From NCBI RefSeq assembly GCF_015354345.1, contig NZ_JADKYS010000001.1, positions 930,001 to 994,000 on the forward strand: 64,000 nt of DNA. Reading direction: 5' to 3'. Below, piece by piece: positions 1 to 64,000 of this stretch (positions are counted from its first letter, which is position 1; each line of letters opens with the position of its first letter). The position numbers were made by a program, and so were the translations under genes. The DNA comes from Methylophilus sp. 14 (GTDB lineage Bacteria > Pseudomonadota > Gammaproteobacteria > Burkholderiales > Methylophilaceae). A model generated the notes under the pieces. That model did no database searches, had not been told where the DNA came from, and worked only from the letters and a program-made list of their open reading frames with translations.

Positions 1-2
1 CC

Positions 3-3000
3 AAGCGGCCGGATTTGAAAATCATCGTCACCTCTGCGACGATTGATGCGGATCGATTCTCTAACCATTTCAATGGTGCGCCGGTGATTGAAGTCTCTGG
101 CCGCACATATCCTGTTGAAATTCGTTACCGACCGCTGGGCAATAAAACCACCATGGTGGCGGTGGAGGTGCCGGTGGATGACGGTCTGGACGATATAGAC
201 CGTTTTGCGCAGGACCTCATGGGCATCAAGCGCAAGCCGCCGCGTACCGAAACACGCTGGCTGGAAGAAGATGACGAAGAAGAGGTGATGGAAGACGCCA
301 TCCTCGACACGGCCGAGGATTTGTTGCGTTTAGGCGATGGCGATATTCTGGTGTTCTTGCCTGGTGAGCGTGAAATCCGTGATACGGCCGACCATTTACG
401 TAAATATCAGGGCCGTTCGCCTAAGCTGAAGTCGATTGAGATTTTGCCGTTGTTTGCCCGGCTGAGCATTGAGGATCAGCAAAAGATTTTCCGCCCAGGC
501 GGCCAGCGCCGCATTGTGTTGGCGACTAACGTGGCAGAGACGTCGCTGACGGTGCCAGGCATTAAGTATGTGATTGATGCAGGCTTGGCGCGTGTGAATC
601 GCTACAGCCCGCGCGCCAAGGTCGAGCAGTTGCAGATTGAAAAAATCTCGCAAGCGGCTGCCAAGCAGCGGGCAGGGCGTTGTGGCCGGGTGTCTAACGG
701 CATTTGCGTACGCTTGTACTCAGAAGAAGATTTTAACCAGCGTCCGGCGTTTACCGATCCTGAAATTTTGCGCAGCTCGCTGGCCAGTGTGATTTTGCGC
801 ATGGCCGATTTGCGACTGGGCGATGTGGCCGAGTTCCCGTTTATTGAGGCGCCTTCGTCACGCCTGATTAGCGATGGCTACCAGTTGCTGCAAGAGTTGG
901 GCGCGGTGACCGAGCGCCGCGAAATCACCGAATTGGGTCGGCAAATGGCCCGTTTGCCGCTGGACCCACGCGTGGCGCGCATGATTATTGCGGCGAAAAA
1001 AGAAGGCTGTTTGCGCGAAATCCTTATTATCGCCAGTGTGCTCAGCATGCAGGACCCGCGCGAGCGGCCCATGGATAAACGCGAAGCGGCGGACAGCGCG
1101 CACGCCAAGTTCAAGGCGGATGACTCCGACTTTATGAGTTATCTCAAATTGTGGGAGTGGTACGAACAGGCGTTAAAAACCAAGAAATCCAACCGCGATT
1201 TGCTCAACCAGTGCCATCAAAACTTCCTGTCCTTTTTGCGCCTGAAGGAGTGGCGCGAGTTGCATGCGCAATTGCTGGATATGGTCGAGGAGATGGATTT
1301 TAAGCGCAGCGACAAAGAAGCCAGTTATGAGCAGGTGCATAGGGCTTTGCTGTCTGGTTTGCTGGGTAATATTGGCTTTAAAGACGGCGACAGCGAAACC
1401 TATGCTGGCGCGCGCGGCATTCGTTTTACTATCGCGCCGGGCTCAGCCCTGAAAAAAAATCGCCCTAAATGGGTGATGGCGGCCGAGCTGGTGGATACCA
1501 CCAAGTTGTATGCGCGTGTCGTTGCAAGAATTGACCCAGACTGGATAGAGCCGATTGCCAATGAAGGTGGCAGCCGTGACCTGACGCAAAGCGACTATAC
1601 CGACCCGCGCTGGGATAGAAAAACCGCGCAGGTGGTGGCCTGGGAGCGCGTGAGTTTGTATGGTCTGACCATTGTGCCCAAACGCCGTGTGCATTACGGG
1701 CCAATCAACCCGACCGAAGCACGCGAGATTTTTATCCGCGAAGCGCTGGCGAATATGGAGTTCGATACGCGCGCGCCATTTTTTGAAGCGAATCGCCGCT
1801 TGATCGCGGAAGTTGAGGCCTTGGAGCACAAGGCGCGTCGACAAGACGTGTTGGTGGATGAATACCAGTTATTTGTGTTTTACGACAAAGTGGTGCCGCC
1901 GATTGCCGAGCCTGGTCAGCAAACGCCTTACCGCATTTATAATGGCGCCGCGTTTGAAAAATGGCGCCAGGATGCAGAAAGAATCAATCCGAAAGTGCTG
2001 CATCTGACGCGCGAGTCGCTGATGCGTCACGGTGCCAGCGCCATTACCGAGGTACAGTTTCCTGAGCAAATGACCATCGATGGCGAGACAGTGCCGCTCA
2101 AATACCGTTTCGAGCCTGGTCATGTGCTGGATGGCGTGACGGCGACGATTCCGTTAGCTTTGCTGAACCAGTTGGATGCCACGGTAACCGAGTGGCTGGT
2201 GCCTGGCATGGTGCGTGACAAGGTGACCGCGCTGATTAAAGCCTTGCCTAAAACTTTGCGCCGCGTCTGTGTGCCAGTGCCGGAGTTTGTGACGGGTTTT
2301 CTTGAGTGGGCGGAACAACAACCTGGCTCGTCATTCCCGCGCAGGCGGGAATCCAGTCAAGGTGATCACGTGGATGCTGGCCTGGATTCCCGCCTGCGCG
2401 GGAATGACGGGATGATTTTGATGTTGGCTGAGTTTATTAAGCACAAAACCGGCCTGAAATTAAATCCAGAAGAATTCGACCTGGCAGGCCTGGACCCGCA
2501 TCACCTCATGAATTTTAGTGTAGTCGATGAAAAAGGTCGCGAATTGGGCATGGGCCGTGACTGGCACCTGCTCAAGAAGCAACTTGGCTCGGCTGCCCAG
2601 TTGACCTTTAGAACCGGATCACCGGGCATTGAGAAGTCTGGCCTCAAACAATGGGATTTTGGCGATTTGCCAGAAACGCTGACGTTTAGCAAAGATGGCC
2701 GCCAACTCACAGGTTACCCGGGGCTTGAAGACAATGGTGATAGCGTCGCTATCAAACTGTTTGATACGGCAGAAGTTGCGGCCGCTTCGCACCGCAAAGG
2801 CGTGTGTCGATTAATGCGTTTTGAGCTCAAAGAGCAAATCAAGCAGCTCGAAAAAGGCTTGCCTGGCTTTAACCAGTATGCCTTGTTATTGCGCGCCATC
2901 ATGAACCCGGATCAACTGCGCGAAGACATGCTGCAAGCCATTGCCGACCGTGCGTTTATTGCCGAGGATGAGTTGCCACGTACCAATGCGGCTTTTATGC

Positions 3001-3497
3001 AGCTCAAGGCACGCGCCCGCACGCGCTTGCCTGCCGTCACCGAGGCCTTGACGCGACAGGCACAACTGATTGCCAATGAGTATCAAACGCTGGCGACACA
3101 GTTGCAAAAAATGACACCGGTGACGCAAAAAATCAAACGGGAATGTGAGCAGCAATTGCAAGGCATGCTTTATCACGGTTTTTTCAGCCAGACGCCATGG
3201 GAGCAATTACCGCATCTGCCGCGATACCTCAAGGCGATTAAAATGCGCATCGATAAATATCCAACCAGCATAGAGCGTGATGGCCGCCATGCACAAGCGC
3301 TGGCGCAGCTCGAGCAGCGTTGGCAACAAAAGGTAGAGCAGTTGCGTAAGGCGCATCTACCTGTAACCAACCCGTTACAAGACTTTACGTGGCAGTTGCA
3401 AGAGTTGCGTGTATCATTATTTGCGCAGGAATTAAGAACCCCTTATCCTGTCTCAATCAAACGTCTTGAAAAACTCTGGCTAGAAATACAATCGTGA
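3..3497 (+). CDS. hrpA: ATP-dependent RNA helicase HrpA (5' end outside window)
   Basis: DEAH-box RNA helicase acting on RNA and stalled ribosomes. The window starts just after the DEAH box: the reading frame is open from base 3 and reaches helicase motif III (TSATID) at once. Motif VI, QRAGRCGR, lies near base 663. Helicase C-terminal and HA2 regions follow, then a long C-terminal region typical of bacterial HrpA (DUF3418 type), to a TGA at 3497. About 1,160 residues are visible, so the full protein should have the usual ~1,300. Odd: an 81-bp perfect palindromic repeat (2329-2409) lies inside the gene and is translated in frame, adding the arginine-rich segment FPRRRESS...LRGNDG. Family assignment is secure; the effect of the insertion is unknown. 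Confidence 0.95.
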   Translation, partial: KRPDLKIIVTSATIDADRFSNHFNGAPVIEVSGRTYPVEIRYRPLGNKTTMVAVEVPVDDGLDDIDRFAQDLMGIKRKPPRTETRWLEEDDEEEVMEDAILDTAEDLLRLGDGDILVFLPGEREIRDTADHLRKYQGRSPKLKSIEILPLFARLSIEDQQKIFRPGGQRRIVLATNVAETSLTVPGIKYVIDAGLARVNRYSPRAKVEQLQIEKISQAAAKQRAGRCGRVSNGICVRLYSEEDFNQRPAFTDPEILRSSLASVILRMADLRLGDVAEFPFIEAPSSRLISDGYQLLQELGAVTERREITELGRQMARLPLDPRVARMIIAAKKEGCLREILIIASVLSMQDPRERPMDKREAADSAHAKFKADDSDFMSYLKLWEWYEQALKTKKSNRDLLNQCHQNFLSFLRLKEWRELHAQLLDMVEEMDFKRSDKEASYEQVHRALLSGLLGNIGFKDGDSETYAGARGIRFTIAPGSALKKNRPKWVMAAELVDTTKLYARVVARIDPDWIEPIANEGGSRDLTQSDYTDPRWDRKTAQVVAWERVSLYGLTIVPKRRVHYGPINPTEAREIFIREALANMEFDTRAPFFEANRRLIAEVEALEHKARRQDVLVDEYQLFVFYDKVVPPIAEPGQQTPYRIYNGAAFEKWRQDAERINPKVLHLTRESLMRHGASAITEVQFPEQMTIDGETVPLKYRFEPGHVLDGVTATIPLALLNQLDATVTEWLVPGMVRDKVTALIKALPKTLRRVCVPVPEFVTGFLEWAEQQPGSSFPRRRESSQGDHVDAGLDSRLRGNDGMILMLAEFIKHKTGLKLNPEEFDLAGLDPHHLMNFSVVDEKGRELGMGRDWHLLKKQLGSAAQLTFRTGSPGIEKSGLKQWDFGDLPETLTFSKDGRQLTGYPGLEDNGDSVAIKLFDTAEVAAASHRKGVCRLMRFELKEQIKQLEKGLPGFNQYALLLRAIMNPDQLREDMLQAIADRAFIAEDELPRTNAAFMQLKARARTRLPAVTEALTRQAQLIANEYQTLATQLQKMTPVTQKIKRECEQQLQGMLYHGFFSQTPWEQLPHLPRYLKAIKMRIDKYPTSIERDGRHAQALAQLEQRWQQKVEQLRKAHLPVTNPLQDFTWQLQELRVSLFAQELRTPYPVSIKRLEKLWLEIQS
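2329..2409. repeat. Palindromic repeat inserted in frame in hrpA
   Basis: Two perfect 28-bp inverted arms (2329-2356 and 2382-2409) flank a 25-bp loop. The arms begin CGTCATTCCCGCGCAGG and end GGAATCCAG. Total length is 81 bp, exactly 27 codons, with no stop in the hrpA frame. The ATTCCCGC...GCGGGAAT core resembles the short dispersed palindromes of many proteobacteria that give SFPRRRES-type tails when they fall in genes. No second copy is visible in this window. Confidence 0.9.
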
Positions 3498-3533
3498 TGC
3501 GTAACATCCGCTCATTTGTGATTAATTCTGTTG

Positions 3534-4448
3534 ATGCAGCCTTCTCCTTTTGAACCCTTTAGTACGCCAAACTGGCTAAAGCCCAAGCAACGCGACCGCG
3601 TGTTGCATATCCCGGCACGCCTGATGTGGGCGGTACTGCTATCGCTACTGTTTCATGCGATTCTGTTCTGGGGATTTTTACTCGACTTGCTCAAGCCGCT
3701 CGAAGAGCCCGCGCAAGAGCCGTTGAATATTGTGCTGGATCTCGGCGTACCTGCGCCGAAAACGCCTAAAGTGTCTCCACCGCCAGAAATGCCGCCGGAG
3801 CCACCCCCTCAGCCGCAACCTAGGCCGAAGCCACAACCTAAAGCTGAGCCAAAACTACCGAAAAAGGTCATTCAATCGCAACGGCCAGATAGCCCGTTTA
3901 AATTGCCCGAGCCTAAGCCGCAAAACCGGCCTGAGCCAACACCGCCTATGCCACCGCCACCGGTGGAAGATTTTTCCAACTTTATCAAGCGTAGGCAGTC
4001 GGATCGTAACTCAGATGAAATGGCTGCCAAGCAGATCAACGATGCCGCCGCTGCCGCTGAGCGTGGCCCGTCAGAAGACGAGCGCCGCACCAAAAACATC
4101 ATGAACAACCTTAAGTTTGGCACTAACGGTTTGTTCCAGATTCGGCGCATGGACCCGTTTACTGCCACCTTCAGCTTTAAAGGCTGGGTCAATGACTACA
4201 CCTCGGCCAATACGCAGTATTTCGATGTTGAAGCACGTAATGGCGAGGATATTCGCCTGGTGATGATGCGCCGTATGATTGCGATTATCCGCGAGCATTA
4301 CAACGGTGATTTTGACTGGATATCCAACCGCTTGGGGCGCACGGTATCACTGTCTGCACGGCCTGCAGACAATGCGTTCCTTGAAGACTTCTTAATGAAG
4401 GAATTCTTCGGGCCCAATTATAAAAACCTGGATGTGTACGGGCGCTAG
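3534..4448 (+). CDS. TonB-like proline-rich membrane-anchored protein
   Basis: Protein of about 304 residues. A cytoplasmic N-terminus is followed by one membrane helix (about residues 33-54), then a Pro/Lys/Glu-rich stretch (about residues 75-150, many PEP, PKP and PPP motifs) as in TonB and TolA proteins that span the periplasm. The C-terminal domain of about 110 residues is not a TonB C-terminal domain that I can recognise. ATG 3534 is preferred over the TTG three bases upstream. It follows hrpA by 36 bp and ends near the start of the sensor kinase, so cotranscription is possible. No ExbB/ExbD is nearby. A role in energy transduction or envelope scaffolding is inference only. Confidence 0.6.
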   Translation: MQPSPFEPFSTPNWLKPKQRDRVLHIPARLMWAVLLSLLFHAILFWGFLLDLLKPLEEPAQEPLNIVLDLGVPAPKTPKVSPPPEMPPEPPPQPQPRPKPQPKAEPKLPKKVIQSQRPDSPFKLPEPKPQNRPEPTPPMPPPPVEDFSNFIKRRQSDRNSDEMAAKQINDAAAAAERGPSEDERRTKNIMNNLKFGTNGLFQIRRMDPFTATFSFKGWVNDYTSANTQYFDVEARNGEDIRLVMMRRMIAIIREHYNGDFDWISNRLGRTVSLSARPADNAFLEDFLMKEFFGPNYKNLDVYGR

Positions 4449-4461
4449 CCAGCGCGCAACG

Positions 4462-5979
4462 ATGATGCCAGGCGACTTCGATCATCCGCTGTTGACGAAA
4501 CGGCCACCTTGGCAAAGTTATTTAGTCCTGATGGCTAGCCTGGCCTTGGTTTCAGGCATGGGCGTGCATTATTTTGCTGCACTGGGTGTGGCTGTCATTA
4601 CGCTGCTTTACCTGTTGTGTGTGCTGTGGGCGGCTTATTTCCTGCGTTTCTCTCACGCCTTGCTGACAGCGATCGTCGCTGTTTTACTCATCAATTACTT
4701 TTTTATCGAGCCGCGTTATACCTTTTGGATCGCCAGCCTGCAATCCTGGCTGATGTTATCGGTGTTTGCTGCGCTGGCCTTGATGGTGAGCCGTGCCATG
4801 CAGCAACTCAAGCAGCAGCGGCAGCAGGCGCAACAATCAGCGTTACAGTCACGTTTTTTCCAGTCATTGGCCGAGTTGCTGGCCATGCAAGCCAGTGTGG
4901 AGGACTTGTTGCAGGCTGCCTGCCAGCATGTGCAGGACGTGTTCGGTTGGCAGGTGAGCGTAGTGCAACTGTCCGATACCGGTGCATTAAGCTGTTTGGC
5001 GGGGGTGCCGATACCCGCACTGGAAGCCTCCAGTGTGCAATGGGCGCTGGATTATCAGCGCGCCATCGGGGCGGGCACTGCAGACTGGCCTGAACTGGAT
5101 ATTTGCCTGCTGCCGTTTGGCTTTCCACAACGTGAAGTGCTGGTGGTTGCTCGCCATGCCACGCCTGACCTGCATTTTTTACGTCTGCTGACGCATCAAA
5201 TTGCACAGGCGGCGATAAAGCTACGCCAACAAATCGCCCTGGCTGAGGCCGCACGCGATGCCAGTGAAGCCAATTTCAAAAAGACACTGCTCACCGCGTT
5301 ATCACACGATATGCGTACACCGCTCACCGCCATCCTCGGCGCAGTCAATGTGCTGGCAGATACACAGATTGCGCTGGCGCCAGCGCAGTCCGCACAGTTA
5401 TTGCAAAGCATACAAGCCGAAGCCAGCTATCTGACACAGGCCACAGAGAATATCCTGACCCTGGTGAAGCTGGAGGCGGGCGCCAGCAGTTTGCATCTGG
5501 ACTGGGAGTCGCCACAAGAAATCATGCAGCATGTTGCACAGCGTTATTTACAACGTACACCTGCGGTGCCGTTGAAGATCACTTTTCCGGAGTTGGATGC
5601 AGCGCAAGAAGTCCTGTTTAAAGCCGATGCGGTATTGGTGGCGCATGCGCTGGCCAACCTGATTGATAACGCCTTGCAATGGCGTGAGCCGGGCACCGCC
5701 ATTGAAATCGACATGCATATTGCATCCTCTTCGTTGGCATTGTCTGTGCGTAATCAGGGGCCTGGCTTCCCACCAGGTTTTGTGATCTCTGCGTTTGAGT
5801 CAGCCAAGCCTGCTGCTGCAGGCACGCGTGGTTTTGGGCTGGGGTTATCCATTGTGGATACTGTGATGCAACTACATGGCGGGCAAGTAGAGATAGGCAC
5901 CAGTGCCGACCAGCGCACCGAGGTGCGCCTGCTGTTTCCCTTTGTTTATGCCGCAGACTTAATCAAGGCCGATACATGA
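4462..5979 (+). CDS. KdpD-like sensor histidine kinase without the Usp/KdpD N-terminal domain
   Basis: Inner-membrane sensor kinase. Four closely spaced hydrophobic segments (about residues 15-110; a DUF4118-type KdpD membrane module) lead into a Gln-rich linker and a GAF-like region. The HisKA domain follows, with phospho-acceptor His in LSHDMRTPLTAIL, then an HATPase with N box NLIDNAL and G box GFGLGLSIV. It lacks the ~400-residue cytoplasmic KdpD/UspA region of full-length KdpD. ATG 4462 is chosen over an upstream GTG at 4432 that would overlap the previous gene. It overlaps the response regulator by 4 bp. No kdpFABC is visible; the nearest K+ gene is kup, so a role in K+ control is inferred from family and neighbours. 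Confidence 0.85.
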   Translation: MMPGDFDHPLLTKRPPWQSYLVLMASLALVSGMGVHYFAALGVAVITLLYLLCVLWAAYFLRFSHALLTAIVAVLLINYFFIEPRYTFWIASLQSWLMLSVFAALALMVSRAMQQLKQQRQQAQQSALQSRFFQSLAELLAMQASVEDLLQAACQHVQDVFGWQVSVVQLSDTGALSCLAGVPIPALEASSVQWALDYQRAIGAGTADWPELDICLLPFGFPQREVLVVARHATPDLHFLRLLTHQIAQAAIKLRQQIALAEAARDASEANFKKTLLTALSHDMRTPLTAILGAVNVLADTQIALAPAQSAQLLQSIQAEASYLTQATENILTLVKLEAGASSLHLDWESPQEIMQHVAQRYLQRTPAVPLKITFPELDAAQEVLFKADAVLVAHALANLIDNALQWREPGTAIEIDMHIASSSLALSVRNQGPGFPPGFVISAFESAKPAAAGTRGFGLGLSIVDTVMQLHGGQVEIGTSADQRTEVRLLFPFVYAADLIKADT

Positions 5980-6650
5980 GCGAGCAGGCGACCCTATTAT
6001 TGGTAGAAGACGACCCCGGCGTATATCAGTTTTTATTACCCGCGTTGTCGGCGCACGGCTACCGCGTGCAACATGCGCGTGACCTGGCGCAGGCGCGCGA
6101 GGCCACTGGTTTTGCCATGGTGATTCTCGATTTAGGCTTGCCGGACGGGCAGGGCGAGCAGTTTATCCCGCATCTGCGCAGTTATTCCGATGTGCCTATC
6201 CTGGTATTGTCGGCGCGCCAGGATGAGCTGGATAAAGTGCATTGCCTGAATCTGGGCGCTGATGATTACCTGATGAAACCATTTGGTTTGCAGGAACTGC
6301 TGGCCAGGGTGCAGGTGGCTTTGCGGCGCACTGCCATTATGCAGATGCGCGACCACGTTTATCAACATCAGGCATTAGTCATTAACCGCGCCAGCGGCAT
6401 GGTGACCAAACATGGCGAACCCTTGCATTTAAGCCCGATTGAGCACGCTTTGCTCATGTTGCTGGCCAGCAAGCCCGGCACTATTTTTACCCATAGCCAG
6501 TTGCTGGCGCAGGTGTGGGGGCCGGATTATATCGACGACACGCATTACCTGCGTATCCACATTGGCCGTTTACGCGCCAAGCTGGAAGATCAGCCCGCCA
6601 CGCCGCAAACCTTGCTCACCGAGCTGGGTATCGGTTACCGCCTTGCCTAG
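5976..6650 (+). CDS. kdpE: KdpE-like OmpR-family response regulator
   Basis: 224-residue transcription factor with a receiver domain (LVEDD near the N-terminus, phospho-acceptor Asp in VILDLGLPDG, Lys in LMKPFG) and a C-terminal winged helix (LSPIEHALLMLL...HYLRIHIGRLRAKLE). That C-terminal pattern is typical of KdpE. It starts inside the kinase stop codon (ATGA overlap), so the two are translationally coupled partners. kup begins 77 bp downstream on the same strand, making it a plausible target. OmpR class is certain; the KdpE name rests on similarity and the KdpD-like partner. Confidence 0.88.
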   Translation: MSEQATLLLVEDDPGVYQFLLPALSAHGYRVQHARDLAQAREATGFAMVILDLGLPDGQGEQFIPHLRSYSDVPILVLSARQDELDKVHCLNLGADDYLMKPFGLQELLARVQVALRRTAIMQMRDHVYQHQALVINRASGMVTKHGEPLHLSPIEHALLMLLASKPGTIFTHSQLLAQVWGPDYIDDTHYLRIHIGRLRAKLEDQPATPQTLLTELGIGYRLA

Positions 6651-6727
6651 TCCTTAAAACGTTGTTTATGCGATTGATATACCGTTAGTCGCACACTGCC
6701 TCCATCAATCAACCACAAGGGGATGTG

Positions 6728-8608
6728 ATGGACAATCTTTCCATACGAAAAAGCAGTTTGGCAGCACTGGCGTTAGGGGCAATAGGCGTGGTGTACGGTG
6801 ATATAGGCACCAGCCCGCTGTATACCATACAAGTGATTTTTAGCGAGAGCACGGGCGTGCCGCTTAACCAGGCCAATATCCTGGGCGCGATCTCGTGTAT
6901 TTTCTGGCTGCTGATGTTTGTAGTGACATTTAAATATGTGCTGCTGGTGCTACGTGCGAACAACAAAGGCGAAGGCGGAGTCATGGCCTTGCTGGCGCTG
7001 GCGGTCTCCAGTTTGCGCCCGCAAGATAAGCGCGCCAGTGGGTTGCTACTATTAGGTGTGCTCGGCGCCGCTTTGTTTTATGGCGATAGTGTGCTTACGC
7101 CCGCCATTTCGGTGCTGTCTGCGGTAGAGGGCTTGCAAGTCGCTTCGCCCGCACTGGCGGCGCAAGTGTTGCCGATTACCATCGCTATCCTCATCGGCCT
7201 GTTCTGGTTTCAACGCCATGGCACGCATGCCGTCGGCCGTTTCTTTGGCCCTATCGTCATTGTCTGGTTCCTGGCGCTGGCGACCATCGGCGTGCATCAA
7301 ATTGCGCAAGCGCCAGAAGTATTACAGGCGCTGCATCCGCAACATGCCTGGCAGTTTTTGCAAGCGCGTGGTGCCGGTGTGTTTATCGCCATTGGTGCCA
7401 TCTTGCTGGCAGTGACAGGGGCTGAGGCTTTGTATGCTGACATGGGCCATTTTGGCCGCCCGGCCATACAACTCGCCTGGCTGGGACTGGTGTTTCCCTG
7501 TCTGGCTTTAAATTACCTGGGGCAGGGCGCCTTGTTGCTGCAACACCCTGAGGCGGTCAGCAATCCGTTCTACCTGTCTTTCCCGCAACCATTGCTGATT
7601 CCTGCCGTGATCCTTGCGACATTGGCCACCATTATTGCCTCGCAAGCGGTGATTTCCGGCGCCTTTTCCATGACGCGGCAGGCGATTCAATTAGGCTTTT
7701 TGCCACGCATGCGCATCATTCATACCTCGGCCAGTGAGTCCGGCCAGATTTACATCCCAGCAGTGAATTGGGCGCTGTTGCTGGCTGTGATTATCGTCTG
7801 TCTGGCTTTTCAAAGTTCGTCAGCGCTGGCCTCAGCGTATGGTATTGCCGTCACTGGCACCATGCTTATTACGACGATCTTGCTGTTTGTGGTGATGCGT
7901 CATCGCTGGCAGTTTCCGGCCTGGTTGGTCTGGGTGTTGACCGCTACTTTAGGCACGGTGGACGCCGTATTGCTGAGCTCGGCCTCCATGAAATTTATGC
8001 AAGGCGGCTGGTTTCCCATCGCGCTCAGTGTGTTGCTTATTGTGCTGATGACTACCTGGAAAAAGGGCCGTTATACCTTACTGAACGGCATTGCCGAGAA
8101 CGACCCCAAGTTGGAACCATTGCTCGCTACGCTAGCCAGCAGCACATTGCCGCACGTGCAGAGAACGGCGGTGTATATGGTGTCTAATCTGGACACCGTA
8201 CCGCAGGCCTTGATGCATAATCTCAAGCATAACCAGGTGCTGCATCAGCGTAACCTGTTTGTGAATGTGTCGTTTGAAGACGTGCCCTTTATGAATACCG
8301 CTGAGCGCGTGACTGCCAAACGCCTGGCCGATGGTTTCTGGCAAGTGCAGTTGCGTTATGGCTTTATGCAGCATGCCGATATTCCGCAAGCCTTGCTGCA
8401 ACTCAATCTGGATGGCGAAAAACTGGATCCGTTTACCAACTCCTACTTTTTGAGTCGCGATATTATTGTGCCAGACGTCGGGGGTGCCATGCCGCGCTGG
8501 CGTGACCAGCTGTTTTCAGTCATGTCACGCAATGCCAGCAGCGCCGTGGAGTACTTTAATATCCCAGCCAATAGCGTTATTGAGTTAGGTAGCCGGGTAC
8601 AGCTTTAA
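6728..8608 (+). CDS. kup: Low-affinity potassium transporter Kup
   Basis: About 626 residues, the normal Kup length. Opens with the family signature GAIGVVYGDIGTSPLYT, followed by about 12 membrane helices (to about residue 455) and a C-terminal cytoplasmic domain. Imports K+ with protons through the inner membrane. ATG 6728 with an AAGGGGA ribosome-binding site is preferred over GTG 6725. Probably transcribed alone or with the kinase/regulator pair upstream; two hairpins (8619-8675) follow. Confidence 0.95.
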   Translation: MDNLSIRKSSLAALALGAIGVVYGDIGTSPLYTIQVIFSESTGVPLNQANILGAISCIFWLLMFVVTFKYVLLVLRANNKGEGGVMALLALAVSSLRPQDKRASGLLLLGVLGAALFYGDSVLTPAISVLSAVEGLQVASPALAAQVLPITIAILIGLFWFQRHGTHAVGRFFGPIVIVWFLALATIGVHQIAQAPEVLQALHPQHAWQFLQARGAGVFIAIGAILLAVTGAEALYADMGHFGRPAIQLAWLGLVFPCLALNYLGQGALLLQHPEAVSNPFYLSFPQPLLIPAVILATLATIIASQAVISGAFSMTRQAIQLGFLPRMRIIHTSASESGQIYIPAVNWALLLAVIIVCLAFQSSSALASAYGIAVTGTMLITTILLFVVMRHRWQFPAWLVWVLTATLGTVDAVLLSSASMKFMQGGWFPIALSVLLIVLMTTWKKGRYTLLNGIAENDPKLEPLLATLASSTLPHVQRTAVYMVSNLDTVPQALMHNLKHNQVLHQRNLFVNVSFEDVPFMNTAERVTAKRLADGFWQVQLRYGFMQHADIPQALLQLNLDGEKLDPFTNSYFLSRDIIVPDVGGAMPRWRDQLFSVMSRNASSAVEYFNIPANSVIELGSRVQL

Positions 8609-8618
8609 TCAGTCTTTT

Positions 8619-8675
8619 GCAGCCACCTTTGCGTGGTGGCTGCAACTAAAAAAAGCCCCAGTGATGGGGCTTTTT
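8619..8675 (+). terminator. Double hairpin terminator after kup
   Basis: First hairpin GCAGCCACC/GGTGGCTGC (8619-8643) without a T tract. Second hairpin AAAAAGCCCCA/TGGGGCTTTTT (8649-8675) with a U tract on + and an A tract that also serves the converging EF-hand gene on -. Confidence 0.8.
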
Positions 8676-8682
8676 GGTTGGT

Positions 8683-9000
8683 TTAAGTTTTGTGGCTACG
8701 GGTCGCAGGCTGTTCATGTAGCAATTTATACACCTGCTCAATTTCCTTTTGTTCTGCCGTATCCAGCACACCGTCCTGATTAGCATCCATGTGCTCAAAG
8801 GTTTTTTTCTGGTGCGTCGTATCCCCTTGCAAATACTCCTGCAACGAAATCACGCCATCTGAATTTTCATCCAAATAACTGATGCTGTAATTCGCTGGTA
8901 TGTTGTGGCAATCCGGCATCGCCGTGTGCTCATCGGCATGTGATTGTTGATACAGCGAAGGCAGCAAAAAAATCATAAAAGTAAATACTGGTATTTTCAT
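8683..9000 (-). CDS. Secreted EF-hand calcium-binding protein
   Basis: 105 residues. A signal peptide (about residues 1-22, cleavage near QQSHA) is followed by two EF-hand loops, DENSDGVISLQE and DANQDGVLDTAE, each with the D-x-[ND]-x-D-G spacing and a final Glu. Likely periplasmic Ca2+ binder or sensor; partner unknown. It converges on kup and shares its terminator. Two Cys (one in the signal-peptide-proximal part) are not arranged as a lipobox. Confidence 0.8.
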   Translation of the reverse strand: MKIPVFTFMIFLLPSLYQQSHADEHTAMPDCHNIPANYSISYLDENSDGVISLQEYLQGDTTHQKKTFEHMDANQDGVLDTAEQKEIEQVYKLLHEQPATRSHKT

Positions 9001-9113
9001 ATTAAATCACCCCGTCATCTCATCCCAAGTACGTAGCTGATAAGATTATCGCGATAGCTAACAGGTTCCACGCGAAGCAGGCTCTTTGCAAGATTTAATC
9101 TCTGCTGAAGACA

Positions 9114-9143
9114 ACAAAAAACCCGCACCAGGCGGGTTTTTGT
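9114..9143 (-). terminator. Terminator of the UPF0114 gene
   Basis: Hairpin AAAAACCCGC-ACCA-GGCGGGTTTTT, 15 bp beyond the stop codon at 9159, symmetrical and so probably active on both strands. Confidence 0.75.
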
Positions 9144-9158
9144 CACAGCTTGAATCTG

Positions 9159-9686
9159 CTAATGGTCGCTGCTGCCGTGCCCGGCAATTTTGTCCATCCA
9201 GGCAAATAGCACGCCGGTGATGATAAAGGTCAGATGAATGCCCACCAGCCACGCCATTTGCTCGGTGGTGAAAGAAGCGGTGCCGGAGCTTTGGTGCACA
9301 AACGCTTTCAGCAGGTCGATGGCAGAAATCGCCACGATAGAACCAATCAGTTTGAGTTTCAGGCCAGAGTAATCGACTTTACCCATCCACTCCGGGCGGT
9401 CTTCGCTGTCGGCGGTATCAATACGCGACACAAAGTTTTCATAACCACTGAAAATCACCATAATCAGCAAGTTGCCCACCAGGGTGATGTCTACCAGCGC
9501 CAGCAATGAAAGCACGGTTTCCTGCTCAGAGAACGAGGCTAAGTGCGAGACGATGTGAAAAAACTCCTGGCCAAACTTCACCAGCAAAATAAACAAGCCA
9601 CCCACCAGGCCGAGATACATCGGCGCCATCAACCAGCGGCTTCTAAAAATCCAACCTTCTAACAATTTTTCTAAATAATGGCCCAT
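9159..9686 (-). CDS. UPF0114 (YqhA) family inner-membrane protein
   Basis: 175 residues, the usual family length. The N-terminus (LEGWIFRSRWLMAPMYLGL) and motifs VDITLVGNLL and VDYSGLKLKLIGSIVAISAI are typical of YqhA/UPF0114 proteins, with four membrane helices and an acidic cytoplasmic loop. Function is not established; a distant relation to ion-channel-like proteins has been suggested for the family. Single-gene unit with its own terminator. Confidence 0.88.
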   Translation of the reverse strand: MGHYLEKLLEGWIFRSRWLMAPMYLGLVGGLFILLVKFGQEFFHIVSHLASFSEQETVLSLLALVDITLVGNLLIMVIFSGYENFVSRIDTADSEDRPEWMGKVDYSGLKLKLIGSIVAISAIDLLKAFVHQSSGTASFTTEQMAWLVGIHLTFIITGVLFAWMDKIAGHGSSDH

Positions 9687-9730
9687 ATCAATTCCTATTT
9701 AATACAACTTTTATTGCCTATACCGAACTC

Positions 9731-9920
9731 AAATAAATATTCGAGCGGGATGAAGTGCAAGGCGCCCGGAACACAGAAACCGGACAACTAACGCAGTGTT
9801 GCGACGAAGGCTAACTCGCGCAGCGATGTTAAACGTAGTGGCCGAAGTCAATGTACATTTAGTACATGAGGATTTCGAGTACCGCGCAACGCAACAATTC
9901 GCCCGCGCAGTATTTATTTT
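9731..9920. repeat. Inverted-repeat-bounded intergenic element (MITE-like)
   Basis: A 190-bp non-coding block between the UPF0114 and CobW genes. Its ends are imperfect inverted repeats: AAATAAATATTCGAGCGGG (9731-9749) against the reverse complement of CCCGCGCAGTATTTATTT (9902-9919). Inside is a palindrome TGTACATTTAGTACA. The right end abuts the stop codon of the CobW gene. It looks like a dispersed repeat, but no second copy is in the window. Confidence 0.5.
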
Positions 9921-10958
9921 TTAAAACTGCGTCAGCATTGTGCGTACAGCTTCCTCATCAATCCCCTTGCCGATAATCACAATGCGGCTAATGGGCTCTT
10001 CTTCGTCCCAACCTTCGAGCAGCGTAGGCGGGTAGGGCGTAAAGTGCACCGCGTGTATCGCCAGCGGCGCAGGCGCATCTTCCACGTGCAAAATGCCTTT
10101 TAAACGCAGCAACTTTTCACCGTGGGTTTGGCATAGCTTGAGAATCACGCCTTTAAAGTCAGCCCACGCCATTGGCTTAGGCAAATACACCGTAAACGTA
10201 TTCACATCGTCATGCGCAGGCGCTTTAGGCAAAGTGCCTTTTTTCGCAGCACTAAACCCACTCGCAGGCGCACGCAACCAGCGCTGCGGGTTGGCCTGCT
10301 TGTTAGCAAAGTCAAACAACCCAACGTCAATAATCTGCATCGGGTCTATCTCGCCATGCGACACAAACTCTTGCGTCGCATTCGGGTTAATCTCAGTCAG
10401 CTTCGCCTGCAAGGCTGCAATCTGCTCAGGTGTCGCGGTGTCACGCTTGGTAATCAGCAACACATCCGCCACTGCGGCTTGTTTGAGCGCTTCTTTCTGC
10501 TGCTCAATCTGCTGCAAACCATATGCCGCATCTATCGTCACCACCACGGCGTCTAAACGATAAACCGACTCAATCACCGGCTCATTCATCAGGTTAGCCA
10601 AAATCGGGCCAGGGTCAGCCATGCCTGTGGTTTCAATCACCAGACGGTTAAACTGCGGCACGGCTTGCAAACTGCGCTTAAAAAATAAATCGCGCATGGT
10701 GTCCGCCAGCTCGTTTTTGAGCGAGCAACACAAGCAGCCAGAACTCAACAATACTGTGTTGTCAGCAATATGCTCGCTCTCAATGGTTTGCGAAATTTGG
10801 CTATTGGCAAAAATCTGGTCCAGGCCTGCCTCACCGAGTTCGTTAATGATCACGGCGGTGTCTTTCATCGCCGGGTTATGCAGCAGTTTGTTAAGCAGGG
10901 TAGTTTTGCCGCTGCCCAAAAAACCAGTGAGCAGCGTGACGGGGATGCGGTTGTCCAT
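9921..10958 (-). CDS. CobW/YjiA-family GTPase, putative metal chaperone
   Basis: 345 residues, G3E-family GTPase. Walker A GFLGSGKTT lies at residues 11-19, the metal-binding CxCC motif is in SGCLCCSLKNEL, switch residues follow in ETTGMADP, the specificity motif is TKRD, and there is a C-terminal CobW_C domain. These proteins deliver or sense metals such as zinc or cobalt. The metal cannot be named from sequence; no Zur box or metalloenzyme neighbour is seen. ATG at 10958 follows a short purine-rich site. Confidence 0.9.
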   Translation of the reverse strand: MDNRIPVTLLTGFLGSGKTTLLNKLLHNPAMKDTAVIINELGEAGLDQIFANSQISQTIESEHIADNTVLLSSGCLCCSLKNELADTMRDLFFKRSLQAVPQFNRLVIETTGMADPGPILANLMNEPVIESVYRLDAVVVTIDAAYGLQQIEQQKEALKQAAVADVLLITKRDTATPEQIAALQAKLTEINPNATQEFVSHGEIDPMQIIDVGLFDFANKQANPQRWLRAPASGFSAAKKGTLPKAPAHDDVNTFTVYLPKPMAWADFKGVILKLCQTHGEKLLRLKGILHVEDAPAPLAIHAVHFTPYPPTLLEGWDEEEPISRIVIIGKGIDEEAVRTMLTQF

Positions 10959-11080
10959 AGTATTTCTGATTAAACGAGAGTGGAGGGTATTTTAACGCGG
11001 ATGAATGTTGGTGATACTAAGTGTTTCAACTTATATGGTGATGTAGCCATAAATCACAAGAGGTTAGAAATTATTGTCTT

Positions 11081-12070
11081 CTATTGGATTGGTACTCTAC
11101 GAATAGCGCGAGCTCTGGCTGTGACAGGTTGCAGCATTTTTAAATGCCATTCAGCATCTGCAAGAAGTGAAGATACCTTCTCATCCGTCAGTAATCTTCT
11201 ATAGCTGTTTAATGTCGTTATCTTCGTCAGTTCTTTACGTATTGTTTTTAAATGTCTTATCCGAATTCCATGTGGGTCTTTTGCGAATGACTCCAATGCT
11301 TTCTCAATCAGGTCGGCAGGAATCTCTCGACAAGCAATAATTTCCGAAGCAACGTCAGCTAGTGGGTCAGGTGGAAACAATTTTTCACCTCCAGAAAACA
11401 TCTCAAGAAAGTATTCACCGATATGTTTTTGATGATTAAATTGCATCATCTTGACATCTGTCCAGCCATCAAAAGCGTGGCAGAATGGGAGCTCAGTCAC
11501 CCAGGCACACTGTTCGGTTGGTCTTGGCAAAGCTTGGGGACCTAGGGGGAAATAGTTATTAAGATTTATTGGGTTGACTCGATAGATGATTCCGGATCCT
11601 GAAGTCATTGGTTGCCAGCCGCTTTTGGTTTCGTAGCAAGTAGCAAAAAATGCGCTTACATTGAAATCATCTGTAAGATCGAGATATCCCGTGGGTATTC
11701 CATAGTGCTGTGCTAGTGCAATTCGATCAAGCTCTAGTTTTTGATTGGCAGCATGTGAGGTAATTGGATGGTGATCGAGTTCTTTGGAAAACCACCATGA
11801 TTGAGCAAGTCTAAGTACAATTTTGGCTTGATCTGAAATAGCATACTTCCATAATTCACCTGTATTTTGAGAGGTCATTCCCCTAGCAATAGAAGGTAAC
11901 ATAGGCGTGTAGCGTTTATTTTGCCCACGATACAAACTTTCTACCGCAAATGGAATTGCTCCTCTCTGATCTTCTTCGGAGTACCAATACCAACTTTTTT
12001 CTCGTCTGTTCTGATGATCAATAAAGTCTTTTGAGATTTCAAGGAGTATTGATGCAGGTACTGTTTGCAT
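11081..12070 (-). CDS. FRG-domain protein
   Basis: 329 residues with an FRG domain: YRGQNKRYTPMLPSIARG (about residues 47-64) and the signature AQHYGIPTGYLDLTDDFNVS with AFFA after it (about residues 139-162). FRG proteins are often found in mobile and defence regions, but their biochemistry is poorly known. Base composition is more AT-rich than the neighbours. It lies beside a broken higA and hicBA, so an acquired accessory role is likely. No membrane segment or signal peptide. Domain call is solid, function unknown. Confidence 0.8.
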   Translation of the reverse strand: MQTVPASILLEISKDFIDHQNRREKSWYWYSEEDQRGAIPFAVESLYRGQNKRYTPMLPSIARGMTSQNTGELWKYAISDQAKIVLRLAQSWWFSKELDHHPITSHAANQKLELDRIALAQHYGIPTGYLDLTDDFNVSAFFATCYETKSGWQPMTSGSGIIYRVNPINLNNYFPLGPQALPRPTEQCAWVTELPFCHAFDGWTDVKMMQFNHQKHIGEYFLEMFSGGEKLFPPDPLADVASEIIACREIPADLIEKALESFAKDPHGIRIRHLKTIRKELTKITTLNSYRRLLTDEKVSSLLADAEWHLKMLQPVTARARAIRRVPIQ

Positions 12071-12121
12071 ATGTAGTCAATACAGTAAAAGTTGCATAGG
12101 CTCAGAGTAAAATAAAGCTTT

Positions 12122-12382
12122 CTAAGCCGCTTTTTGTTCTAAGGGTTTTATTTTAATCAGTGTCTCTGCCATCTGTTCCTTTTGAGTGGCTGTTTCATAA
12201 TCCATTTGTAAGCCAGTCCAAAAGGCATCGTTTAATCCAAAGTACTTGGATAAACGTAAGCTTGTATCAACGGTAATCGCGCGTTTACCGGCAATAATTT
12301 CTGCAATACGCGCTTGTGAAACGCCAATCTCTTTTGCAAGGCGGTATTGTAAGGTTTTAACATATTTATGGTCAGATAAAAG
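12122..12382 (-). pseudogene. HigA-type antitoxin remnant, N-terminus lost
   Basis: The open frame reads HKYVKTLQYRLAKEIGVSQ, then ARIAEIIAGKRAIT, DTSLRLSKYFG and FWTGLQMDYE to a TAG at 12122. This matches the helix-turn-helix and C-terminal part of HigA/VapI-type antitoxins. No start codon precedes it: the frame is closed by a TAA (12383-12385). Upstream in the same frame lies a 23-codon open stretch (12383-12454, MINRLATLLESIK...) that begins inside the hicB stop region. No higB toxin is next to it. Interpreted as a truncated gene; a non-standard start or stop readthrough cannot be excluded. Confidence 0.75.
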
Positions 12383-12443
12383 TTAAAGCTCTCGATGTTT
12401 TGGGGTTAACAGAGACTTGATTGATTCTAAAAGGGTTGCCAGC

Positions 12444-12848
12444 CTATTTATCATGCGCCAACGCCGATAACGCCGCTCTTGCTAGAAAACCACTCCGTGT
12501 TTCGTGATTGCTGGCAACATAATGGTCAATACGATTAAGTACGAACTTAGGCAGGCTGATATTCACGCGCTCTGGTTTTGCATCCAATTCGGTTAAATCC
12601 ACATCGACAAATCCCCAGGCCGCCTCTTTAAACGCTGGCTGAGTTTTCAGCGTTTCAATTTCGCTGACCTTAATATCAACTGATTCACCCAGTTCTAAAA
12701 GAGTTTCGATATGTCCGATAATGGCTTCTTTGGCGTTTCTTAAGGCTTCGTCTACGGTGTCTCCAAAAGAGAAGCAACCAGGGACGTCTGGCACTGTAAC
12801 GCCATAACTGGAGTTGGGGTCTTTGTGAATGGCGATAGGGAATAACAT
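12444..12848 (-). CDS. hicB: HicB-family antitoxin
   Basis: 134 residues. An N-terminal HicB fold (VTVPDVPGCFSFGDTVDEAL) with the degenerate RNase H-like domain is followed by a C-terminal ribbon-helix-helix DNA-binding part (RVNISLPKFVLNRIDHYV). Neutralises HicA and represses the operon. Lies 15 bp downstream of hicA, so the order is toxin first, as is usual for hicAB. Confidence 0.93.
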   Translation of the reverse strand: MLFPIAIHKDPNSSYGVTVPDVPGCFSFGDTVDEALRNAKEAIIGHIETLLELGESVDIKVSEIETLKTQPAFKEAAWGFVDVDLTELDAKPERVNISLPKFVLNRIDHYVASNHETRSGFLARAALSALAHDK

Positions 12849-12863
12849 GCTATTTCCTTTCGG

Positions 12864-13046
12864 TTACTTTAAGCCTGCTTGTTTCAAAATACTACGCACG
12901 GTGCCTAGCGGTAAGTCCTTTTTGGGGTGCGGTACTGTAACCAGGCCAGGTTTGCTTGGGTGCTTTAAATGGTGATGACTGCCTTTTGTTCTGACGATTT
13001 GCCAACCATCTTCGTGCAGCATTTGCAGTAACGATTTGGAGTCCAT
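12864..13046 (-). CDS. hicA: HicA-family mRNA interferase toxin
   Basis: 60 residues, normal for HicA. dsRNA-binding-like fold with the catalytic His in KGSHHHLKHP and the conserved VPHPKKDLPLGTVRSILKQAGL end. Inhibits translation by cleaving mRNA. First gene of the pair with hicB; the promoter should lie between 13047 and 13127. Confidence 0.93.
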   Translation of the reverse strand: MDSKSLLQMLHEDGWQIVRTKGSHHHLKHPSKPGLVTVPHPKKDLPLGTVRSILKQAGLK

Positions 13047-13127
13047 TAAAGTGCCCTTGTTAAGTGCATTTTTGTGTATTTTTACACAAAAATGTGAGTG
13101 TGGTCAATCTCTGCTGCTTTAAAGCAG

Positions 13128-13646
13128 TTATGTTGTTGGCACATCAATTGGCGCCTCCAGCACGGATAAAAACGTCACCAAATGTTCTTCTAATTGCTTG
13201 CGTGCCTCAGCCGGTAGTAAGTCGAGTATGGCTTGTTCATTGGCAATATGTGCTTCCACGGCCTGATTAATCAAGTTCAATCCTGCTTCTGTGAGTTGCA
13301 CAGGCATACTACGCATATCTGCATCGCTTTTCACCCGTTCTACCAACCCAATTTTTTCCAGGCGTTGTAGTCGATGTGTCATGGTGCCTGAGGTGACCAT
13401 GAGTGATGAATACAGTGCTGTGGGTGCCAGGCAGTAGGGGTGGCCTGCGCGTCTTAAGGTGGCAAGCACATCAAACTCCCAACTGCTCATGCCGAACTGC
13501 TCAAAGGTTTGGTCTAGCTTGCGCCTGATCAGCATTTCGCAGCGTGCTAGTCGGCCTATCAGCCCCATCGGGCTTGGGTCGAGGTCTGGCCGCTCGCGGC
13601 GCCATTGGTCCATGATGTCATCGACCGCGTCGTTTTTTCTTGTCAT
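13128..13646 (-). CDS. MarR-family transcriptional regulator
   Basis: 172 residues with a winged helix-turn-helix at about residues 60-125 (WEFDVLATLRRAG...LMVTSGTMTHRLQRLEKIGLVERV) including the wing DADMRSMPVQLTEAG. Divergent from the MFS transporter with 107 bp between start codons, in which two matching inverted repeats occur. Probable autoregulator and repressor of the transporter, responding to a small ligand that cannot be named. Confidence 0.9.
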   Translation of the reverse strand: MTRKNDAVDDIMDQWRRERPDLDPSPMGLIGRLARCEMLIRRKLDQTFEQFGMSSWEFDVLATLRRAGHPYCLAPTALYSSLMVTSGTMTHRLQRLEKIGLVERVKSDADMRSMPVQLTEAGLNLINQAVEAHIANEQAILDLLPAEARKQLEEHLVTFLSVLEAPIDVPTT

Positions 13647-13663
13647 GTGTGCTCCTGATTTTG

Positions 13664-13677
13664 TCTTGACTTCAAGA
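13664..13677. promoter_or_regulatory. Putative MarR operator 1
   Basis: Perfect inverted repeat TCTTGA-CT-TCAAGA, 18 bp upstream of the marR start codon, in the divergent marR/MFS intergenic region. Confidence 0.65.
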
Positions 13678-13699
13678 TAAATTAACCATACTCTGAAAC

Positions 13700-13717
13700 T
13701 ATCTTGAAGTTAAGATA
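13700..13717. promoter_or_regulatory. Putative MarR operator 2
   Basis: Inverted repeat TATCTT-GAAGTT-AAGATA. Its centre TCTTGAAGTTAAGA matches operator 1 with one changed base in the second half. It lies 37 bp before the MFS start codon. Confidence 0.65.
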
Positions 13718-13753
13718 ACTCTTATATTAACCTAACTGGTGGAGACGTGTGTG

Positions 13754-14929
13754 ATGAATGTAGGGCGCTTGTGGCTGACGGTGGCAATTCTGTTGGTGGC
13801 AATTAATTTGCGTCCAGCGATGGCTGCGCTTGGGCCGTTGCTGGATTTAATTGAGCAGGCAACTGGATTGGATGCAACCGGGGCTGGCTTGTTGACCACG
13901 TTGCCGGTTTTCTTGATGGGGGTGTTTGCTTTATTGGGGAGGTTTTTACGCAAGGCGCTGGGCGAGGTGCGCGGCGTTAACTTAGGCATTACGTTGATTA
14001 TGCTGGCCTGTATCAGCCGTGCATGCTGGGGCTCGTCTATCGGTTTGCTGGCTAGTGCTGCGGTAGTTGGGCTGGGCATTGCTTTGGTGCAGGCACTGCT
14101 GCCGGGTTTTATAAAAGGGCAGTTTGGCGCAAACACTGGGCGGGTGATGGGATTTTATGCCACGGCGATTATGGGCGGTGCCGCAGTTGCTGCTGCGAGT
14201 GCCGCCAGACTTAATGAGTCACTGGGTTGGCAATACACACTGGCTGTATGGGCATTGCCTGCCTTGCTGGCTTTGATTGGCTGGAAAGGCGCAACAATGG
14301 CGCTTGTGCCTACAGATGCACCCGCTCGCCAGCAAGCGCCTATGCATTTCTGGCGCTATCGCAGGGCTTGGTCACTGATGTTGTTTTTTGGCCTAAGCAC
14401 GGGCGTTTATACGCTGATTCTGGCCTGGTTGCCGCCGTTTTATATTGAATTGGGCCAGAGCCGACAGTTGGCGGGCGACTTGCTAGCCGGACTGACGCTG
14501 ACAGAAGTGATTGCGGGGATGATGGTGGCCAGTGTGGTGGGCAAATATCCAGATCGCCGGCCTTTATTGTTAGTGGCGTTGGGTTGCACGCTATTGGGGT
14601 TAGCCATCATGATTATGTCACCCGTTAGTCTGGCATTGGCTGCGATAGTATTACTCGGCCTGGGCGTGGGGGCGTTGTTTCCGTTATCTTTAATTTTAGC
14701 GATGGATCATCTGGAACGGCCCGCATTTGCCGGTGACCTGGCGGCCTTTGTGCAAGGTGGTGGCTATATGATTGCGAGCCTGATGCCGTTTTTAGCAGGC
14801 TGGGTAAAACGGGAGTTTACGAGTTTGTCACTGGCTTGGGTAGGCGTGTTTGTCACGGTATTTGCCATCACTTTATTGGCATTCAAATTTTCACCTGCGA
14901 GCTATCGCAAGGCGTTCTCTGATAAATAG
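13754..14929 (+). CDS. MFS transporter, CynX/NimT type
   Basis: About 391 residues and 12 predicted membrane helices. The N-terminus (LVAINLRPAMAALGPLLDLI) carries the NLRPA motif of the CynX/NimT/YeaN group (cyanate, 2-nitroimidazole exporters). ATG 13754 follows a GGTGGAGA site; a GTG at 13739 is less likely. Divergent from the MarR regulator and probably controlled by it. Substrate unknown. Confidence 0.88.
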   Translation: MNVGRLWLTVAILLVAINLRPAMAALGPLLDLIEQATGLDATGAGLLTTLPVFLMGVFALLGRFLRKALGEVRGVNLGITLIMLACISRACWGSSIGLLASAAVVGLGIALVQALLPGFIKGQFGANTGRVMGFYATAIMGGAAVAAASAARLNESLGWQYTLAVWALPALLALIGWKGATMALVPTDAPARQQAPMHFWRYRRAWSLMLFFGLSTGVYTLILAWLPPFYIELGQSRQLAGDLLAGLTLTEVIAGMMVASVVGKYPDRRPLLLVALGCTLLGLAIMIMSPVSLALAAIVLLGLGVGALFPLSLILAMDHLERPAFAGDLAAFVQGGGYMIASLMPFLAGWVKREFTSLSLAWVGVFVTVFAITLLAFKFSPASYRKAFSDK

Positions 14930-15054
14930 TGCCGATTAAGCTGGTGTGCATCAGCTGATTTGCATTAGTCGGTCAGATTTTCTAAAACAACATTGCAATC
15001 ATGCGTGAGCTTCATTAAGATTGTATTACAAATGAATTACACGCGAGGTGCTTG

Positions 15055-15315
15055 ATGAAAACTGCGACGATTCCAGCTTTGCGGGTGGAGCCACAATTGC
15101 GCGATGCCGTTGAAGGCGTGTTGGCTGAGGGTGAAACACTTTCAAGTTTTATGGAGGAGGCGCTCAAAGCCAATATCACGCGCAGGCAGCACCAGCAGGC
15201 GTTTATTGCACGTGGGTTAGAGTCTGCCGCCATTGCCAGGCAAAACCAGGAGTATTACAGTGCAGAAAGTGTCTTGGATGAGTTGCAGGCCATGCTGGAT
15301 GCGGCAAAGCCCTGA
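15055..15315 (+). CDS. Antitoxin of a type II toxin-antitoxin pair
   Basis: 86 residues. The N-terminal part (IPALRVEPQLRDAVEGVLAE) looks like a ribbon-helix-helix DNA-binding domain. The C-terminal part is helical and Ala/Gln-rich, suited to wrapping a toxin. ATG 15055 has a GAGGTG site 5 bp upstream; TTG 15052 is rejected. The stop overlaps the toxin start in TGATG. Confidence 0.78.
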   Translation: MKTATIPALRVEPQLRDAVEGVLAEGETLSSFMEEALKANITRRQHQQAFIARGLESAAIARQNQEYYSAESVLDELQAMLDAAKP

Positions 15316-15611
15316 TGTACCGTATCCGCTTTACTAAAGAGGCGCGTGAAGATTTAAAGCGCTGGTATGCTTTTTTACTGAGTAAAGATCGGCGGGCCGC
15401 CAGTCAGGCATTAACCGCCATTCACCAGGCCATTGAGGCCATTAAATTTTTTCCTTATACCTGTCGCAAAGCCTTGGGCGATAACCCTTTTGTGCGTGAG
15501 TTGGTGATTCATTTTGGCGCGTATGGTTATGTGGCTTTGTTTGAGATTGAGGCCAATGACATAGTGACCATTATTGCCGTGCGGCATCAGCGAGAAGAGG
15601 ATTTCTTTTAG
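15315..15611 (+). CDS. RelE/ParE-family toxin
   Basis: 98 residues with the RelE/ParE fold pattern: YRIRFTKEAREDLKRWYAFL at the N-terminus, a central helix, and the C-terminal strand IVTIIAVRHQREEDFF. The ending with HQRE is usual for ParE-like members. Translationally coupled to the antitoxin by a 1-bp overlap. Its last 4 bp overlap the tail of the convergent c-di-GMP gene. Confidence 0.85.
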   Translation: MYRIRFTKEAREDLKRWYAFLLSKDRRAASQALTAIHQAIEAIKFFPYTCRKALGDNPFVRELVIHFGAYGYVALFEIEANDIVTIIAVRHQREEDFF

Positions 15612-17857
15612 CTGGTTTGTATAAACCTCGCAAAGTCTGCTGCTGGCAACGGCCTTGAGAATAAATAGCCTTGCACTTCATCACAGCCACAATCTCGCAA
15701 ATGCTTGAGCATGGCTTCGTCCTCCACGCCTTCGGCAATCACATCCAGGTTGAGCGTATGTGCCATTTGCACAATGGCGCGGACGATGGCGGCATCGTTA
15801 GGGTCGGTATTGATGTCGCGCACAAATGACTGGTCGATTTTGAGGCGGTCGATATTGAATTTTTTGAGGTAAGCGAGGCTGGAATAACCGGTGCCAAAGT
15901 CGTCGATGGCGAGTTTAACGCCTAGCTTTTTGAGCGTGTCGAGCTGGGCGAGCAGGTGGTCTATATCTTCTAGCAGGATGGATTCAGTGAGTTCCAGCTC
16001 TAGCAATTGCGGGTTCAGGCCGGTTTTTTCCAGCGCTTTAATAATCACTTTAGCCAGGTTGCCGCGGCGGAATTGCACAGCCGAGACGTTGACAGCCATG
16101 CTGAGCGCGGGCAGGCCGTTTTTCTGCCATTCCATGGCCTGGCGACAGGCTTCTTCTATCACCCATTCACCTATTTCTACAATCAGGCCGGTTTGTTCGG
16201 CAATGCTGATAAATTGCGCAGGCGGTTGTAGGCCATTTTGCGGATGATGCCAGCGGATAAGCGCTTCAGCACCGATGACTTGCGCGCTATTAAGGCTGAT
16301 TTGCGGCTGGTAGTGCAGCTCAAACTGGTGATGCGCCAGGGCTTCGCGCAGGCCGTAGGCGATATTCAAGTAGTGCAGACTGTCGGTATTGAGTTTTTCA
16401 GTGAAGAACCTGGCCGTGTTGCGGCCTTCTTCTTTTGCTTGCGACATGGCTTTGCGCGCGCGGCCGAACAGCTTTTCAAAGTCATTGCCATCGGTGGGGT
16501 ACACGGCGACGCCGATTGAGCAAGAGGTTGAAATATTGCTGCCAGCGAAAGCAAAGGGCGAGGAGATTTCGTTGAGCAAGGTATCGACGATGTAGCTGAT
16601 GGAATCGTCGTCTTGCATGTTATTGAGCAGGATAATGAATTCGTCACCGCCGTGGCGACAGATGCTGTCTGTCTCGCGCAAACAGGCTTTGAGGCGCTCG
16701 GCAAATAATCTCAGCAGTTTGTCACCTGAGGCATAGCCCAGTGAGTCATTGAGGAACTTGAAGTTATCCAGGTTGAGTGCCAGCAGGCCAATGTTGTGGT
16801 TCGCGGCGGCGGCAATAGAGATGGCGTTTTCCAATCTATCCCTGAACAGGGTGATGTCTGGCAAGCCGGTGAGTGCGTCGTGCGAGGACAGGTACTGGAT
16901 CTCTTTTTGTGCCGATTTGAGGTCACTGATGTCGCTGAACGTGCCGACATAATGGCTGACTTCACCCGACGCATTTTTTACTTCGGAGATGGAAATCCAT
17001 TCAGGGAATACCTCACCATTTTTGCGACGGTTCCAGATTTCACCGCGCCAGTGGCCAAAGTGGTCTACGCTTTCCCACAGGTTGCGGTAAAAGCCAGCGT
17101 CGTGCAGGCCTGAGGAGAGCACTTTTGGGGTTTTGCCTTTGACATCATCCAGCGTAAAGCCCAGCATTTTGGTGAATGCTGGGTTGACCGACAAAATCAC
17201 ATGGCGCGCATCTGTGACCATAATGCCTTGCTCACTGCCTTCGAACACTTTTTCAAACTGGCGCAGGCTTTCCTGGTATTTGTTGCGGTTGAGCACTATG
17301 CCTATGATGGAGGAGCCGATTTCTAGCAGCATGCGGTGAAACAGACTGGGCTCACGGTGCTCGAAGCTGGAGAGGGCAAAGGTGCCTATGACTTTGTTCT
17401 CGGCAGAAAAAATCGGGATAGACCAGCAGGCTTTGACGTCAAACTCATGGGCCAGATGGCGGATATCCTCCCAGCGCTCGTCTGTTAAGGTGTTGCTGAC
17501 ATATTGGACTTTTTGCTGGTAGATGACGTTGCCGCAGGAGCCGCCGCCAGGGCTGGGGCGCAAGCCGTTGATTTTGCCGATTTGTTCTGGACTCAGGCTG
17601 GGCGCAGCATAGACATTGAGCTGTTGATTGTGCTCGTCCAATAGCATGACGGAGCTGAAGGCATTGCTCAGCAGGCTTTCTTCCAGGCGGCAGATTTGGT
17701 TGATCACTTCCATGTGATCAGCGCCGCGCGCGACTGATTCCAGAATGGCGCGTTGTAATTTGAGCAGCTGATTTTGTTCTTCGATAGATAGCTGGCCGCT
17801 ATCCAGATGGTTAAGATGTGGAACCGATGACGCTGAAATGGTGGGTTGTACGCTCAA
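15608..17857 (-). CDS. GAF-PAS-GGDEF-EAL c-di-GMP enzyme
   Basis: 749 residues, no membrane helices. GAF domain at about 40-195, PAS with PAC at about 205-315 (GIMVTDARHVILSVNPAFTK), GGDEF at about 325-485 with intact RHGGDEFIILL, EAL at about 500-745 with intact EALIRWHHP, and DDFGTGYSSLAYLKK. Both catalytic motifs are complete, so it may make and degrade c-di-GMP, or use the GGDEF part as a GTP sensor. Cytosolic signal input through GAF and PAS. Confidence 0.93.
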   Translation of the reverse strand: MSVQPTISASSVPHLNHLDSGQLSIEEQNQLLKLQRAILESVARGADHMEVINQICRLEESLLSNAFSSVMLLDEHNQQLNVYAAPSLSPEQIGKINGLRPSPGGGSCGNVIYQQKVQYVSNTLTDERWEDIRHLAHEFDVKACWSIPIFSAENKVIGTFALSSFEHREPSLFHRMLLEIGSSIIGIVLNRNKYQESLRQFEKVFEGSEQGIMVTDARHVILSVNPAFTKMLGFTLDDVKGKTPKVLSSGLHDAGFYRNLWESVDHFGHWRGEIWNRRKNGEVFPEWISISEVKNASGEVSHYVGTFSDISDLKSAQKEIQYLSSHDALTGLPDITLFRDRLENAISIAAAANHNIGLLALNLDNFKFLNDSLGYASGDKLLRLFAERLKACLRETDSICRHGGDEFIILLNNMQDDDSISYIVDTLLNEISSPFAFAGSNISTSCSIGVAVYPTDGNDFEKLFGRARKAMSQAKEEGRNTARFFTEKLNTDSLHYLNIAYGLREALAHHQFELHYQPQISLNSAQVIGAEALIRWHHPQNGLQPPAQFISIAEQTGLIVEIGEWVIEEACRQAMEWQKNGLPALSMAVNVSAVQFRRGNLAKVIIKALEKTGLNPQLLELELTESILLEDIDHLLAQLDTLKKLGVKLAIDDFGTGYSSLAYLKKFNIDRLKIDQSFVRDINTDPNDAAIVRAIVQMAHTLNLDVIAEGVEDEAMLKHLRDCGCDEVQGYLFSRPLPAADFARFIQTS

Positions 17858-17940
17858 AGCAGTGTCCAGTCATGGATAGAGTGGTTCGTTTGCTAATCAG
17901 TGTTGCTCTTTTGTGAATTGATGTCAATAGGTCTCAAAGA

Positions 17941-19146
17941 TTAGCGCGTTGTTTGAGCGAGTTGCGGCATAACCCATTTACGGAACATGAGCGGGGTGAT
18001 CATGGTTGTGATCACGCCCATCAGTACGAGCACGGAGAACAGGTCCTGGCCAATAAAACCACGGTCATAAGCGATGCTGGCAATCACCAGCTCCATGACG
18101 CCACGGCCGTTGAGGATAAAGCCTATGCCCAGCGCATCACTTTTGGATAAGCCGATGAGGCGGCCACCCAGCCAGCCAGCGAGGATTTTTGTCACGATAG
18201 ACACGATGAGCACGACCGCGACAAACCAGAATGAATCGATGACTTGCATTTTGAATTCCAGGCCAAGGTAGGCAAAAAATACCGGTGCCAGAAACCCTCC
18301 TGTGATTGAGCTCAGGGTTAACTCGAGCTCTTTATAGCGGGCGGGCAGGAAGAACTTGCGGTCTATGAGCAAGGCCCCAAAAAAAGCGCCAATCACAAAG
18401 TGGAAGCCAAGCGCTGCACTGACCGAGCCAAATATCAGCACCAGCAGCAATAGCAGGCCAAATAATGCTTCATTGCCTATCAAGTCCACCAGTTTCTCTG
18501 ACCATTGATCTATGCTGATGCCTTTTTCAATGACTTTTTTAATCAGCAGGCTGACGCTGACAATGAGTACAATCAGCAGGATTAGCTTCCAGCTGGCATG
18601 GAAAATAGCGGCGCCTACTGCCTGGTAGGATTTTTGTTCTGGCAGGTTAAGAATCACGCCCAACACCAGTAGCGCGGCAATATCGTTAAAAATAGCGGTA
18701 GCGACTGAATAGCGCGCGATGTTGGAGTCCAGCAGTTTAAAGCTCTGCAAAATGCTGACGGTGACCGGCAGGGCAGTAATCGAGACACACAAGCCGAGGA
18801 AAATCGTGCGGCTGACATCGAGGCCAAAGCCTATGCCGACCAAAATGCCGCCGGTGAGCGGTAATAGAAATCCTAGCAGGGCAATGACCACGCCTTTGCC
18901 GCGCATGGAGTCGATCACTTCCTTGAAGTTCATCTCCAGGCCTGCCGAGAGCACGATCAGGAACACGGCGAACTCAGAGATGCCGGACAACGCCGGGGTT
19001 GGTGCGATCAGGTTGAGAATGCTGGGGCCCAGAATCACCCCGGCCAGCATTTCGCCAATAATCGCTGGCTGGTTAAAGCGGCTGAATACTTGTCCTAACA
19101 AGCGGGCGGTGACGATGAGGATAAGCAGGGTAGTCAATAAAGGCAT
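17941..19146 (-). CDS. CPA2-family cation/proton antiporter (Kef type)
   Basis: 401 residues with about 12 membrane helices and no RCK/TrkA-N domain. The N-terminus has FNQPAIIGEMLAGVILGPS and then LIVLSAGLEMNFKEV, typical of Kef/NapA-like exchangers. Likely exchanges Na+ or K+ for H+. Preceded by a 16-bp perfect palindrome (19221-19236) that may be an operator. Confidence 0.9.
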   Translation of the reverse strand: MPLLTTLLILIVTARLLGQVFSRFNQPAIIGEMLAGVILGPSILNLIAPTPALSGISEFAVFLIVLSAGLEMNFKEVIDSMRGKGVVIALLGFLLPLTGGILVGIGFGLDVSRTIFLGLCVSITALPVTVSILQSFKLLDSNIARYSVATAIFNDIAALLVLGVILNLPEQKSYQAVGAAIFHASWKLILLIVLIVSVSLLIKKVIEKGISIDQWSEKLVDLIGNEALFGLLLLLVLIFGSVSAALGFHFVIGAFFGALLIDRKFFLPARYKELELTLSSITGGFLAPVFFAYLGLEFKMQVIDSFWFVAVVLIVSIVTKILAGWLGGRLIGLSKSDALGIGFILNGRGVMELVIASIAYDRGFIGQDLFSVLVLMGVITTMITPLMFRKWVMPQLAQTTR

Positions 19147-19220
19147 GATTCTCTCTTTGTTTTGTTACCAGACAGCCGCCAGCGTTGGATGGTTCTGCAT
19201 GTGGGGACGCGCAATAAAAA

Positions 19221-19236
19221 TACATTCATGAATGTA
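19221..19236. promoter_or_regulatory. Putative TetR/AcrR-type operator
   Basis: Perfect palindrome TACATTCATGAATGTA, 75 bp upstream of the antiporter start codon within an AT-rich, promoter-like stretch. The TACATTCATGAATGTA pattern resembles operators of AcrR/TtgR-like TetR regulators. No such regulator is encoded nearby. Confidence 0.55.
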
Positions 19237-19346
19237 TAATTATTTAGAGTGTAAAGCATTTATGCAGGCAATGGCACGCCTCGCTTGTAAAAAAGAGCAG
19301 GTGATTGAACGCGTAGGAAGGTAAAACTGAGTGGTGCTGCCAGCGC

Positions 19347-20924
19347 TTAGTTGGCAAACACTTGTATCATTTCTTTGCGGTTTTTGCGCGTACGTTTGTT
19401 GGCGTACATGCGTTTGTCGGCAATGCGCATCAGCTCTTCGGTATTGCTGGCTTCATGGGCAAAGACCACGCCCATGCTGGCGCCAGCGCTGACAAACCCT
19501 TCTTTTTGCATTTGCAGATGTGTGTATTCAAGCTGATGCTGGCACCACTCTACATCATCCTCATGACAGACAATGGCAAATTCATCGCCACCCAGACGAT
19601 ATAACTGGCCGTGGATATCCAGTTTTTTGGATAGGATCTGGCTGAAGCTTTTTAATAAATGATCGCCAGCATCGTGGCCGAAATGGTCGTTCACATATTT
19701 AAGGTTATCCATGTCCAGAAACATCAAGCAACCATGTTCTGGAAACTGTAGCATTTGGTTTTCAAGCGCATGCCGGTTCGGCATCTCCGTGAGCCTGTCT
19801 GTCATGGCTAATGAGCGTGTGCTTTGCAGTTCTGCCAGCATGTGCTCTTTTTCTTTATGCAAGCGGTTAATCTGGAAGGCGACCAGTAGCGAGAGCATGA
19901 TGGCTTCCACCGCAACGGCGATCAGGCCGAGTTGTTCTATGGTCCAGGCGTTGGAGGTCAGGCGTTCTGCCGTGATGGATAATCCGCCCAGTACACCAAA
20001 GACGGTGATGGCAATCAGGTAGAGTTGGGCAATGCGGTGTTTTTTCAAGCTAAGCCTGATGCCGCAGATCAGGCCAAATGTCAGGAAAATGGCAACGCCA
20101 AATCTATCCATTTCCAGCATCCAGTTAGGGAAGATCATGGCTGTGACCAGTAGGGCCAGCAGTGCGATACGGGCTAGCAGGGACAGATGATAAAGCTTGG
20201 GGTGGTGCAACGGGTTGATGCCTAGCAAGTGGCAAACAAAGCTGACATAAGCCAGGTTGGAGAACAGGATAGGCAAGCTGGTGAGGTAGAACCAATGCCA
20301 TTCAAACAACTGCTTAAAGGCACCCAGCGCCGCACTTTGGAAAACCAGGTTGCCGAGGATAAACAGGGCGTACATACGCTCGGTCGCATGGCCGGGGGCG
20401 GCGCCTATCGCTGCATAATAGGAGAAGATGCCTAATAGCACACCGAGCAGCAACAGGCTGGTCGCGCTGGTGAAGTTGACCTGCTGCTGATAGCTGGCCA
20501 GTTCAGAGACAAACACTTCAGGTTGTGCCAGGTAATAAGGTGATTGCAGCCAGGTGATCAACCGGTAGGTACCAGGCGTCAGGTGAATAATACGGCCATG
20601 CCTGAGCATGAAAGGATCGCTTTCAGGACTGCTTAAACCGCCTTTGATAATGCTGGTCTGTTGATTACTGTCGGTGATTTCATGTTGGAAATGCGCGATA
20701 GTCGAGGTGTTTTTGAAGTCAATCACATACTGGTCTGCATGCGAAATCTTCAACACGCTTTGGCAGACGAATTTACCGCCTTGCAGCGGAATGCTGGCAA
20801 CAATCACCCCTTTGCTGTTCATGCAGGTCGTGCCGAGCAGGGTCGGCGCGGCTGCTGAGGCCTGCGGCATCAGGGAAACCCATAACGCAATCAGCATCCA
20901 GAATAAGAAACGTTGCAAGCCCAT
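19347..20924 (-). CDS. Membrane diguanylate cyclase with 7TM-DISM sensor
   Basis: About 525 residues from ATG 20924, chosen because a signal peptide (MGLQRFLFWMLIALWVSL...ASA) begins there. An earlier in-frame start at 20990 would put 22 residues before it. An extracytoplasmic domain (about 25-155, 7TMR-DISMED2-like) is followed by seven membrane helices, a short coiled coil and a GGDEF domain with intact LGGDEFAIV. Makes c-di-GMP in response to a periplasmic ligand, perhaps carbohydrate. Confidence 0.88.
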   Translation of the reverse strand: MGLQRFLFWMLIALWVSLMPQASAAAPTLLGTTCMNSKGVIVASIPLQGGKFVCQSVLKISHADQYVIDFKNTSTIAHFQHEITDSNQQTSIIKGGLSSPESDPFMLRHGRIIHLTPGTYRLITWLQSPYYLAQPEVFVSELASYQQQVNFTSATSLLLLGVLLGIFSYYAAIGAAPGHATERMYALFILGNLVFQSAALGAFKQLFEWHWFYLTSLPILFSNLAYVSFVCHLLGINPLHHPKLYHLSLLARIALLALLVTAMIFPNWMLEMDRFGVAIFLTFGLICGIRLSLKKHRIAQLYLIAITVFGVLGGLSITAERLTSNAWTIEQLGLIAVAVEAIMLSLLVAFQINRLHKEKEHMLAELQSTRSLAMTDRLTEMPNRHALENQMLQFPEHGCLMFLDMDNLKYVNDHFGHDAGDHLLKSFSQILSKKLDIHGQLYRLGGDEFAIVCHEDDVEWCQHQLEYTHLQMQKEGFVSAGASMGVVFAHEASNTEELMRIADKRMYANKRTRKNRKEMIQVFAN

Positions 20925-21044
20925 TGTCCAGTAAAGTATCAAATCTCGAGGCAGTGTACATGAAACATTCCGTAGGGCGGACGTGAGCAAGCATTAAATA
21001 AGGCAAAGAATTACTAACTAACGTGTGGCAAATGGCCAATAAAA

Positions 21045-21064
21045 AACCCGCATAAATGCGGGTT
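21045..21064 (-). terminator. Terminator of the small lipoprotein gene
   Basis: Hairpin AACCCGCAT-AA-ATGCGGGTT followed on the - strand by a T-rich run, 20 bp after the stop codon at 21084. Confidence 0.75.
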
Positions 21065-21083
21065 GCAGACAGGCTGAGAATGC

Positions 21084-21332
21084 TTATTTGTCTTCGACAG
21101 CGGCTTTCGCTGCGTCTGCCGTTTCTGCGGCTTGCTGCTCAGCGGCAGCCGCAGCTTCTTTTGCTGCCTGAACTGCATCTGCGGCGGCATCTTTGGCTTC
21201 GCTGGCCGCTGTGTCAGCATGTTCTTGTGCAGATTCAATGGCTTGTTCAATCTGTGGCTCTTTGTCACCGCAAGCCACCAACAGTGTGCTGCTCAAGGTA
21301 GCAATCAGTAATAAACGAATAAATGATGACAT
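21084..21332 (-). CDS. Small alanine-rich lipoprotein
   Basis: 82 residues. A signal peptide with lipobox LLVACG (Cys at about 21) is followed by a charged Ala/Glu/Lys helix with heptad character, probably a coiled coil in the periplasm. Composition resembles Lpp-like or stress-related small lipoproteins, but no named family is recognised. Own terminator downstream. Confidence 0.75.
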   Translation of the reverse strand: MSSFIRLLLIATLSSTLLVACGDKEPQIEQAIESAQEHADTAASEAKDAAADAVQAAKEAAAAAEQQAAETADAAKAAVEDK

Positions 21333-21382
21333 GGTCGTGTCCTTTTATAAGATGAGGGGTTGGCTATTGTGATGTGCGACGA

Positions 21383-21880
21383 TTAATCTGGGATACGCAA
21401 GACCTGGCCCGGATAGATTTTGTCCGGGTGGTTGAGCATAGGACGATTTGCCTCAAAGATTTTCATATAGCTATTGGCATTGCCATACATTTCTTTGGCG
21501 ACCTTAGACAAAGTATCCCCTTTCACCACCGTGTAAAACCTGGCTTCAGGGGCTGGGCTGGGGACGTGCAACTGGTCTTGCACCGCTTCTACACCTGCGA
21601 CATTGCCGCAGCAAAGCAGGATTTTTTCTTTATTTTCTTGCGTATCAATATTGCCTTGTACGATGACAGTGCCACTAGCGCCATCAAATTTCACATCATA
21701 GCCGGTGGTCGGTAAATTGTTTTTGGCAATATAGCTTTGAATGGCTTGGGCCGCGGCCGCGTTAGCCGCGTCAACGTTTACCGGGGTAGGCGCCTTGCTG
21801 GCTGTTTCCTGCGTAGCTTTGGCTTCTCCGGCGCCAAACAGTTTTTCACCTGCTTCTTTGATAAAAGAAAATAATCCCAT
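21383..21880 (-). CDS. BON-LysM protein, YgaU/Kbp family
   Basis: 165 residues from ATG 21880 (MGLFSFIKEAGEKLFG), the conserved beginning of YgaU/Kbp; an upstream ATG at 21946 would add 22 residues not seen in the family. A BON domain at about 55-110 is followed by a C-terminal LysM (YTVVKGDTLSKVAKEMYG...IYPGQVLRIP). The E. coli homologue binds K+ in the cytoplasm, which would fit the K+ genes elsewhere in this window. A CAGGAGC ribosome site precedes the start. Confidence 0.9.
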   Translation of the reverse strand: MGLFSFIKEAGEKLFGAGEAKATQETASKAPTPVNVDAANAAAAQAIQSYIAKNNLPTTGYDVKFDGASGTVIVQGNIDTQENKEKILLCCGNVAGVEAVQDQLHVPSPAPEARFYTVVKGDTLSKVAKEMYGNANSYMKIFEANRPMLNHPDKIYPGQVLRIPD

Positions 21881-21973
21881 CACTTGCTCCTGACTTGTTA
21901 TTTTATGAAAAGAAATTTCATCATAGCAAATTGGCGCCGCGGTCACTACCCGTTGCGCTTAAAAATGTCGCTG

Positions 21974-22576
21974 CTAGGGCAAAGTTTGTAACTGGCTGGC
22001 AATCTGCTCACTCAGCAGGTCCAGGTCCTGGCCCAAGGCACGTACCAAGGCTGGATAACCGTTTTCAGCCAACGGTGTGCTGAACTTGAATGCCCGGCTG
22101 GGGCCTGGCACCTGATTGGCGCTGATAAGTTGCCATTGCCCGCTGAGGACGGCATAACCGCGCATTTGCCCGTGAAACTGCTCTATGGTCAGGTGCAGGG
22201 TGTTGGTGGCGGGCAAGCCAGGTTGCGGATCAACCACAAGGGTGTTTCCTAATCGGCTGGCGAGGCGTGCGCGCAGGCCGCGTCGTAACTCCTGCGACAG
22301 GTTGTCTACCCAAAGATGGTCACGTGCTGGCTGCATAGTGATATCGTCGGTCTGGATGATGATGCGGTCTGTATCCAGGTAATCTGCCAACTGGAGACGG
22401 CCAAGTGCGAGGGTGCGCGTCAGTGTGGGCGTTTGCGTGGTGGCAGCCTGCGGCGTTGTTACTTCCGGCAGGCTGTAACGTTCAGTTTTCACCGGCGGGT
22501 TGGATTTGAAACAGCCGCTCAAGCTGAGCCCCAGCAATACCGCCAGCCCAAATCGTAATTGTGTTTTTTTTGTCAT
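21974..22576 (-). CDS. pqiC: PqiC-type outer-membrane lipoprotein
   Basis: 200 residues. A signal peptide with lipobox LSLSGCFK is followed by an ABC-transport-auxiliary (DUF330) domain with LGRLQLADYLDTDRIIIQTD and the repeated HLWVDNLSQELRRGLRARL pattern. Last gene of pqiABC, 12 bp after pqiB. PqiC binds PqiB at the outer membrane in a lipid-transport tunnel. Confidence 0.92.
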   Translation of the reverse strand: MTKKTQLRFGLAVLLGLSLSGCFKSNPPVKTERYSLPEVTTPQAATTQTPTLTRTLALGRLQLADYLDTDRIIIQTDDITMQPARDHLWVDNLSQELRRGLRARLASRLGNTLVVDPQPGLPATNTLHLTIEQFHGQMRGYAVLSGQWQLISANQVPGPSRAFKFSTPLAENGYPALVRALGQDLDLLSEQIASQLQTLP

Positions 22577-22588
22577 CAGTCGCTTTCC

Positions 22589-24250
22589 TTACGGGGCTGC
22601 CGGTGCCATTGGCACAGGGTCGTTAGCTGGTTTGCGGTCAAACAGGATGGCATTAGGCTGCTCATTCAGGGTGCGTGCCAGCGGCTGGATATCACGCAAT
22701 GCTTTATCCAGGCGTTGCAGGGTGGTGGTCAGCTCCTGGTAGGCCGGGGATTCTGGCGACAAGCCTTTCAATGTCGTGCGCAGTTCCTGCATGGTCTGGT
22801 TGATATTGGCTGGCATCTGCTGCAAGTCCGGTTGGCTGAGCAGTTGATTCACTTGCTGGCTTAGGGCACGGATTTCCTGCATGGTTTTCTCAGACTGCTG
22901 CAGGTTTTTATCCAGGCCGGACAAGACTGGTTCGACTTTCAAACCATTAAGTTTATCCAGCAGGTCAGACAGCTTCTGTTCAATCTGGGCCAGGTTAGTC
23001 GAGGTGGTGGGCATCACTGGCAAGCCTTCAAAGCGCTCGCGCTTGTAAGCTTTAGGGCCGTGTCCATTCATATTGAGGTCAACAAATACCGAGCCCGTGA
23101 TCAGGTTGCCGGATTTAAGGGTGGCATGCAGGCCACGCTGCAACATCTGCGCGATGCGGGTTTTCCATTCTTCGAGGTCCGCCTTGTCATTATCGGCCAG
23201 GCGGCCAGGTTCCAGGTGGATTAACACCGGGATGGCGTAACGGAAGTCTTTTTTACGTTCTGGCGAGTTAAATTTCCACGGCACATTCATCACCGTGCCC
23301 ACGCGCAAGCCGCGAAACTCTACCGGCGCACCTTTGGATAGACCGCGTACGGTGTCATCTACCAGCAGCACATATTCCAGGTATTGGTCGTAGGTTTGCT
23401 GGCGTGCCGCCTCTTCATTGGCGAACAGTTCAAAGGTGGCCTCGGAGCGCACCGGTTGGCCCATCGGCCTGTCATCGACATGGCCGAAGCTGACGCCACC
23501 TGCGATGAGGGACTCCACGGTAGGAATATTGGCCTTAAAGCCTTCGGAGTCCAGTTTGACATCAATGCCCACGGTGGTCCAGAAGCGTGTGTTGTCGGTG
23601 ACGAGCACATCGTAAGGATGTTCGACAAAGAGTTCATGTTGCATCTGGCGTTGCTTGGGATCAAAGGTAGCACTGACCACGCGGCCTACGCGCAAGCCCT
23701 GGTAACTCACCGGATCACCCACGCGCAAAGAATTGCCGACTTTGCCGATCAGGTTGACGTGCACGCCTTTGGCACCATTGAGTGAAATTGGCGGTTGATC
23801 CAGTACGGTGAACTGGTCGGTTTCTTCCTGGCTTTTGCCCGGTTGCAATTGAATATAAGACCCGGAAATCACCGTATTCAGGCCGCTGATGCCTTCTAGC
23901 CCGATGCGTGGTTTGACCACCCACAATTGGGTGTCTTTGACCAGCATGGGTTGCGCTTTAGGCGTGATGCGCGCCAGTACTTCAATATGGGTGAGGTCTT
24001 CTGACAGCGTGACTTGTTCCACCAGGCCGATATCTACGCTATGCACCTTGATTTTGGTTTTGCCTGCTTCTATGCCCTCTGCGTTAGTGAGCGAGAGGGT
24101 GATTTGTTTGCCCGCCTTGGTGTAGTTATCGTAAATGAGCCACAAGCCGATGAGCAGGGCGACGATAGGGACGATCCAGATAGGCGACAGCCTGGCCTGT
24201 TTGCTGACTTTGGCCAGCAACTGGGTATTTTCTTGGTTACTTTCTGTCAT
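22589..24250 (-). CDS. pqiB: PqiB, MCE-domain intermembrane lipid transport protein
   Basis: About 553 residues from ATG 24250 (MTESNQENTQLL). One N-terminal membrane helix (about 20-40, SPIWIVPIVALLIGLWLIYD), three MCE/MlaD domains (about 45-135, 160-220 and 285-400) and a C-terminal coiled coil that forms the needle. The start overlaps pqiA by 14 bp, so translation is probably coupled. Bridges inner and outer membranes with PqiA and PqiC. Confidence 0.95.
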   Translation of the reverse strand: MTESNQENTQLLAKVSKQARLSPIWIVPIVALLIGLWLIYDNYTKAGKQITLSLTNAEGIEAGKTKIKVHSVDIGLVEQVTLSEDLTHIEVLARITPKAQPMLVKDTQLWVVKPRIGLEGISGLNTVISGSYIQLQPGKSQEETDQFTVLDQPPISLNGAKGVHVNLIGKVGNSLRVGDPVSYQGLRVGRVVSATFDPKQRQMQHELFVEHPYDVLVTDNTRFWTTVGIDVKLDSEGFKANIPTVESLIAGGVSFGHVDDRPMGQPVRSEATFELFANEEAARQQTYDQYLEYVLLVDDTVRGLSKGAPVEFRGLRVGTVMNVPWKFNSPERKKDFRYAIPVLIHLEPGRLADNDKADLEEWKTRIAQMLQRGLHATLKSGNLITGSVFVDLNMNGHGPKAYKRERFEGLPVMPTTSTNLAQIEQKLSDLLDKLNGLKVEPVLSGLDKNLQQSEKTMQEIRALSQQVNQLLSQPDLQQMPANINQTMQELRTTLKGLSPESPAYQELTTTLQRLDKALRDIQPLARTLNEQPNAILFDRKPANDPVPMAPAAP

Positions 24251-25517
24251 GCGTATTTCCTTGGATATCCCAGAGCAGGCGCGGGTCAAACGCCATGGCA
24301 GCTAGCATGGTGGTAATTACCACCGCGCAAAACGCCAGTGCTGCCGGGCCGGGCAACACTGACATCAGATTGCCAGATTGTATCAAGGCCACCATGATGG
24401 CGACGACAAATACATCGACCATGGACCAGCGGCCTATGAGTTCTGTCAGGCGGTAAAGCCTGGTTTTTTGCTGCGCACTCAGTGGGCCTGGGTGTTGTGC
24501 CAGGCAGGTGAGTAACACTAGTATCAGCATTTTAATAATCGGCACCAGTACGCTGGCAACAAAAATGACCACGGCAATCGGCTCTGAGCCATGTTGCCAT
24601 AGCTCCAGCATGCCGCCAATAATGGTGGACGAGTGTGTCTGTCCCAATGAGGTGGTGATCATCATTGGGTAAGCATTGGCGGGGATGTAGAGCACGGCCG
24701 CGGTGATTAATAATGCCCAGGTAAACTCCAGGCTGTTGGGTTTGCGCATATGCAGGGTGCTGCCACAGCGGCTACATGCATAAATCGTTGCTGTCGTAGA
24801 AGCAGGGAGAGTGTTGATCAGGCCGCAAGTGGTGCAACCCGTGGCATGTTGCTCAGCCGCATTCATCCCGCAATGAATGCTGGTATCTGGCGGCGGCTCA
24901 CCAGCCAGGCGATACCATAACCAGTCGATATCGACTGAGCGTGTGGTCATCAGCAACAGCAGCGCAAACACGCAATAGGCCCAGAACGAAGCGCCTAGCT
25001 GCACCTCGCCAATGTCGGTCAACTTCACCAGGCTGACCAGCGCGGCCACCATAAACACATCGGCCATCATCCACGGGTGCAGGCGCGAAAACAGGCGCGC
25101 AATGACATCGCTGTAAGCGCGCGGTACCCTGCGCAATACATTGGCCTGCATCAGCATCACGCCAATTAAATATAAGGCGGGCAAGATAAACGCAGTGCAA
25201 CTGACAATAAGTGCCACCAGCGGTTGATGCACATCGACCAGGGTGACGGCGGTCTGCGGCAGTTCAATCTGCGTATCCAGCCCATTGGTATCCATGCTGA
25301 TAAACGGAAATGCCACGGCGATCAGTAAGGTCAGTAATGCGCTCATGGCCAGCGCAATGCTACGCTGCACCGGATGCAAATGGCGCCTGGCCAACACATG
25401 CCCACAGCGTGGGCAACTGGCGTGCTCACCCGGGCGTAGCACGGGAATCGCACTCACCATGTCGCAGGCGCGACAGGCGCGTAATCGTCGCCATTTTGTC
25501 GTTTGCTGGGTCGTCAT
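24237..25517 (-). CDS. pqiA: PqiA inner-membrane protein
   Basis: About 426 residues from ATG 25517 (MTTQQTTKWRRLRAC); an in-frame ATG at 25562 would add 15 residues and is possible. Two PqiA domains, each with a zinc-ribbon-like pair (CRACDM...CPRCG and CTTCGL...CSRCG) and four membrane helices. First gene of pqiABC; supplies the inner-membrane part of the lipid pathway. Confidence 0.93.
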   Translation of the reverse strand: MTTQQTTKWRRLRACRACDMVSAIPVLRPGEHASCPRCGHVLARRHLHPVQRSIALAMSALLTLLIAVAFPFISMDTNGLDTQIELPQTAVTLVDVHQPLVALIVSCTAFILPALYLIGVMLMQANVLRRVPRAYSDVIARLFSRLHPWMMADVFMVAALVSLVKLTDIGEVQLGASFWAYCVFALLLLMTTRSVDIDWLWYRLAGEPPPDTSIHCGMNAAEQHATGCTTCGLINTLPASTTATIYACSRCGSTLHMRKPNSLEFTWALLITAAVLYIPANAYPMMITTSLGQTHSSTIIGGMLELWQHGSEPIAVVIFVASVLVPIIKMLILVLLTCLAQHPGPLSAQQKTRLYRLTELIGRWSMVDVFVVAIMVALIQSGNLMSVLPGPAALAFCAVVITTMLAAMAFDPRLLWDIQGNTHDRK

Positions 25518-25665
25518 GCTGATGGATAAAAGTGGATGGTTTAACTGGCTAGTCACTGTCATGGTAAACGGATTGGATTTGAACAGGCAAGAAAAATTGC
25601 AGCTGTTCTCTTGCTCATGGCTGACTGATCTTATTGTTAGGCCTCATTCTTTGGCCGTACGCCTG

Positions 25666-25800
25666 TCAGGCATGAAAGCCCGCCATATACATCAATGCCT
25701 TAATCAACAGGCTGGCCAGGGCCAAGGCGATGATGCTGACCAGCCAGATCCCGAAAAACCAGCCCAGGCGTTTAAGCGCATGTTTTTGAGCGTGCGTCAT
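25666..25800 (-). CDS. DUF2474 small membrane subunit of the bd oxidase
   Basis: 44 codons: MTHAQKHALKRLGWFFGIWL, then one hydrophobic helix and a short tail ending MYMAGFHA. The RLGWF...W pattern with one membrane helix fits DUF2474 proteins, which usually follow cydB and may play the CydX role. The ATG overlaps the cydB stop by 1 bp (TAATG), so it is translationally coupled. Confidence 0.85.
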   Translation of the reverse strand: MTHAQKHALKRLGWFFGIWLVSIIALALASLLIKALMYMAGFHA

Positions 25801-26801
25801 TAATGGTAAGCCTCGCCTTTATGCACTTTGCCACGAAACACATAATAGCCCCAGGCGGTGTAGGCCAGGATAATCGGGATAATGATCACGGCGCCAATAA
25901 GCGCAAATTGCTGGCTTTGTGGCGGTGCAGCGGCCGCATATATGCTCATTTGTGGCGGGATAATATTGGGCCAAATGCTAATGCCCAAGCCTGCATAACC
26001 GAGTAATACCAAGCCCAGCGTATACAAAAACGGACTGGTTTCTGCTTTGTTTTTAAGGGCGCGTTGCAGGTTGTAAAAGCAAACAATCACCAGTAGCGGC
26101 ACCGGTGACAGCCACAGCAGATTGGGCATCGTAAACCAGCGCTCAGCAATACGGCTATCCATCCATGGTGTCCATAGGCTAATCACTGCAATAATCAATA
26201 GCAATGCCACAGAAATGCGCTGTGACAAACGCATGCACACTGCTTGCAGCTCGCCTGTGGTTTTAAAAATCAGCCAGGTGCTGCCGAGCAGGGCATACGT
26301 GACCAACAAACCTAGCCCGGTAAAAATAGAGAACGGTGAGATCCAGTCCAGCGGCCCGCCAGCATAGGCCTGGTTCACCACGTGAATGCCTTGCAGATAG
26401 GCGCCCAGCGTCATGCCCTGAAAGAAAGTCGCTGAGATAGAGCCGCACAAAAAGGCTTTGTCCCAAAAGTGACGTTCCGCATCATGCGCCTTGAACCTGA
26501 ACTCAAAGGCAACACCGCGAAAAATCAAAGCCATCAACATAAACAACAACGGCAAGGAGAGGGCACTTAAAATCACCGAGTAAGCCAGCGGAAATGCTGC
26601 CAGCAAGCCTGCGCCGCCTAACACTAGCCAGGTTTCATTGCCGTCCCATACCGGGGCAACCGTGTTCATCATCAGGTCTCTGTCATCTTTGTCTTTAAAA
26701 AACGGGTACAAAATGCCGATGCCGAGGTCAAAGCCGTCCATGATGATGTACATCATGATGCCAAACAGGATAATGGTCGCCCACACCAGTGATAAGTCCA
26801 T
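25800..26801 (-). CDS. cydB: Cytochrome bd-type (cyanide-insensitive) oxidase subunit II
   Basis: 333 residues, 8-9 membrane helices, opening with TIILFGIMMYIIMDGFDLGI, typical of CydB/CioB. Includes NTVAPVWDGNETWLVLGGAG. Partner of CydA in quinol oxidation and O2 reduction. Lies 11 bp after cydA and overlaps the DUF2474 gene by 1 bp. Confidence 0.95.
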   Translation of the reverse strand: MDLSLVWATIILFGIMMYIIMDGFDLGIGILYPFFKDKDDRDLMMNTVAPVWDGNETWLVLGGAGLLAAFPLAYSVILSALSLPLLFMLMALIFRGVAFEFRFKAHDAERHFWDKAFLCGSISATFFQGMTLGAYLQGIHVVNQAYAGGPLDWISPFSIFTGLGLLVTYALLGSTWLIFKTTGELQAVCMRLSQRISVALLLIIAVISLWTPWMDSRIAERWFTMPNLLWLSPVPLLVIVCFYNLQRALKNKAETSPFLYTLGLVLLGYAGLGISIWPNIIPPQMSIYAAAAPPQSQQFALIGAVIIIPIILAYTAWGYYVFRGKVHKGEAYH

Positions 26802-26812
26802 TGCCTTGTCCT

Positions 26813-28243
26813 TTATTGATCTTTAGTCGTTGGTGCCGATTTCGCGTCAGGATGAAACTCCGGCGCCAGTGCAAAAGCATTCACCTCATCTTGGTTGCCT
26901 GCAATGGCGTCGCCATGTAAGTTTCCCTCTGTGTGTGGCCCACTATGCACCAGCCGTAAGACATACAGCGTGCCGACGCCAAATACCGCCAGGTAAATAA
27001 CCACAAATAAAGCTAACGTTAAGCCGACTTCCGTGGCGGTGTGCGGCGTCACAGCATCTGCGGTGCGCAATACGCCGTAGACCACCCAAGGTTGGCGGCC
27101 AATTTCAGTGGTAAACCAGCCCGCTAAAATGGCCACGATGCCGGCCGGACCCATGGCCGTGGCAAATGTGAGGAAAGGCTTATGTTGGTATAGCTGTTTT
27201 TTATAACGCAACCAGACGGAGGTCAGGGCTAACAAAATCATCAGCATGCCCAGCCCGGCCATGATTCTAAACGTCCAGAAAATAATCGTGGCATTGGGGC
27301 GGTCTTGTGGCGCAAACTCCTTCAATGCTGGAATCTGCTCGGTGAGCGAGTGGCGTAAAATCAAACTGCCCAACACCGGGATTTCTAGCGCAAAATGATT
27401 TTTTTCCTGCGCCATGTCCGGCCAAGCCATCAGTACCAAAGGCGTCGCTTCATTCCCTTTATTCTCCCAATGCGCCTCAATCGCGGCGATTTTGGCTGGC
27501 TGGTGTTTTAAGGTATTTAAACCATGCATATCGCCCACTACGACTTGTAAAGGTGCCAGCAACAATATCAGCCATAGGCCCATAGAGAGCATCTTGCGCA
27601 CGCAGGCATTGTCTTTGCCACGTAGTAATTGCCAGGCACCTGAGGCGACCACAAACAAGGCCGTTGCCAGGTAAGCGCCAATCACCATATGCACCAGCCG
27701 GTATGGAAATGACGGATTAAAGATGATTTTGAACCAATCGACCGGAATCACTTTGCCATTTATCAGCTCAAATCCCTGCGGGGTTTGCATCCAGCTGTTT
27801 GAGGCCAATATCCAGGTAGCCGAGACCAGCGTACCGACGGCGACCATGACTGTGGCAGTGAAGTGTAACCTAGGCCCGACCTTGTTCCAGCCAAATAGCA
27901 TCACGCCTAAAAAACCTGCTTCGAGAAAAAAGGCCGTCAGCACTTCATAAGCCAGCAATGGCCCGGTGACGCTGCCCGCCACGCTGGAAAACCCTGACCA
28001 GTTAGTGCCGAACTGATAGGCCATAACCAGGCCTGAGACCACGCCCATGCCAAAACAGAGCGAAAATAGCTTGACCCAAAAATGATACAAGTCGAGATAA
28101 ACCGTATTTTTGGTTTTTAACCAGCTCGCCTCCAGCACCGCCAGGTAGCTGGCCAGGCCGATGGTGATCGCCGGAAACACAATATGAAACGAAATGGTGA
28201 ACCCAAACTGGATTCTGGCCAAGGTCAATGCCAACTCAGACAT
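26813..28243 (-). CDS. cydA: Cytochrome bd-type (cyanide-insensitive) oxidase subunit I
   Basis: 476 residues. Heme ligands are in the N-terminal SFHIVFPAITIG and in the helix with LVHMVIGAYLATALFV. The Q loop (VVGDMHGLNTLKHQPAKIAA, then EAHW) is short, which with the length points to the CIO type rather than the long-loop E. coli type. No proton pumping; used at low O2 or when the main oxidase is inhibited. Upstream is a 270-bp divergent region with a tandem repeat. Confidence 0.95.
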   Translation of the reverse strand: MSELALTLARIQFGFTISFHIVFPAITIGLASYLAVLEASWLKTKNTVYLDLYHFWVKLFSLCFGMGVVSGLVMAYQFGTNWSGFSSVAGSVTGPLLAYEVLTAFFLEAGFLGVMLFGWNKVGPRLHFTATVMVAVGTLVSATWILASNSWMQTPQGFELINGKVIPVDWFKIIFNPSFPYRLVHMVIGAYLATALFVVASGAWQLLRGKDNACVRKMLSMGLWLILLLAPLQVVVGDMHGLNTLKHQPAKIAAIEAHWENKGNEATPLVLMAWPDMAQEKNHFALEIPVLGSLILRHSLTEQIPALKEFAPQDRPNATIIFWTFRIMAGLGMLMILLALTSVWLRYKKQLYQHKPFLTFATAMGPAGIVAILAGWFTTEIGRQPWVVYGVLRTADAVTPHTATEVGLTLALFVVIYLAVFGVGTLYVLRLVHSGPHTEGNLHGDAIAGNQDEVNAFALAPEFHPDAKSAPTTKDQ

Positions 28244-28318
28244 ACATATCCTTTTACATCACTGGCAATATTCGCATAGGCGTGACGTCACGTGCTTGCG
28301 CTCACTTGTGTGGAAATG

Positions 28319-28354
28319 ACTCGCCAGGAAATATTAACTCGCCGAGAAATATTA
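28319..28354. repeat. Tandem 18-bp repeat upstream of cydA and hipB
   Basis: Two adjoining copies, ACTCGCCAGGAAATATTA (28319-28336) and ACTCGCCGAGAAATATTA (28337-28354), differing at two bases. They sit in the divergent cydA/hipB region, with a palindrome GTGACGTCAC at 28281-28290. Possible binding sites; the regulator is unknown. Confidence 0.55.
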
Positions 28355-28514
28355 TCAGCGTTGACTCGTATTGCTGGCAATAAGTTTTACGTGCGAGCGA
28401 GCTATTCCTGTGAATGATTCAAAATGCGGCCTAATCACGCTGCTTAAAAATGAATTGATTTCGTATAAAAACGCAATATAATGAACTTTAAGTCTATTAA
28501 ATATTAATTTATTG

Positions 28515-28859
28515 ATGTCTAAAAAAACAAATTCACTAGCGAGTGCTAACCCGGATGTGCTCAAGGCATTAGAAACGCTAGGCCTGCGCCTGCGTGCTAA
28601 CCGCGTGGCTTTGGGCTGGACTGTGAAGGAGATGTCAACCCGCTTACTCTGTTCACAGAATACTTACCGGGCGATTGAGGCTGGCAAGCCTAGTGCGAGT
28701 GTGGGCATTATTGCCAATGCACTGTGGCTGTTTGGCCAATTAGACAGTCTGGAGGCTGTTGCGCCTGTGCCCGTAAATGCGAGTGCATTTATTCGCGCCA
28801 GAAAAAAATCTGGCGTAACCGATGCCGCATACATCTCAGAGGACGAGCGTGATTTCTAA
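28515..28859 (+). CDS. hipB: HipB-like XRE-family antitoxin
   Basis: 114 residues. An XRE helix-turn-helix at about residues 20-75 (LRLRANRVALGWTVKEMSTR...YRAIEAGKPSASVGI) is followed by a tail that overlaps hipA. ATG 28515 is used rather than TTG 28512. Represses the operon and binds HipA. Confidence 0.85.
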   Translation: MSKKTNSLASANPDVLKALETLGLRLRANRVALGWTVKEMSTRLLCSQNTYRAIEAGKPSASVGIIANALWLFGQLDSLEAVAPVPVNASAFIRARKKSGVTDAAYISEDERDF

Positions 28860-30090
28860 TCGCACCATTTATATCGGTCTGGCTGCCAGCTTCGATACCG
28901 ATGTCAGGCCCGCGGCGATTTTGAAACTTGCGCGCAGAGGCGTGATTGAGTCCAGCCAATTGGCTTATGGCACCGGATTTTTGGCGGCGCCTGATGCTTT
29001 TGCACTAAACCCGCTACATCTACCGCTTACAAATGAAATCGTCAGCGTGGCGGAGCGTCGCATGCGTGATGGCGGCGCGTTACCGCTGACGCTGTGTGAC
29101 GCATTGCCGGATACCTGGGGCCGCAAGGTGCTCGAGTCGCAGCAGGGCCGCACACTCGATGATATTGATGTGCTGCTACTGACAAACGCCAACCGCGTCG
29201 GCGCCATGACCTTTGCTGAGACCTTGCCGATACCACTGCAAGCGGCGGACAATGCACTGTTCTCGCTTGATGACATGGCGGATGCAGTCAAGCGACTTGA
29301 GGTCGCCATGGAGATTCCCTTACCCTTGCGTCAGCTGCTTAATAAAGGAGGCAGTCTGGGCGGAGCCAGGCCCAAAGCAGACTTCGTTCATGACCATAAA
29401 AGATGGATTGCAAAATTCCCGGCCAGCAGCGATGACCACGATGTGGAGTTGCTGGAAGCCGCGGTGCTCATACTGGCCGCACGCTGTGGCATAGACGTCC
29501 CCCCACACAAGCTGGAGCGGATACATCGCGGACATGCTTTATTGGTGCAACGTTTTGACCGCACTGGCGACGTGGATGCTGAAACCCGCATCCATTATCT
29601 CTCAGCCTCTGCATTGCTGGATGTGCCATATCGCTCGAATGACGGTAGCTATATTGAGTTCGCGCAAGTGATCAGGCAGATTTCAGCCAACCCTGAGCAC
29701 GATTTAAATCAGCTCTACCGCAGAATGGTTTTCAACCTCATCATCGACAATACGGATGATCACGTCAAAAATCATGGCATGCTGCATGTCAAAGGCAATC
29801 AGTATCAACTGTCACCCGCGTTTGATATGGTGATGCAACTGAGCAATGTCCATTACCAGGCCCTGGCTATTTTTCCTGGCAACAATCTTGCCAAACTGAG
29901 TTTAGCCATGCGTGCGGCACCACATTTCGGTATTAACGAACAGGCTGTCAAAGCCGTCATAGAAGACATTGAAGAGAAAGCACGTCTACAGTTATTGCCG
30001 ATAGTAGAAAAGTTGGGTGGTGGTGATGTGTTGATGAAAAGAGTGCAACAGTGCCTGGATAGGCAGCTCGCATTTATTCGAGAAGAGTAA
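28849..30090 (+). CDS. hipA: HipA-family serine/threonine kinase toxin
   Basis: 413 residues from GTG 28849 (MISNRTIYIGLAASF), chosen because an AGAGGA site precedes it and it begins inside the last codons of hipB; an upstream ATG at 28822 is possible but lies deeper in hipB. HipA N-terminal subdomain, ATP-binding loop GGARPKADF, catalytic segment NTDDHVKNHGM and metal-binding SPAFDMV are intact. HipA kinases phosphorylate targets such as glutamyl-tRNA synthetase and cause dormancy. Confidence 0.92.
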   Translation: MISNRTIYIGLAASFDTDVRPAAILKLARRGVIESSQLAYGTGFLAAPDAFALNPLHLPLTNEIVSVAERRMRDGGALPLTLCDALPDTWGRKVLESQQGRTLDDIDVLLLTNANRVGAMTFAETLPIPLQAADNALFSLDDMADAVKRLEVAMEIPLPLRQLLNKGGSLGGARPKADFVHDHKRWIAKFPASSDDHDVELLEAAVLILAARCGIDVPPHKLERIHRGHALLVQRFDRTGDVDAETRIHYLSASALLDVPYRSNDGSYIEFAQVIRQISANPEHDLNQLYRRMVFNLIIDNTDDHVKNHGMLHVKGNQYQLSPAFDMVMQLSNVHYQALAIFPGNNLAKLSLAMRAAPHFGINEQAVKAVIEDIEEKARLQLLPIVEKLGGGDVLMKRVQQCLDRQLAFIREE

Positions 30091-30170
30091 GTAGGGCGCG
30101 CGTGCACAAGCCGAGGGCCATGCGGTTGGCAAAGATGTGATGCTTTTGTGAGATGTTGTGAGCGACGAAT

Positions 30171-30255
30171 AAAGCAAAAGGCCTTGCATTTCTGCAAGGC
30201 CTTTTTTATTTGGCTCCTCAACCTGGGCTCGAACCAGGGACCTACGGATTAACAG
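30171..30255. repeat. Distal attachment site of the tRNA-Asn island
   Basis: 85 bp repeated at 35746-35830 with four differences, all inside the terminator stem. The last 54 bp (30202-30255) are identical to 35777-35830 and contain the 3' 45 bases of tRNA-Asn, including the T arm and CCA. Beyond 30255 the tRNA match stops. This is the displaced tRNA 3' end left by site-specific integration. Confidence 0.92.
30176..30207. terminator. Bidirectional terminator left of the tRNA-Asn island
   Basis: 13-bp perfect stem AAAAGGCCTTGCA-TTTC-TGCAAGGCCTTTT followed by T residues. It ends hipA on + and, before the island arrived, would have followed tRNA-Asn on -. The same hairpin with two compensated base-pair changes is at 35751-35782. 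Confidence 0.85.
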
Positions 30256-30399
30256 AATTTCATTTATAAAGTAAACGTATATTAATCAATTACTTGCAAT
30301 GCCCGCTTATTATTTGAATTAGTTCCACTAAGTGTTGAAACAATGATTTATAAGTTAACTTAAGTACGATTTAGCTACAGTCTTAAATTGAATGGACAA

Positions 30400-31044
30400 T
30401 TAAACTCTTAAATATTTTTTCGGTATTTTTTTGTCGCATAGTGAGTAAAAACAATCTAAGTTTTGTTGTAATTCTGTACCAATTTTTACTGTAGATGTAT
30501 TTTTGATGAATATATCTAAATGGTATCTAGGATGGATATCACCATTATGATTTTCTTCGTCATCGTCATATCGGAAGTAACCATGATCTTCATTAATTAA
30601 AGCAATAAATGCATCTAAGTATTTCGTTGCCTCATAATCCTCTAAACCAAAACTGTCCATTAGGGAAACAAGAATAGCTTCAATTGAAAAGTCTGCCTCT
30701 TGACATGTACTAATAGCATTTCGAAATATTGAAATCAAATAACCATCAACTTCTTGTTTTATTGAATCTGAGTTAAAAAATATTCTGTATCCATCATCCA
30801 CGATTTGAAATGGGACAGACATGGAAAAATAGCCGCTATCTCTTCTAACCACTACACGTCGATAATCTCCAGAATAAATAACAAAGTTATATTCTGGATC
30901 GTAAGTATCAGTTTTCTTATCGTTAAAATGATTAATTATTTCAGCAATAATAAGGATGTTATAGAGGTTATCAAAGATGTCCCTGACAGCTACAAACTTA
31001 TTCAAATAGTAGTCAGGTATTGATTTGAAAAAAAAGGCACTCAT
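30400..31044 (-). CDS. Unknown protein encoded with the island helicase
   Basis: 214 residues, no recognised family, signal peptide or membrane helix. Acidic and aromatic, with a strongly acidic patch RYDDDEENHNGD near residue 170. AT-rich codon use like the helicase and unlike the chromosome. It begins 4 bp inside the helicase stop (ATGA-type overlap), so it is made together with the helicase. A role as effector or specificity partner of the helicase is inference. Confidence 0.65.
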   Translation of the reverse strand: MSAFFFKSIPDYYLNKFVAVRDIFDNLYNILIIAEIINHFNDKKTDTYDPEYNFVIYSGDYRRVVVRRDSGYFSMSVPFQIVDDGYRIFFNSDSIKQEVDGYLISIFRNAISTCQEADFSIEAILVSLMDSFGLEDYEATKYLDAFIALINEDHGYFRYDDDEENHNGDIHPRYHLDIFIKNTSTVKIGTELQQNLDCFYSLCDKKIPKKYLRV

Positions 31045-33038
31045 AGCTTTTTATTCACTTCATATTCAAATTTTAAATAGTTGTTAATGATGTCTTCATC
31101 CAGATCTTCAGTGTCATTTAAGATTGAATTCATCCTGCTTATCAGCTTTGCAACAAGTCGAGGGCTTGCAGGTGGGGTTTTTTCTGCACAAAAATCCTTT
31201 ACAAGTTTCTCTACAGAAAATTGATTTTCTAAAATAATATAGTCTTTCTGATTTTTAATTTCTTCTGCAGATGGGATACGAATATCAATACGATTGTTTT
31301 TTGTCAGATAATCTAGTCCGTTTTTGATCTCTTTGAGTATTCCTTGATTTGCATATTTGCTTAAAACTAAATGGCTTTCAAGAAATGATCTCGCCATCAT
31401 TGTATAGAGGCCATTTCTAAAGGCAGATTGTCTATAAAGATCACTTGCATAACAGATGACAAATGGAAACTCTAAGCCCTTTGCATTGTTGATATTTGAA
31501 ATAAAGAACTTATCAGGACTTCTTGATTTAGTTTCATATGAGACATTTACTGGCCATTTAAATGCATCTTTAACTTTTCCTTCAAGTTCGGATATAGAGT
31601 TATAAACGTAATTATCTTTATCAAGATATATAACAGCAATATCTCCTGGCTGAATGCTAGGAAATCTATGTCGAAGGTCACTTACAATAGAGATTATTTG
31701 GTCGGCAACGCTGTTTTGTTCAAGCTGATGAATGTAGGTGCTTGGTGTCTCTACAGGAATATCTTCAAACCTCCTTAGCGGTTCTCTGCTCAAGATTGCT
31801 CGGCCGTTTCCAGCTTCATGGTAGGTGTAACCACAGGTATTCCACTCCTCATCTTTCAACCATCTTAGTACGGGCTTTTCATAGAGCCCCATACCTAATG
31901 CATGTGAAAACATTAAGTTTTTAGGATCTGTTCTATAACATTTCTTCAAAACTATGTCAGCCTTATTCACGCTGTCATCAATAGCTCTAAAAATGTTTTG
32001 GAAGACGTCGCCGGCAACAAAGATTTTTTTTCTTGTAACTAACTCACACAACTCTATAAAACTTGGCGCAAAGTCTTGACTTTCATCTATAAATACATAA
32101 TCGAAAACATATGTAGATTCAAGCTTAGATGCTTTAATCTCCTCTAGGGCTAACTTACATATAGCATCAAAATTTCCCGCCATGAGAGAGCGAAACGGAA
32201 TTCCAAGGGAGTGACAAATATGCCTGTACATTCCTGAGTTGGGGTCTTTACCACTTCCCCAAGAGTGAAAACAAAAGAGTTTATTATTCCAGTCAATTTG
32301 TCTTTCAACTCTCATAAAATCGAAGAAATCAGGTATTCTAATTCTCATTGTCGAAGCAAGGATTTTATTAAAACATGTGAAGGCAATCTTGGCTTCGATA
32401 TCTTTCGAATAAATTTCTTTCAATTTGTGAAGTAATAGTTCAGTTTTACCTGAACCAGCCAAGCCTTGGATTACAAGCTTTTTAGGCGTATGGTTTTTAA
32501 AAACAAAGCTAGTCTGATCAGTGTCAAAGAGTATGATTTTTGATTTAATCGCGTCAAGCGAGTCAACAGTTTCGAGGTTAATTTTTTTAGTATCGTTAAT
32601 ACTCCCCACAACTAACGAAATTATTAAGTCGATTGTTCGTATATCACGTATGTTTTCTATCTTTAGCTGATTAAAGTCAATTTGTTTTTTTTGTAAGCTT
32701 ATAAAGCAGTTTTCCCAATTTTTTCTTCTACCAATTTTTTCTCGATATTTGTATTTTTCTGATAAAAATGAAATGTCATCAATAAATTCTTCGGTGTATT
32801 CGTTAAAGCTATCATCTGTACCAGCCTCTCCAAGATTAAGGAAGAACGGGCGCATGCCAGATACGAAAACAACAACAGCGTTGTCGTAATCGTATGTTGT
32901 ATCTTCGATAGTTAAAGGTTTGGATAATACATATGTTTGCTTTTTAGCCTGTTCTGAAAGCTCCTCTAAGCTTTGGGTTAGACCGGCTCTGTCAGTTAGT
33001 TCGCGTGCGTTTTGTTCAAAAAAGCAATAACCACTCAT
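31041..33038 (-). CDS. UvrD/Rep-like superfamily 1 helicase, putative defence gene
   Basis: 665 residues. A unique N-terminal domain (about 1-180) is followed by a UvrD-like core: Walker A GLAGSGKTELLLHK at about 190-205, motif II FIDESQDFAP, motif III-like FVAGDVFQNIFR, motif IV region KKCYRTDPKNLMFSH, and late motif NNAKGLEFPFVICYA with TMMARSFLESHLVLS. No nuclease motif is visible. First gene of a two-gene unit on the integrative element. Such helicase pairs on small islands are often anti-phage systems, but this pairing matches no named system I can recognise. Confidence 0.8.
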   Translation of the reverse strand: MSGYCFFEQNARELTDRAGLTQSLEELSEQAKKQTYVLSKPLTIEDTTYDYDNAVVVFVSGMRPFFLNLGEAGTDDSFNEYTEEFIDDISFLSEKYKYREKIGRRKNWENCFISLQKKQIDFNQLKIENIRDIRTIDLIISLVVGSINDTKKINLETVDSLDAIKSKIILFDTDQTSFVFKNHTPKKLVIQGLAGSGKTELLLHKLKEIYSKDIEAKIAFTCFNKILASTMRIRIPDFFDFMRVERQIDWNNKLFCFHSWGSGKDPNSGMYRHICHSLGIPFRSLMAGNFDAICKLALEEIKASKLESTYVFDYVFIDESQDFAPSFIELCELVTRKKIFVAGDVFQNIFRAIDDSVNKADIVLKKCYRTDPKNLMFSHALGMGLYEKPVLRWLKDEEWNTCGYTYHEAGNGRAILSREPLRRFEDIPVETPSTYIHQLEQNSVADQIISIVSDLRHRFPSIQPGDIAVIYLDKDNYVYNSISELEGKVKDAFKWPVNVSYETKSRSPDKFFISNINNAKGLEFPFVICYASDLYRQSAFRNGLYTMMARSFLESHLVLSKYANQGILKEIKNGLDYLTKNNRIDIRIPSAEEIKNQKDYIILENQFSVEKLVKDFCAEKTPPASPRLVAKLISRMNSILNDTEDLDEDIINNYLKFEYEVNKKL

Positions 33039-33358
33039 AGGTTATATCTCCGAGATCTTTTGTATTTGTACATCCTAAAGTATAAATCATGATTTTTTTT
33101 TATGTTACCTATGCCCCCCATCTTGTTTCAAGAGAGCTGTAGTTATATGATTTGCTCGTCACAGCAACTTGTCAGCAAGACAAGGCGCCCTAGTATGTGA
33201 TGTGCGCTGATAGATAAATGGTGCGGGCAAATCAAATCCTAGGCCCTTCAGGGGAGAGGTAAAGCCAAGTCCCGATAAGCCTGTCTACTCAGATAAGCCT
33301 CCATCAGGGATAAGCAGGATGCTCTAGTACCTGTGACTTCATTGTCTTTTAACCGACG
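33039..33358. other. Intergenic region with iteron-like repeats, candidate replication origin
   Basis: 320 bp between the divergent helicase and replication-initiator genes. Three GATAAGC repeats occur at 33274-33280, 33292-33298 and 33309-33315, spaced 18 and 17 bp, ending 43 bp before the initiator start. The spacing, close to two helical turns, and the position fit initiator-binding iterons. Promoters for both directions must lie here. No open gene seen. Confidence 0.5.
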
Positions 33359-34531
33359 ATGGGGTCATGTGTTTTCCGAAATTATTACGTTGGCCCCTTC
33401 GTCACAGATACGAATGGAGTCATCGTGAATCACAATAAATTATCTTTTCAAAATTTCTCGTCAGATTCAGATTTGTCAGCGCAAAGTGGCATGTTGCGAC
33501 GGCAACATGCGCTTGGCGGTGACACCTCAGAAGCTCCCGGTGTAGTAATACCGGGGGAAAGTTTGAATCACCAACCATGCGGTGATGGCTCTGAAAGTTT
33601 AGAGCTAACTGTATATGGTAAAAGAGCCGCTATTATTGCTCACCCTTTGCCTTCTGAATTCACTCCTGGATATGCGGCAATTACCGATTACCTAAATTGC
33701 TCTTTCCGTTTACCTGAAAACTTCAACCCTAATCGATTCTTTGAAATCTTTGCTAGTGTCGCTGGTGAGAGATTCTCAAAAGTGCGCAATCGCGGCAAAG
33801 GAATGAATGGGTACGAGCGTTCATTTGATATGGGCGATGAAGGTGCCAAGTTTTGCTTTGGAGGCCAGAGCAATACAGGGTTAATCATGTTGCCTGGTCA
33901 GGCCTGCCATACCATTAAGGACTGGTCTGTGTTGGTTTCTTTTCTTAGAGACAATTTAGACGCACGTATAACGCGCTGGGATGGTGCTGTAGACGATTTT
34001 GACGGCATGCATTCTGTTGATTGGGCAGTTGAACAATATCTACTTGGTAACTTCACCAATGGCGGCAATAAACCTTCATGCAAACAGAACGGCAACTGGA
34101 TAGACCCTGACGGCAGCGGGCGCACATTTTATGTGGGTAAACGTGAAAACGGAAAAATGATGCGCGTTTACGAAAAAGGGATGCAATGCGGCATGCCTTT
34201 TCATCCTTGGGTAAGGTGGGAGCTTGAGCTGCATAATGTGGATAGGGTTATTCCCTGGGAAGTGCTTTCTGATCCTGGAAAGTACGTTGCAGGGGCATTC
34301 CCAAAGGTGCTTGGTTGGATTCACGATGAAATGTCTCGAATCCGTACTATCAGAACTGAGACAACCCTGTCATATGAAACCCTGGTTAAGTACGCTGCAA
34401 CTGCTTATGGTCGGCTGATTAACACCATGTTAGAAGTGGAAGCGTCGCCGGATGATGTGATTAATCGTCTGCGATTAGAGGGCGTCCCAAAGCGCCTTGG
34501 TTTAATGAAACTCTTGGAGGGTAAACAGTAA
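33359..34531 (+). CDS. Replication initiation protein, filamentous-phage/rolling-circle type
   Basis: 390 residues as read from ATG 33359. The first ~90 residues are poorly structured, and ATG 33491 is a possible shorter start. The core resembles Rep_trans/RstA-like replication initiation factors: DYLNCSFRL, RITRWDGAVDDFDG, TFYVGKRENGKMMRVYEKG, WVRWELELHN. These enzymes nick DNA to begin rolling-circle replication of filamentous phages and small plasmids. Followed without a gap (TAA then ATG) by the HTH gene. It suggests the island can replicate after excision or derives from a filamentous phage. Confidence 0.85.
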   Translation: MGSCVFRNYYVGPFVTDTNGVIVNHNKLSFQNFSSDSDLSAQSGMLRRQHALGGDTSEAPGVVIPGESLNHQPCGDGSESLELTVYGKRAAIIAHPLPSEFTPGYAAITDYLNCSFRLPENFNPNRFFEIFASVAGERFSKVRNRGKGMNGYERSFDMGDEGAKFCFGGQSNTGLIMLPGQACHTIKDWSVLVSFLRDNLDARITRWDGAVDDFDGMHSVDWAVEQYLLGNFTNGGNKPSCKQNGNWIDPDGSGRTFYVGKRENGKMMRVYEKGMQCGMPFHPWVRWELELHNVDRVIPWEVLSDPGKYVAGAFPKVLGWIHDEMSRIRTIRTETTLSYETLVKYAATAYGRLINTMLEVEASPDDVINRLRLEGVPKRLGLMKLLEGKQ

Positions 34532-34855
34532 ATGAACACACTCACCCTGCAAGAGGCTGCGAAGTTTCTCAAGATTCACCCTGTTACATTATCCATTAAA
34601 GCCGCTGCTGGTGAAGTGCAAGGGGCAAAGGTGGGTAAGAGATGGGTTTTTGTAGATGTTGACCTGGTTGAATACATCAGGTCACAATACAAAGCGCGGG
34701 CGTTGCAGGGTGAACGAAAGGAAACAATATGTCACTCTTCAAACGCAAAGATTCGTCCTTCTGGTGGCTCAAAATTACTGTCAGTGGACGAACAATACAA
34801 CGTAGTACTGGGACTGACGACAAAATCAAAGCCCAGGAATACCACGACACGCTAA
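34532..34855 (+). CDS. Excisionase-like helix-turn-helix protein
   Basis: 107 residues. An MerR/excisionase-type HTH_17 domain in the first ~50 (LTLQEAAKFLKIHPVTLSIK...VGKRWVFVDVDLVEYI). The remaining ~55 residues are low-complexity and overlap the start of the integrase gene by 127 bp in another frame. GGAGGG before the start overlaps the end of rep. A role in excision or control of rep/int is inferred from position. Confidence 0.75.
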   Translation: MNTLTLQEAAKFLKIHPVTLSIKAAAGEVQGAKVGKRWVFVDVDLVEYIRSQYKARALQGERKETICHSSNAKIRPSGGSKLLSVDEQYNVVLGLTTKSKPRNTTTR

Positions 34856-35745
34856 AAGCGCAGTTGTGGCAGCAAGAGCGGTTAGGTGTAAAACCTGATC
34901 GAACTTGGCGAGAAGCGGTTGTACGTTGGACAAACGAAACCTCTGATAAAGCTACGCACAAAGAGGACATTCGAAAGCTGGCCTGGATGCATCAGTTTTT
35001 AGGCGATTTAACGCTTGATGCGGTAAACCAGGAAGTGATTGAGCGTGTTCGGGCGGCTAAACTCAAAGAGGCTACTAAGTCTACGACCAATCGTTATTTG
35101 GCATTGCTTCGAGCGATTCTCATTCGTGCACGAGATGAATGGGAATGGATTGAAAAAGCGCCAAAAATACGGCTCTTTAAAGAATCTAATATACGAGAAC
35201 GGTCTTTGACTGCTGAACAAGTCAATCTGTTGTTAAGTGAGTTGCCGTTGCATCAACGTGAAACAGTGTTGTTTGCTTTGTGTACAGGGCTTAGGCAGCA
35301 GAATGTATTGCAGCTTGAATGGGCACAGGTCAATTTTGAATTGAAGCATGCCTGGGTAAGAGCAACACATTCTAAAAATCGAAGGCCGATTGCAGTACCG
35401 TTAAATGAAACCGCAATCAATGTTTTAAAGCGCCAAGTAGGTAAACATGAAACTCGAGTGTTTACTTATGCAGGCAAGCCACTATGCACGGCAAATACCC
35501 GTGCTTGGCGTGCAGCATTGAAAAGGGCGGGAATCACAGATTTTCGCTGGCACGATCTGCGGCATACATGGGCAACCTGGCAACGGCAGGCTGGCACACC
35601 TACACATGAGTTACAGCGGTTAGGTGGTTGGCGTTCTGGTGTAATGGTTGAACGATATGCGCATCTCGCACCAGATCATTTGGCGAATGCTGCAAACCGA
35701 TTAGATTCTAAATTCGAAGGTTACGATTTAGCTACGATGGGCTAG
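34729..35745 (+). CDS. Tyrosine recombinase (integrase) of the tRNA-Asn island
   Basis: 338 residues. Short arm-binding N-terminus (LFKRKDSSFWWLKI), SAM-like core-binding domain, and catalytic domain with Arg in ALCTGLRQQNVLQLEW, HDLRHTWATW (His-x-x-Arg), and the nucleophile Tyr in MVERYAHLAPDH. All catalytic residues are present, so it is probably active. AAAGGA precedes ATG 34729. The stop is one base before the attachment repeat. Confidence 0.95.
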   Translation: MSLFKRKDSSFWWLKITVSGRTIQRSTGTDDKIKAQEYHDTLKAQLWQQERLGVKPDRTWREAVVRWTNETSDKATHKEDIRKLAWMHQFLGDLTLDAVNQEVIERVRAAKLKEATKSTTNRYLALLRAILIRARDEWEWIEKAPKIRLFKESNIRERSLTAEQVNLLLSELPLHQRETVLFALCTGLRQQNVLQLEWAQVNFELKHAWVRATHSKNRRPIAVPLNETAINVLKRQVGKHETRVFTYAGKPLCTANTRAWRAALKRAGITDFRWHDLRHTWATWQRQAGTPTHELQRLGGWRSGVMVERYAHLAPDHLANAANRLDSKFEGYDLATMG

Positions 35746-35830
35746 AAAGCAAAAAGCCTTGTATTTCTACAAGGCTTTTTTTATTTGGCTCCTCAACCTG
35801 GGCTCGAACCAGGGACCTACGGATTAACAG
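35746..35830. repeat. Proximal attachment site (tRNA-Asn 3' end)
   Basis: Copy of 30171-30255. Contains the island-borne terminator and the 3' 45 bases of the functional tRNA-Asn, which the element restored on insertion. Confidence 0.92.
35751..35782. terminator. Island-borne bidirectional terminator
   Basis: 13-bp perfect stem AAAAAGCCTTGTA-TTTC-TACAAGGCTTTTT plus T residues. Serves the integrase on + and tRNA-Asn on -. It differs from the chromosomal copy by two base pairs, each changed on both arms. Confidence 0.85.
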
Positions 35831-35861
35831 TCCGGCGCTCTACCGACTGAGCTATTGAGGA
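35786..35861 (-). tRNA. tRNA-Asn(GTT)
   Basis: 76 bases including encoded CCA. Acceptor stem TCCTCAA/TTGAGGA, D arm GCTCAGTCGGTAGAGC, anticodon loop CTGTTAA (anticodon GTT), T arm CCTGGTTCGAGCCCAGG. Intact and serving as the integration target. Confidence 0.97.
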
Positions 35862-36082
35862 ATCGGTACGTCGTTTGAAGGCGCTATATTACTGAGACCA
35901 CGCCCCTTGGTCAACCACTTTTTGCGAAATATTTTATATTTTTTGTCATTGACAAATCGGCAGCTGGAAATGGCTTGCACACGCCCTGTTTTAAGCAAAT
36001 TTTTGTAATATTCATGGCCTCATGCCTTGACAGCAGCGGGTTTGTCAGGGTGCTGACTTATAATATTCGCCAGGAGAGTACG

Positions 36083-36610
36083 ATGCGAACCATGGTTGGA
36101 AAAATTGCAAGTGTGGATGGCGTGGCAGAAGTGATTGATGCCCGCGGTCAGCATCATCGTCTGGCAGCAGGCGACTGGTTGCGTGAGGGTGATCGTTTGG
36201 TCACCAGCCACGGTGCCGCGGTGACGGTTGAAACGACTGTGGGTGGCCTGGTGCAGGTGAGTGAGTCGCAGACCATCACCTTGAATGCGCAGTTAAGTGC
36301 TGACTTTATGGCCGATAGCAGTGACGATGCGGTGAACCCGTGGTTATTGCAGCAGGTGCTGTCTGCGATTCAGTCTCAAGACGATGTGCTGGATTTGTCT
36401 GCTTTGCTGGGGACGATGCCAGCAGGCGATGGTTTTAGCGCATTTGCGGCTGAGGTGCCGGTTGCTTTGCATATTGAGGATTTGATTCAGGATCATGCGT
36501 CAGTAAGTGCGCAGGCTGTGAGCGGGGTGGTAGATCTGATGGCAAGTGCCGGACTACCCAGCGACGTGGCTTTGCAGCAAAGCTTGCTCAAAGACTTCAT
36601 TAAGGATTAA
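36083..36610 (+). CDS. Small LapA-type retention-module-like protein
   Basis: 175 residues from ATG 36083 (MRTMVGKIASVDG) with an AGGAGAG site. An in-frame start at 35975 would add 36 residues with no similarity. The first ~75 residues (VDGVAEVIDARG...LAAGDWLREGDRLVTSHGA) resemble the N-terminal retention module of LapA-like giant adhesins or a FecR-like fold. The rest is an acidic, helical tail without repeats, RTX motif or signal peptide. Role unknown; possibly a remnant or an accessory of a surface adhesin elsewhere. Confidence 0.5.
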   Translation: MRTMVGKIASVDGVAEVIDARGQHHRLAAGDWLREGDRLVTSHGAAVTVETTVGGLVQVSESQTITLNAQLSADFMADSSDDAVNPWLLQQVLSAIQSQDDVLDLSALLGTMPAGDGFSAFAAEVPVALHIEDLIQDHASVSAQAVSGVVDLMASAGLPSDVALQQSLLKDFIKD

Positions 36611-36628
36611 TTTTTAAAGCATCCAAAT

Positions 36629-36655
36629 AAAAAGCGCCCTGGGGCGCTTTTTTAT
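36629..36655. terminator. Bidirectional terminator
   Basis: Stem AAAAAGCGCC/GGCGCTTTTT plus T residues, between the convergent retention-module-like gene and the aminotransferase gene. Confidence 0.8.
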
Positions 36656-36671
36656 TGTCAGTCATTATTGC

Positions 36672-37883
36672 TTAGTTTAATGCTTTTTCAATACGATCCA
36701 ATGCTTCGCGCAGGTTTTCCATGCTGGTCGCAAACGAGATGCGGAAGTAACCTTCAGCGCCGAAAGCGGAACCTGGCACGACGGCAACGTTATGCTCTTC
36801 CAGCAGGTATTCCGCTAATGCCATGTCTGTGGCTGCGTTGATTTTGCCTGCCTGATGGAGGTTGGCAATCGCCTGGCGTGCATCCGGGAAGGCGTAAAAC
36901 GCGCCGCCAGCCATCAGGCAGCTCAGGCCTGGCATGGCGTTAAAGCGGTCTACCACATATTTATGACGCTCACGGAAGGCTGCCACCATTGGCTTGATAC
37001 AGTCTTGTGAGCCGCTCAGTGCTGCTTCGGCTGCATATTGTGAAATTGAAGCCGGGTTGCTGGTGGACTGGCTTTGCAGGATTTCCATGGCTTTAATGAT
37101 GTAAGCCGGGCCTGCCGCATAACCAATACGCCAGCCGGTCATGGAGTAGGCTTTTGAAACACCGTTCAACACGATACAACGGTCTTTGAGGCCTGGCGTT
37201 GCATTGAGGATGTTATGGAATTTGTCGCCGGTCAGGTTGACGTGCTCATACATGTCATCGGTGGCAATTAATACGTGTGGATGTTTGAGCAATACCTCAC
37301 CCAGGGCTTTTAATTCATCCAGGGTATAGACGGCACCGGTGGGGTTAGAAGGTGAGTTAAACATGACCAACTTGGTTTTAGCGTTAATGGCCGCTTCGAG
37401 TTGTGCTGGCAGCAGTTTAAAACCTTGCTCAATGCCGCATTCCAGAATCACCGGTTTGGCTTCGGCCACCATGGCGATATCCGCATAGCTGACCCAGTAA
37501 GGCGCTGGCACAATGACTTCATCGCCAGCATTCAATACCGCCAGGCACAGGTTGAAAATGGTTTGCTTGCCGCCCACGCCGACAATCACTTCGTTCAAGG
37601 TGTAGTCAAAACCGTTTTCATTTTTAAATTTGTTAACAATGGCTTTTTTAAGTGCTGGAATGCCGCTGACAGGCGTGTATTTGGTGTAACCGGCATCAAT
37701 CGCTGCCTTGGCTGCATCTTTAATATGTTGTGGCGTATCAAAGTCTGGCTCACCAGCAGCCAGGGCAATAATCGGGCGACCTTCGGCTTTGTATTTCGCA
37801 GCTTTGGCAGTAATAGCCAAAGTTGGGGATTCTTTAATGGATAACACGCGTGCAGACAGCACGTTGGCGGCAGCTTGGCTCAA
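36672..37883 (-). CDS. Aspartate aminotransferase, class I PLP enzyme
   Basis: 403 residues. PLP lysine in NGVSKAYSMTGWRIGYAAGP (about residue 240), substrate motif FNSPSNPTGAVY and the N-terminal AAGEPDFDTPQHI, typical of the subgroup Ib aspartate/prephenate aminotransferases. Converts oxaloacetate and glutamate to aspartate; prephenate activity is possible. Cytoplasmic, single gene. Confidence 0.92.
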   Translation of the reverse strand: MSQAAANVLSARVLSIKESPTLAITAKAAKYKAEGRPIIALAAGEPDFDTPQHIKDAAKAAIDAGYTKYTPVSGIPALKKAIVNKFKNENGFDYTLNEVIVGVGGKQTIFNLCLAVLNAGDEVIVPAPYWVSYADIAMVAEAKPVILECGIEQGFKLLPAQLEAAINAKTKLVMFNSPSNPTGAVYTLDELKALGEVLLKHPHVLIATDDMYEHVNLTGDKFHNILNATPGLKDRCIVLNGVSKAYSMTGWRIGYAAGPAYIIKAMEILQSQSTSNPASISQYAAEAALSGSQDCIKPMVAAFRERHKYVVDRFNAMPGLSCLMAGGAFYAFPDARQAIANLHQAGKINAATDMALAEYLLEEHNVAVVPGSAFGAEGYFRISFATSMENLREALDRIEKALN

Positions 37884-38022
37884 GATTGCTTCCTTGTTGG
37901 TCGACTATGCTCAAACAGACCGCTAAATGCGACCTGCAAAAAATTGAAAAACGCAATATTTTACGCAAAAAAACACCGCTGTGGAAGCTGGCACAGGGTG
38001 TTTCTTTAAAATAATCAAACCG

Positions 38023-39039
38023 TTATTTTGAGCAGTTTTGGTTGCAACCGACGTAAGCCTGGTAAACAGGCACCAGTAAGGGGTCGATTTGCTGTAGTCG
38101 GGTTTCAATCTGACGTACCGTTTGCTGGTCGCCAAGCTGTTGCGCGACCTCCCCACGTTTAAACCAGGCTTCGACAAATTGCGGATCCAGGCTGACTGCC
38201 TGGTCAAAAGCGCTGGCCGCCGAGGTGAGTTGTTTTAAGGATAATTGTGCCAGGCCGAGGCTAAACCAGGCATCTGCGCTGGTGGGTTCTTGCTGCGTCC
38301 ACAAGGTGCTCACTTTTTGCAAGGCTGCCCAGTCTTGCCGCGACTCAGGCACTGCGGCACGCATGTAAAAAGGTTTTTTGTCTTCATCTTCTTCCCACAG
38401 CGCTTTGCCGTGCACCGGGAACTCTGTGCTGGCGGGCATTTTTTCCAGGGTTTCCAGCCATTCAACAGGCAGTGCAAAGTGGATGCTGCCGCCATTGCCT
38501 GCGGTTTTGAAGGTATTGATACCGACCAGCCTGCCTTCCATGTCAAACAGGCCGCTGCCACTGGCGCCCATGAGAAACTTGGCGCTGCTGCGTATCATAT
38601 TGCCGGGTTGTGTGGGGTAGAGGCCCTGAATTTCACCGATGGAGGTGATCGGTGCCGGGACACCATTGGAGTGGCCGATGGCGGTGATTTCCTGTCCGCG
38701 CGTAAGGCTCAGGCTGTTGCCGCGCAGCACGGGTTTAAATGGCATGTTGTGGGTGGAGACCAGGCAGAGGTCGTGCCAGGCGTCGGCGCGCACGTCTGTA
38801 ATCGGGTAACTGTCTTCGCCGCGCGAAATCCACGGCTGTTTGGTGGCACGCAATACATGGCAGTTGGTCACCACCTGATTGTCTGCCACCACCACGCCAG
38901 AACCATAGGCCATGCCGCCATCCGGGTTGTAGCCGCGGATCATGACGACGCCAAAATAGGCCTCCATCAGGGCCTGTTGGTTATAGGCGTTGGCAAGCGA
39001 TGTGCCGAGTAACATACATGCTAAGAACAAGTGTTTCAC
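38023..39039 (-). CDS. Secreted trypsin-like serine protease with TPR repeats
   Basis: 338 residues. Signal peptide (LFLACMLLGTSLANA), then a DegP-like trypsin fold with catalytic His in VTNCHVLRA, Asp in AWHDLCLVS and Ser in MGASGSGLFDMEGRLVGI. The C-terminal ~110 residues carry two TPR-like units (DAWFSLGLAQLSLKQLTSAA and EAWFKRGEVAQQLGD). No PDZ domain. Probably periplasmic. Divergent from uvrB. Confidence 0.82.
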   Translation of the reverse strand: MKHLFLACMLLGTSLANAYNQQALMEAYFGVVMIRGYNPDGGMAYGSGVVVADNQVVTNCHVLRATKQPWISRGEDSYPITDVRADAWHDLCLVSTHNMPFKPVLRGNSLSLTRGQEITAIGHSNGVPAPITSIGEIQGLYPTQPGNMIRSSAKFLMGASGSGLFDMEGRLVGINTFKTAGNGGSIHFALPVEWLETLEKMPASTEFPVHGKALWEEDEDKKPFYMRAAVPESRQDWAALQKVSTLWTQQEPTSADAWFSLGLAQLSLKQLTSAASAFDQAVSLDPQFVEAWFKRGEVAQQLGDQQTVRQIETRLQQIDPLLVPVYQAYVGCNQNCSK

Positions 39040-39197
39040 GTGATTCCCCAGGTGCCTGTTTTGATGTTTTTGAAATGACTGATTCTTGCGATAAAAGTTC
39101 TGGCGACAAGTATCTGCGAAAATTGTAAATCATGCGCCTGTGGCTGCAAAAACAGTTAAAATATGATTTATACCATTCTTGTCTCCAAATTGTTCTT

Positions 39198-41231
39198 GTG
39201 ATCGTCACTTTTCCGGGCAGTAAATACGAATTGCACCAGCCGTTTCCCCCTGCTGGCGATCAGCCACAGGCGATTGAAAAGCTCACGCAAGGCATTGAAG
39301 CGGGCCTGCAATTTCAAACCCTGCTCGGCGTGACGGGTTCAGGCAAAACCTACACCATGGCTAACGTGATTGCACGCACGGGTAAACCGGCGATTGTCAT
39401 GGCCCCCAACAAGACACTGGCGGCACAGCTTTATAGTGAGTTCAGGGAGTTTTTCCCCAATAATGCGGTGGAGTATTTCGTCAGTTATTACGATTACTAC
39501 CAGCCTGAGGCTTATGTGCCTTCGCGCGACCTGTTTATTGAAAAAGACTCCAGTATTAATGACCATATAGAACAGATGCGTTTGTCGGCGACCAAAGCCA
39601 TCCTGGAGCGTGAAGATACGGTGATCGTGGCGACGGTGTCGGCGATTTACGGTATTGGCGACCCGGGTGAGTATCATGGCATGGTGCTGCATATCCACCA
39701 GGGTAAAAAGGTCGCGCAAAAAGACATCGTGACACAGCTGATCAACATGCAGTATGACCGCAATGATTTTGATTTCAGCCGCGGTTGTTTCAGGGTGCGT
39801 GGCGATATTATTGATGTGTTCCCGTCAGAGAACAGTGAAACGGCGGTGCGCATCAGCCTGTTTGATGATGAAATCGACAGTATCCAGTTGTTCGACCCGC
39901 TCACCGGTCAGGTGTTTAACAAAATCCACAATTTCCGTATTTTCCCCTCCAGCCATTATGTAACGGCGCGTGAAGCCACGGTGCGGGCGATGGATACGAT
40001 TAAAGAAGAACTGCGCCAGCGCGTGAGTTTTTTCCTCAGTGAAAACAAGCTGGTAGAAGCGCAGCGTATTGAACAGCGCACACGCTTTGACCTGGAAATG
40101 CTCAATGAAATCGGCTTCTGTAAGGGCATTGAGAACTATAGCCGTCATTTAACGGGCCGTCCTCCAGGCAATCCACCGCCCACATTGATTGATTATCTGC
40201 CTGCAGATGCGTTGATGATCATTGATGAAAGCCACGTCACCGTGCCGCAAGTGGGTGGCATGTATTTAGGCGACCGCTCGCGTAAATCCAACCTGGTCGA
40301 TTATGGCTGGCGCTTGCCTTCGGCCATGGATAACCGTCCGCTCAAGTTTGAAGAGTTTGAGCACATTATGCGCCAGTGCGTGTTTGTGTCGGCAACGCCC
40401 GCAGATTATGAAAAAAACCACCAGCAGCAAGTGGTAGAGATGATCGCGCGCCCGACTGGCCTGGTCGACCCTGAAGTCACGGTGAAACCAGCTGATACGC
40501 AAGTGGATGATTTGCTGGGCGAAATTAAATTGCGTGTAGAGGTGGGTGAGCGCGTGCTGGCGACCACACTCACCAAGCGCATGGCCGAAGACTTGACTGA
40601 TTACTTAAGCGAGCATGGCGTCAAAGTGCGCTATCTGCATAGTGATATTGATACGGTAGAGCGCGTGGAGATTATCCGTGACTTGCGCCTGGGTGAGTTT
40701 GATGTGCTGGTGGGCATTAACCTGCTGCGCGAAGGCCTGGATATTCCAGAAGTGTCGTTAGTTGCCGTACTGGATGCTGATAAAGAAGGCTTCTTGCGTT
40801 CTGAACGCTCACTGATCCAAACCGCAGGCCGCGCGGCGCGTAACCTTAACGGCAAGGTGATTTTTTACGGCAACAAAATTACCCGCAGCATGAAGCTGGC
40901 GATGGATGAAGCCGATCGCAGACGCAAGATCCAACTGGCTTTTAACGCTGAGCATGGCATCACGCCTAAAGGCGTGACTAAACGCATCAAGGATATTATT
41001 GATGGCGTTTACGATAAGGACGAAGCCCAGCGTGAACGCAAGGCCGCACAGGAGCAGGCCAGCTACGAAAATATGAGCGAAAAAACCTTGACCAAAGAGC
41101 TCAAGCGCATTGAAAAAGTCATGCACGACGCAGCCAAGAACCTGGAATTCGAAAAAGCGGCACAATACCGTGACCAGCTAAAAAAACTCAAGTTGCAGGC
41201 ATTCGGTGCCGAAGTAGAAGATTTGAAATGA
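39198..41231 (+). CDS. uvrB: Excinuclease ABC subunit B
   Basis: 677 residues from GTG 39198 ([16 protein letters not shown]), near the normal UvrB length; an ATG at 39132 would add 22 residues. Walker [15 protein letters not shown], beta-hairpin region [15 protein letters not shown], motif [11 protein letters not shown] and a C-terminal UvrC-binding UVR motif ([17 protein letters not shown]). Damage verification in nucleotide excision repair. No canonical SOS box was found upstream. Confidence 0.95.
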
Positions 41232-41494
41232 CCACCTTACATCTCTGTATTGGCTCGATTGCTGCCGTGTGCACTACGCTAGCATTTGTGCCACAGGTCG
41301 TGCAATCCTGGCGTACCAGAGACCTAAGTGGTATTTCACTGCCTATGTATACGATTTTTACCATCGGCGTGTTGCTTTGGCTGATTTATGGCATCCTCAT
41401 CCAGGATTGGCCGGTCATTATTGCTAATGCGATCACGGCGATGTTGGCCAGTGTGGTTCTGTTGTTAAAATTGAAATCATGCTTGGCTCGCTGA
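41228..41494 (+). CDS. SemiSWEET/PQ-loop family small transporter
   Basis: 88 residues with three membrane helices and the PQ motif in [20 protein letters not shown]. Bacterial SemiSWEETs dimerise to pass sugars across the membrane. The ATG overlaps the uvrB stop (ATGA), so it is probably cotranscribed. Confidence 0.88.
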
Positions 41495-41546
41495 ATCAGA
41501 TTTTTTATTAATGATGTTTATAACTATTTTATTTTAGGATACGACC

Positions 41547-42416
41547 ATGAAGAAAATTACAAAAGCAGTGTTCCCGGTAGCGGGGCTAGGTACCCGTTTC
41601 TTGCCGGCGACCAAAGCCAGTCCCAAGGAAATGCTGCCGGTGGTCGATAAGCCGTTGATTCAATATGCGGCGGAAGAGGCCATTGCCGCTGGTGCCACAG
41701 AGCTGATTTTTATCACCGGCCGCAACAAGCGTTCGATTGCTGACCATTTTGACAAAGCCTACGAACTAGAAGCCGAGCTGGAAGCCGCAGGCAAGCAAAA
41801 ACTGCTTGATATTGTGCACAGCATCCTGCCAAAAGGCGTGAGCTGCGTCTTTATCCGTCAATCACAAGCGTTGGGCCTGGGCCATGCGGTGTTATGCGCC
41901 AAACCAGTGGTGGGCAACGAGCCATTTGCGGTATTGCTGGCTGATGATTTGCTGGTGGGTGATGTGTCCATCACCAAGCAAATGGTGGATATGTATACCG
42001 AGCAGCAATGTTCTATTTTGGGCATTGAAACCGTGGCGCCAGAAGAAACCAGCAGCTATGGCGTGGTGGATGCTGTGGCTAAAACGGACGACTTGCTTGA
42101 AGTGAAAGGCATGGTAGAAAAACCAAAGCCAGAAGAGGCACCTTCTAACCTGGCCGTGGTTGGCCGTTATGTGTTGAGCCCACGTATTTTTGATTGCCTG
42201 GAGCATGTGAAGCCAGGCAAGGGTGGCGAAATCCAGCTGACTGACGGTATTTCTGCCTTGATGGAATTTGAAAAAGTCATGGCTTATCGCTACAAAGGCA
42301 AACGTTATGACTGCGGCAGCAAACTGGGCTTTATGCAGGCCAACGTTGAGCTGGGATTGAAGCATCCTGAAATTGCAGATAGTTTCAAAAGCTACCTGAA
42401 AACATTGTCCATCTAA
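41547..42416 (+). CDS. galU: UTP-glucose-1-phosphate uridylyltransferase
   Basis: 289 residues. Nucleotidyl-transferase signature [20 protein letters not shown], followed by [20 protein letters not shown] and the C-terminal [20 protein letters not shown]. Makes UDP-glucose for polysaccharide and LPS synthesis. Lies 6 bp before the phosphoribosyltransferase gene. Confidence 0.96.
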
Positions 42417-42422
42417 GCAACC

Positions 42423-42974
42423 ATGCAGGCAGCACAACAGCAATCGCCAGCCTTTTGGCTGGCACACTCGGACGTGGTGTTTACTGCGGAAGAGGTCAGC
42501 CGCGCGATAGACCGCATGGCGGCGCAATTGCGCGAGCGCTTATCCAGCGGCCAGCCGGTGGTGCTGTTGTGTGTGATGCGTGGTGGTTTATACCTGGCCG
42601 GGCAGTTAATGAGCCGCTTGCCAGTGCCAGCGAGGTTGGATTACCTGCAGGCCAACCGTTATCACGGCACAGCCGGGCAAGAGATTGTCTGGAGCAAACG
42701 CCCGGAACTGGATCTGGCCGGGCAAACCGTTGTTGTACTCGATGATATTCTGGATGAAGGCGTGACGCTGGCAGCAGTCGTTGCACACTGCCGTGAAGCT
42801 GGTGCCGCACAGGTGCTGACCGCCGTGCTTACCGAAAAAGACAATGGCTTGCAAAAACCGTTGCTGGCCGATGTGGTTGGCCTCACCGTACCTAACCGCT
42901 ATGTGTTTGGTTGCGGCATGGATGTGTATGGCTGGTGGCGCAATCTGCCAGAAATTCGCGCCTTGCAAGCCTGA
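42423..42974 (+). CDS. Hypoxanthine-guanine phosphoribosyltransferase
   Basis: 183 residues. PRPP-binding motif VVVLDDILDEGVTLAAVV, CVMRGGLYLAGQLMSRL near the N-terminus and the C-terminal VPNRYVFGCGMDVYGWWRN. Salvages hypoxanthine or guanine to nucleotides. Shares a likely operon with galU. Confidence 0.9.
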   Translation: MQAAQQQSPAFWLAHSDVVFTAEEVSRAIDRMAAQLRERLSSGQPVVLLCVMRGGLYLAGQLMSRLPVPARLDYLQANRYHGTAGQEIVWSKRPELDLAGQTVVVLDDILDEGVTLAAVVAHCREAGAAQVLTAVLTEKDNGLQKPLLADVVGLTVPNRYVFGCGMDVYGWWRNLPEIRALQA

Positions 42975-43368
42975 GCCATTAAAAGTTATACCTTCAATTC
43001 AGATTGCCTGAATGCTGGCGGAGAAGGAGGGATTCCTGAAAGTCGGCAGAGATTTATTAATAATCAATTACTTAGATTGCATCTGGTGAGGCTGTGTGGC
43101 TCACTATTGTGTACCACTTTCATATGGTAACTATTCAAATCGCCCATTGCAATACCTCAGCGGGGTTCGCGTACCCACGGGGATTCGAACTGCGGTATAA
43201 GGGATGTACTTAACTCAATGACAGCCGTTGTGTAATATATCTTCCAACCTCCGAGAGGTCCTCCGAATGCAAGGCGTAACGTGTGTTATTCGAAGCCTCC
43301 CAGCAAGATGGAGAGTAGAGTGGATTGTGTTCTTTTTAACTACTGATAATAATTCGAGGGGAGATTTT
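42975..43368. other. Gene-free region with tRNA-Ser fragment
   Basis: 394 bp without a credible gene. Contains a 22-bp copy of the tRNA-Ser 3' end (43014-43035) and, just beyond it, a CAATTACTTAGATTGC stretch resembling CAACTACTTAGGAATCGC that precedes the intact tRNA. The last ~150 bp are probably the promoter region of the lipoprotein gene. Confidence 0.6.
43014..43035. repeat. Distal attachment remnant of the tRNA-Ser element
   Basis: GCTGGCGGAGAAGGAGGGAT plus TC, identical to 44236-44257, the 3' end of tRNA-Ser(CGA) with its CCA. The match stops in the T loop. Marks the far end of a decayed integrative element. Confidence 0.75.
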
Positions 43369-43863
43369 TTGTACAAGGTTCTGATTGTTATGGGTCTAGC
43401 ATTACTAAGCGCGTGTTCTGCAACAGGCCCAAAGTTTAATGCTGTGTCGCACCCAACAAATGACTCACTGATTTATGTCTATCGACCAGACCTTTTTCAG
43501 AATGGGGCAATTTCTCCAGGGATAGTAGTAGACAATGAAGAGAGGTTGTTACTGCAAAACAATGGCTACACATACTTCTACTTACCTCCTGGGCAACATC
43601 AATTCTCTATTTTGCTGAGTGACCGCTATACACCGGCAGAGCCAACAAAGTTATTAATGGAAGCTGGTACTGTTTACTATTTGAAACTGGTCACAGGTAA
43701 TATTTTCAATAGTATGCCTGGGGTGGGATTAAGCGTTAACCGCAAATTTGGATTGATAAGTGTTGAGGAGGAAATAGGCAAGGCAGAAATACAAGATTGC
43801 CGTTACCTTAATCCTAGTGAGTCAAAGAAGTTTTCAAAAAGTTATTTTCTGGAGTCTAATTAA
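43369..43863 (+). CDS. DUF2846-like lipoprotein
   Basis: About 164 residues from TTG 43369, chosen because GAGGGGAG lies just upstream and a signal peptide with lipobox LLSACS begins there; ATG 43390 is a shorter alternative. The mature part (LIYVYRPDLFQNGAISPGIV...FYLPPGQHQFSIL) resembles DUF2846 lipoproteins, with a short beta-rich domain. Function unknown. Sole intact gene of the tRNA-Ser element. Confidence 0.7.
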   Translation: MYKVLIVMGLALLSACSATGPKFNAVSHPTNDSLIYVYRPDLFQNGAISPGIVVDNEERLLLQNNGYTYFYLPPGQHQFSILLSDRYTPAEPTKLLMEAGTVYYLKLVTGNIFNSMPGVGLSVNRKFGLISVEEEIGKAEIQDCRYLNPSESKKFSKSYFLESN

Positions 43864-43870
43864 CCATAGA

Positions 43871-43897
43871 GCCCTCAAGGATAAACTCCAAGAGGGC
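43871..43897 (+). terminator. Weak terminator after the lipoprotein gene
   Basis: GCCCTC/GAGGGC stem, 8 bp after the stop codon, with only a broken T-rich run downstream. Confidence 0.45.
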
Positions 43898-44023
43898 TTC
43901 GTGCTTTTTAGTCTTAATCTACCGTGCCTAATAATGCTTTAGGCGTCTGCGAAGGGGCCTTAGGCTAGACTTTAGGATTGGCCGAGGGTAAGTGTGGGCA
44001 AGACCTCTTGAGCGTGCCTTGGA

Positions 44024-44140
44024 TTAAAACGGTGCGTCTGTGTCATCGTCTGAGGTTGTACTCATAGCAACCAGGGGCGGGACTCTACGGCGAAAATAGA
44101 AGACGCCTTTACGGTTAATCATGTGGATTTGTTTACGCAT
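44024..44140 (-). pseudogene. Tyrosine integrase N-terminal remnant
   Basis: 38 codons: MRKQIHMINRKGVFYFRRRV, then PP...VAMSTTSDDDTDAPF and TAA. The R-x-G-x-[YF]-[YF]-F-R-R-R-[VI]-P pattern is the usual beginning of one group of tRNA-targeting phage integrases. The catalytic part is absent. It lies about 100 bp from tRNA-Ser, where an integrase of an element in that tRNA would be. Confidence 0.7.
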
Positions 44141-44237
44141 CCTAGATGCCTAAAGTGTACCAGTTATGTGGCTCAATTTACGCTCTATCTATATGAATAG
44201 ATTGGTTATTATTAAAATTCAACTACTTAGGAATCGC

Positions 44238-44328
44238 TGGCGGAGAAGGAGGGATTCGAACCCTCGATACGCTTGCGCGTATGCCTGATTTCGAGTCAGG
44301 TACATTCAACCAGCTCTGCCACTTCTCC
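44238..44328 (-). tRNA. tRNA-Ser(CGA)
   Basis: 91 bases including CCA. Acceptor stem GGAGAAG/CTTCTCC, anticodon stem CCTGA/TCAGG around the loop CTCGAAA (anticodon CGA), long variable arm CATACGCGCAAGCGTATCG, T arm AGGGTTCGAATCCCT. Complete. Confidence 0.97.
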
Positions 44329-44486
44329 GTTTTTTAAATCAATGGCTTACAAGATAGGCAATTGGGCCGTACGATTTTTTCCAGCCTGATATAGCTTATG
44401 CTTTAAGCAAGGGCATTAGTCTACACCTTGGCGCCTGTGCAGTTCAATCATCATGATTGCCAGGTTGTCCGCTGCTGCAAATCCGA

Positions 44487-45869
44487 TTATTGCAGCGGCA
44501 AAGTGATCTGTATCACCAGGCCGGAGGCAGGTGCCGGTTTGTTGCTGATAGACAGTTTGCCACCATGTTTTTCAACAATCATGCGCGCAATGGCGAGGCC
44601 CAGGCCAGTACCGCCGGTTTGGCGTGAACGGGAATCCTCCAGCCTGCGGAAGGGTTCCAAGACGTTATTCAGTTCTTGTGCCGGGATGCCGGGGCCGTCG
44701 TCGGAGATCACAAAAATAACCTGGTTGCCCTCGGTGTGGAGCGCCAGCGCAGGCGTCTGCGCATAGGTAATCGCATTGTTGAGCAGGTTGGTCAGGCAAC
44801 GTGTAAGCAGGTGTGCTGAGCCGAGAATGGTGATCGATTGCGTGGGCAGGCTGCTGGCAATCGCGTGGCCTGCATCTTCAAAATCATCACAGAGGGCGGT
44901 GGCTAGTGCGGTGAGGTCTACTTTGCTTTTGTGGATGTTTTCACCGCATAAGCGGGCAAAGTCCAGCCCTTCACGCACCATTTCCTGCGTGGCAGTCAGG
45001 TCTTTGATCAAGCCTTGTTTAAGCTCCTGGTCTTTGACTTTTTCCAGGCGTAAACGCAAGCGCGTGAGCGGTGTTTGCAGGTCGTGTGCAATGGCGCCCA
45101 GAATAAAGCCGCGCTCCTGAATATGCTTGAGGATGCTGCGCTGCATTTCGTTAAAGGCTTTAGCCGCATGGCGCACTTCGGTAGAGCCTTCGTTTTCTGG
45201 TAAAGGCGCATGCTCGATATTGTGTGCCAGTTGCAAGGCGGCATTTGCCAGTTTGCGTAACGGTTGCGTGGCGACAGAGGCGACAGCCCAAATGATGCTG
45301 ATCAAACCAAACAACGCCAGCACGATGGTGAGTGGGTTGCGTTCATGCGGCGGTCCGGCGGGTGGGCGGTGGCCACCGTAGTGCAGCTCGATCAAAATCG
45401 GTGTGTTGTCTTCAAGGTGGGTATAAACCGCTAGGCACTGGCCATGTGGATGTGGTGGCGGTGCGCCAAAACCAGGCGGCGGTGGAGGCGGGCGACGAGG
45501 CGCGCAATGGCTGGCCTTGGAAAGACTGATAAAGTCTGCCACCTCTGGCACCAGCAAGTTGTTGAGGTTGGCTAATTCTGCAGGCAGCAGTGGTGCATTT
45601 TGTGGTGGTTCTACGCCCACGGTCACATGGCTGCCCATGCGTTTAAATACATCTTGAATCTCGGAGCGTTTTTCAGGCACGGTCGCTTCCAGAATACGAA
45701 TCATGCTTTCAATACGGTCGAATGCAAACTGGTCGCGCAGGCGTGTTTCATTTTCGCGCGAATCGCGCTGGCCCAGCATGCTCACGACAGTCGCGGTGAT
45801 GAGAATACCAATGACGGTAATCAGGAAGATACGGACCGACATGGTGCCTAACAATTTTTTTATCATCAC
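44487..45869 (-). CDS. EnvZ/CpxA-like sensor histidine kinase
   Basis: 460 residues. Two membrane helices (about 12-32 and 185-205) enclose a periplasmic domain that contains a striking Pro/Gly/His segment (CAPRRPPPPPPGFGAPPPHP). HAMP, HisKA with His in GAIAHDLQTPLTRL, and HATPase with NLLNNAITYA, SDDGPGIP and GTGLGLAI follow. Works with the regulator 29 bp upstream in the operon and probably with the Spy/CpxP-like protein. The His-rich loop suggests metal or envelope-stress sensing, as inference. Confidence 0.88.
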   Translation of the reverse strand: MMIKKLLGTMSVRIFLITVIGILITATVVSMLGQRDSRENETRLRDQFAFDRIESMIRILEATVPEKRSEIQDVFKRMGSHVTVGVEPPQNAPLLPAELANLNNLLVPEVADFISLSKASHCAPRRPPPPPPGFGAPPPHPHGQCLAVYTHLEDNTPILIELHYGGHRPPAGPPHERNPLTIVLALFGLISIIWAVASVATQPLRKLANAALQLAHNIEHAPLPENEGSTEVRHAAKAFNEMQRSILKHIQERGFILGAIAHDLQTPLTRLRLRLEKVKDQELKQGLIKDLTATQEMVREGLDFARLCGENIHKSKVDLTALATALCDDFEDAGHAIASSLPTQSITILGSAHLLTRCLTNLLNNAITYAQTPALALHTEGNQVIFVISDDGPGIPAQELNNVLEPFRRLEDSRSRQTGGTGLGLAIARMIVEKHGGKLSISNKPAPASGLVIQITLPLQ

Positions 45870-45898
45870 TCTAGTGCTCTTTATGGTCAGGTGCGCTT

Positions 45899-46666
45899 TT
45901 ATTTAAGATAACGGACATCTGCTGTCAGTAGATAGCCTTCATTGCGTAGCGTTTTGATCATGGACGGACTTTTAGTATCCACTTCAAGTTTCTGTCTTAA
46001 TCTACTGATTTGTAAGTCTATTGATCTATCAAACGGGCCAGCTTCGCGGCCGTGCATTTCTTCCATCAGTTGATCACGGCTCAAGGTACGGTTGGCGTGC
46101 AGCAGCATGAAACGCAGGAACTTGAACTCGGCATTGGAGAGTGGAATGCTGGTATTGCTTTGGTCAATCAAGGTGCGGTTGTGGATATCCAGCTTCCATT
46201 CATTAAACTCAATAAAGCGCAAAATGCCGCTATCGGCAGACTCTTCATGATGGGCTTTGCCAGGATTTTCTGCATGCATACGTGCGCGACGGATCACACT
46301 GCGGATACGCGATAACAGCTCCAGTGGTTCAAACGGTTTCGCCACATAATCGTCGGCACCAGTTTCCAGGCCCATAATGGTATCCAGCGAGCTGGTACGC
46401 GCTGTCAGCATGATAATCGGCAGCAAACGGTACTTGGGTGACTCACGCAACTCACGGCACAGTTCAATGCCGCTACGTTGCGGCATGTTGATATCCAGAA
46501 TAATCACGTCTGGCAGTTGCCGTTCCAGCGCTTGCCACATTTGGGCGTGATTGGCCGCCTGATGGGTGATGAGCTGATTATCTTGCAGAAAATCACACAG
46601 CAGATCACGAATCGCATCATCGTCATCTACTACCAGTACATGTGTGTCAGGATGGCCGTCAGTCAT
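45899..46666 (-). CDS. OmpR/CpxR-like response regulator
   Basis: 255 residues from ATG 46666 (MTDGHPDTHVLVVDDDDAIR); an ATG at 46738 would add 24 residues and overlap the upstream terminator. Receiver Asp in VIILDINMPQRSG, Lys in VAKPFEPLELL, winged helix with LSNAEFKFLRFML and IDLQISRLRQKLE. Cotranscribed with the kinase. Target genes probably include the Spy/CpxP-like gene upstream. Confidence 0.9.
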   Translation of the reverse strand: MTDGHPDTHVLVVDDDDAIRDLLCDFLQDNQLITHQAANHAQMWQALERQLPDVIILDINMPQRSGIELCRELRESPKYRLLPIIMLTARTSSLDTIMGLETGADDYVAKPFEPLELLSRIRSVIRRARMHAENPGKAHHEESADSGILRFIEFNEWKLDIHNRTLIDQSNTSIPLSNAEFKFLRFMLLHANRTLSRDQLMEEMHGREAGPFDRSIDLQISRLRQKLEVDTKSPSMIKTLRNEGYLLTADVRYLK

Positions 46667-46706
46667 AAACAAAGTCTCGGGCTTACAAGAGTGGATATTG
46701 GAGCAC

Positions 46707-46731
46707 AAAAACCGGCCATTGTGGCCGGTTT
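46707..46731 (-). terminator. Terminator after the Spy/CpxP-like gene
   Basis: Stem AAAACCGGCCA-TTG-TGGCCGGTTT followed on - by a T run, 35 bp beyond the stop codon at 46766 and before the response regulator. It separates or attenuates the two units. Confidence 0.75.
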
Positions 46732-46765
46732 CCAGCATTAAACCAGGATGGTTTTACGCGCGGTA

Positions 46766-47224
46766 CTATTTTTCATGGCGGGGGCCACCATGATGCGGGC
46801 CGTCATGCTGCGGAAACGCATTTTCATCAAACGCTTTTTTCTGGGCATCGTTTAATTGCGCATAAAACGCACGTACTGCTTTTGCACGTTCAGCCTGGCG
46901 CGTATCACGTTCTTTGTCCCAGGCTTCCATTTTATCCAGGCGTTGCAGCGTGTTGAGCTTGTTTAACTCAGCCACATCCGGATGCTCAGCTTTGTCTTGT
47001 GGCTTGATTTGCGCCTGGTAGTTTTTCCAGGCGTTTTCCTGGGCACTGGTCAGTTGCAAAATAGTATGTAATCTTTCCTGATGCTTTTCAAAATGCTCCA
47101 GGCGGTGTTCCTGCCAGTTGGCTTTGTCAAATTTACCTTTGTCGCAACCATGGCCGGGTTCGGCAAAGGCGGTGCCGCACACCAAAACCAGAAGCCCTGC
47201 GAATGCCAGTTTATTCAGTTTCAT
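46766..47224 (-). CDS. Spy/CpxP-family periplasmic protein
   Basis: 152 residues from ATG 47224 (MKLNKLAFAGLL) with an AAAGGA site. Signal peptide ends near TAFA. Helical body with two LTxxQ-type motifs, LQLTSAQENAWKNYQ and AQLNDAQKKAFDEN, and a His-rich end (HDGPHHGGPRHE). Spy and CpxP are periplasmic chaperones or feedback inhibitors of CpxA. Placement directly upstream of the regulator/kinase pair supports that role; His residues may bind metal. Confidence 0.82.
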   Translation of the reverse strand: MKLNKLAFAGLLVLVCGTAFAEPGHGCDKGKFDKANWQEHRLEHFEKHQERLHTILQLTSAQENAWKNYQAQIKPQDKAEHPDVAELNKLNTLQRLDKMEAWDKERDTRQAERAKAVRAFYAQLNDAQKKAFDENAFPQHDGPHHGGPRHEK

Positions 47225-47268
47225 GATGTATCCTTTAATCATCATTGCGAAATTGCAATGTTGACATT

Positions 47269-47294
47269 AAAACACCCGAATGTATCGGGTGTTT
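47269..47294. terminator. Terminator downstream of the ABC-F gene
   Basis: Stem AAACACCCGA/TCGGGTGTTT between the ybiT stop (47332) and the Spy-like start. Confidence 0.65.
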
Positions 47295-47331
47295 GTCTGA
47301 TCATGCTAGCTGTGTAACGGAGTGTATCCGC

Positions 47332-48927
47332 TTATTCAATGCCCTGGCTGGCGAGGTAATCCTCATAGTTGCCAGTAAAATCGACAATGCCATCGGCTTT
47401 GATTTCGATAATGCGCGTGGCAATCGAGCTCACGAACTCGCGGTCATGGCTGACAAAGAATAAGGTGCCTTTGTATTTATCCAGCGCGGTATTCAGCGCT
47501 TCAATAGATTCCATGTCCATGTGGTTGGTTGGCTCGTCCATCAATAGCACATTGGTTTTTGCCAGCATCAATTTGCCATACAGCATGCGGCCTTTTTCAC
47601 CACCGGAGAGGACCTTGACGGATTTTCTGGTCGCTTCGGTCGGGAACAGCAAACGGCCGAGCATGCTACGCACGGTGTTGTCATCGTCGCCTTGTTGACG
47701 CTGTGCGGTCATCCATTCAAACAGGTCTTCGCCTTTTTCGAATTCGTATTCATGGTCTTGCGCAAAATAGCCCAACTTGGCTTTTTCTGCCCATTTGACC
47801 TCGCCATGTTTAGGCGCCAAATCACCTGCCAGGCAACGCAAGAACGTGGTTTTACCGATACCGTTTTCACCAATAATGGCGACTTTTTCACCGGCTTCAA
47901 ACATCAGTTCCACGTCATTGAACAAAGTCCTGTCAAAGCCGTGGCTGAGTTTCTTCAGTTCTACCGCGTTGCGGTGCAGTTTTTCCCTGTCGTCAAACTC
48001 AAAGCGGATAAACGGATATTGGCGGCTGGATGGTTTAAATTCTTCCACCTTGATTTTATCAATCTGCTTGGCACGGCTGGTGGCCTGCTTGGCTTTAGAC
48101 GCGTTAGCCGAGAAGCGGCGCACAAAGTCCTGCAGGTCGGCAATTTGCTGCTTGGCCTTGGCGTTGTCTTTGGCTTGCTGGTTACGCGCTGCAATGCTGG
48201 CTTCCATGTAATCATCATAGTTGCCTGGGTAAGAGGTAATCTTGCCGTAGTCCATATCGCAGGTGTGCGTACATACTTGGTTCAAAAAGTGGCGGTCATG
48301 CGAAATGATGACCATGGTGCAATCACGATTGTTCACCACATCTTCCAGCCAACGAATGGTGTTGATGTCCAGGTTGTTGGTCGGCTCATCCAGCAGCAAT
48401 ACATCCGGGTTGGCAAACAAGGCTTGTACTAACAGTACGCGCAGTTTCCAGCCTGGTGCGACGGCACTCATCGGGCCAGTATGTTGCTCCAGCGGAATGC
48501 CTACGCCTAACAGTAATTCGCCAGCACGTGCTTCGGCGGTATAACCGTCATATTCGGCAAACACGCCTTCCAGCTCAGCGGCACGCATATAGTCGTCTTC
48601 GGTCGCCTCGAGGTTGGCGTAAATAGCATCACGCTCCTGCATGGCTTTCCACATTTGTTCGTGGCCCATCATCACCACGTCCAGCACGCGCTGGTCTTCA
48701 TAGGCAAACTGGTCCTGTTTCAAAAACGCCATGCGTTCGTTGGGGTCCAGGCTGACGTTACCGCTGGTAGGCTCCAGCACACCGGCTAGAATCTTCATAA
48801 ATGTGGATTTACCACAACCGTTGGCGCCAATCAGGCCATAACGATTACCGTCGCCAAATTTGACGGAGACATTTTCAAACAGTGGCTTGGAGCCAAACTG
48901 CATGGTGATATTGTTTGCAATTAACAT
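47332..48927 (-). CDS. ybiT: ABC-F family ATPase, YbiT type
   Basis: 531 residues with two ABC ATPase domains and no membrane part. Walker [10 protein letters not shown] and GENGIGKTT, Walker [12 protein letters not shown] and [11 protein letters not shown]. The first signature is the YbiT-specific [11 protein letters not shown] in place of LSGG; the second is [13 protein letters not shown] proteins bind the ribosomal E site and act on stalled translation. Confidence 0.9.
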
Positions 48928-48945
48928 GAAAAACCTTCAAAAGTT

Positions 48946-48979
48946 TAGCCGCGGATAAACGCGGATGCACGCAGATAAA
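48946..48979. repeat. GATAAACGC intergenic repeat, short copy
   Basis: AGCCGCGGATAAACGCGGAT then GCACGCAGATAAA, just upstream of ybiT. Closely related to the left arm of the repeat upstream of eno (60716-60748). Confidence 0.65.
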
Positions 48980-49010
48980 ATTATTTTTGCAGGTAAATGG
49001 CCTGCATTTT

Positions 49011-49613
49011 TTAAAAAGTGTTGTAGATGACGACTTCATCCATGGGCAACTGGCCGCCACGTGGTTTGGCTGCTTCCAGTGCTTTGCCTACCACCACAAA
49101 CATCACCGGCACATGGTCAGCAGGCAAGTTGATCAGTTTGGCCACGGCATCAAAGTCAAAACCGTCCATCGGGCAGGTGTCATAACCCATTTCCTTGGCC
49201 GCCAGCATCAGCGTCATCGCCGCCATGCCGCCTGAGCGCATGCCTTCATCACGTTCGGCCTGTGCGTGGTCGGTGTAATAGTCGTGAATCGCCTTCACCA
49301 GGTAGTCGCTGACTTGTTGCGGTGCATTGACCCAGTAGCGCGCCGGGTCTTTTTCCCAGGCCTTGAGGTCTGCCGTCAATATAACTAGCAACGAGGCATC
49401 AGTCACTTGTGCCTGGTTCCAGCTCACCGCGCGGATTTGATGGCGTAACACCGGATCTGTCACCACCACAAAGCGCCAGTGCTGAATATTGAAAGCAGTC
49501 GGCGACAGCATGGCCAGCGAGAACAACTGCTGGATTTCTGCTTCTGTCATCCGGTGAGCAGGATCGTAAGCTTTGATTGAGCGGCGTTCCTGTATGGCTT
49601 GTGATACGTTCAT
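49011..49613 (-). CDS. NAD(P)H nitroreductase-family flavoprotein
   Basis: 200 residues. FMN-binding pattern QERRSIKAYDPAHRMTEAEI near the N-terminus, SPTAFNIQHWRFVVV, and the C-terminal MGYDTCPMDGFD...VPVMFVVVGKA. Reduces nitro compounds or quinones; true substrate unknown. Lies 12 bp downstream of the Gre-like gene and is probably cotranscribed with it. Confidence 0.9.
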   Translation of the reverse strand: MNVSQAIQERRSIKAYDPAHRMTEAEIQQLFSLAMLSPTAFNIQHWRFVVVTDPVLRHQIRAVSWNQAQVTDASLLVILTADLKAWEKDPARYWVNAPQQVSDYLVKAIHDYYTDHAQAERDEGMRSGGMAAMTLMLAAKEMGYDTCPMDGFDFDAVAKLINLPADHVPVMFVVVGKALEAAKPRGGQLPMDEVVIYNTF

Positions 49614-49625
49614 GATGTGTGTTAA

Positions 49626-50123
49626 TTAATACTCAATAGTTAAAATGTCCAACTGCAAAGGGCCCGCCGGACGCTGCCAGACAGTACTGTCACCCGCTTT
49701 GCGGCCTAGCAGGGCTTTTGCCAGCGGTGACACATAGCTGACTTTTTGCTGCGCAATGTCTGCTTCATCTTCGCCGACGATCTGGAAAACAGATTGTTCA
49801 CCATCTTCATCTTCCACCTGCACTTTGGCGCCAAATAAGACGGTGTGTCGCGGTTGCTGCGCCGGATCTACCAATTGTGCCGATTCCAGCCGGGCGACAA
49901 AGTAGCGTAGGTCGCGGTCAATTTCAGCCAGTTTTTGCTGCGCACTGGGGTCTTCTTTGCGCGCAACGTATTGGCTGCGTGCAGTTTCCAGTGTTTTGAC
50001 GGTTTGCTGTAATTGTTGCAAGCCGTCTGGTGTTACATAGTTCGCATGCGGACTCAGCGGGCGTTCCGGTAAGTCAGTCCCGGCCAGCTCCAGATCATCT
50101 TCTTTAACAAAACCACGACTCAT
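49626..50123 (-). CDS. GreA/GreB-like transcription factor lacking the usual tip motif
   Basis: 165 residues. The N-terminus MSRGFVKEDDLE is typical of GreB-like proteins of betaproteobacteria. A coiled coil (about 30-85) is followed by a C-terminal FKBP-like domain (VSPLAKALLGRKAGDSTVW). The coiled-coil tip reads ARKEDPSAQQ, without the GDxSENAxY motif whose acidic residues make GreA/GreB cleave backtracked RNA. It may bind the polymerase secondary channel without that activity. Follows trpS by 16 bp. Confidence 0.82.
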   Translation of the reverse strand: MSRGFVKEDDLELAGTDLPERPLSPHANYVTPDGLQQLQQTVKTLETARSQYVARKEDPSAQQKLAEIDRDLRYFVARLESAQLVDPAQQPRHTVLFGAKVQVEDEDGEQSVFQIVGEDEADIAQQKVSYVSPLAKALLGRKAGDSTVWQRPAGPLQLDILTIEY

Positions 50124-50139
50124 CTCAGTGCTTAAATGC

Positions 50140-51159
50140 TTAAAAGTAGGTCAGGCCCAGCGCAGCACGCACTTCGCTCATGGTGTTGGCAGCCACTTCA
50201 CGCGCTTGCTCAGTGCCTTCACGCAGCAATTGCAAAATATAGCCTTTGTCATTGGCCAACTCAGCACGGCGCGTACGGATTGGCTCCAGCATTTCTTGCA
50301 ATACGGCTTCCAGGCGCTTTTTAACGATGCTGTCCGCCAGACCGCCACGTGTGTAATGCGCTTTCAGTTCGGCCACCGCGGCTTTGTCCGTGTCAAACGC
50401 ATCCAGGTAGGTGAAGGCAATATTGCCTTCCACATGGCCAGGGTCTTCAATTTTTAAGTGCAACGGGTCGGTGTAGACGCGTTTAACCGCTTTAGTCACT
50501 TCGTCAGCGGTTGCGCCCAGGTTAATCACGTTGCCTAATGACTTACTCATTTTGGCTTTGCCATCAATGCCAGGCAAACGGCCCAGCTCTGGCACCAGGG
50601 CTTTGGTTTCCACCAGAATTTCCTGTTTGGTGCTGGCATTTTTATAAGTGCGGTTAAAGCGGCGCACGATCTCGTTGGTTTGCTCAATCATCGGGATCTG
50701 GTCTTCACCGACTGGCACCAGCGTGGCTTTAAACGCGGTAATATCAGCGGCCTGGCTGACAGGGTAGGTGAGAAAACCCGCCGGAATATCGCGCTCGAAG
50801 TCACGCAGGCGAATCTCTTCTTTGACGGTCGGGTTACGCTCCAGGCGCGCCACGGTGACCAGGTTCAGGTAGTAAAACGCCAGCTCCGTCAGTTCAGGCA
50901 CTTGTGACTGGATAAAAATGGTCGACAGCTTAGGGTCTATGCCGACGGCCAGGTAGTCCAGAGCCACTTCCACCACATTGCGATGCACTTTATCAATATC
51001 ATCCATATTGTCGGTCAGCGCCTGCGCGTCGGCCAGCATGACGTATTGCTTGTATTCATGCTGATATTTGACACGGTTACGCAAACTGCCGACAAAATGC
51101 CCCAGATGCAACGGGCCGGTTGGGCGATCGCCAGTGAGGATAATGGATTGAGTACTCAT
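50140..51159 (-). CDS. trpS: Tryptophanyl-tRNA synthetase
   Basis: 339 residues. Class I signature in [25 protein letters not shown] for the KMSKS loop, and [17 protein letters not shown]. Attaches Trp to tRNA-Trp. Upstream of the Gre-like gene on the same strand. Confidence 0.96.
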
Positions 51160-51202
51160 CGTTTTTCTCTAATTAGGGTGAGGTCAGGGCTAAGAATGAA
51201 AG

Positions 51203-52810
51203 TTATTCCCACTCGATAGTGGCAGGCGGTTTACCGGAAATGTCATACACCACGCGGTTGATGCCTCTTACCTCGTTAATAATTCTATTGGACACTTTGC
51301 CCAGCAAGCTGTATGGCAACTCTGCCCAATGCGCGGTCATAAAGTCGCTGGTGACCACGGCACGCAAGGCGACCACGTAGTCATAAGTACGGCCATCACC
51401 CATCACGCCCACGGATTTCACTGGCAAGAACACAGTAAATGCCTGGCTGGTGAGGTCGTACCAGGTTTTACCCGTGGCAGCATCGACGGTATTGCGCAAT
51501 TCTTCGATAAAGATCGCATCGGCACGTTGCAGCAATAAGGCATAGTCACGTTTGACTTCACCCAAGATGCGCACGCCCAGGCCAGGGCCCGGGAACGGGT
51601 GGCGGTAGACCATATCACGTGGCAGGCCGAGGGCGACGCCTAGCTCGCGCACTTCGTCTTTAAACAGGTCGCGCAATGGCTCCAGCAGTTTGAGGCCAAG
51701 CTGCTCTGGCAAGCCGCCAACGTTATGGTGGCTCTTGATGGTCACCGCTTTTTTCGATTTTGCGCCGCCAGATTCAATCACATCCGGGTAGATGGTGCCT
51801 TGTGCCAAAAAGGTTGCGCCTTTGTGACCAGCGCCGCTGGCTTTGAGTTTGGCCGCTTCGGCTTTAAATACCTCAACAAATTCGGCACCAATGATTTTAC
51901 GTTTGGCTTCCGGGTCGCTGACACCAGCCAGTTTGCCCATAAACTGTTCGGTGGCATCGACGCGGATGACCTTGGCATGCAAACGTCCTGCGAACATCTC
52001 CATTACCATGTCGCCTTCATTGAGGCGTAACAGGCCGTGGTCTACAAACACACAGGTCAGCTGGTCGCCAATGGCGCGGTGAATCAGCGCCGCTGCGACA
52101 GAGGAGTCAACGCCGCCAGACAAACCTAAAATGACTTCTTCATCGCCGACTTGAGCTTTAATTTTTGCCACCGCCTCAGTGATGTAGTCGCCCATGATCC
52201 AGTCTGGTTTTGCGGCACAGATATCCAATACAAAACGCTCCAGCATGGCCTGGCCTTGTTTGGTGTGGGTGACTTCGGGGTGAAACTGAACGGCATAGAA
52301 ACGGCGGTCTTCATCGGCCATGGCGGCAATCGGCGTGGTGTCGTTGCTGGCAATGACTTTAAAACCTGCTGGCAGTTCGGTGACTTTGTCGCCGTGGCTC
52401 ATCCAGACGTCAATCAGGCCGTGGCCTTGGTCATTAGTAGCGTCCTGAATGTCGCGGAACAGGGCAGAGTGGCCGCGTGCGCGCACTTGCGCATAGCCAA
52501 ACTCGCGCTTGCTGCCTGCCTCAACCTTGCCGCCCAGTTGTTGCGCCATGGTTTGCATGCCGTAGCAAATGCCCATGACCGGGACACCAAGTTCAAATAC
52601 GGCTTGCGGTGCTTTGTCGGTTTCTTCTTCATACACGCTGGCATGGCTACCGCTGAGGATAATGCCGTCGGCGCCAAAGTTTTTGACGAAGTCGTCAGAG
52701 ACGTCGCAAGGGTGGATTTCACAGTAAACATGCGCTTCGCGTACGCGACGGGCGATGAGTTGGGTCACTTGTGAACCGAAGTCTAGAATGAGGATTTTTG
52801 AGTGAGACAT
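51203..52810 (-). CDS. guaA: GMP synthase (glutamine-hydrolysing)
   Basis: 535 residues from ATG 52810 ([14 protein letters not shown]); an ATG at 52840 would add 10 residues. Glutamine amidotransferase with Cys in [10 protein letters not shown] and His-x-Glu in [11 protein letters not shown] pyrophosphatase loop [14 protein letters not shown], and the C-terminal dimerisation end PPATIEWE. Converts XMP to GMP. Downstream of guaB. Confidence 0.97.
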
Positions 52811-52816
52811 TTTTTT

Positions 52817-52888
52817 AGCCACAGAGTGCACAGAGGACACAGCGTCTAAGAGAAACTATTCTCCGTGACATCTGTGTCCTCTGTGGCT
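52817..52888. repeat. Imperfect inverted repeat between guaB and guaA
   Basis: Left arm 52817-52842 (AGCCACAGAG-TGCACAGAG-GACACAG) and right arm CTGTGTCCTCTGTGGCT (52872-52888). They match except for a 9-bp partial duplication in the left arm. It lies within the guaBA unit, so it would be transcribed as a hairpin and could lower guaA expression. Confidence 0.8.
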
Positions 52889-52912
52889 TGGTTTAATAAT
52901 GGTCAGTAAAAC

Positions 52913-54382
<1,470 letters not shown>

Positions 54383-54514
54383 TTATCTCCAAAATATAAT
54401 TATACCGATTTCACTTTGCCTTGACAAAGCGTTTTGCATTTTTTGCTACGACGCTGATGGTGTTTGGCATGGTTTGTGCATGGATGTTTTTGAATTAAGA
54501 GCAGAGTGTGGGCG

Positions 54515-54988
54515 ATGAAGATTATTTTGAAACTGATTTTGGCGGGATGCTTGTTGTGGTCTATGCAGGCAAGCGCCGAAATTTATAAGTGGCGCGATGA
54601 AAAAGGCGTCATGAATTATTCGGATGTGCCGCCGCAGTCCGGCGCTAATGGCACACAAAAAATCAAGGCAGCCACTGTGCCTAATGATGTGCCGCTCACG
54701 CGCTCAGACGCCTACCAGCGAGAGGAAGCCGCGTCTTCGAATAATAAACCTGCAGAGAATCGTGAGCCTGCGCCCTCCGCAGAGGCAGAGGCCTTGAAGG
54801 CCATGCAGGAGCGTTTAAAAGCGCAGAACTGTGCTGCCGCAAGATCCAATTACCGTAACTATGCTGTTGGCGGCCGTATGCAGAATGTGAATGAAAATGG
54901 CCAAAAAGAGTATCTGACGGATGATCAAATCAGGGAAGGTCAGGCCCGGGCGCAGCAGGAGATTGACGAAAATTGTCCACCTGAGTAA
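54515..54988 (+). CDS. DUF4124-domain secreted protein
   Basis: 157 residues from ATG 54515 (MKIILKLILAGCLLWSM). Signal peptide to about ASA, then the DUF4124 core EIYKWRDEKGVMNYSDVPP (about 22-40). A charged, Ala/Glu-rich helical tail carries two Cys. Periplasmic; function unknown. Convergent with rnfH. Confidence 0.85.
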   Translation: MKIILKLILAGCLLWSMQASAEIYKWRDEKGVMNYSDVPPQSGANGTQKIKAATVPNDVPLTRSDAYQREEAASSNNKPAENREPAPSAEAEALKAMQERLKAQNCAAARSNYRNYAVGGRMQNVNENGQKEYLTDDQIREGQARAQQEIDENCPPE

Positions 54989-55008
54989 CCAAAATCGTTC
55001 ACCTTTAT

Positions 55009-55326
55009 TCAAGGCTGACGTTTTTGCTTCCCATTTTTGGCAGCGGCGCGTTGTCTGCGCGCTTCTTTAGGATTGGCCAGCAGTGGCCGGTAAATTTCTA
55101 CCCGGTCCATGGCTTTTAAAACCGTCCCGGCTTCTACTTTTTTGCCAAAAATACCCAGTGCCAGGTGATCCAGCGAAATGTCAGGATATTGTTGTGCAAT
55201 GCCTGATTGGATCACGGCCTCTAGTGCGGTGGTGCCTGCGTTAACGGTCAATGTAAGGATACTTTGCGACTGTGGTAAGGCGTAGGCCACTTCGACAATG
55301 ATGCTCTCAGTTGGTGTGTTTGGCAT
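55009..55326 (-). CDS. rnfH: RnfH-family protein
   Basis: 105 residues, ubiquitin-like beta-grasp fold with VEVAYALPQSQSILTLTVNA and LGIFGKKVEAGTVLKAMDRV, then EIYRPLLANPKEARRQRAA. Usually paired with ratA as here (6 bp apart). Function unclear; named for a distant link to rnf operons. Confidence 0.9.
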   Translation of the reverse strand: MPNTPTESIIVEVAYALPQSQSILTLTVNAGTTALEAVIQSGIAQQYPDISLDHLALGIFGKKVEAGTVLKAMDRVEIYRPLLANPKEARRQRAAAKNGKQKRQP

Positions 55327-55331
55327 CAGGG

Positions 55332-55766
55332 CTATTTCAAATGTAGCTTGTCCGCCTGTTTGACAAAGCTATCCACAAACGTATTGGCAATATGGCTAAA
55401 CACCGGTGCAATAATGCGTTCGATCAGGCTGTTGGCAAATACGTATTCCAGTTTGAACTCAATTTTGCAGGCATCTTCGCGCAGGGGGATAAAGTGCCAA
55501 TGCCCGGCCAGTTGCTTGAACGGACCGTCGACCAGGGTAATGTCCATGCGGTGCGGAAACTGTTTATGGTTGCGCGTCGTGAAGTGTTGCTGAATCCCGT
55601 GATAGTTAATATGTATCGTCGCTTGCGTCGCTACTTCTGTGCGCTCGGTAAGCTCGCTGCCGCCACACCAGGGCAGGAATTGTGGATAGTCTTCCACGGC
55701 ATCTACCAGTTGAAACATGGCTGCACAGGAGTGCATGACTAAAACGGTTTTTTCTACTTGCGCCAT
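55332..55766 (-). CDS. ratA: RatA-family SRPBCC protein (ubiquinone-binding, COQ10-like)
   Basis: 144 residues, START-like fold with AMFQLVDAVEDYPQFLPWCG, GPFKQLAGHWHFIPL and the end FVDSFVKQADKLH. E. coli RatA was described as a ribosome-association toxin, but the family is also close to the Coq10 quinone chaperone. First gene of ratA-rnfH, divergent from smpB. Confidence 0.88.
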   Translation of the reverse strand: MAQVEKTVLVMHSCAAMFQLVDAVEDYPQFLPWCGGSELTERTEVATQATIHINYHGIQQHFTTRNHKQFPHRMDITLVDGPFKQLAGHWHFIPLREDACKIEFKLEYVFANSLIERIIAPVFSHIANTFVDSFVKQADKLHLK

Positions 55767-55858
55767 TGGGTTAAGCCATTTGATTGGTGGTTCCAGAATG
55801 AAATGGGGTTTTGAGTTAAAATGCTATTTTAAGTGATTTAAGTCTGCACACCAGCGTT

Positions 55859-56314
55859 ATGAGCATCGCGCAAAACAAAAAAGCGTTTTTTGATTACTTT
55901 ATCGAAGAAAAGTACGAGGCCGGCCTGGTACTTGAAGGCTGGGAAGTCAAAGCCATACGCGATAACCGCACCAACCTTAAAGAGGCTTATGTGGTGGTGA
56001 TGCGTGGCGAGTTATACCTGATCGGTTGCCATATTACGCCACTGGGCGCTGCCTCTACACATATTCGTCCAGATGCCATCCGTACACGCAAGTTGCTGTT
56101 GCATCGTGAAGAAATCGACAAACTGATTGGCAAGGTGGAACGCGCGGGTTACACCATTGTGCCGCTGGATATGCACTTTACACGTGGCCGCATCAAAATC
56201 CAGATTGGCCTGGCTAAAGGTAAAAAGCAACACGACAAACGAGATACTGAAAAAGAACGTGACTGGAAGCGTGAGCAAAATCAATTGTTAAAAAACAAGC
56301 AACGTAGCCGCTAA
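55859..56314 (+). CDS. smpB: tmRNA-binding protein SmpB
   Basis: 151 residues. [20 protein letters not shown] near the N-terminus, [20 protein letters not shown], and the basic tail [20 protein letters not shown]. Brings tmRNA to stalled ribosomes. The ssrA gene is not in this window. Confidence 0.96.
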
Positions 56315-56342
56315 CACCAGGCTTCAATGCTGACTTTTCCTA

Positions 56343-56373
56343 CGCATCCTCTTGGATGCGTTTTTGTTTTTTT
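56343..56373 (+). terminator. Terminator of smpB
   Basis: CGCATCC-TCTT-GGATGCG followed by a T-rich tract, 28 bp after the stop codon. Confidence 0.8.
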
Positions 56374-56541
56374 GGCCCTCAGTTTAGTTATCCTGCGGTA
56401 CGGTTGTTTTCGTAAATTATAAATATGTATAGTTTATGTTAATATTTGTTTGTTGGCGAGATGGTCTTGCTGGAGAATATTGGCTTGAGAGGCGCACTTG
56501 CTCAACGTTTTTTGATTTTTTTAAAAAAAAGGAACTTTGAT

Positions 56542-56760
56542 ATGCGTGAGTTAACACTTTCTGAAGTAGACGCAATTTCTGGCGGCTATTCGATTATTCC
56601 TGAATTTCCGACGTCTTTGGGCTTGGTTGGCGGTATTGCAACTATCTTAACGGCCACAGGTTTTATTATTGGCGTGGCAGGTGTCAATCTCGCTTTGGGT
56701 TTAAATGAAGCCCTGGGGATTGCAACACCGCGTGCGACATATCCAATTTTAGATATCTGA
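56542..56760 (+). CDS. Double-glycine-leader bacteriocin-like peptide 1
   Basis: 72 codons from ATG 56542, after AAAGGAAC. The leader MRELTLSEVDAISGG ends in GG, matching class II bacteriocin/microcin leaders cut by peptidase-containing ABC exporters. The expected mature peptide of 57 residues (YSIIPEFPTSLGLVGG...) is hydrophobic and Gly/Ala-rich, with a helix across IATILTATGFIIGVAGVNLA, and has no Cys. A longer in-frame reading from 56446 is rejected because the leader begins here. No exporter or immunity gene is adjacent. Paralogue at 56952. Confidence 0.75.
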   Translation: MRELTLSEVDAISGGYSIIPEFPTSLGLVGGIATILTATGFIIGVAGVNLALGLNEALGIATPRATYPILDI

Positions 56761-56951
56761 TTAAAACCGCAGACACACAGCGCGACAGAGCTCTTTTTTT
56801 AAATCAATATTGTTAATATTTATTAATAAATGTTGTTTTTATGTCATTAAATTGTGTTAACCTAAATTGGTTGGCGTTGACTTGAGTGGAGGAGATTCAC
56901 TGCTAAGCAGCCCGACTAATTTGATTAACAATCTAAAAAAAGGAAAAAATA

Positions 56952-57152
56952 ATGCGTGAATTAACAATGACTGAAGTGGAAGTGGTTTCTGGTGGCTTTT
57001 CCATTATTCCTGAGTTCCCAACATCATTGGGTCTGTTGGGTGGTGTGGCCACAATTTTGACTGGCGCTGGTTACATCATTGCCGTGGCAGGGACTAACCT
57101 GGCACTGGGCTTGAATGAAGCATTGGGTATTGCAACACCACGCCCGTTCTAA
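56952..57152 (+). CDS. Double-glycine-leader bacteriocin-like peptide 2
   Basis: 66 codons from ATG 56952, after AAAGGAAAAA. Leader MRELTMTEVEVVSGG. The 49 residues after GG differ from peptide 1 at eight positions; the end is shorter (TPRPF). The 191-bp gap to peptide 1 is AT-rich and looks like a separate promoter region. A good terminator follows. Two similar peptides suggest a two-component bacteriocin or a recent duplication. Confidence 0.75.
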   Translation: MRELTMTEVEVVSGGFSIIPEFPTSLGLLGGVATILTGAGYIIAVAGTNLALGLNEALGIATPRPF

Positions 57153-57172
57153 TTTAAGCTTTAAAAAGCAGG

Positions 57173-57207
57173 GCGCCATTGCAGACGATGCGATGGCGCT
57201 TTTTTTA
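57173..57207 (+). terminator. Terminator of the peptide genes
   Basis: GCGCCAT/ATGGCGC stem with an inner GC-rich loop and an eight-T run, 20 bp after peptide 2. The T run reaches the nnrD stop codon. Confidence 0.85.
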
Positions 57208-58074
57208 TGGCTGTTTATGTGGCGATTGCGCACAAATCTGCTGGCACTGGCGGATAGCTGCAGGGAGCAAGCCTGGCAAGTCTTCTGCAATTAAACCAGA
57301 CCCAAACAGTGTCGCGGCCTCGGCATGTAACCAGGCTGCCGCTGCGCAGGCTTCAAAGGCTGGCATGCCTTGCGCCAATAGGCCGGTGATGATGCCTGCC
57401 AGTACATCACCGCTACCAGCAGTGGCCAGGGTGGGCGGGGCGTTATTGTTGACGACTTGTCGGCCATCGGCTGCGGCGATCACGGTTTGTGCGCCTTTAA
57501 GCAGTACCACAGCTCCGGTTTGGCTGGCGGCAGCCTGTGTTTGCCTGATACGCAGGCTGAGTTCATGAGCAGGCGTGATGCCAAACAGCCGCGAAAACTC
57601 ACCATCATGCGGAGTGAGTACGCATGGTGCTGCGATGGATTGTGTCAGTCTGTCTGCGCGGCTTGCAAAGCTGGTCAGTGCATCCGCATCCATCACGACG
57701 GGCTTGCCGGTGCGTAACATCTGCAAGGTTGTTTCGGCCGTCTCTTCAGTGACGCCTGCGCCCGGCCCGATCAGATAAGCGCTGACTTTGTTGTCGTTTA
57801 TCAGTGTTGCGTGCTGCGCTGGGGTGGCGTAGGGCTTGGCCATGATGCTTAATAGCTGGCTGGCATAAATAGGGAAAGCAATCTCTGGCACGGCAATCGC
57901 TGTCAGGCCTGCGCCTATGCGTGCCGCGGCCAGTGCAGCCAGTCTGGCCGCGCCGGTAATCGGGTAGCCACCTTGAATCAGGGCGTGTCCACGGCGGTAT
58001 TTATGGCTAGTGGCATCCGGCTGCGGCAGCAAGTGTTGCCATAAGTCAGGGTGGTTGGTGATTTCGGTTTGCAT
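57205..58074 (-). CDS. nnrD: ADP-dependent NAD(P)H-hydrate dehydratase
   Basis: 289 residues from ATG 58074 (MQTEITNHPDLW); an upstream start at 58119 would add 15. Ribokinase-like fold with KYRRGHALIQGG, LIGPGAGVTEE, LTPHDGEFSRLFG and the catalytic TAGSGDVLAGIITGLLAQG. Repairs hydrated NAD(P)H. The epimerase half (NnrE) is not fused here. Confidence 0.92.
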   Translation of the reverse strand: MQTEITNHPDLWQHLLPQPDATSHKYRRGHALIQGGYPITGAARLAALAAARIGAGLTAIAVPEIAFPIYASQLLSIMAKPYATPAQHATLINDNKVSAYLIGPGAGVTEETAETTLQMLRTGKPVVMDADALTSFASRADRLTQSIAAPCVLTPHDGEFSRLFGITPAHELSLRIRQTQAAASQTGAVVLLKGAQTVIAAADGRQVVNNNAPPTLATAGSGDVLAGIITGLLAQGMPAFEACAAAAWLHAEAATLFGSGLIAEDLPGLLPAAIRQCQQICAQSPHKQP

Positions 58075-58185
58075 GCGCTGGATTGTAAGCCTGTATGCAG
58101 AAAATGACGAGCCAGCCATGGATTTTATCGCTCGCCTTCATTGTCGGCGCAGGGGCTTTACGGTAAAATGTTCTCCCGTCTGTAA

Positions 58186-59841
<1,656 letters not shown>

Positions 59842-59850
59842 GGGATTTTC

Positions 59851-60690
59851 ATGAAATTATGTGGTTTTGACGTTGGCCTGGAGCATCCGCTGTTTTTGAT
59901 CGCGGGTCCTTGTGTCATCGAATCCAAACAAATGGCGATTGATACGGCTGGCCAGTTAAAAGAAATGGCTGCGCGTATTGGCGTACCGTTTATTTACAAG
60001 TCTTCTTATGACAAAGCCAACCGTAGCTCGACCAAAACTTTCCGTGGTTTTGGCATGGACGAAGGTTTGAGAATTCTGGACGAGGTGCGTGCGCAAATCG
60101 GCGTGCCTATCCTGACTGACGTCCATACTGAAGAGCAGGTGCCGCACGTGGCAGCGGTGGTGGATGTATTGCAAACGCCAGCCTTCTTGTGCCGCCAGAC
60201 TGATTTTATTGTCGCCTGTGCCCAGTCCGGCAAACCGGTCAATATCAAAAAAGGTCAGTTTTTGGCGCCGGGCGATATGAAACAAGTGGTCAATAAGGCC
60301 AAAGAGGCTAACGGCGGCATCGACAACATTATGGTGTGCGAGCGCGGGGCTTCTTTCGGCTATAACACCCTGGTGTCTGATATGCGTGGCCTGGCGATTA
60401 TGCGTGAAACCCATTGCCCGGTGGTATTTGATGCCACCCACTCCGTGCAGCAACCTGGTGGGCAGGGCGACAAAAGCGGTGGTCAGCGTGAGTTCGTGCC
60501 AGTGTTGGCGCGTGCAGCGGTTGCCAGCGGCATTGCCGGTGTGTTTATGGAAACGCATCCAGACCCAAGTAAAGCCTTGTCAGACGGCCCGAATGCCTGG
60601 CCATTAGGCAAAATGGAAGATTTGCTGCATCTGCTGGTCGACCTCGACAAACTGGTGAAAAAAGCCGGTTTCGCAGAACAAACGCTTTAA
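59851..60690 (+). CDS. kdsA: 3-deoxy-8-phosphooctulonate synthase
   Basis: 279 residues. [30 protein letters not shown], and the active-site region [20 protein letters not shown]. Metal-independent class (Asn/Asp pattern). Joins arabinose-5-phosphate and PEP to make KDO-8-phosphate for LPS. Starts 9 bp after pyrG. Confidence 0.96.
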
Positions 60691-60715
60691 CACTTAAAAA
60701 AACAAAAAACTTTTA

Positions 60716-60822
60716 ACCGCCGATAAACGCAGATGCACGCAGATAAACTCTTGTTTGAGATCCGCTGCAAGAGTCAGGGCGCGCAAGCACAGGATCGGCG
60801 TTTATCTGCGTTTATCGGCGGT
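60716..60822. repeat. Long inverted repeat between kdsA and eno
   Basis: Left arm ACCGCCGATAAACGCAGAT (60716-60734) and the perfect 19-bp reverse complement ATCTGCGTTTATCGGCGGT (60804-60822). The AGATAAAC after the left arm and the GTTTATCT before the right arm extend the relation. It is the full form of the repeat at 48946. It lies between kdsA and eno and may act as a terminator or attenuator, although no clear T tract is present. Confidence 0.85.
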
Positions 60823-60843
60823 GAATAAGTTTTTAAATCTTGA

Positions 60844-62148
<1,305 letters not shown>

Positions 62149-62181
62149 CCGCAACCTCATTCAGGTCACTGATAGGTCAAC

Positions 62182-62514
62182 GTGCGTAAACTGACGGTCG
62201 TATTAGTGGTCCTGATTGCCCTGCTGCAATATCCGTTGTGGCTGGGCAAGGGCAGCTGGTTGCGCGTCTGGCAGTATTCGCAGCAGATCGAAGCGCATGA
62301 GAAGCGTAATGAGTATTACCGTCAGCGTAATGATACTTTGCGTGAAGAAGTGCGCGACCTGAAGCAAGGCCAATCAGCGATTGAAGAACGCGCACGTAGC
62401 GAGCTGGGGCTGGTCAAGCAGGATGAAGTGTTTTTTCAGGTGATTTCAGGTCAGTTTAGTAAAGACAAAACGCAGGTGCCGGATAAGTCTTCATCAGATG
62501 AACATTCCCAATAA
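62182..62514 (+). CDS. ftsB: Cell division protein FtsB
   Basis: 110 residues from GTG 62182. One membrane helix (about 4-22) is followed by a coiled coil (QIEAHEKRNEYYRQRNDTLR) and IEERARSELGLVKQDEVFF, the FtsB/DivIC signature. Bitopic divisome protein that joins FtsL and FtsQ. 33 bp after eno, as in many proteobacteria. Confidence 0.92.
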   Translation: MRKLTVVLVVLIALLQYPLWLGKGSWLRVWQYSQQIEAHEKRNEYYRQRNDTLREEVRDLKQGQSAIEERARSELGLVKQDEVFFQVISGQFSKDKTQVPDKSSSDEHSQ

Positions 62515-62542
62515 AAAACAGGCACCTAAGTGCCTGTTTTTT
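62513..62542. terminator. Bidirectional terminator after ftsB
   Basis: AAAAAACAGGCAC-CTAA-GTGCCTGTTTTTT, symmetrical; also serves the convergent PEP-CTERM gene. Confidence 0.88.
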
Positions 62543-62554
62543 ATTGGGAGGTGA

Positions 62555-63190
62555 CTATTTTGAAGATAAACGGGTGCGATACAATCTCAAGCCTGTCAAT
62601 CCAAGCATGCCCAAGGCGAGTAAGGAGAAAGTGTCAGGTTCAGGCACTGTAGAAATTACATAAAAAGCAAGGTCATATCCGTCGTCTGAGCCGTTATTAT
62701 TGGTATTTTGAATGGTCAGCGAGTAAATATTCTCAAATAACGCCAAACCACCAGCTGGGTTGTTAAGAGTCAGTTGGGTACCATTTAATGATAATCCGCT
62801 ATAATCTGTTGGAACAAGGCCAAAATTAATTGTATCCGTCGTATTATCATTACTTAGTGCAACCAGCAAAGCTTGCACTGGTTGTGCAAAAGTGATTGTA
62901 TAACTCATCGAGGGATGAAGGTTATCTGTGAGAACTGGCAGTGCAGCGAACTGAAAAGTGCCTTCAGTATTCGTTCTGCCTGACCACAAACTGGTTGGAC
63001 TAATACTCCAAGAGACTCCTCCACTTGTGCCAGACGCTGTGGCATCATCAGCAACACCTGCTATATTTGATCCTGTAGCATAACTGCTGATATCAAAAGC
63101 GAAATTATTGAGATTGATCTCTGCAATAGTCAAGGCGTGTGCTGGGCCAACAGTCCCCAGAAGAATAGCTAAACCAAACAGATGTTTCAT
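62555..63190 (-). CDS. PEP-CTERM sorting domain protein
   Basis: 211 residues. Signal peptide (LFGLAILLGTVGPAHA), a beta-rich Thr/Asn/Gly body and a C-terminal PEP-CTERM tail: VPEPDTFSLLALGMLGLTGL followed by RLYRTR. Such proteins are sorted by exosortase in bacteria that make exopolysaccharide. Probably surface or matrix protein; ligand unknown. Ends at the shared terminator with ftsB. Confidence 0.88.
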   Translation of the reverse strand: MKHLFGLAILLGTVGPAHALTIAEINLNNFAFDISSYATGSNIAGVADDATASGTSGGVSWSISPTSLWSGRTNTEGTFQFAALPVLTDNLHPSMSYTITFAQPVQALLVALSNDNTTDTINFGLVPTDYSGLSLNGTQLTLNNPAGGLALFENIYSLTIQNTNNNGSDDGYDLAFYVISTVPEPDTFSLLALGMLGLTGLRLYRTRLSSK

Positions 63191-63289
63191 CGCATGCCCC
63201 CTTTAATAGATAACTCAAGATAACATTGCAGAGGCAGGTAGTCAAATCCCGCTTGTTTGCTGAGAGCAGCGCTGTAAATAAAACTTGCG

Positions 63290-64000
63290 TTATTCTTTAT
63301 CGGGATTGATGTACGGCAACGGGTGCCATTGCAGGACGGCTTGCTGCCAGCTGACTGGTCCAGCCTCTTTCGACTCGAGGCGGCATTCGGCCAATACCCA
63401 CCAGGTATTGCCTGCTGCTGGTGCGACACGTACCAGTTGCCCGGCTTCCTGTTGCTGCGCATCCAGTAATACATCACCAGGCTGTGGCGCGTGTTCACTC
63501 GTGAGTTGTGCCAGCAGTGTGCGGCGTTTAACCTTGCCCAGGTAGTGCGTGCGTGCCACGATTTCCTGGCCGGTATAGCAGCCTTTTTTAAAGTTGATGC
63601 CATTCAAGGCATCCAGGTTGACCATTTGCGGTACAAACTGCTCTTTGGTGGCGGCATAGACTTGCGGAATGCCTGCCTGGATTTCCAATGCCTCCCACTG
63701 TGAGGTGCTGTTTGGCGTGAATGTAGCCGACAATGCTTGCCAGCTGGCTTGTGCTTGCTCGCTGGCGGCGACTAACAGCGCGCGCTGCTGTGCGCCTGTA
63801 TCTGCCAGGCGTATCAGGGTGCCGTGAGGCGTCTGTGCTTGTTGGTATGGCGTGGCAGGTAAGGCTTCCATGGTTGTTGCAAGTGTGTCGCTAGCCAGGC
63901 CTAAAGCCACGAGTCGCTCACTGGCGTCTTCTACCAGCACTTTGCTGCGCAGCACGTACATACGCAAGCGTTTGACCAGGTCTGGGATCAGGGCGCGCGG
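63290..64000 (-). CDS. ygfZ: YgfZ/GcvT-family folate-binding protein (5' end outside window)
   Basis: The reading frame stays open to the window edge (PRALIPDLVKRLRMYVLRSK), so the N-terminal part is missing. Contains the YgfZ signature NFKKGCYTGQEIVARTHYLG followed by KVKRRTL, with the essential Cys. Tetrahydrofolate-dependent helper of iron-sulfur cluster enzymes. About 236 residues are visible. Confidence 0.93.
   Translation of the reverse strand, partial: PRALIPDLVKRLRMYVLRSKVLVEDASERLVALGLASDTLATTMEALPATPYQQAQTPHGTLIRLADTGAQQRALLVAASEQAQASWQALSATFTPNSTSQWEALEIQAGIPQVYAATKEQFVPQMVNLDALNGINFKKGCYTGQEIVARTHYLGKVKRRTLLAQLTSEHAPQPGDVLLDAQQQEAGQLVRVAPAAGNTWWVLAECRLESKEAGPVSWQQAVLQWHPLPYINPDKE

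Follow-up and report, generated by a model that had tools for sequence, protein, structure and literature searches.

Two overlapping genes of Methylophilus sp. 14, encoding a helicase and a small partner protein, probably constitute a two-gene anti-phage module, which would be a diverged sister of the Helicase+DUF2290 system and is carried as exchangeable cargo of a Rep-Xis-Int element in tRNA-Asn. Both genes lie in the window, i.e. the whole 64,000-nucleotide stretch of DNA that was analyzed, and are listed in Table 1 together with the other parts of the element. Judged by profile matches, the two proteins belong to named families and are distantly related to a pair with tested anti-phage activity. 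If the proposed function is true, the pair, which is named after two Salmonella genes, represents a second and widely spread branch of helicase-plus-small-protein immunity, a branch that in the window escapes the PADLOC small-protein models tested here.

Table 1. Coordinates of the tRNA-Asn element and its cargo, as positions in the window
Feature	Position	Strand	Evidence or remark
attL, copy of the 85-bp repeat (tRNA-Asn 3' part and terminator)	30171..30255		direct repeat, 95% identical to 35746-35830; boundary identical in G008
STM2766-family helicase-associated protein	30400..31044	(-)	214 aa, ATG start
STM2767-family SF1 (UvrD-like) helicase	31041..33038	(-)	665 aa, ATG start
Divergent intergenic region, helicase/rep	33039..33358		presumed to hold both promoters, from its position only
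Rep_trans replication initiator, related to inovirus ones	33359..34531	(+)	PF02486 4.1e-29; phrog_453 1.5e-62
HTH_17 / excisionase-like protein	34532..34855	(+)	PF12728 5.2e-8; phrog_2907 excisionase 4.6e-7
Tyrosine integrase (ORF as listed, candidate start; overlaps the preceding gene)	34729..35745	(+)	PF00589 1.6e-30; phrog_1 3.4e-62
attR, 85-bp repeat covering the 3' 45 bp of tRNA-Asn	35746..35830		direct repeat of 30171-30255; also covers a terminator-like stem
tRNA-Asn(GTT), integration target, intact	35786..35861	(-)	ARAGORN; Rfam RF00005, 68.7 bits

The initial annotation had reported a UvrD-like helicase whose gene overlaps that of a 214-residue protein by 4 bp. Both open reading frames are indeed present, and the stop codon of the helicase overlaps the start of its partner by this distance. 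The statement that no recognised family is involved did not hold. The helicase matches NF053713 (STM2767 family DEAD/DEAH box helicase) over residues 4-660 of 665 with 854.2 bits (6.7e-257; NCBIfam cut-off 550 bits), and the partner matches NF053714 (STM2766 family helicase-associated protein) over residues 3-213 of 214 with 174.7 bits (2e-51; cut-off 70 bits). With both families named in NCBIfam and the helicase of Helicase+DUF2290 as the best PADLOC model of the window helicase, the supposition of an undescribed system is not supported either. The AT-richness noted at that stage is evident in both genes: the GC content is 0.352 for the helicase (GC3 0.309) and 0.305 for the small protein (GC3 0.242), compared to 0.46 for the rep, xis and int genes of the element and 0.51-0.52 for the flanking host genes cydA, aat and hipA. 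As for a function of STM2766 and STM2767, none was found in excerpts of the open-licence literature, in one paper of which STM2767 is mentioned as a deletion end point.

The larger protein is an SF1 helicase with intact motifs. UvrD_C_2, UvrD-helicase and AAA_19 were detected above the Pfam cut-off, and all 36 aligned helicases have the residues of the SF1 motifs, for example G197-K198-T199, D318-E319-Q321-D322, Q347, R369, K520-G521 and R550. The predicted structure (pLDDT 86.0, pTM 0.78) has SLFN11/SLFN14, Ighmbp2, Dna2, PcrA, Upf1 and UvrD as top fold matches, which are read as 'SF1 helicase' and no finer because the global TM-scores by query length are about 0.28-0.38 among the 50 matches listed. 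A distinctive N-terminal domain of about 180 residues had been claimed, and in agreement with this a Pfam search with the first 130 residues stayed below every cut-off (best E 0.15). A degenerate nuclease-like domain was suspected in this part of the protein; the idea was given up, with no Pfam family above cut-off and a non-significant profile match of the N-terminal part alone to that of the DUF2290 helicases (P 0.051, prob 1.0).

The Helicase+DUF2290 system originates from a P4-satellite hotspot and, according to excerpts of the publication, is reported to inhibit T7 specifically (Rousset et al., 2022; PMC9122126). The best PADLOC model of the window helicase is PDLC03002, with 106.5 bits in two stretches (best stretch 161-349) and 32 bits for the next model. 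PDLC03002 can be taken as the model of the helicase partner of DUF2290, because a canonical DUF2290-partner helicase (L111) reaches 1094 bits on it over positions 1-705 of 707 and the next gene at this locus reaches 335 bits on PDLC02999. Fifteen DUF2290 proteins with complete open reading frames were collected (L110, cut at the locus end, was left out) and a PDLC03002-type helicase lies upstream of every one of them. Comparison of helicase profiles aligned the window family with the DUF2290 helicases over 544 columns, at 8e-35 with 6 sequences and at 6e-41 with 15 sequences; on these scores the two helicases are homologous.

For the small proteins, profile comparison suggests a weak homology. 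The STM2766 profile matched 6 DUF2290 sequences with a probability of 22.8% (P 9e-4) and 15 sequences with a probability of 42% (P 2.6e-4) and the motif in register. The score of 34.0 was reached by 0 of 200 column shuffles (mean 13.8, maximum 29.4), and the reversed alignment scored 14.6. The aligned core consists of R-x-D-x-D, then HPxxH, then K/R-I, and its R, D, D, H, P and H residues are present in all 39 STM2766 proteins and in all 15 DUF2290 proteins except for the second D (13 of 15). The small protein of the window matches neither PF10053 in Pfam nor PDLC02998, PDLC02999 or any other PADLOC model, and of its 39 aligned homologues 5 have a PDLC02998 match at E up to 1, the best at 3.4e-4. 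Because the DUF2290 models are not matched, the pair is placed as a sister variant and not as a member of Helicase+DUF2290. Common to both are the order of a helicase followed by a small protein of similar size, the homologous helicase and the R-x-D-x-D...HPxxH core. Differences are found in the helicase, with open frames of 716-760 aa in Helicase+DUF2290 and 665 aa in the window, and in a T and an R of DUF2290 that align with D177 and K187 of STM2766. If the relationship is true, the comparison of both branches leaves few residues as candidates for the active site. The mechanism of Helicase+DUF2290, on which nothing was found in excerpts of the open-licence literature, would thereby become directly testable by point mutation.

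Several other systems were considered. Gabija is similar in that a UvrD-like helicase occurs with a partner and weak GajB matches were obtained; these amount to at most 25.8 bits, weak next to PDLC03002, and the partner matches no GajA OLD/TOPRIM-type family in Pfam, PADLOC or PHROG. The PADLOC matches behind a NERD-helicase assignment are likewise weak next to PDLC03002, Hachiman gave no PADLOC match, and no PADLOC model of an AbpA/HamA-type nuclease partner is matched by the window pair. AbpAB (YfjL/YfjK) was the first guess and was dropped: AbpA and AbpB of E. coli K-12 have 538 and 729 aa and lack BLASTP similarity to the pair (best E 4.4 and 1.2). Hachiman (HamAB) and AbpAB are two-gene systems of a helicase and a partner as well, and serve merely to illustrate how a sensing helicase can be coupled to an effector (excerpts of PMC12278908 and PMC10732053). 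HamB and AbpB are described in the former source as Ski2-like helicases, unlike the SF1 helicase of the window, and the sensor helicase of HamAB as an activator of a nuclease (PMC12278908).

A defence role of the STM2767/STM2766 branch is plausible; it is inferred, as are the sensing step, the activation and the chemistry proposed for the partner. Because of the analogy with HamAB, in which a sensor helicase activates a nuclease, a helicase-gated action of STM2766 on nucleic acid is proposed. The SF1 helicase STM2767 would patrol or load on abnormal nucleic acid of the infection, for example stalled forks, free ends or tails of single-stranded DNA or RNA. As it moves, driven by ATP, it would activate the small partner or deliver substrate to it. 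The invariant R/D/D/H/H/D/K residues of STM2766 would then act on nucleic acid and thereby block the replication of the phage, possibly with loss of the cell.

Twelve residues are invariant in all 39 aligned STM2766 proteins, namely R63, P78, Y156, R158, D160, D162, H171, P172, H175, D177, K187 and G189. The structure of the small protein was predicted with confidence (pLDDT 91.2, pTM 0.87) and contains strands at 157-161, 174-181 and 184-190. On these three consecutive strands the invariant pairs R158/D160, H175/D177 and K187/G189 have an i,i+2 spacing that puts each pair on one strand face, and in the model the three pairs presumably share one face of the sheet. The invariant residues thus arranged look like an active or metal-binding site. 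Pfam yielded nothing above cut-off for the small protein, and neither there nor in the structure searches of the PDB did a catalytic family or a solved fold support a nuclease; against the PDB there was no match at E <=0.001 (best E 0.78) and against BFVD no significant match (best E 0.037). More tentatively, STM2766 and the distant DUF2290 may represent a new enzyme family with a fold absent from the PDB. Its R-x-D-x-D / HPxxHxD / K-x-G residues would carry out the processing of nucleic acid, and a dedicated SF1 helicase would turn the enzyme on. In that case, STM2766/DUF2290 would be a widespread two-gene immune machine with an effector chemistry without precedent among solved structures.

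The division of labour could also be the reverse. The helicase itself would be the effector of defence, attacking or remodelling phage replication intermediates, and STM2766 a non-catalytic DNA-binding or loading subunit, an arrangement that we consider rather unlikely. It is in line with the conservation of the two proteins, the helicase being the better conserved partner with a mean column identity of 49% vs 32%, and with the best-probability PDB matches of the small protein, which among the 50 matches listed are to small domains of helical or winged-helix type (8h7a WH, probability 0.57, rmsd 2.8 over 48 columns; 6lui WH, 0.41). In addition, a part of about 50 residues is matched by short uncharacterised phage proteins with a probability of up to 0.98. 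The winged-helix matches, partial and weak, leave some room for a DNA-binding role; however, every PDB match of the small protein lies at E >=0.78. The invariance of charged and histidine residues in 39 of 39 proteins across several phyla is more suggestive of an active or metal site than of a DNA-binding surface, and so are the six invariant residues with i,i+2 spacing on three consecutive strands.

That the helicase acts together with STM2766, as preferred here, is in keeping with how regularly the two genes occur together. A profile scan of genome contigs with an alignment of 7 small proteins yielded 34 loci, in 33 of which a helicase of the same family (whole, cut or broken) lies upstream on the same strand. 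The remaining locus, L060, agrees with L059 in all 90 bases around the junction, including the last helicase codons, and unrelated sequence precedes them. Three loci are cut at contig ends (L057, L071, L081) and the helicase of L064 is fragmented; the broken L064 and L071 were left out of the alignments, and L057, L060 and L081, with a cut or truncated helicase, also out of that of the helicase. With the start codon taken nearest to the helicase stop, the two overlap by 4 bp in 15 of 33 loci and the spacing elsewhere is mostly within about 20 bases (about 230 in L074). Both genes were found in the same order in 14 of 14 IMG/VR viral contigs, with a split helicase in L090 and L098 and a split small gene in L103, although a tblastn search of the GenBank phage collection with both proteins gave nothing at E 1e-5. 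The pairing is beyond chance because this gene order recurs in 33 of the 34 loci from genomes, in all 14 viral ones and in 6 of 6 annotated loci. Moreover, the distances among the helicases of 36 loci correlate with those among the partner proteins (Spearman 0.76, 0 of 999 permutations).

The distribution of the pair is patchy. Titles of pair-bearing records name Pseudomonas, Vibrio, Xenorhabdus, Klebsiella, Rhizobium and Methylobacter among the Pseudomonadota, Blautia, Exiguobacterium and Sporosarcina among the Bacillota, Porphyromonas and Chitinophaga among the Bacteroidota, and Coriobacteriaceae. Within the genus of the window the helicase is present in 1 of 22 genomes, within the order the pair is rare and passes the NCBIfam cut-offs in 1 of 300 genomes, and a DNA match to the helicase occurs in 37 of 5426 E. 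coli genomes.

Whether the pair is conserved elsewhere had been raised as a question at the outset, and it is kept together in other mobile contexts, including prophage and plasmids. The annotated loci examined comprise 5 of 8 plasmid records that match the helicase over at least 80% of its length (39 records matched in all) and 1 of the 37 E. coli genomes; both genes are present in all six, five of which are on plasmids. The E. coli copy, annotated as STM2767/STM2766 in its genome, lies behind prophage tail-fibre genes and is followed by matches to AbiTii (3e-33), an Aga-type REase (4e-28), IetA (5e-77) and IetS (5e-27). A PDC-S32 protein and a PemK/MazF-family gene are found near the Pantoea plasmid copy, and restriction-modification genes near the plasmid copies of Lacticaseibacillus and Lactococcus. 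The Salmonella copy is located on an IncHI2 plasmid with an fljBA-hin region and integrase genes, and the Acinetobacter plasmid copy has HicB and transposases and no clear defence gene in its surroundings.

A wider survey of neighbours covered 22 of the 34 loci with up to 3 nearest genes per side (130 of 131 called genes; 12 loci were left out, mostly for short flanks). The control set came from 20 arbitrarily chosen regions in other genomes (138 of 139 genes), and one edge gene was dropped per set. At 1e-20, 122 PADLOC families were matched vs 29 in the control, an excess that is suggestive only, because redundant families and not proteins were counted and the control taxa differ. Among the matches listed, methyltransferase models, each with 2 members, make up 21 of 25 families in the test set, and GajB or DRT-helicase models, each with a single member, make up 24 of 25 in the control. 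Pfam families of the surveyed neighbours include integrases (5) and cytosine methylases (2) as well as housekeeping genes, among the 25 of 103 families listed.

The initial annotation had regarded the pair as the only cargo of a minimal and complete tRNA-Asn element, which is borne out by the 85-bp repeat and by empty sites in related genomes. In the congeners G015 and G007 the repeat is present once, flanked by hipA at one end and by the intact tRNA and an aminotransferase gene at the other, and in the window and in another genome of the genus (G008) the identity of both element ends stops at the same base within the anticodon loop. From the empty sites and this shared end point the element was delimited to 30171-35830, about 5.6 kb. 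The hipB/hipA-like genes (28512-30090) are outside; hipA also adjoins the empty sites. The element is complete: between its repeats lie the helicase and the small protein as cargo and, besides them, only the Rep_trans, HTH_17/excisionase-like and tyrosine integrase genes. A terminator-like stem is located at 30176-30205, and a promoter scan of 30100-35900 found 17 candidate promoters vs a mean of 14.9 in shuffles, i.e. no enrichment. By tblastn the Rep protein matched 39 phage records, 15 of them named Inovirus, and among the matches listed the Stenotrophomonas ones are annotated rstA; a search of the host genome for the inovirus Zot family gave no match.

Of the 22 genomes of the genus, 2 contain the Rep of the window element. 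The element of G008 shares the Rep-Xis-Int backbone (identities of 96% for int, 86% for xis and 78% for rep) and carries, in place of the pair, a single 388-aa ORF with no Pfam match at E up to 10 and no PADLOC match at 1e-5. Since this backbone carries other cargo, the pair is dispensable for it, which argues against the improbable reading of a module for DNA repair or maintenance of small replicating elements that would act on single-stranded intermediates. Such intermediates are expected for the Rep_trans family, an initiator of which is encoded by the element, and the prevalence of plasmids among the annotated copies would also fit; yet the six annotated copies, in prophage or plasmids, have no Rep_trans-type backbone among their listed neighbours. 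A toxin-antitoxin-like addiction pair, with STM2766 as a toxin held by the helicase, is very improbable: two overlapping genes on mobile elements would suit it, but the size ratio of 665 to 214 aa would be unusual, as would an ATPase as partner, and no toxin family was above cut-off for the small protein in Pfam, NCBIfam and PHROG searches. In addition, L064 and L060 retain a small ORF although the helicase gene next to it is broken or truncated, which would not be expected of an unrestrained toxin if expressed.

The tRNA-Asn site has been reused in a further genome (G005), by an element with a DUF2726 protein, an Mrr-type endonuclease, a Rep_trans-like protein that narrowly misses the cut-off (26.7 bits) and a putative serine recombinase recognised by eye.

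The tRNA-Asn site that holds the helicase and its small partner is used by other elements in congeneric genomes. In one Methylophilus genome (G008), the element shares its Rep-Xis-Int backbone and its att site with the window element and differs in its cargo, which is a single ORF of 388 aa. This ORF had no match in Pfam (E up to 10) or PADLOC (1e-5) and is another candidate defence gene. The small element of a second type, found in G005, encodes a putative serine recombinase (assigned by eye), a DUF2726 protein, a Rep_trans-like protein and an Mrr_cat endonuclease. At the tRNA-Asn used by the window element, a third congener (G016, loci L030/L031) has two copies of the 85-bp repeat about 37 kb apart, i.e. 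a larger island.

Beyond this genus, the STM2767/STM2766 pair is part of an E. coli prophage cargo, in a row with AbiTii, an Aga-type restriction endonuclease and IetA/IetS matches. In a Vibrio locus, the helicase gene is reduced to its last codons and is followed by an intact-looking small gene.

Features at the tRNA-Asn sites and at other loci of the pair
Feature	Locus	Coordinates	Strand	Remark
Cargo region, prophage tail end, E. coli	L003	14610-24954		holds STM2767/2766 pair
hipB/hipA-like pair	window	28512-30090	+	adjoins att site
Cargo ORF of G008 element, 388 aa	L029	5937-7103	-	backbone and att as in window
Second small-element type at tRNA-Asn, G005	L034	3274-8211		putative serine recombinase by eye
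Vibrio copy with helicase remnant	L060	1-254		unrelated sequence upstream

The Rep of the window element (33359-34531) is related to the replication initiators of inoviruses. Among the genes of the element neither a coat gene nor Zot was recognised, and a search of the host genome for Zot gave no match; the element is possibly a filamentous-phage satellite or relic.

The hipB/hipA-like pair is assigned to the host context outside the element, because hipA also adjoins the empty tRNA-Asn sites of congeners. Further low-GC stretches (0.41-0.43) of the window lie at 11001-13000, 43001-44000 and 56001-57000.
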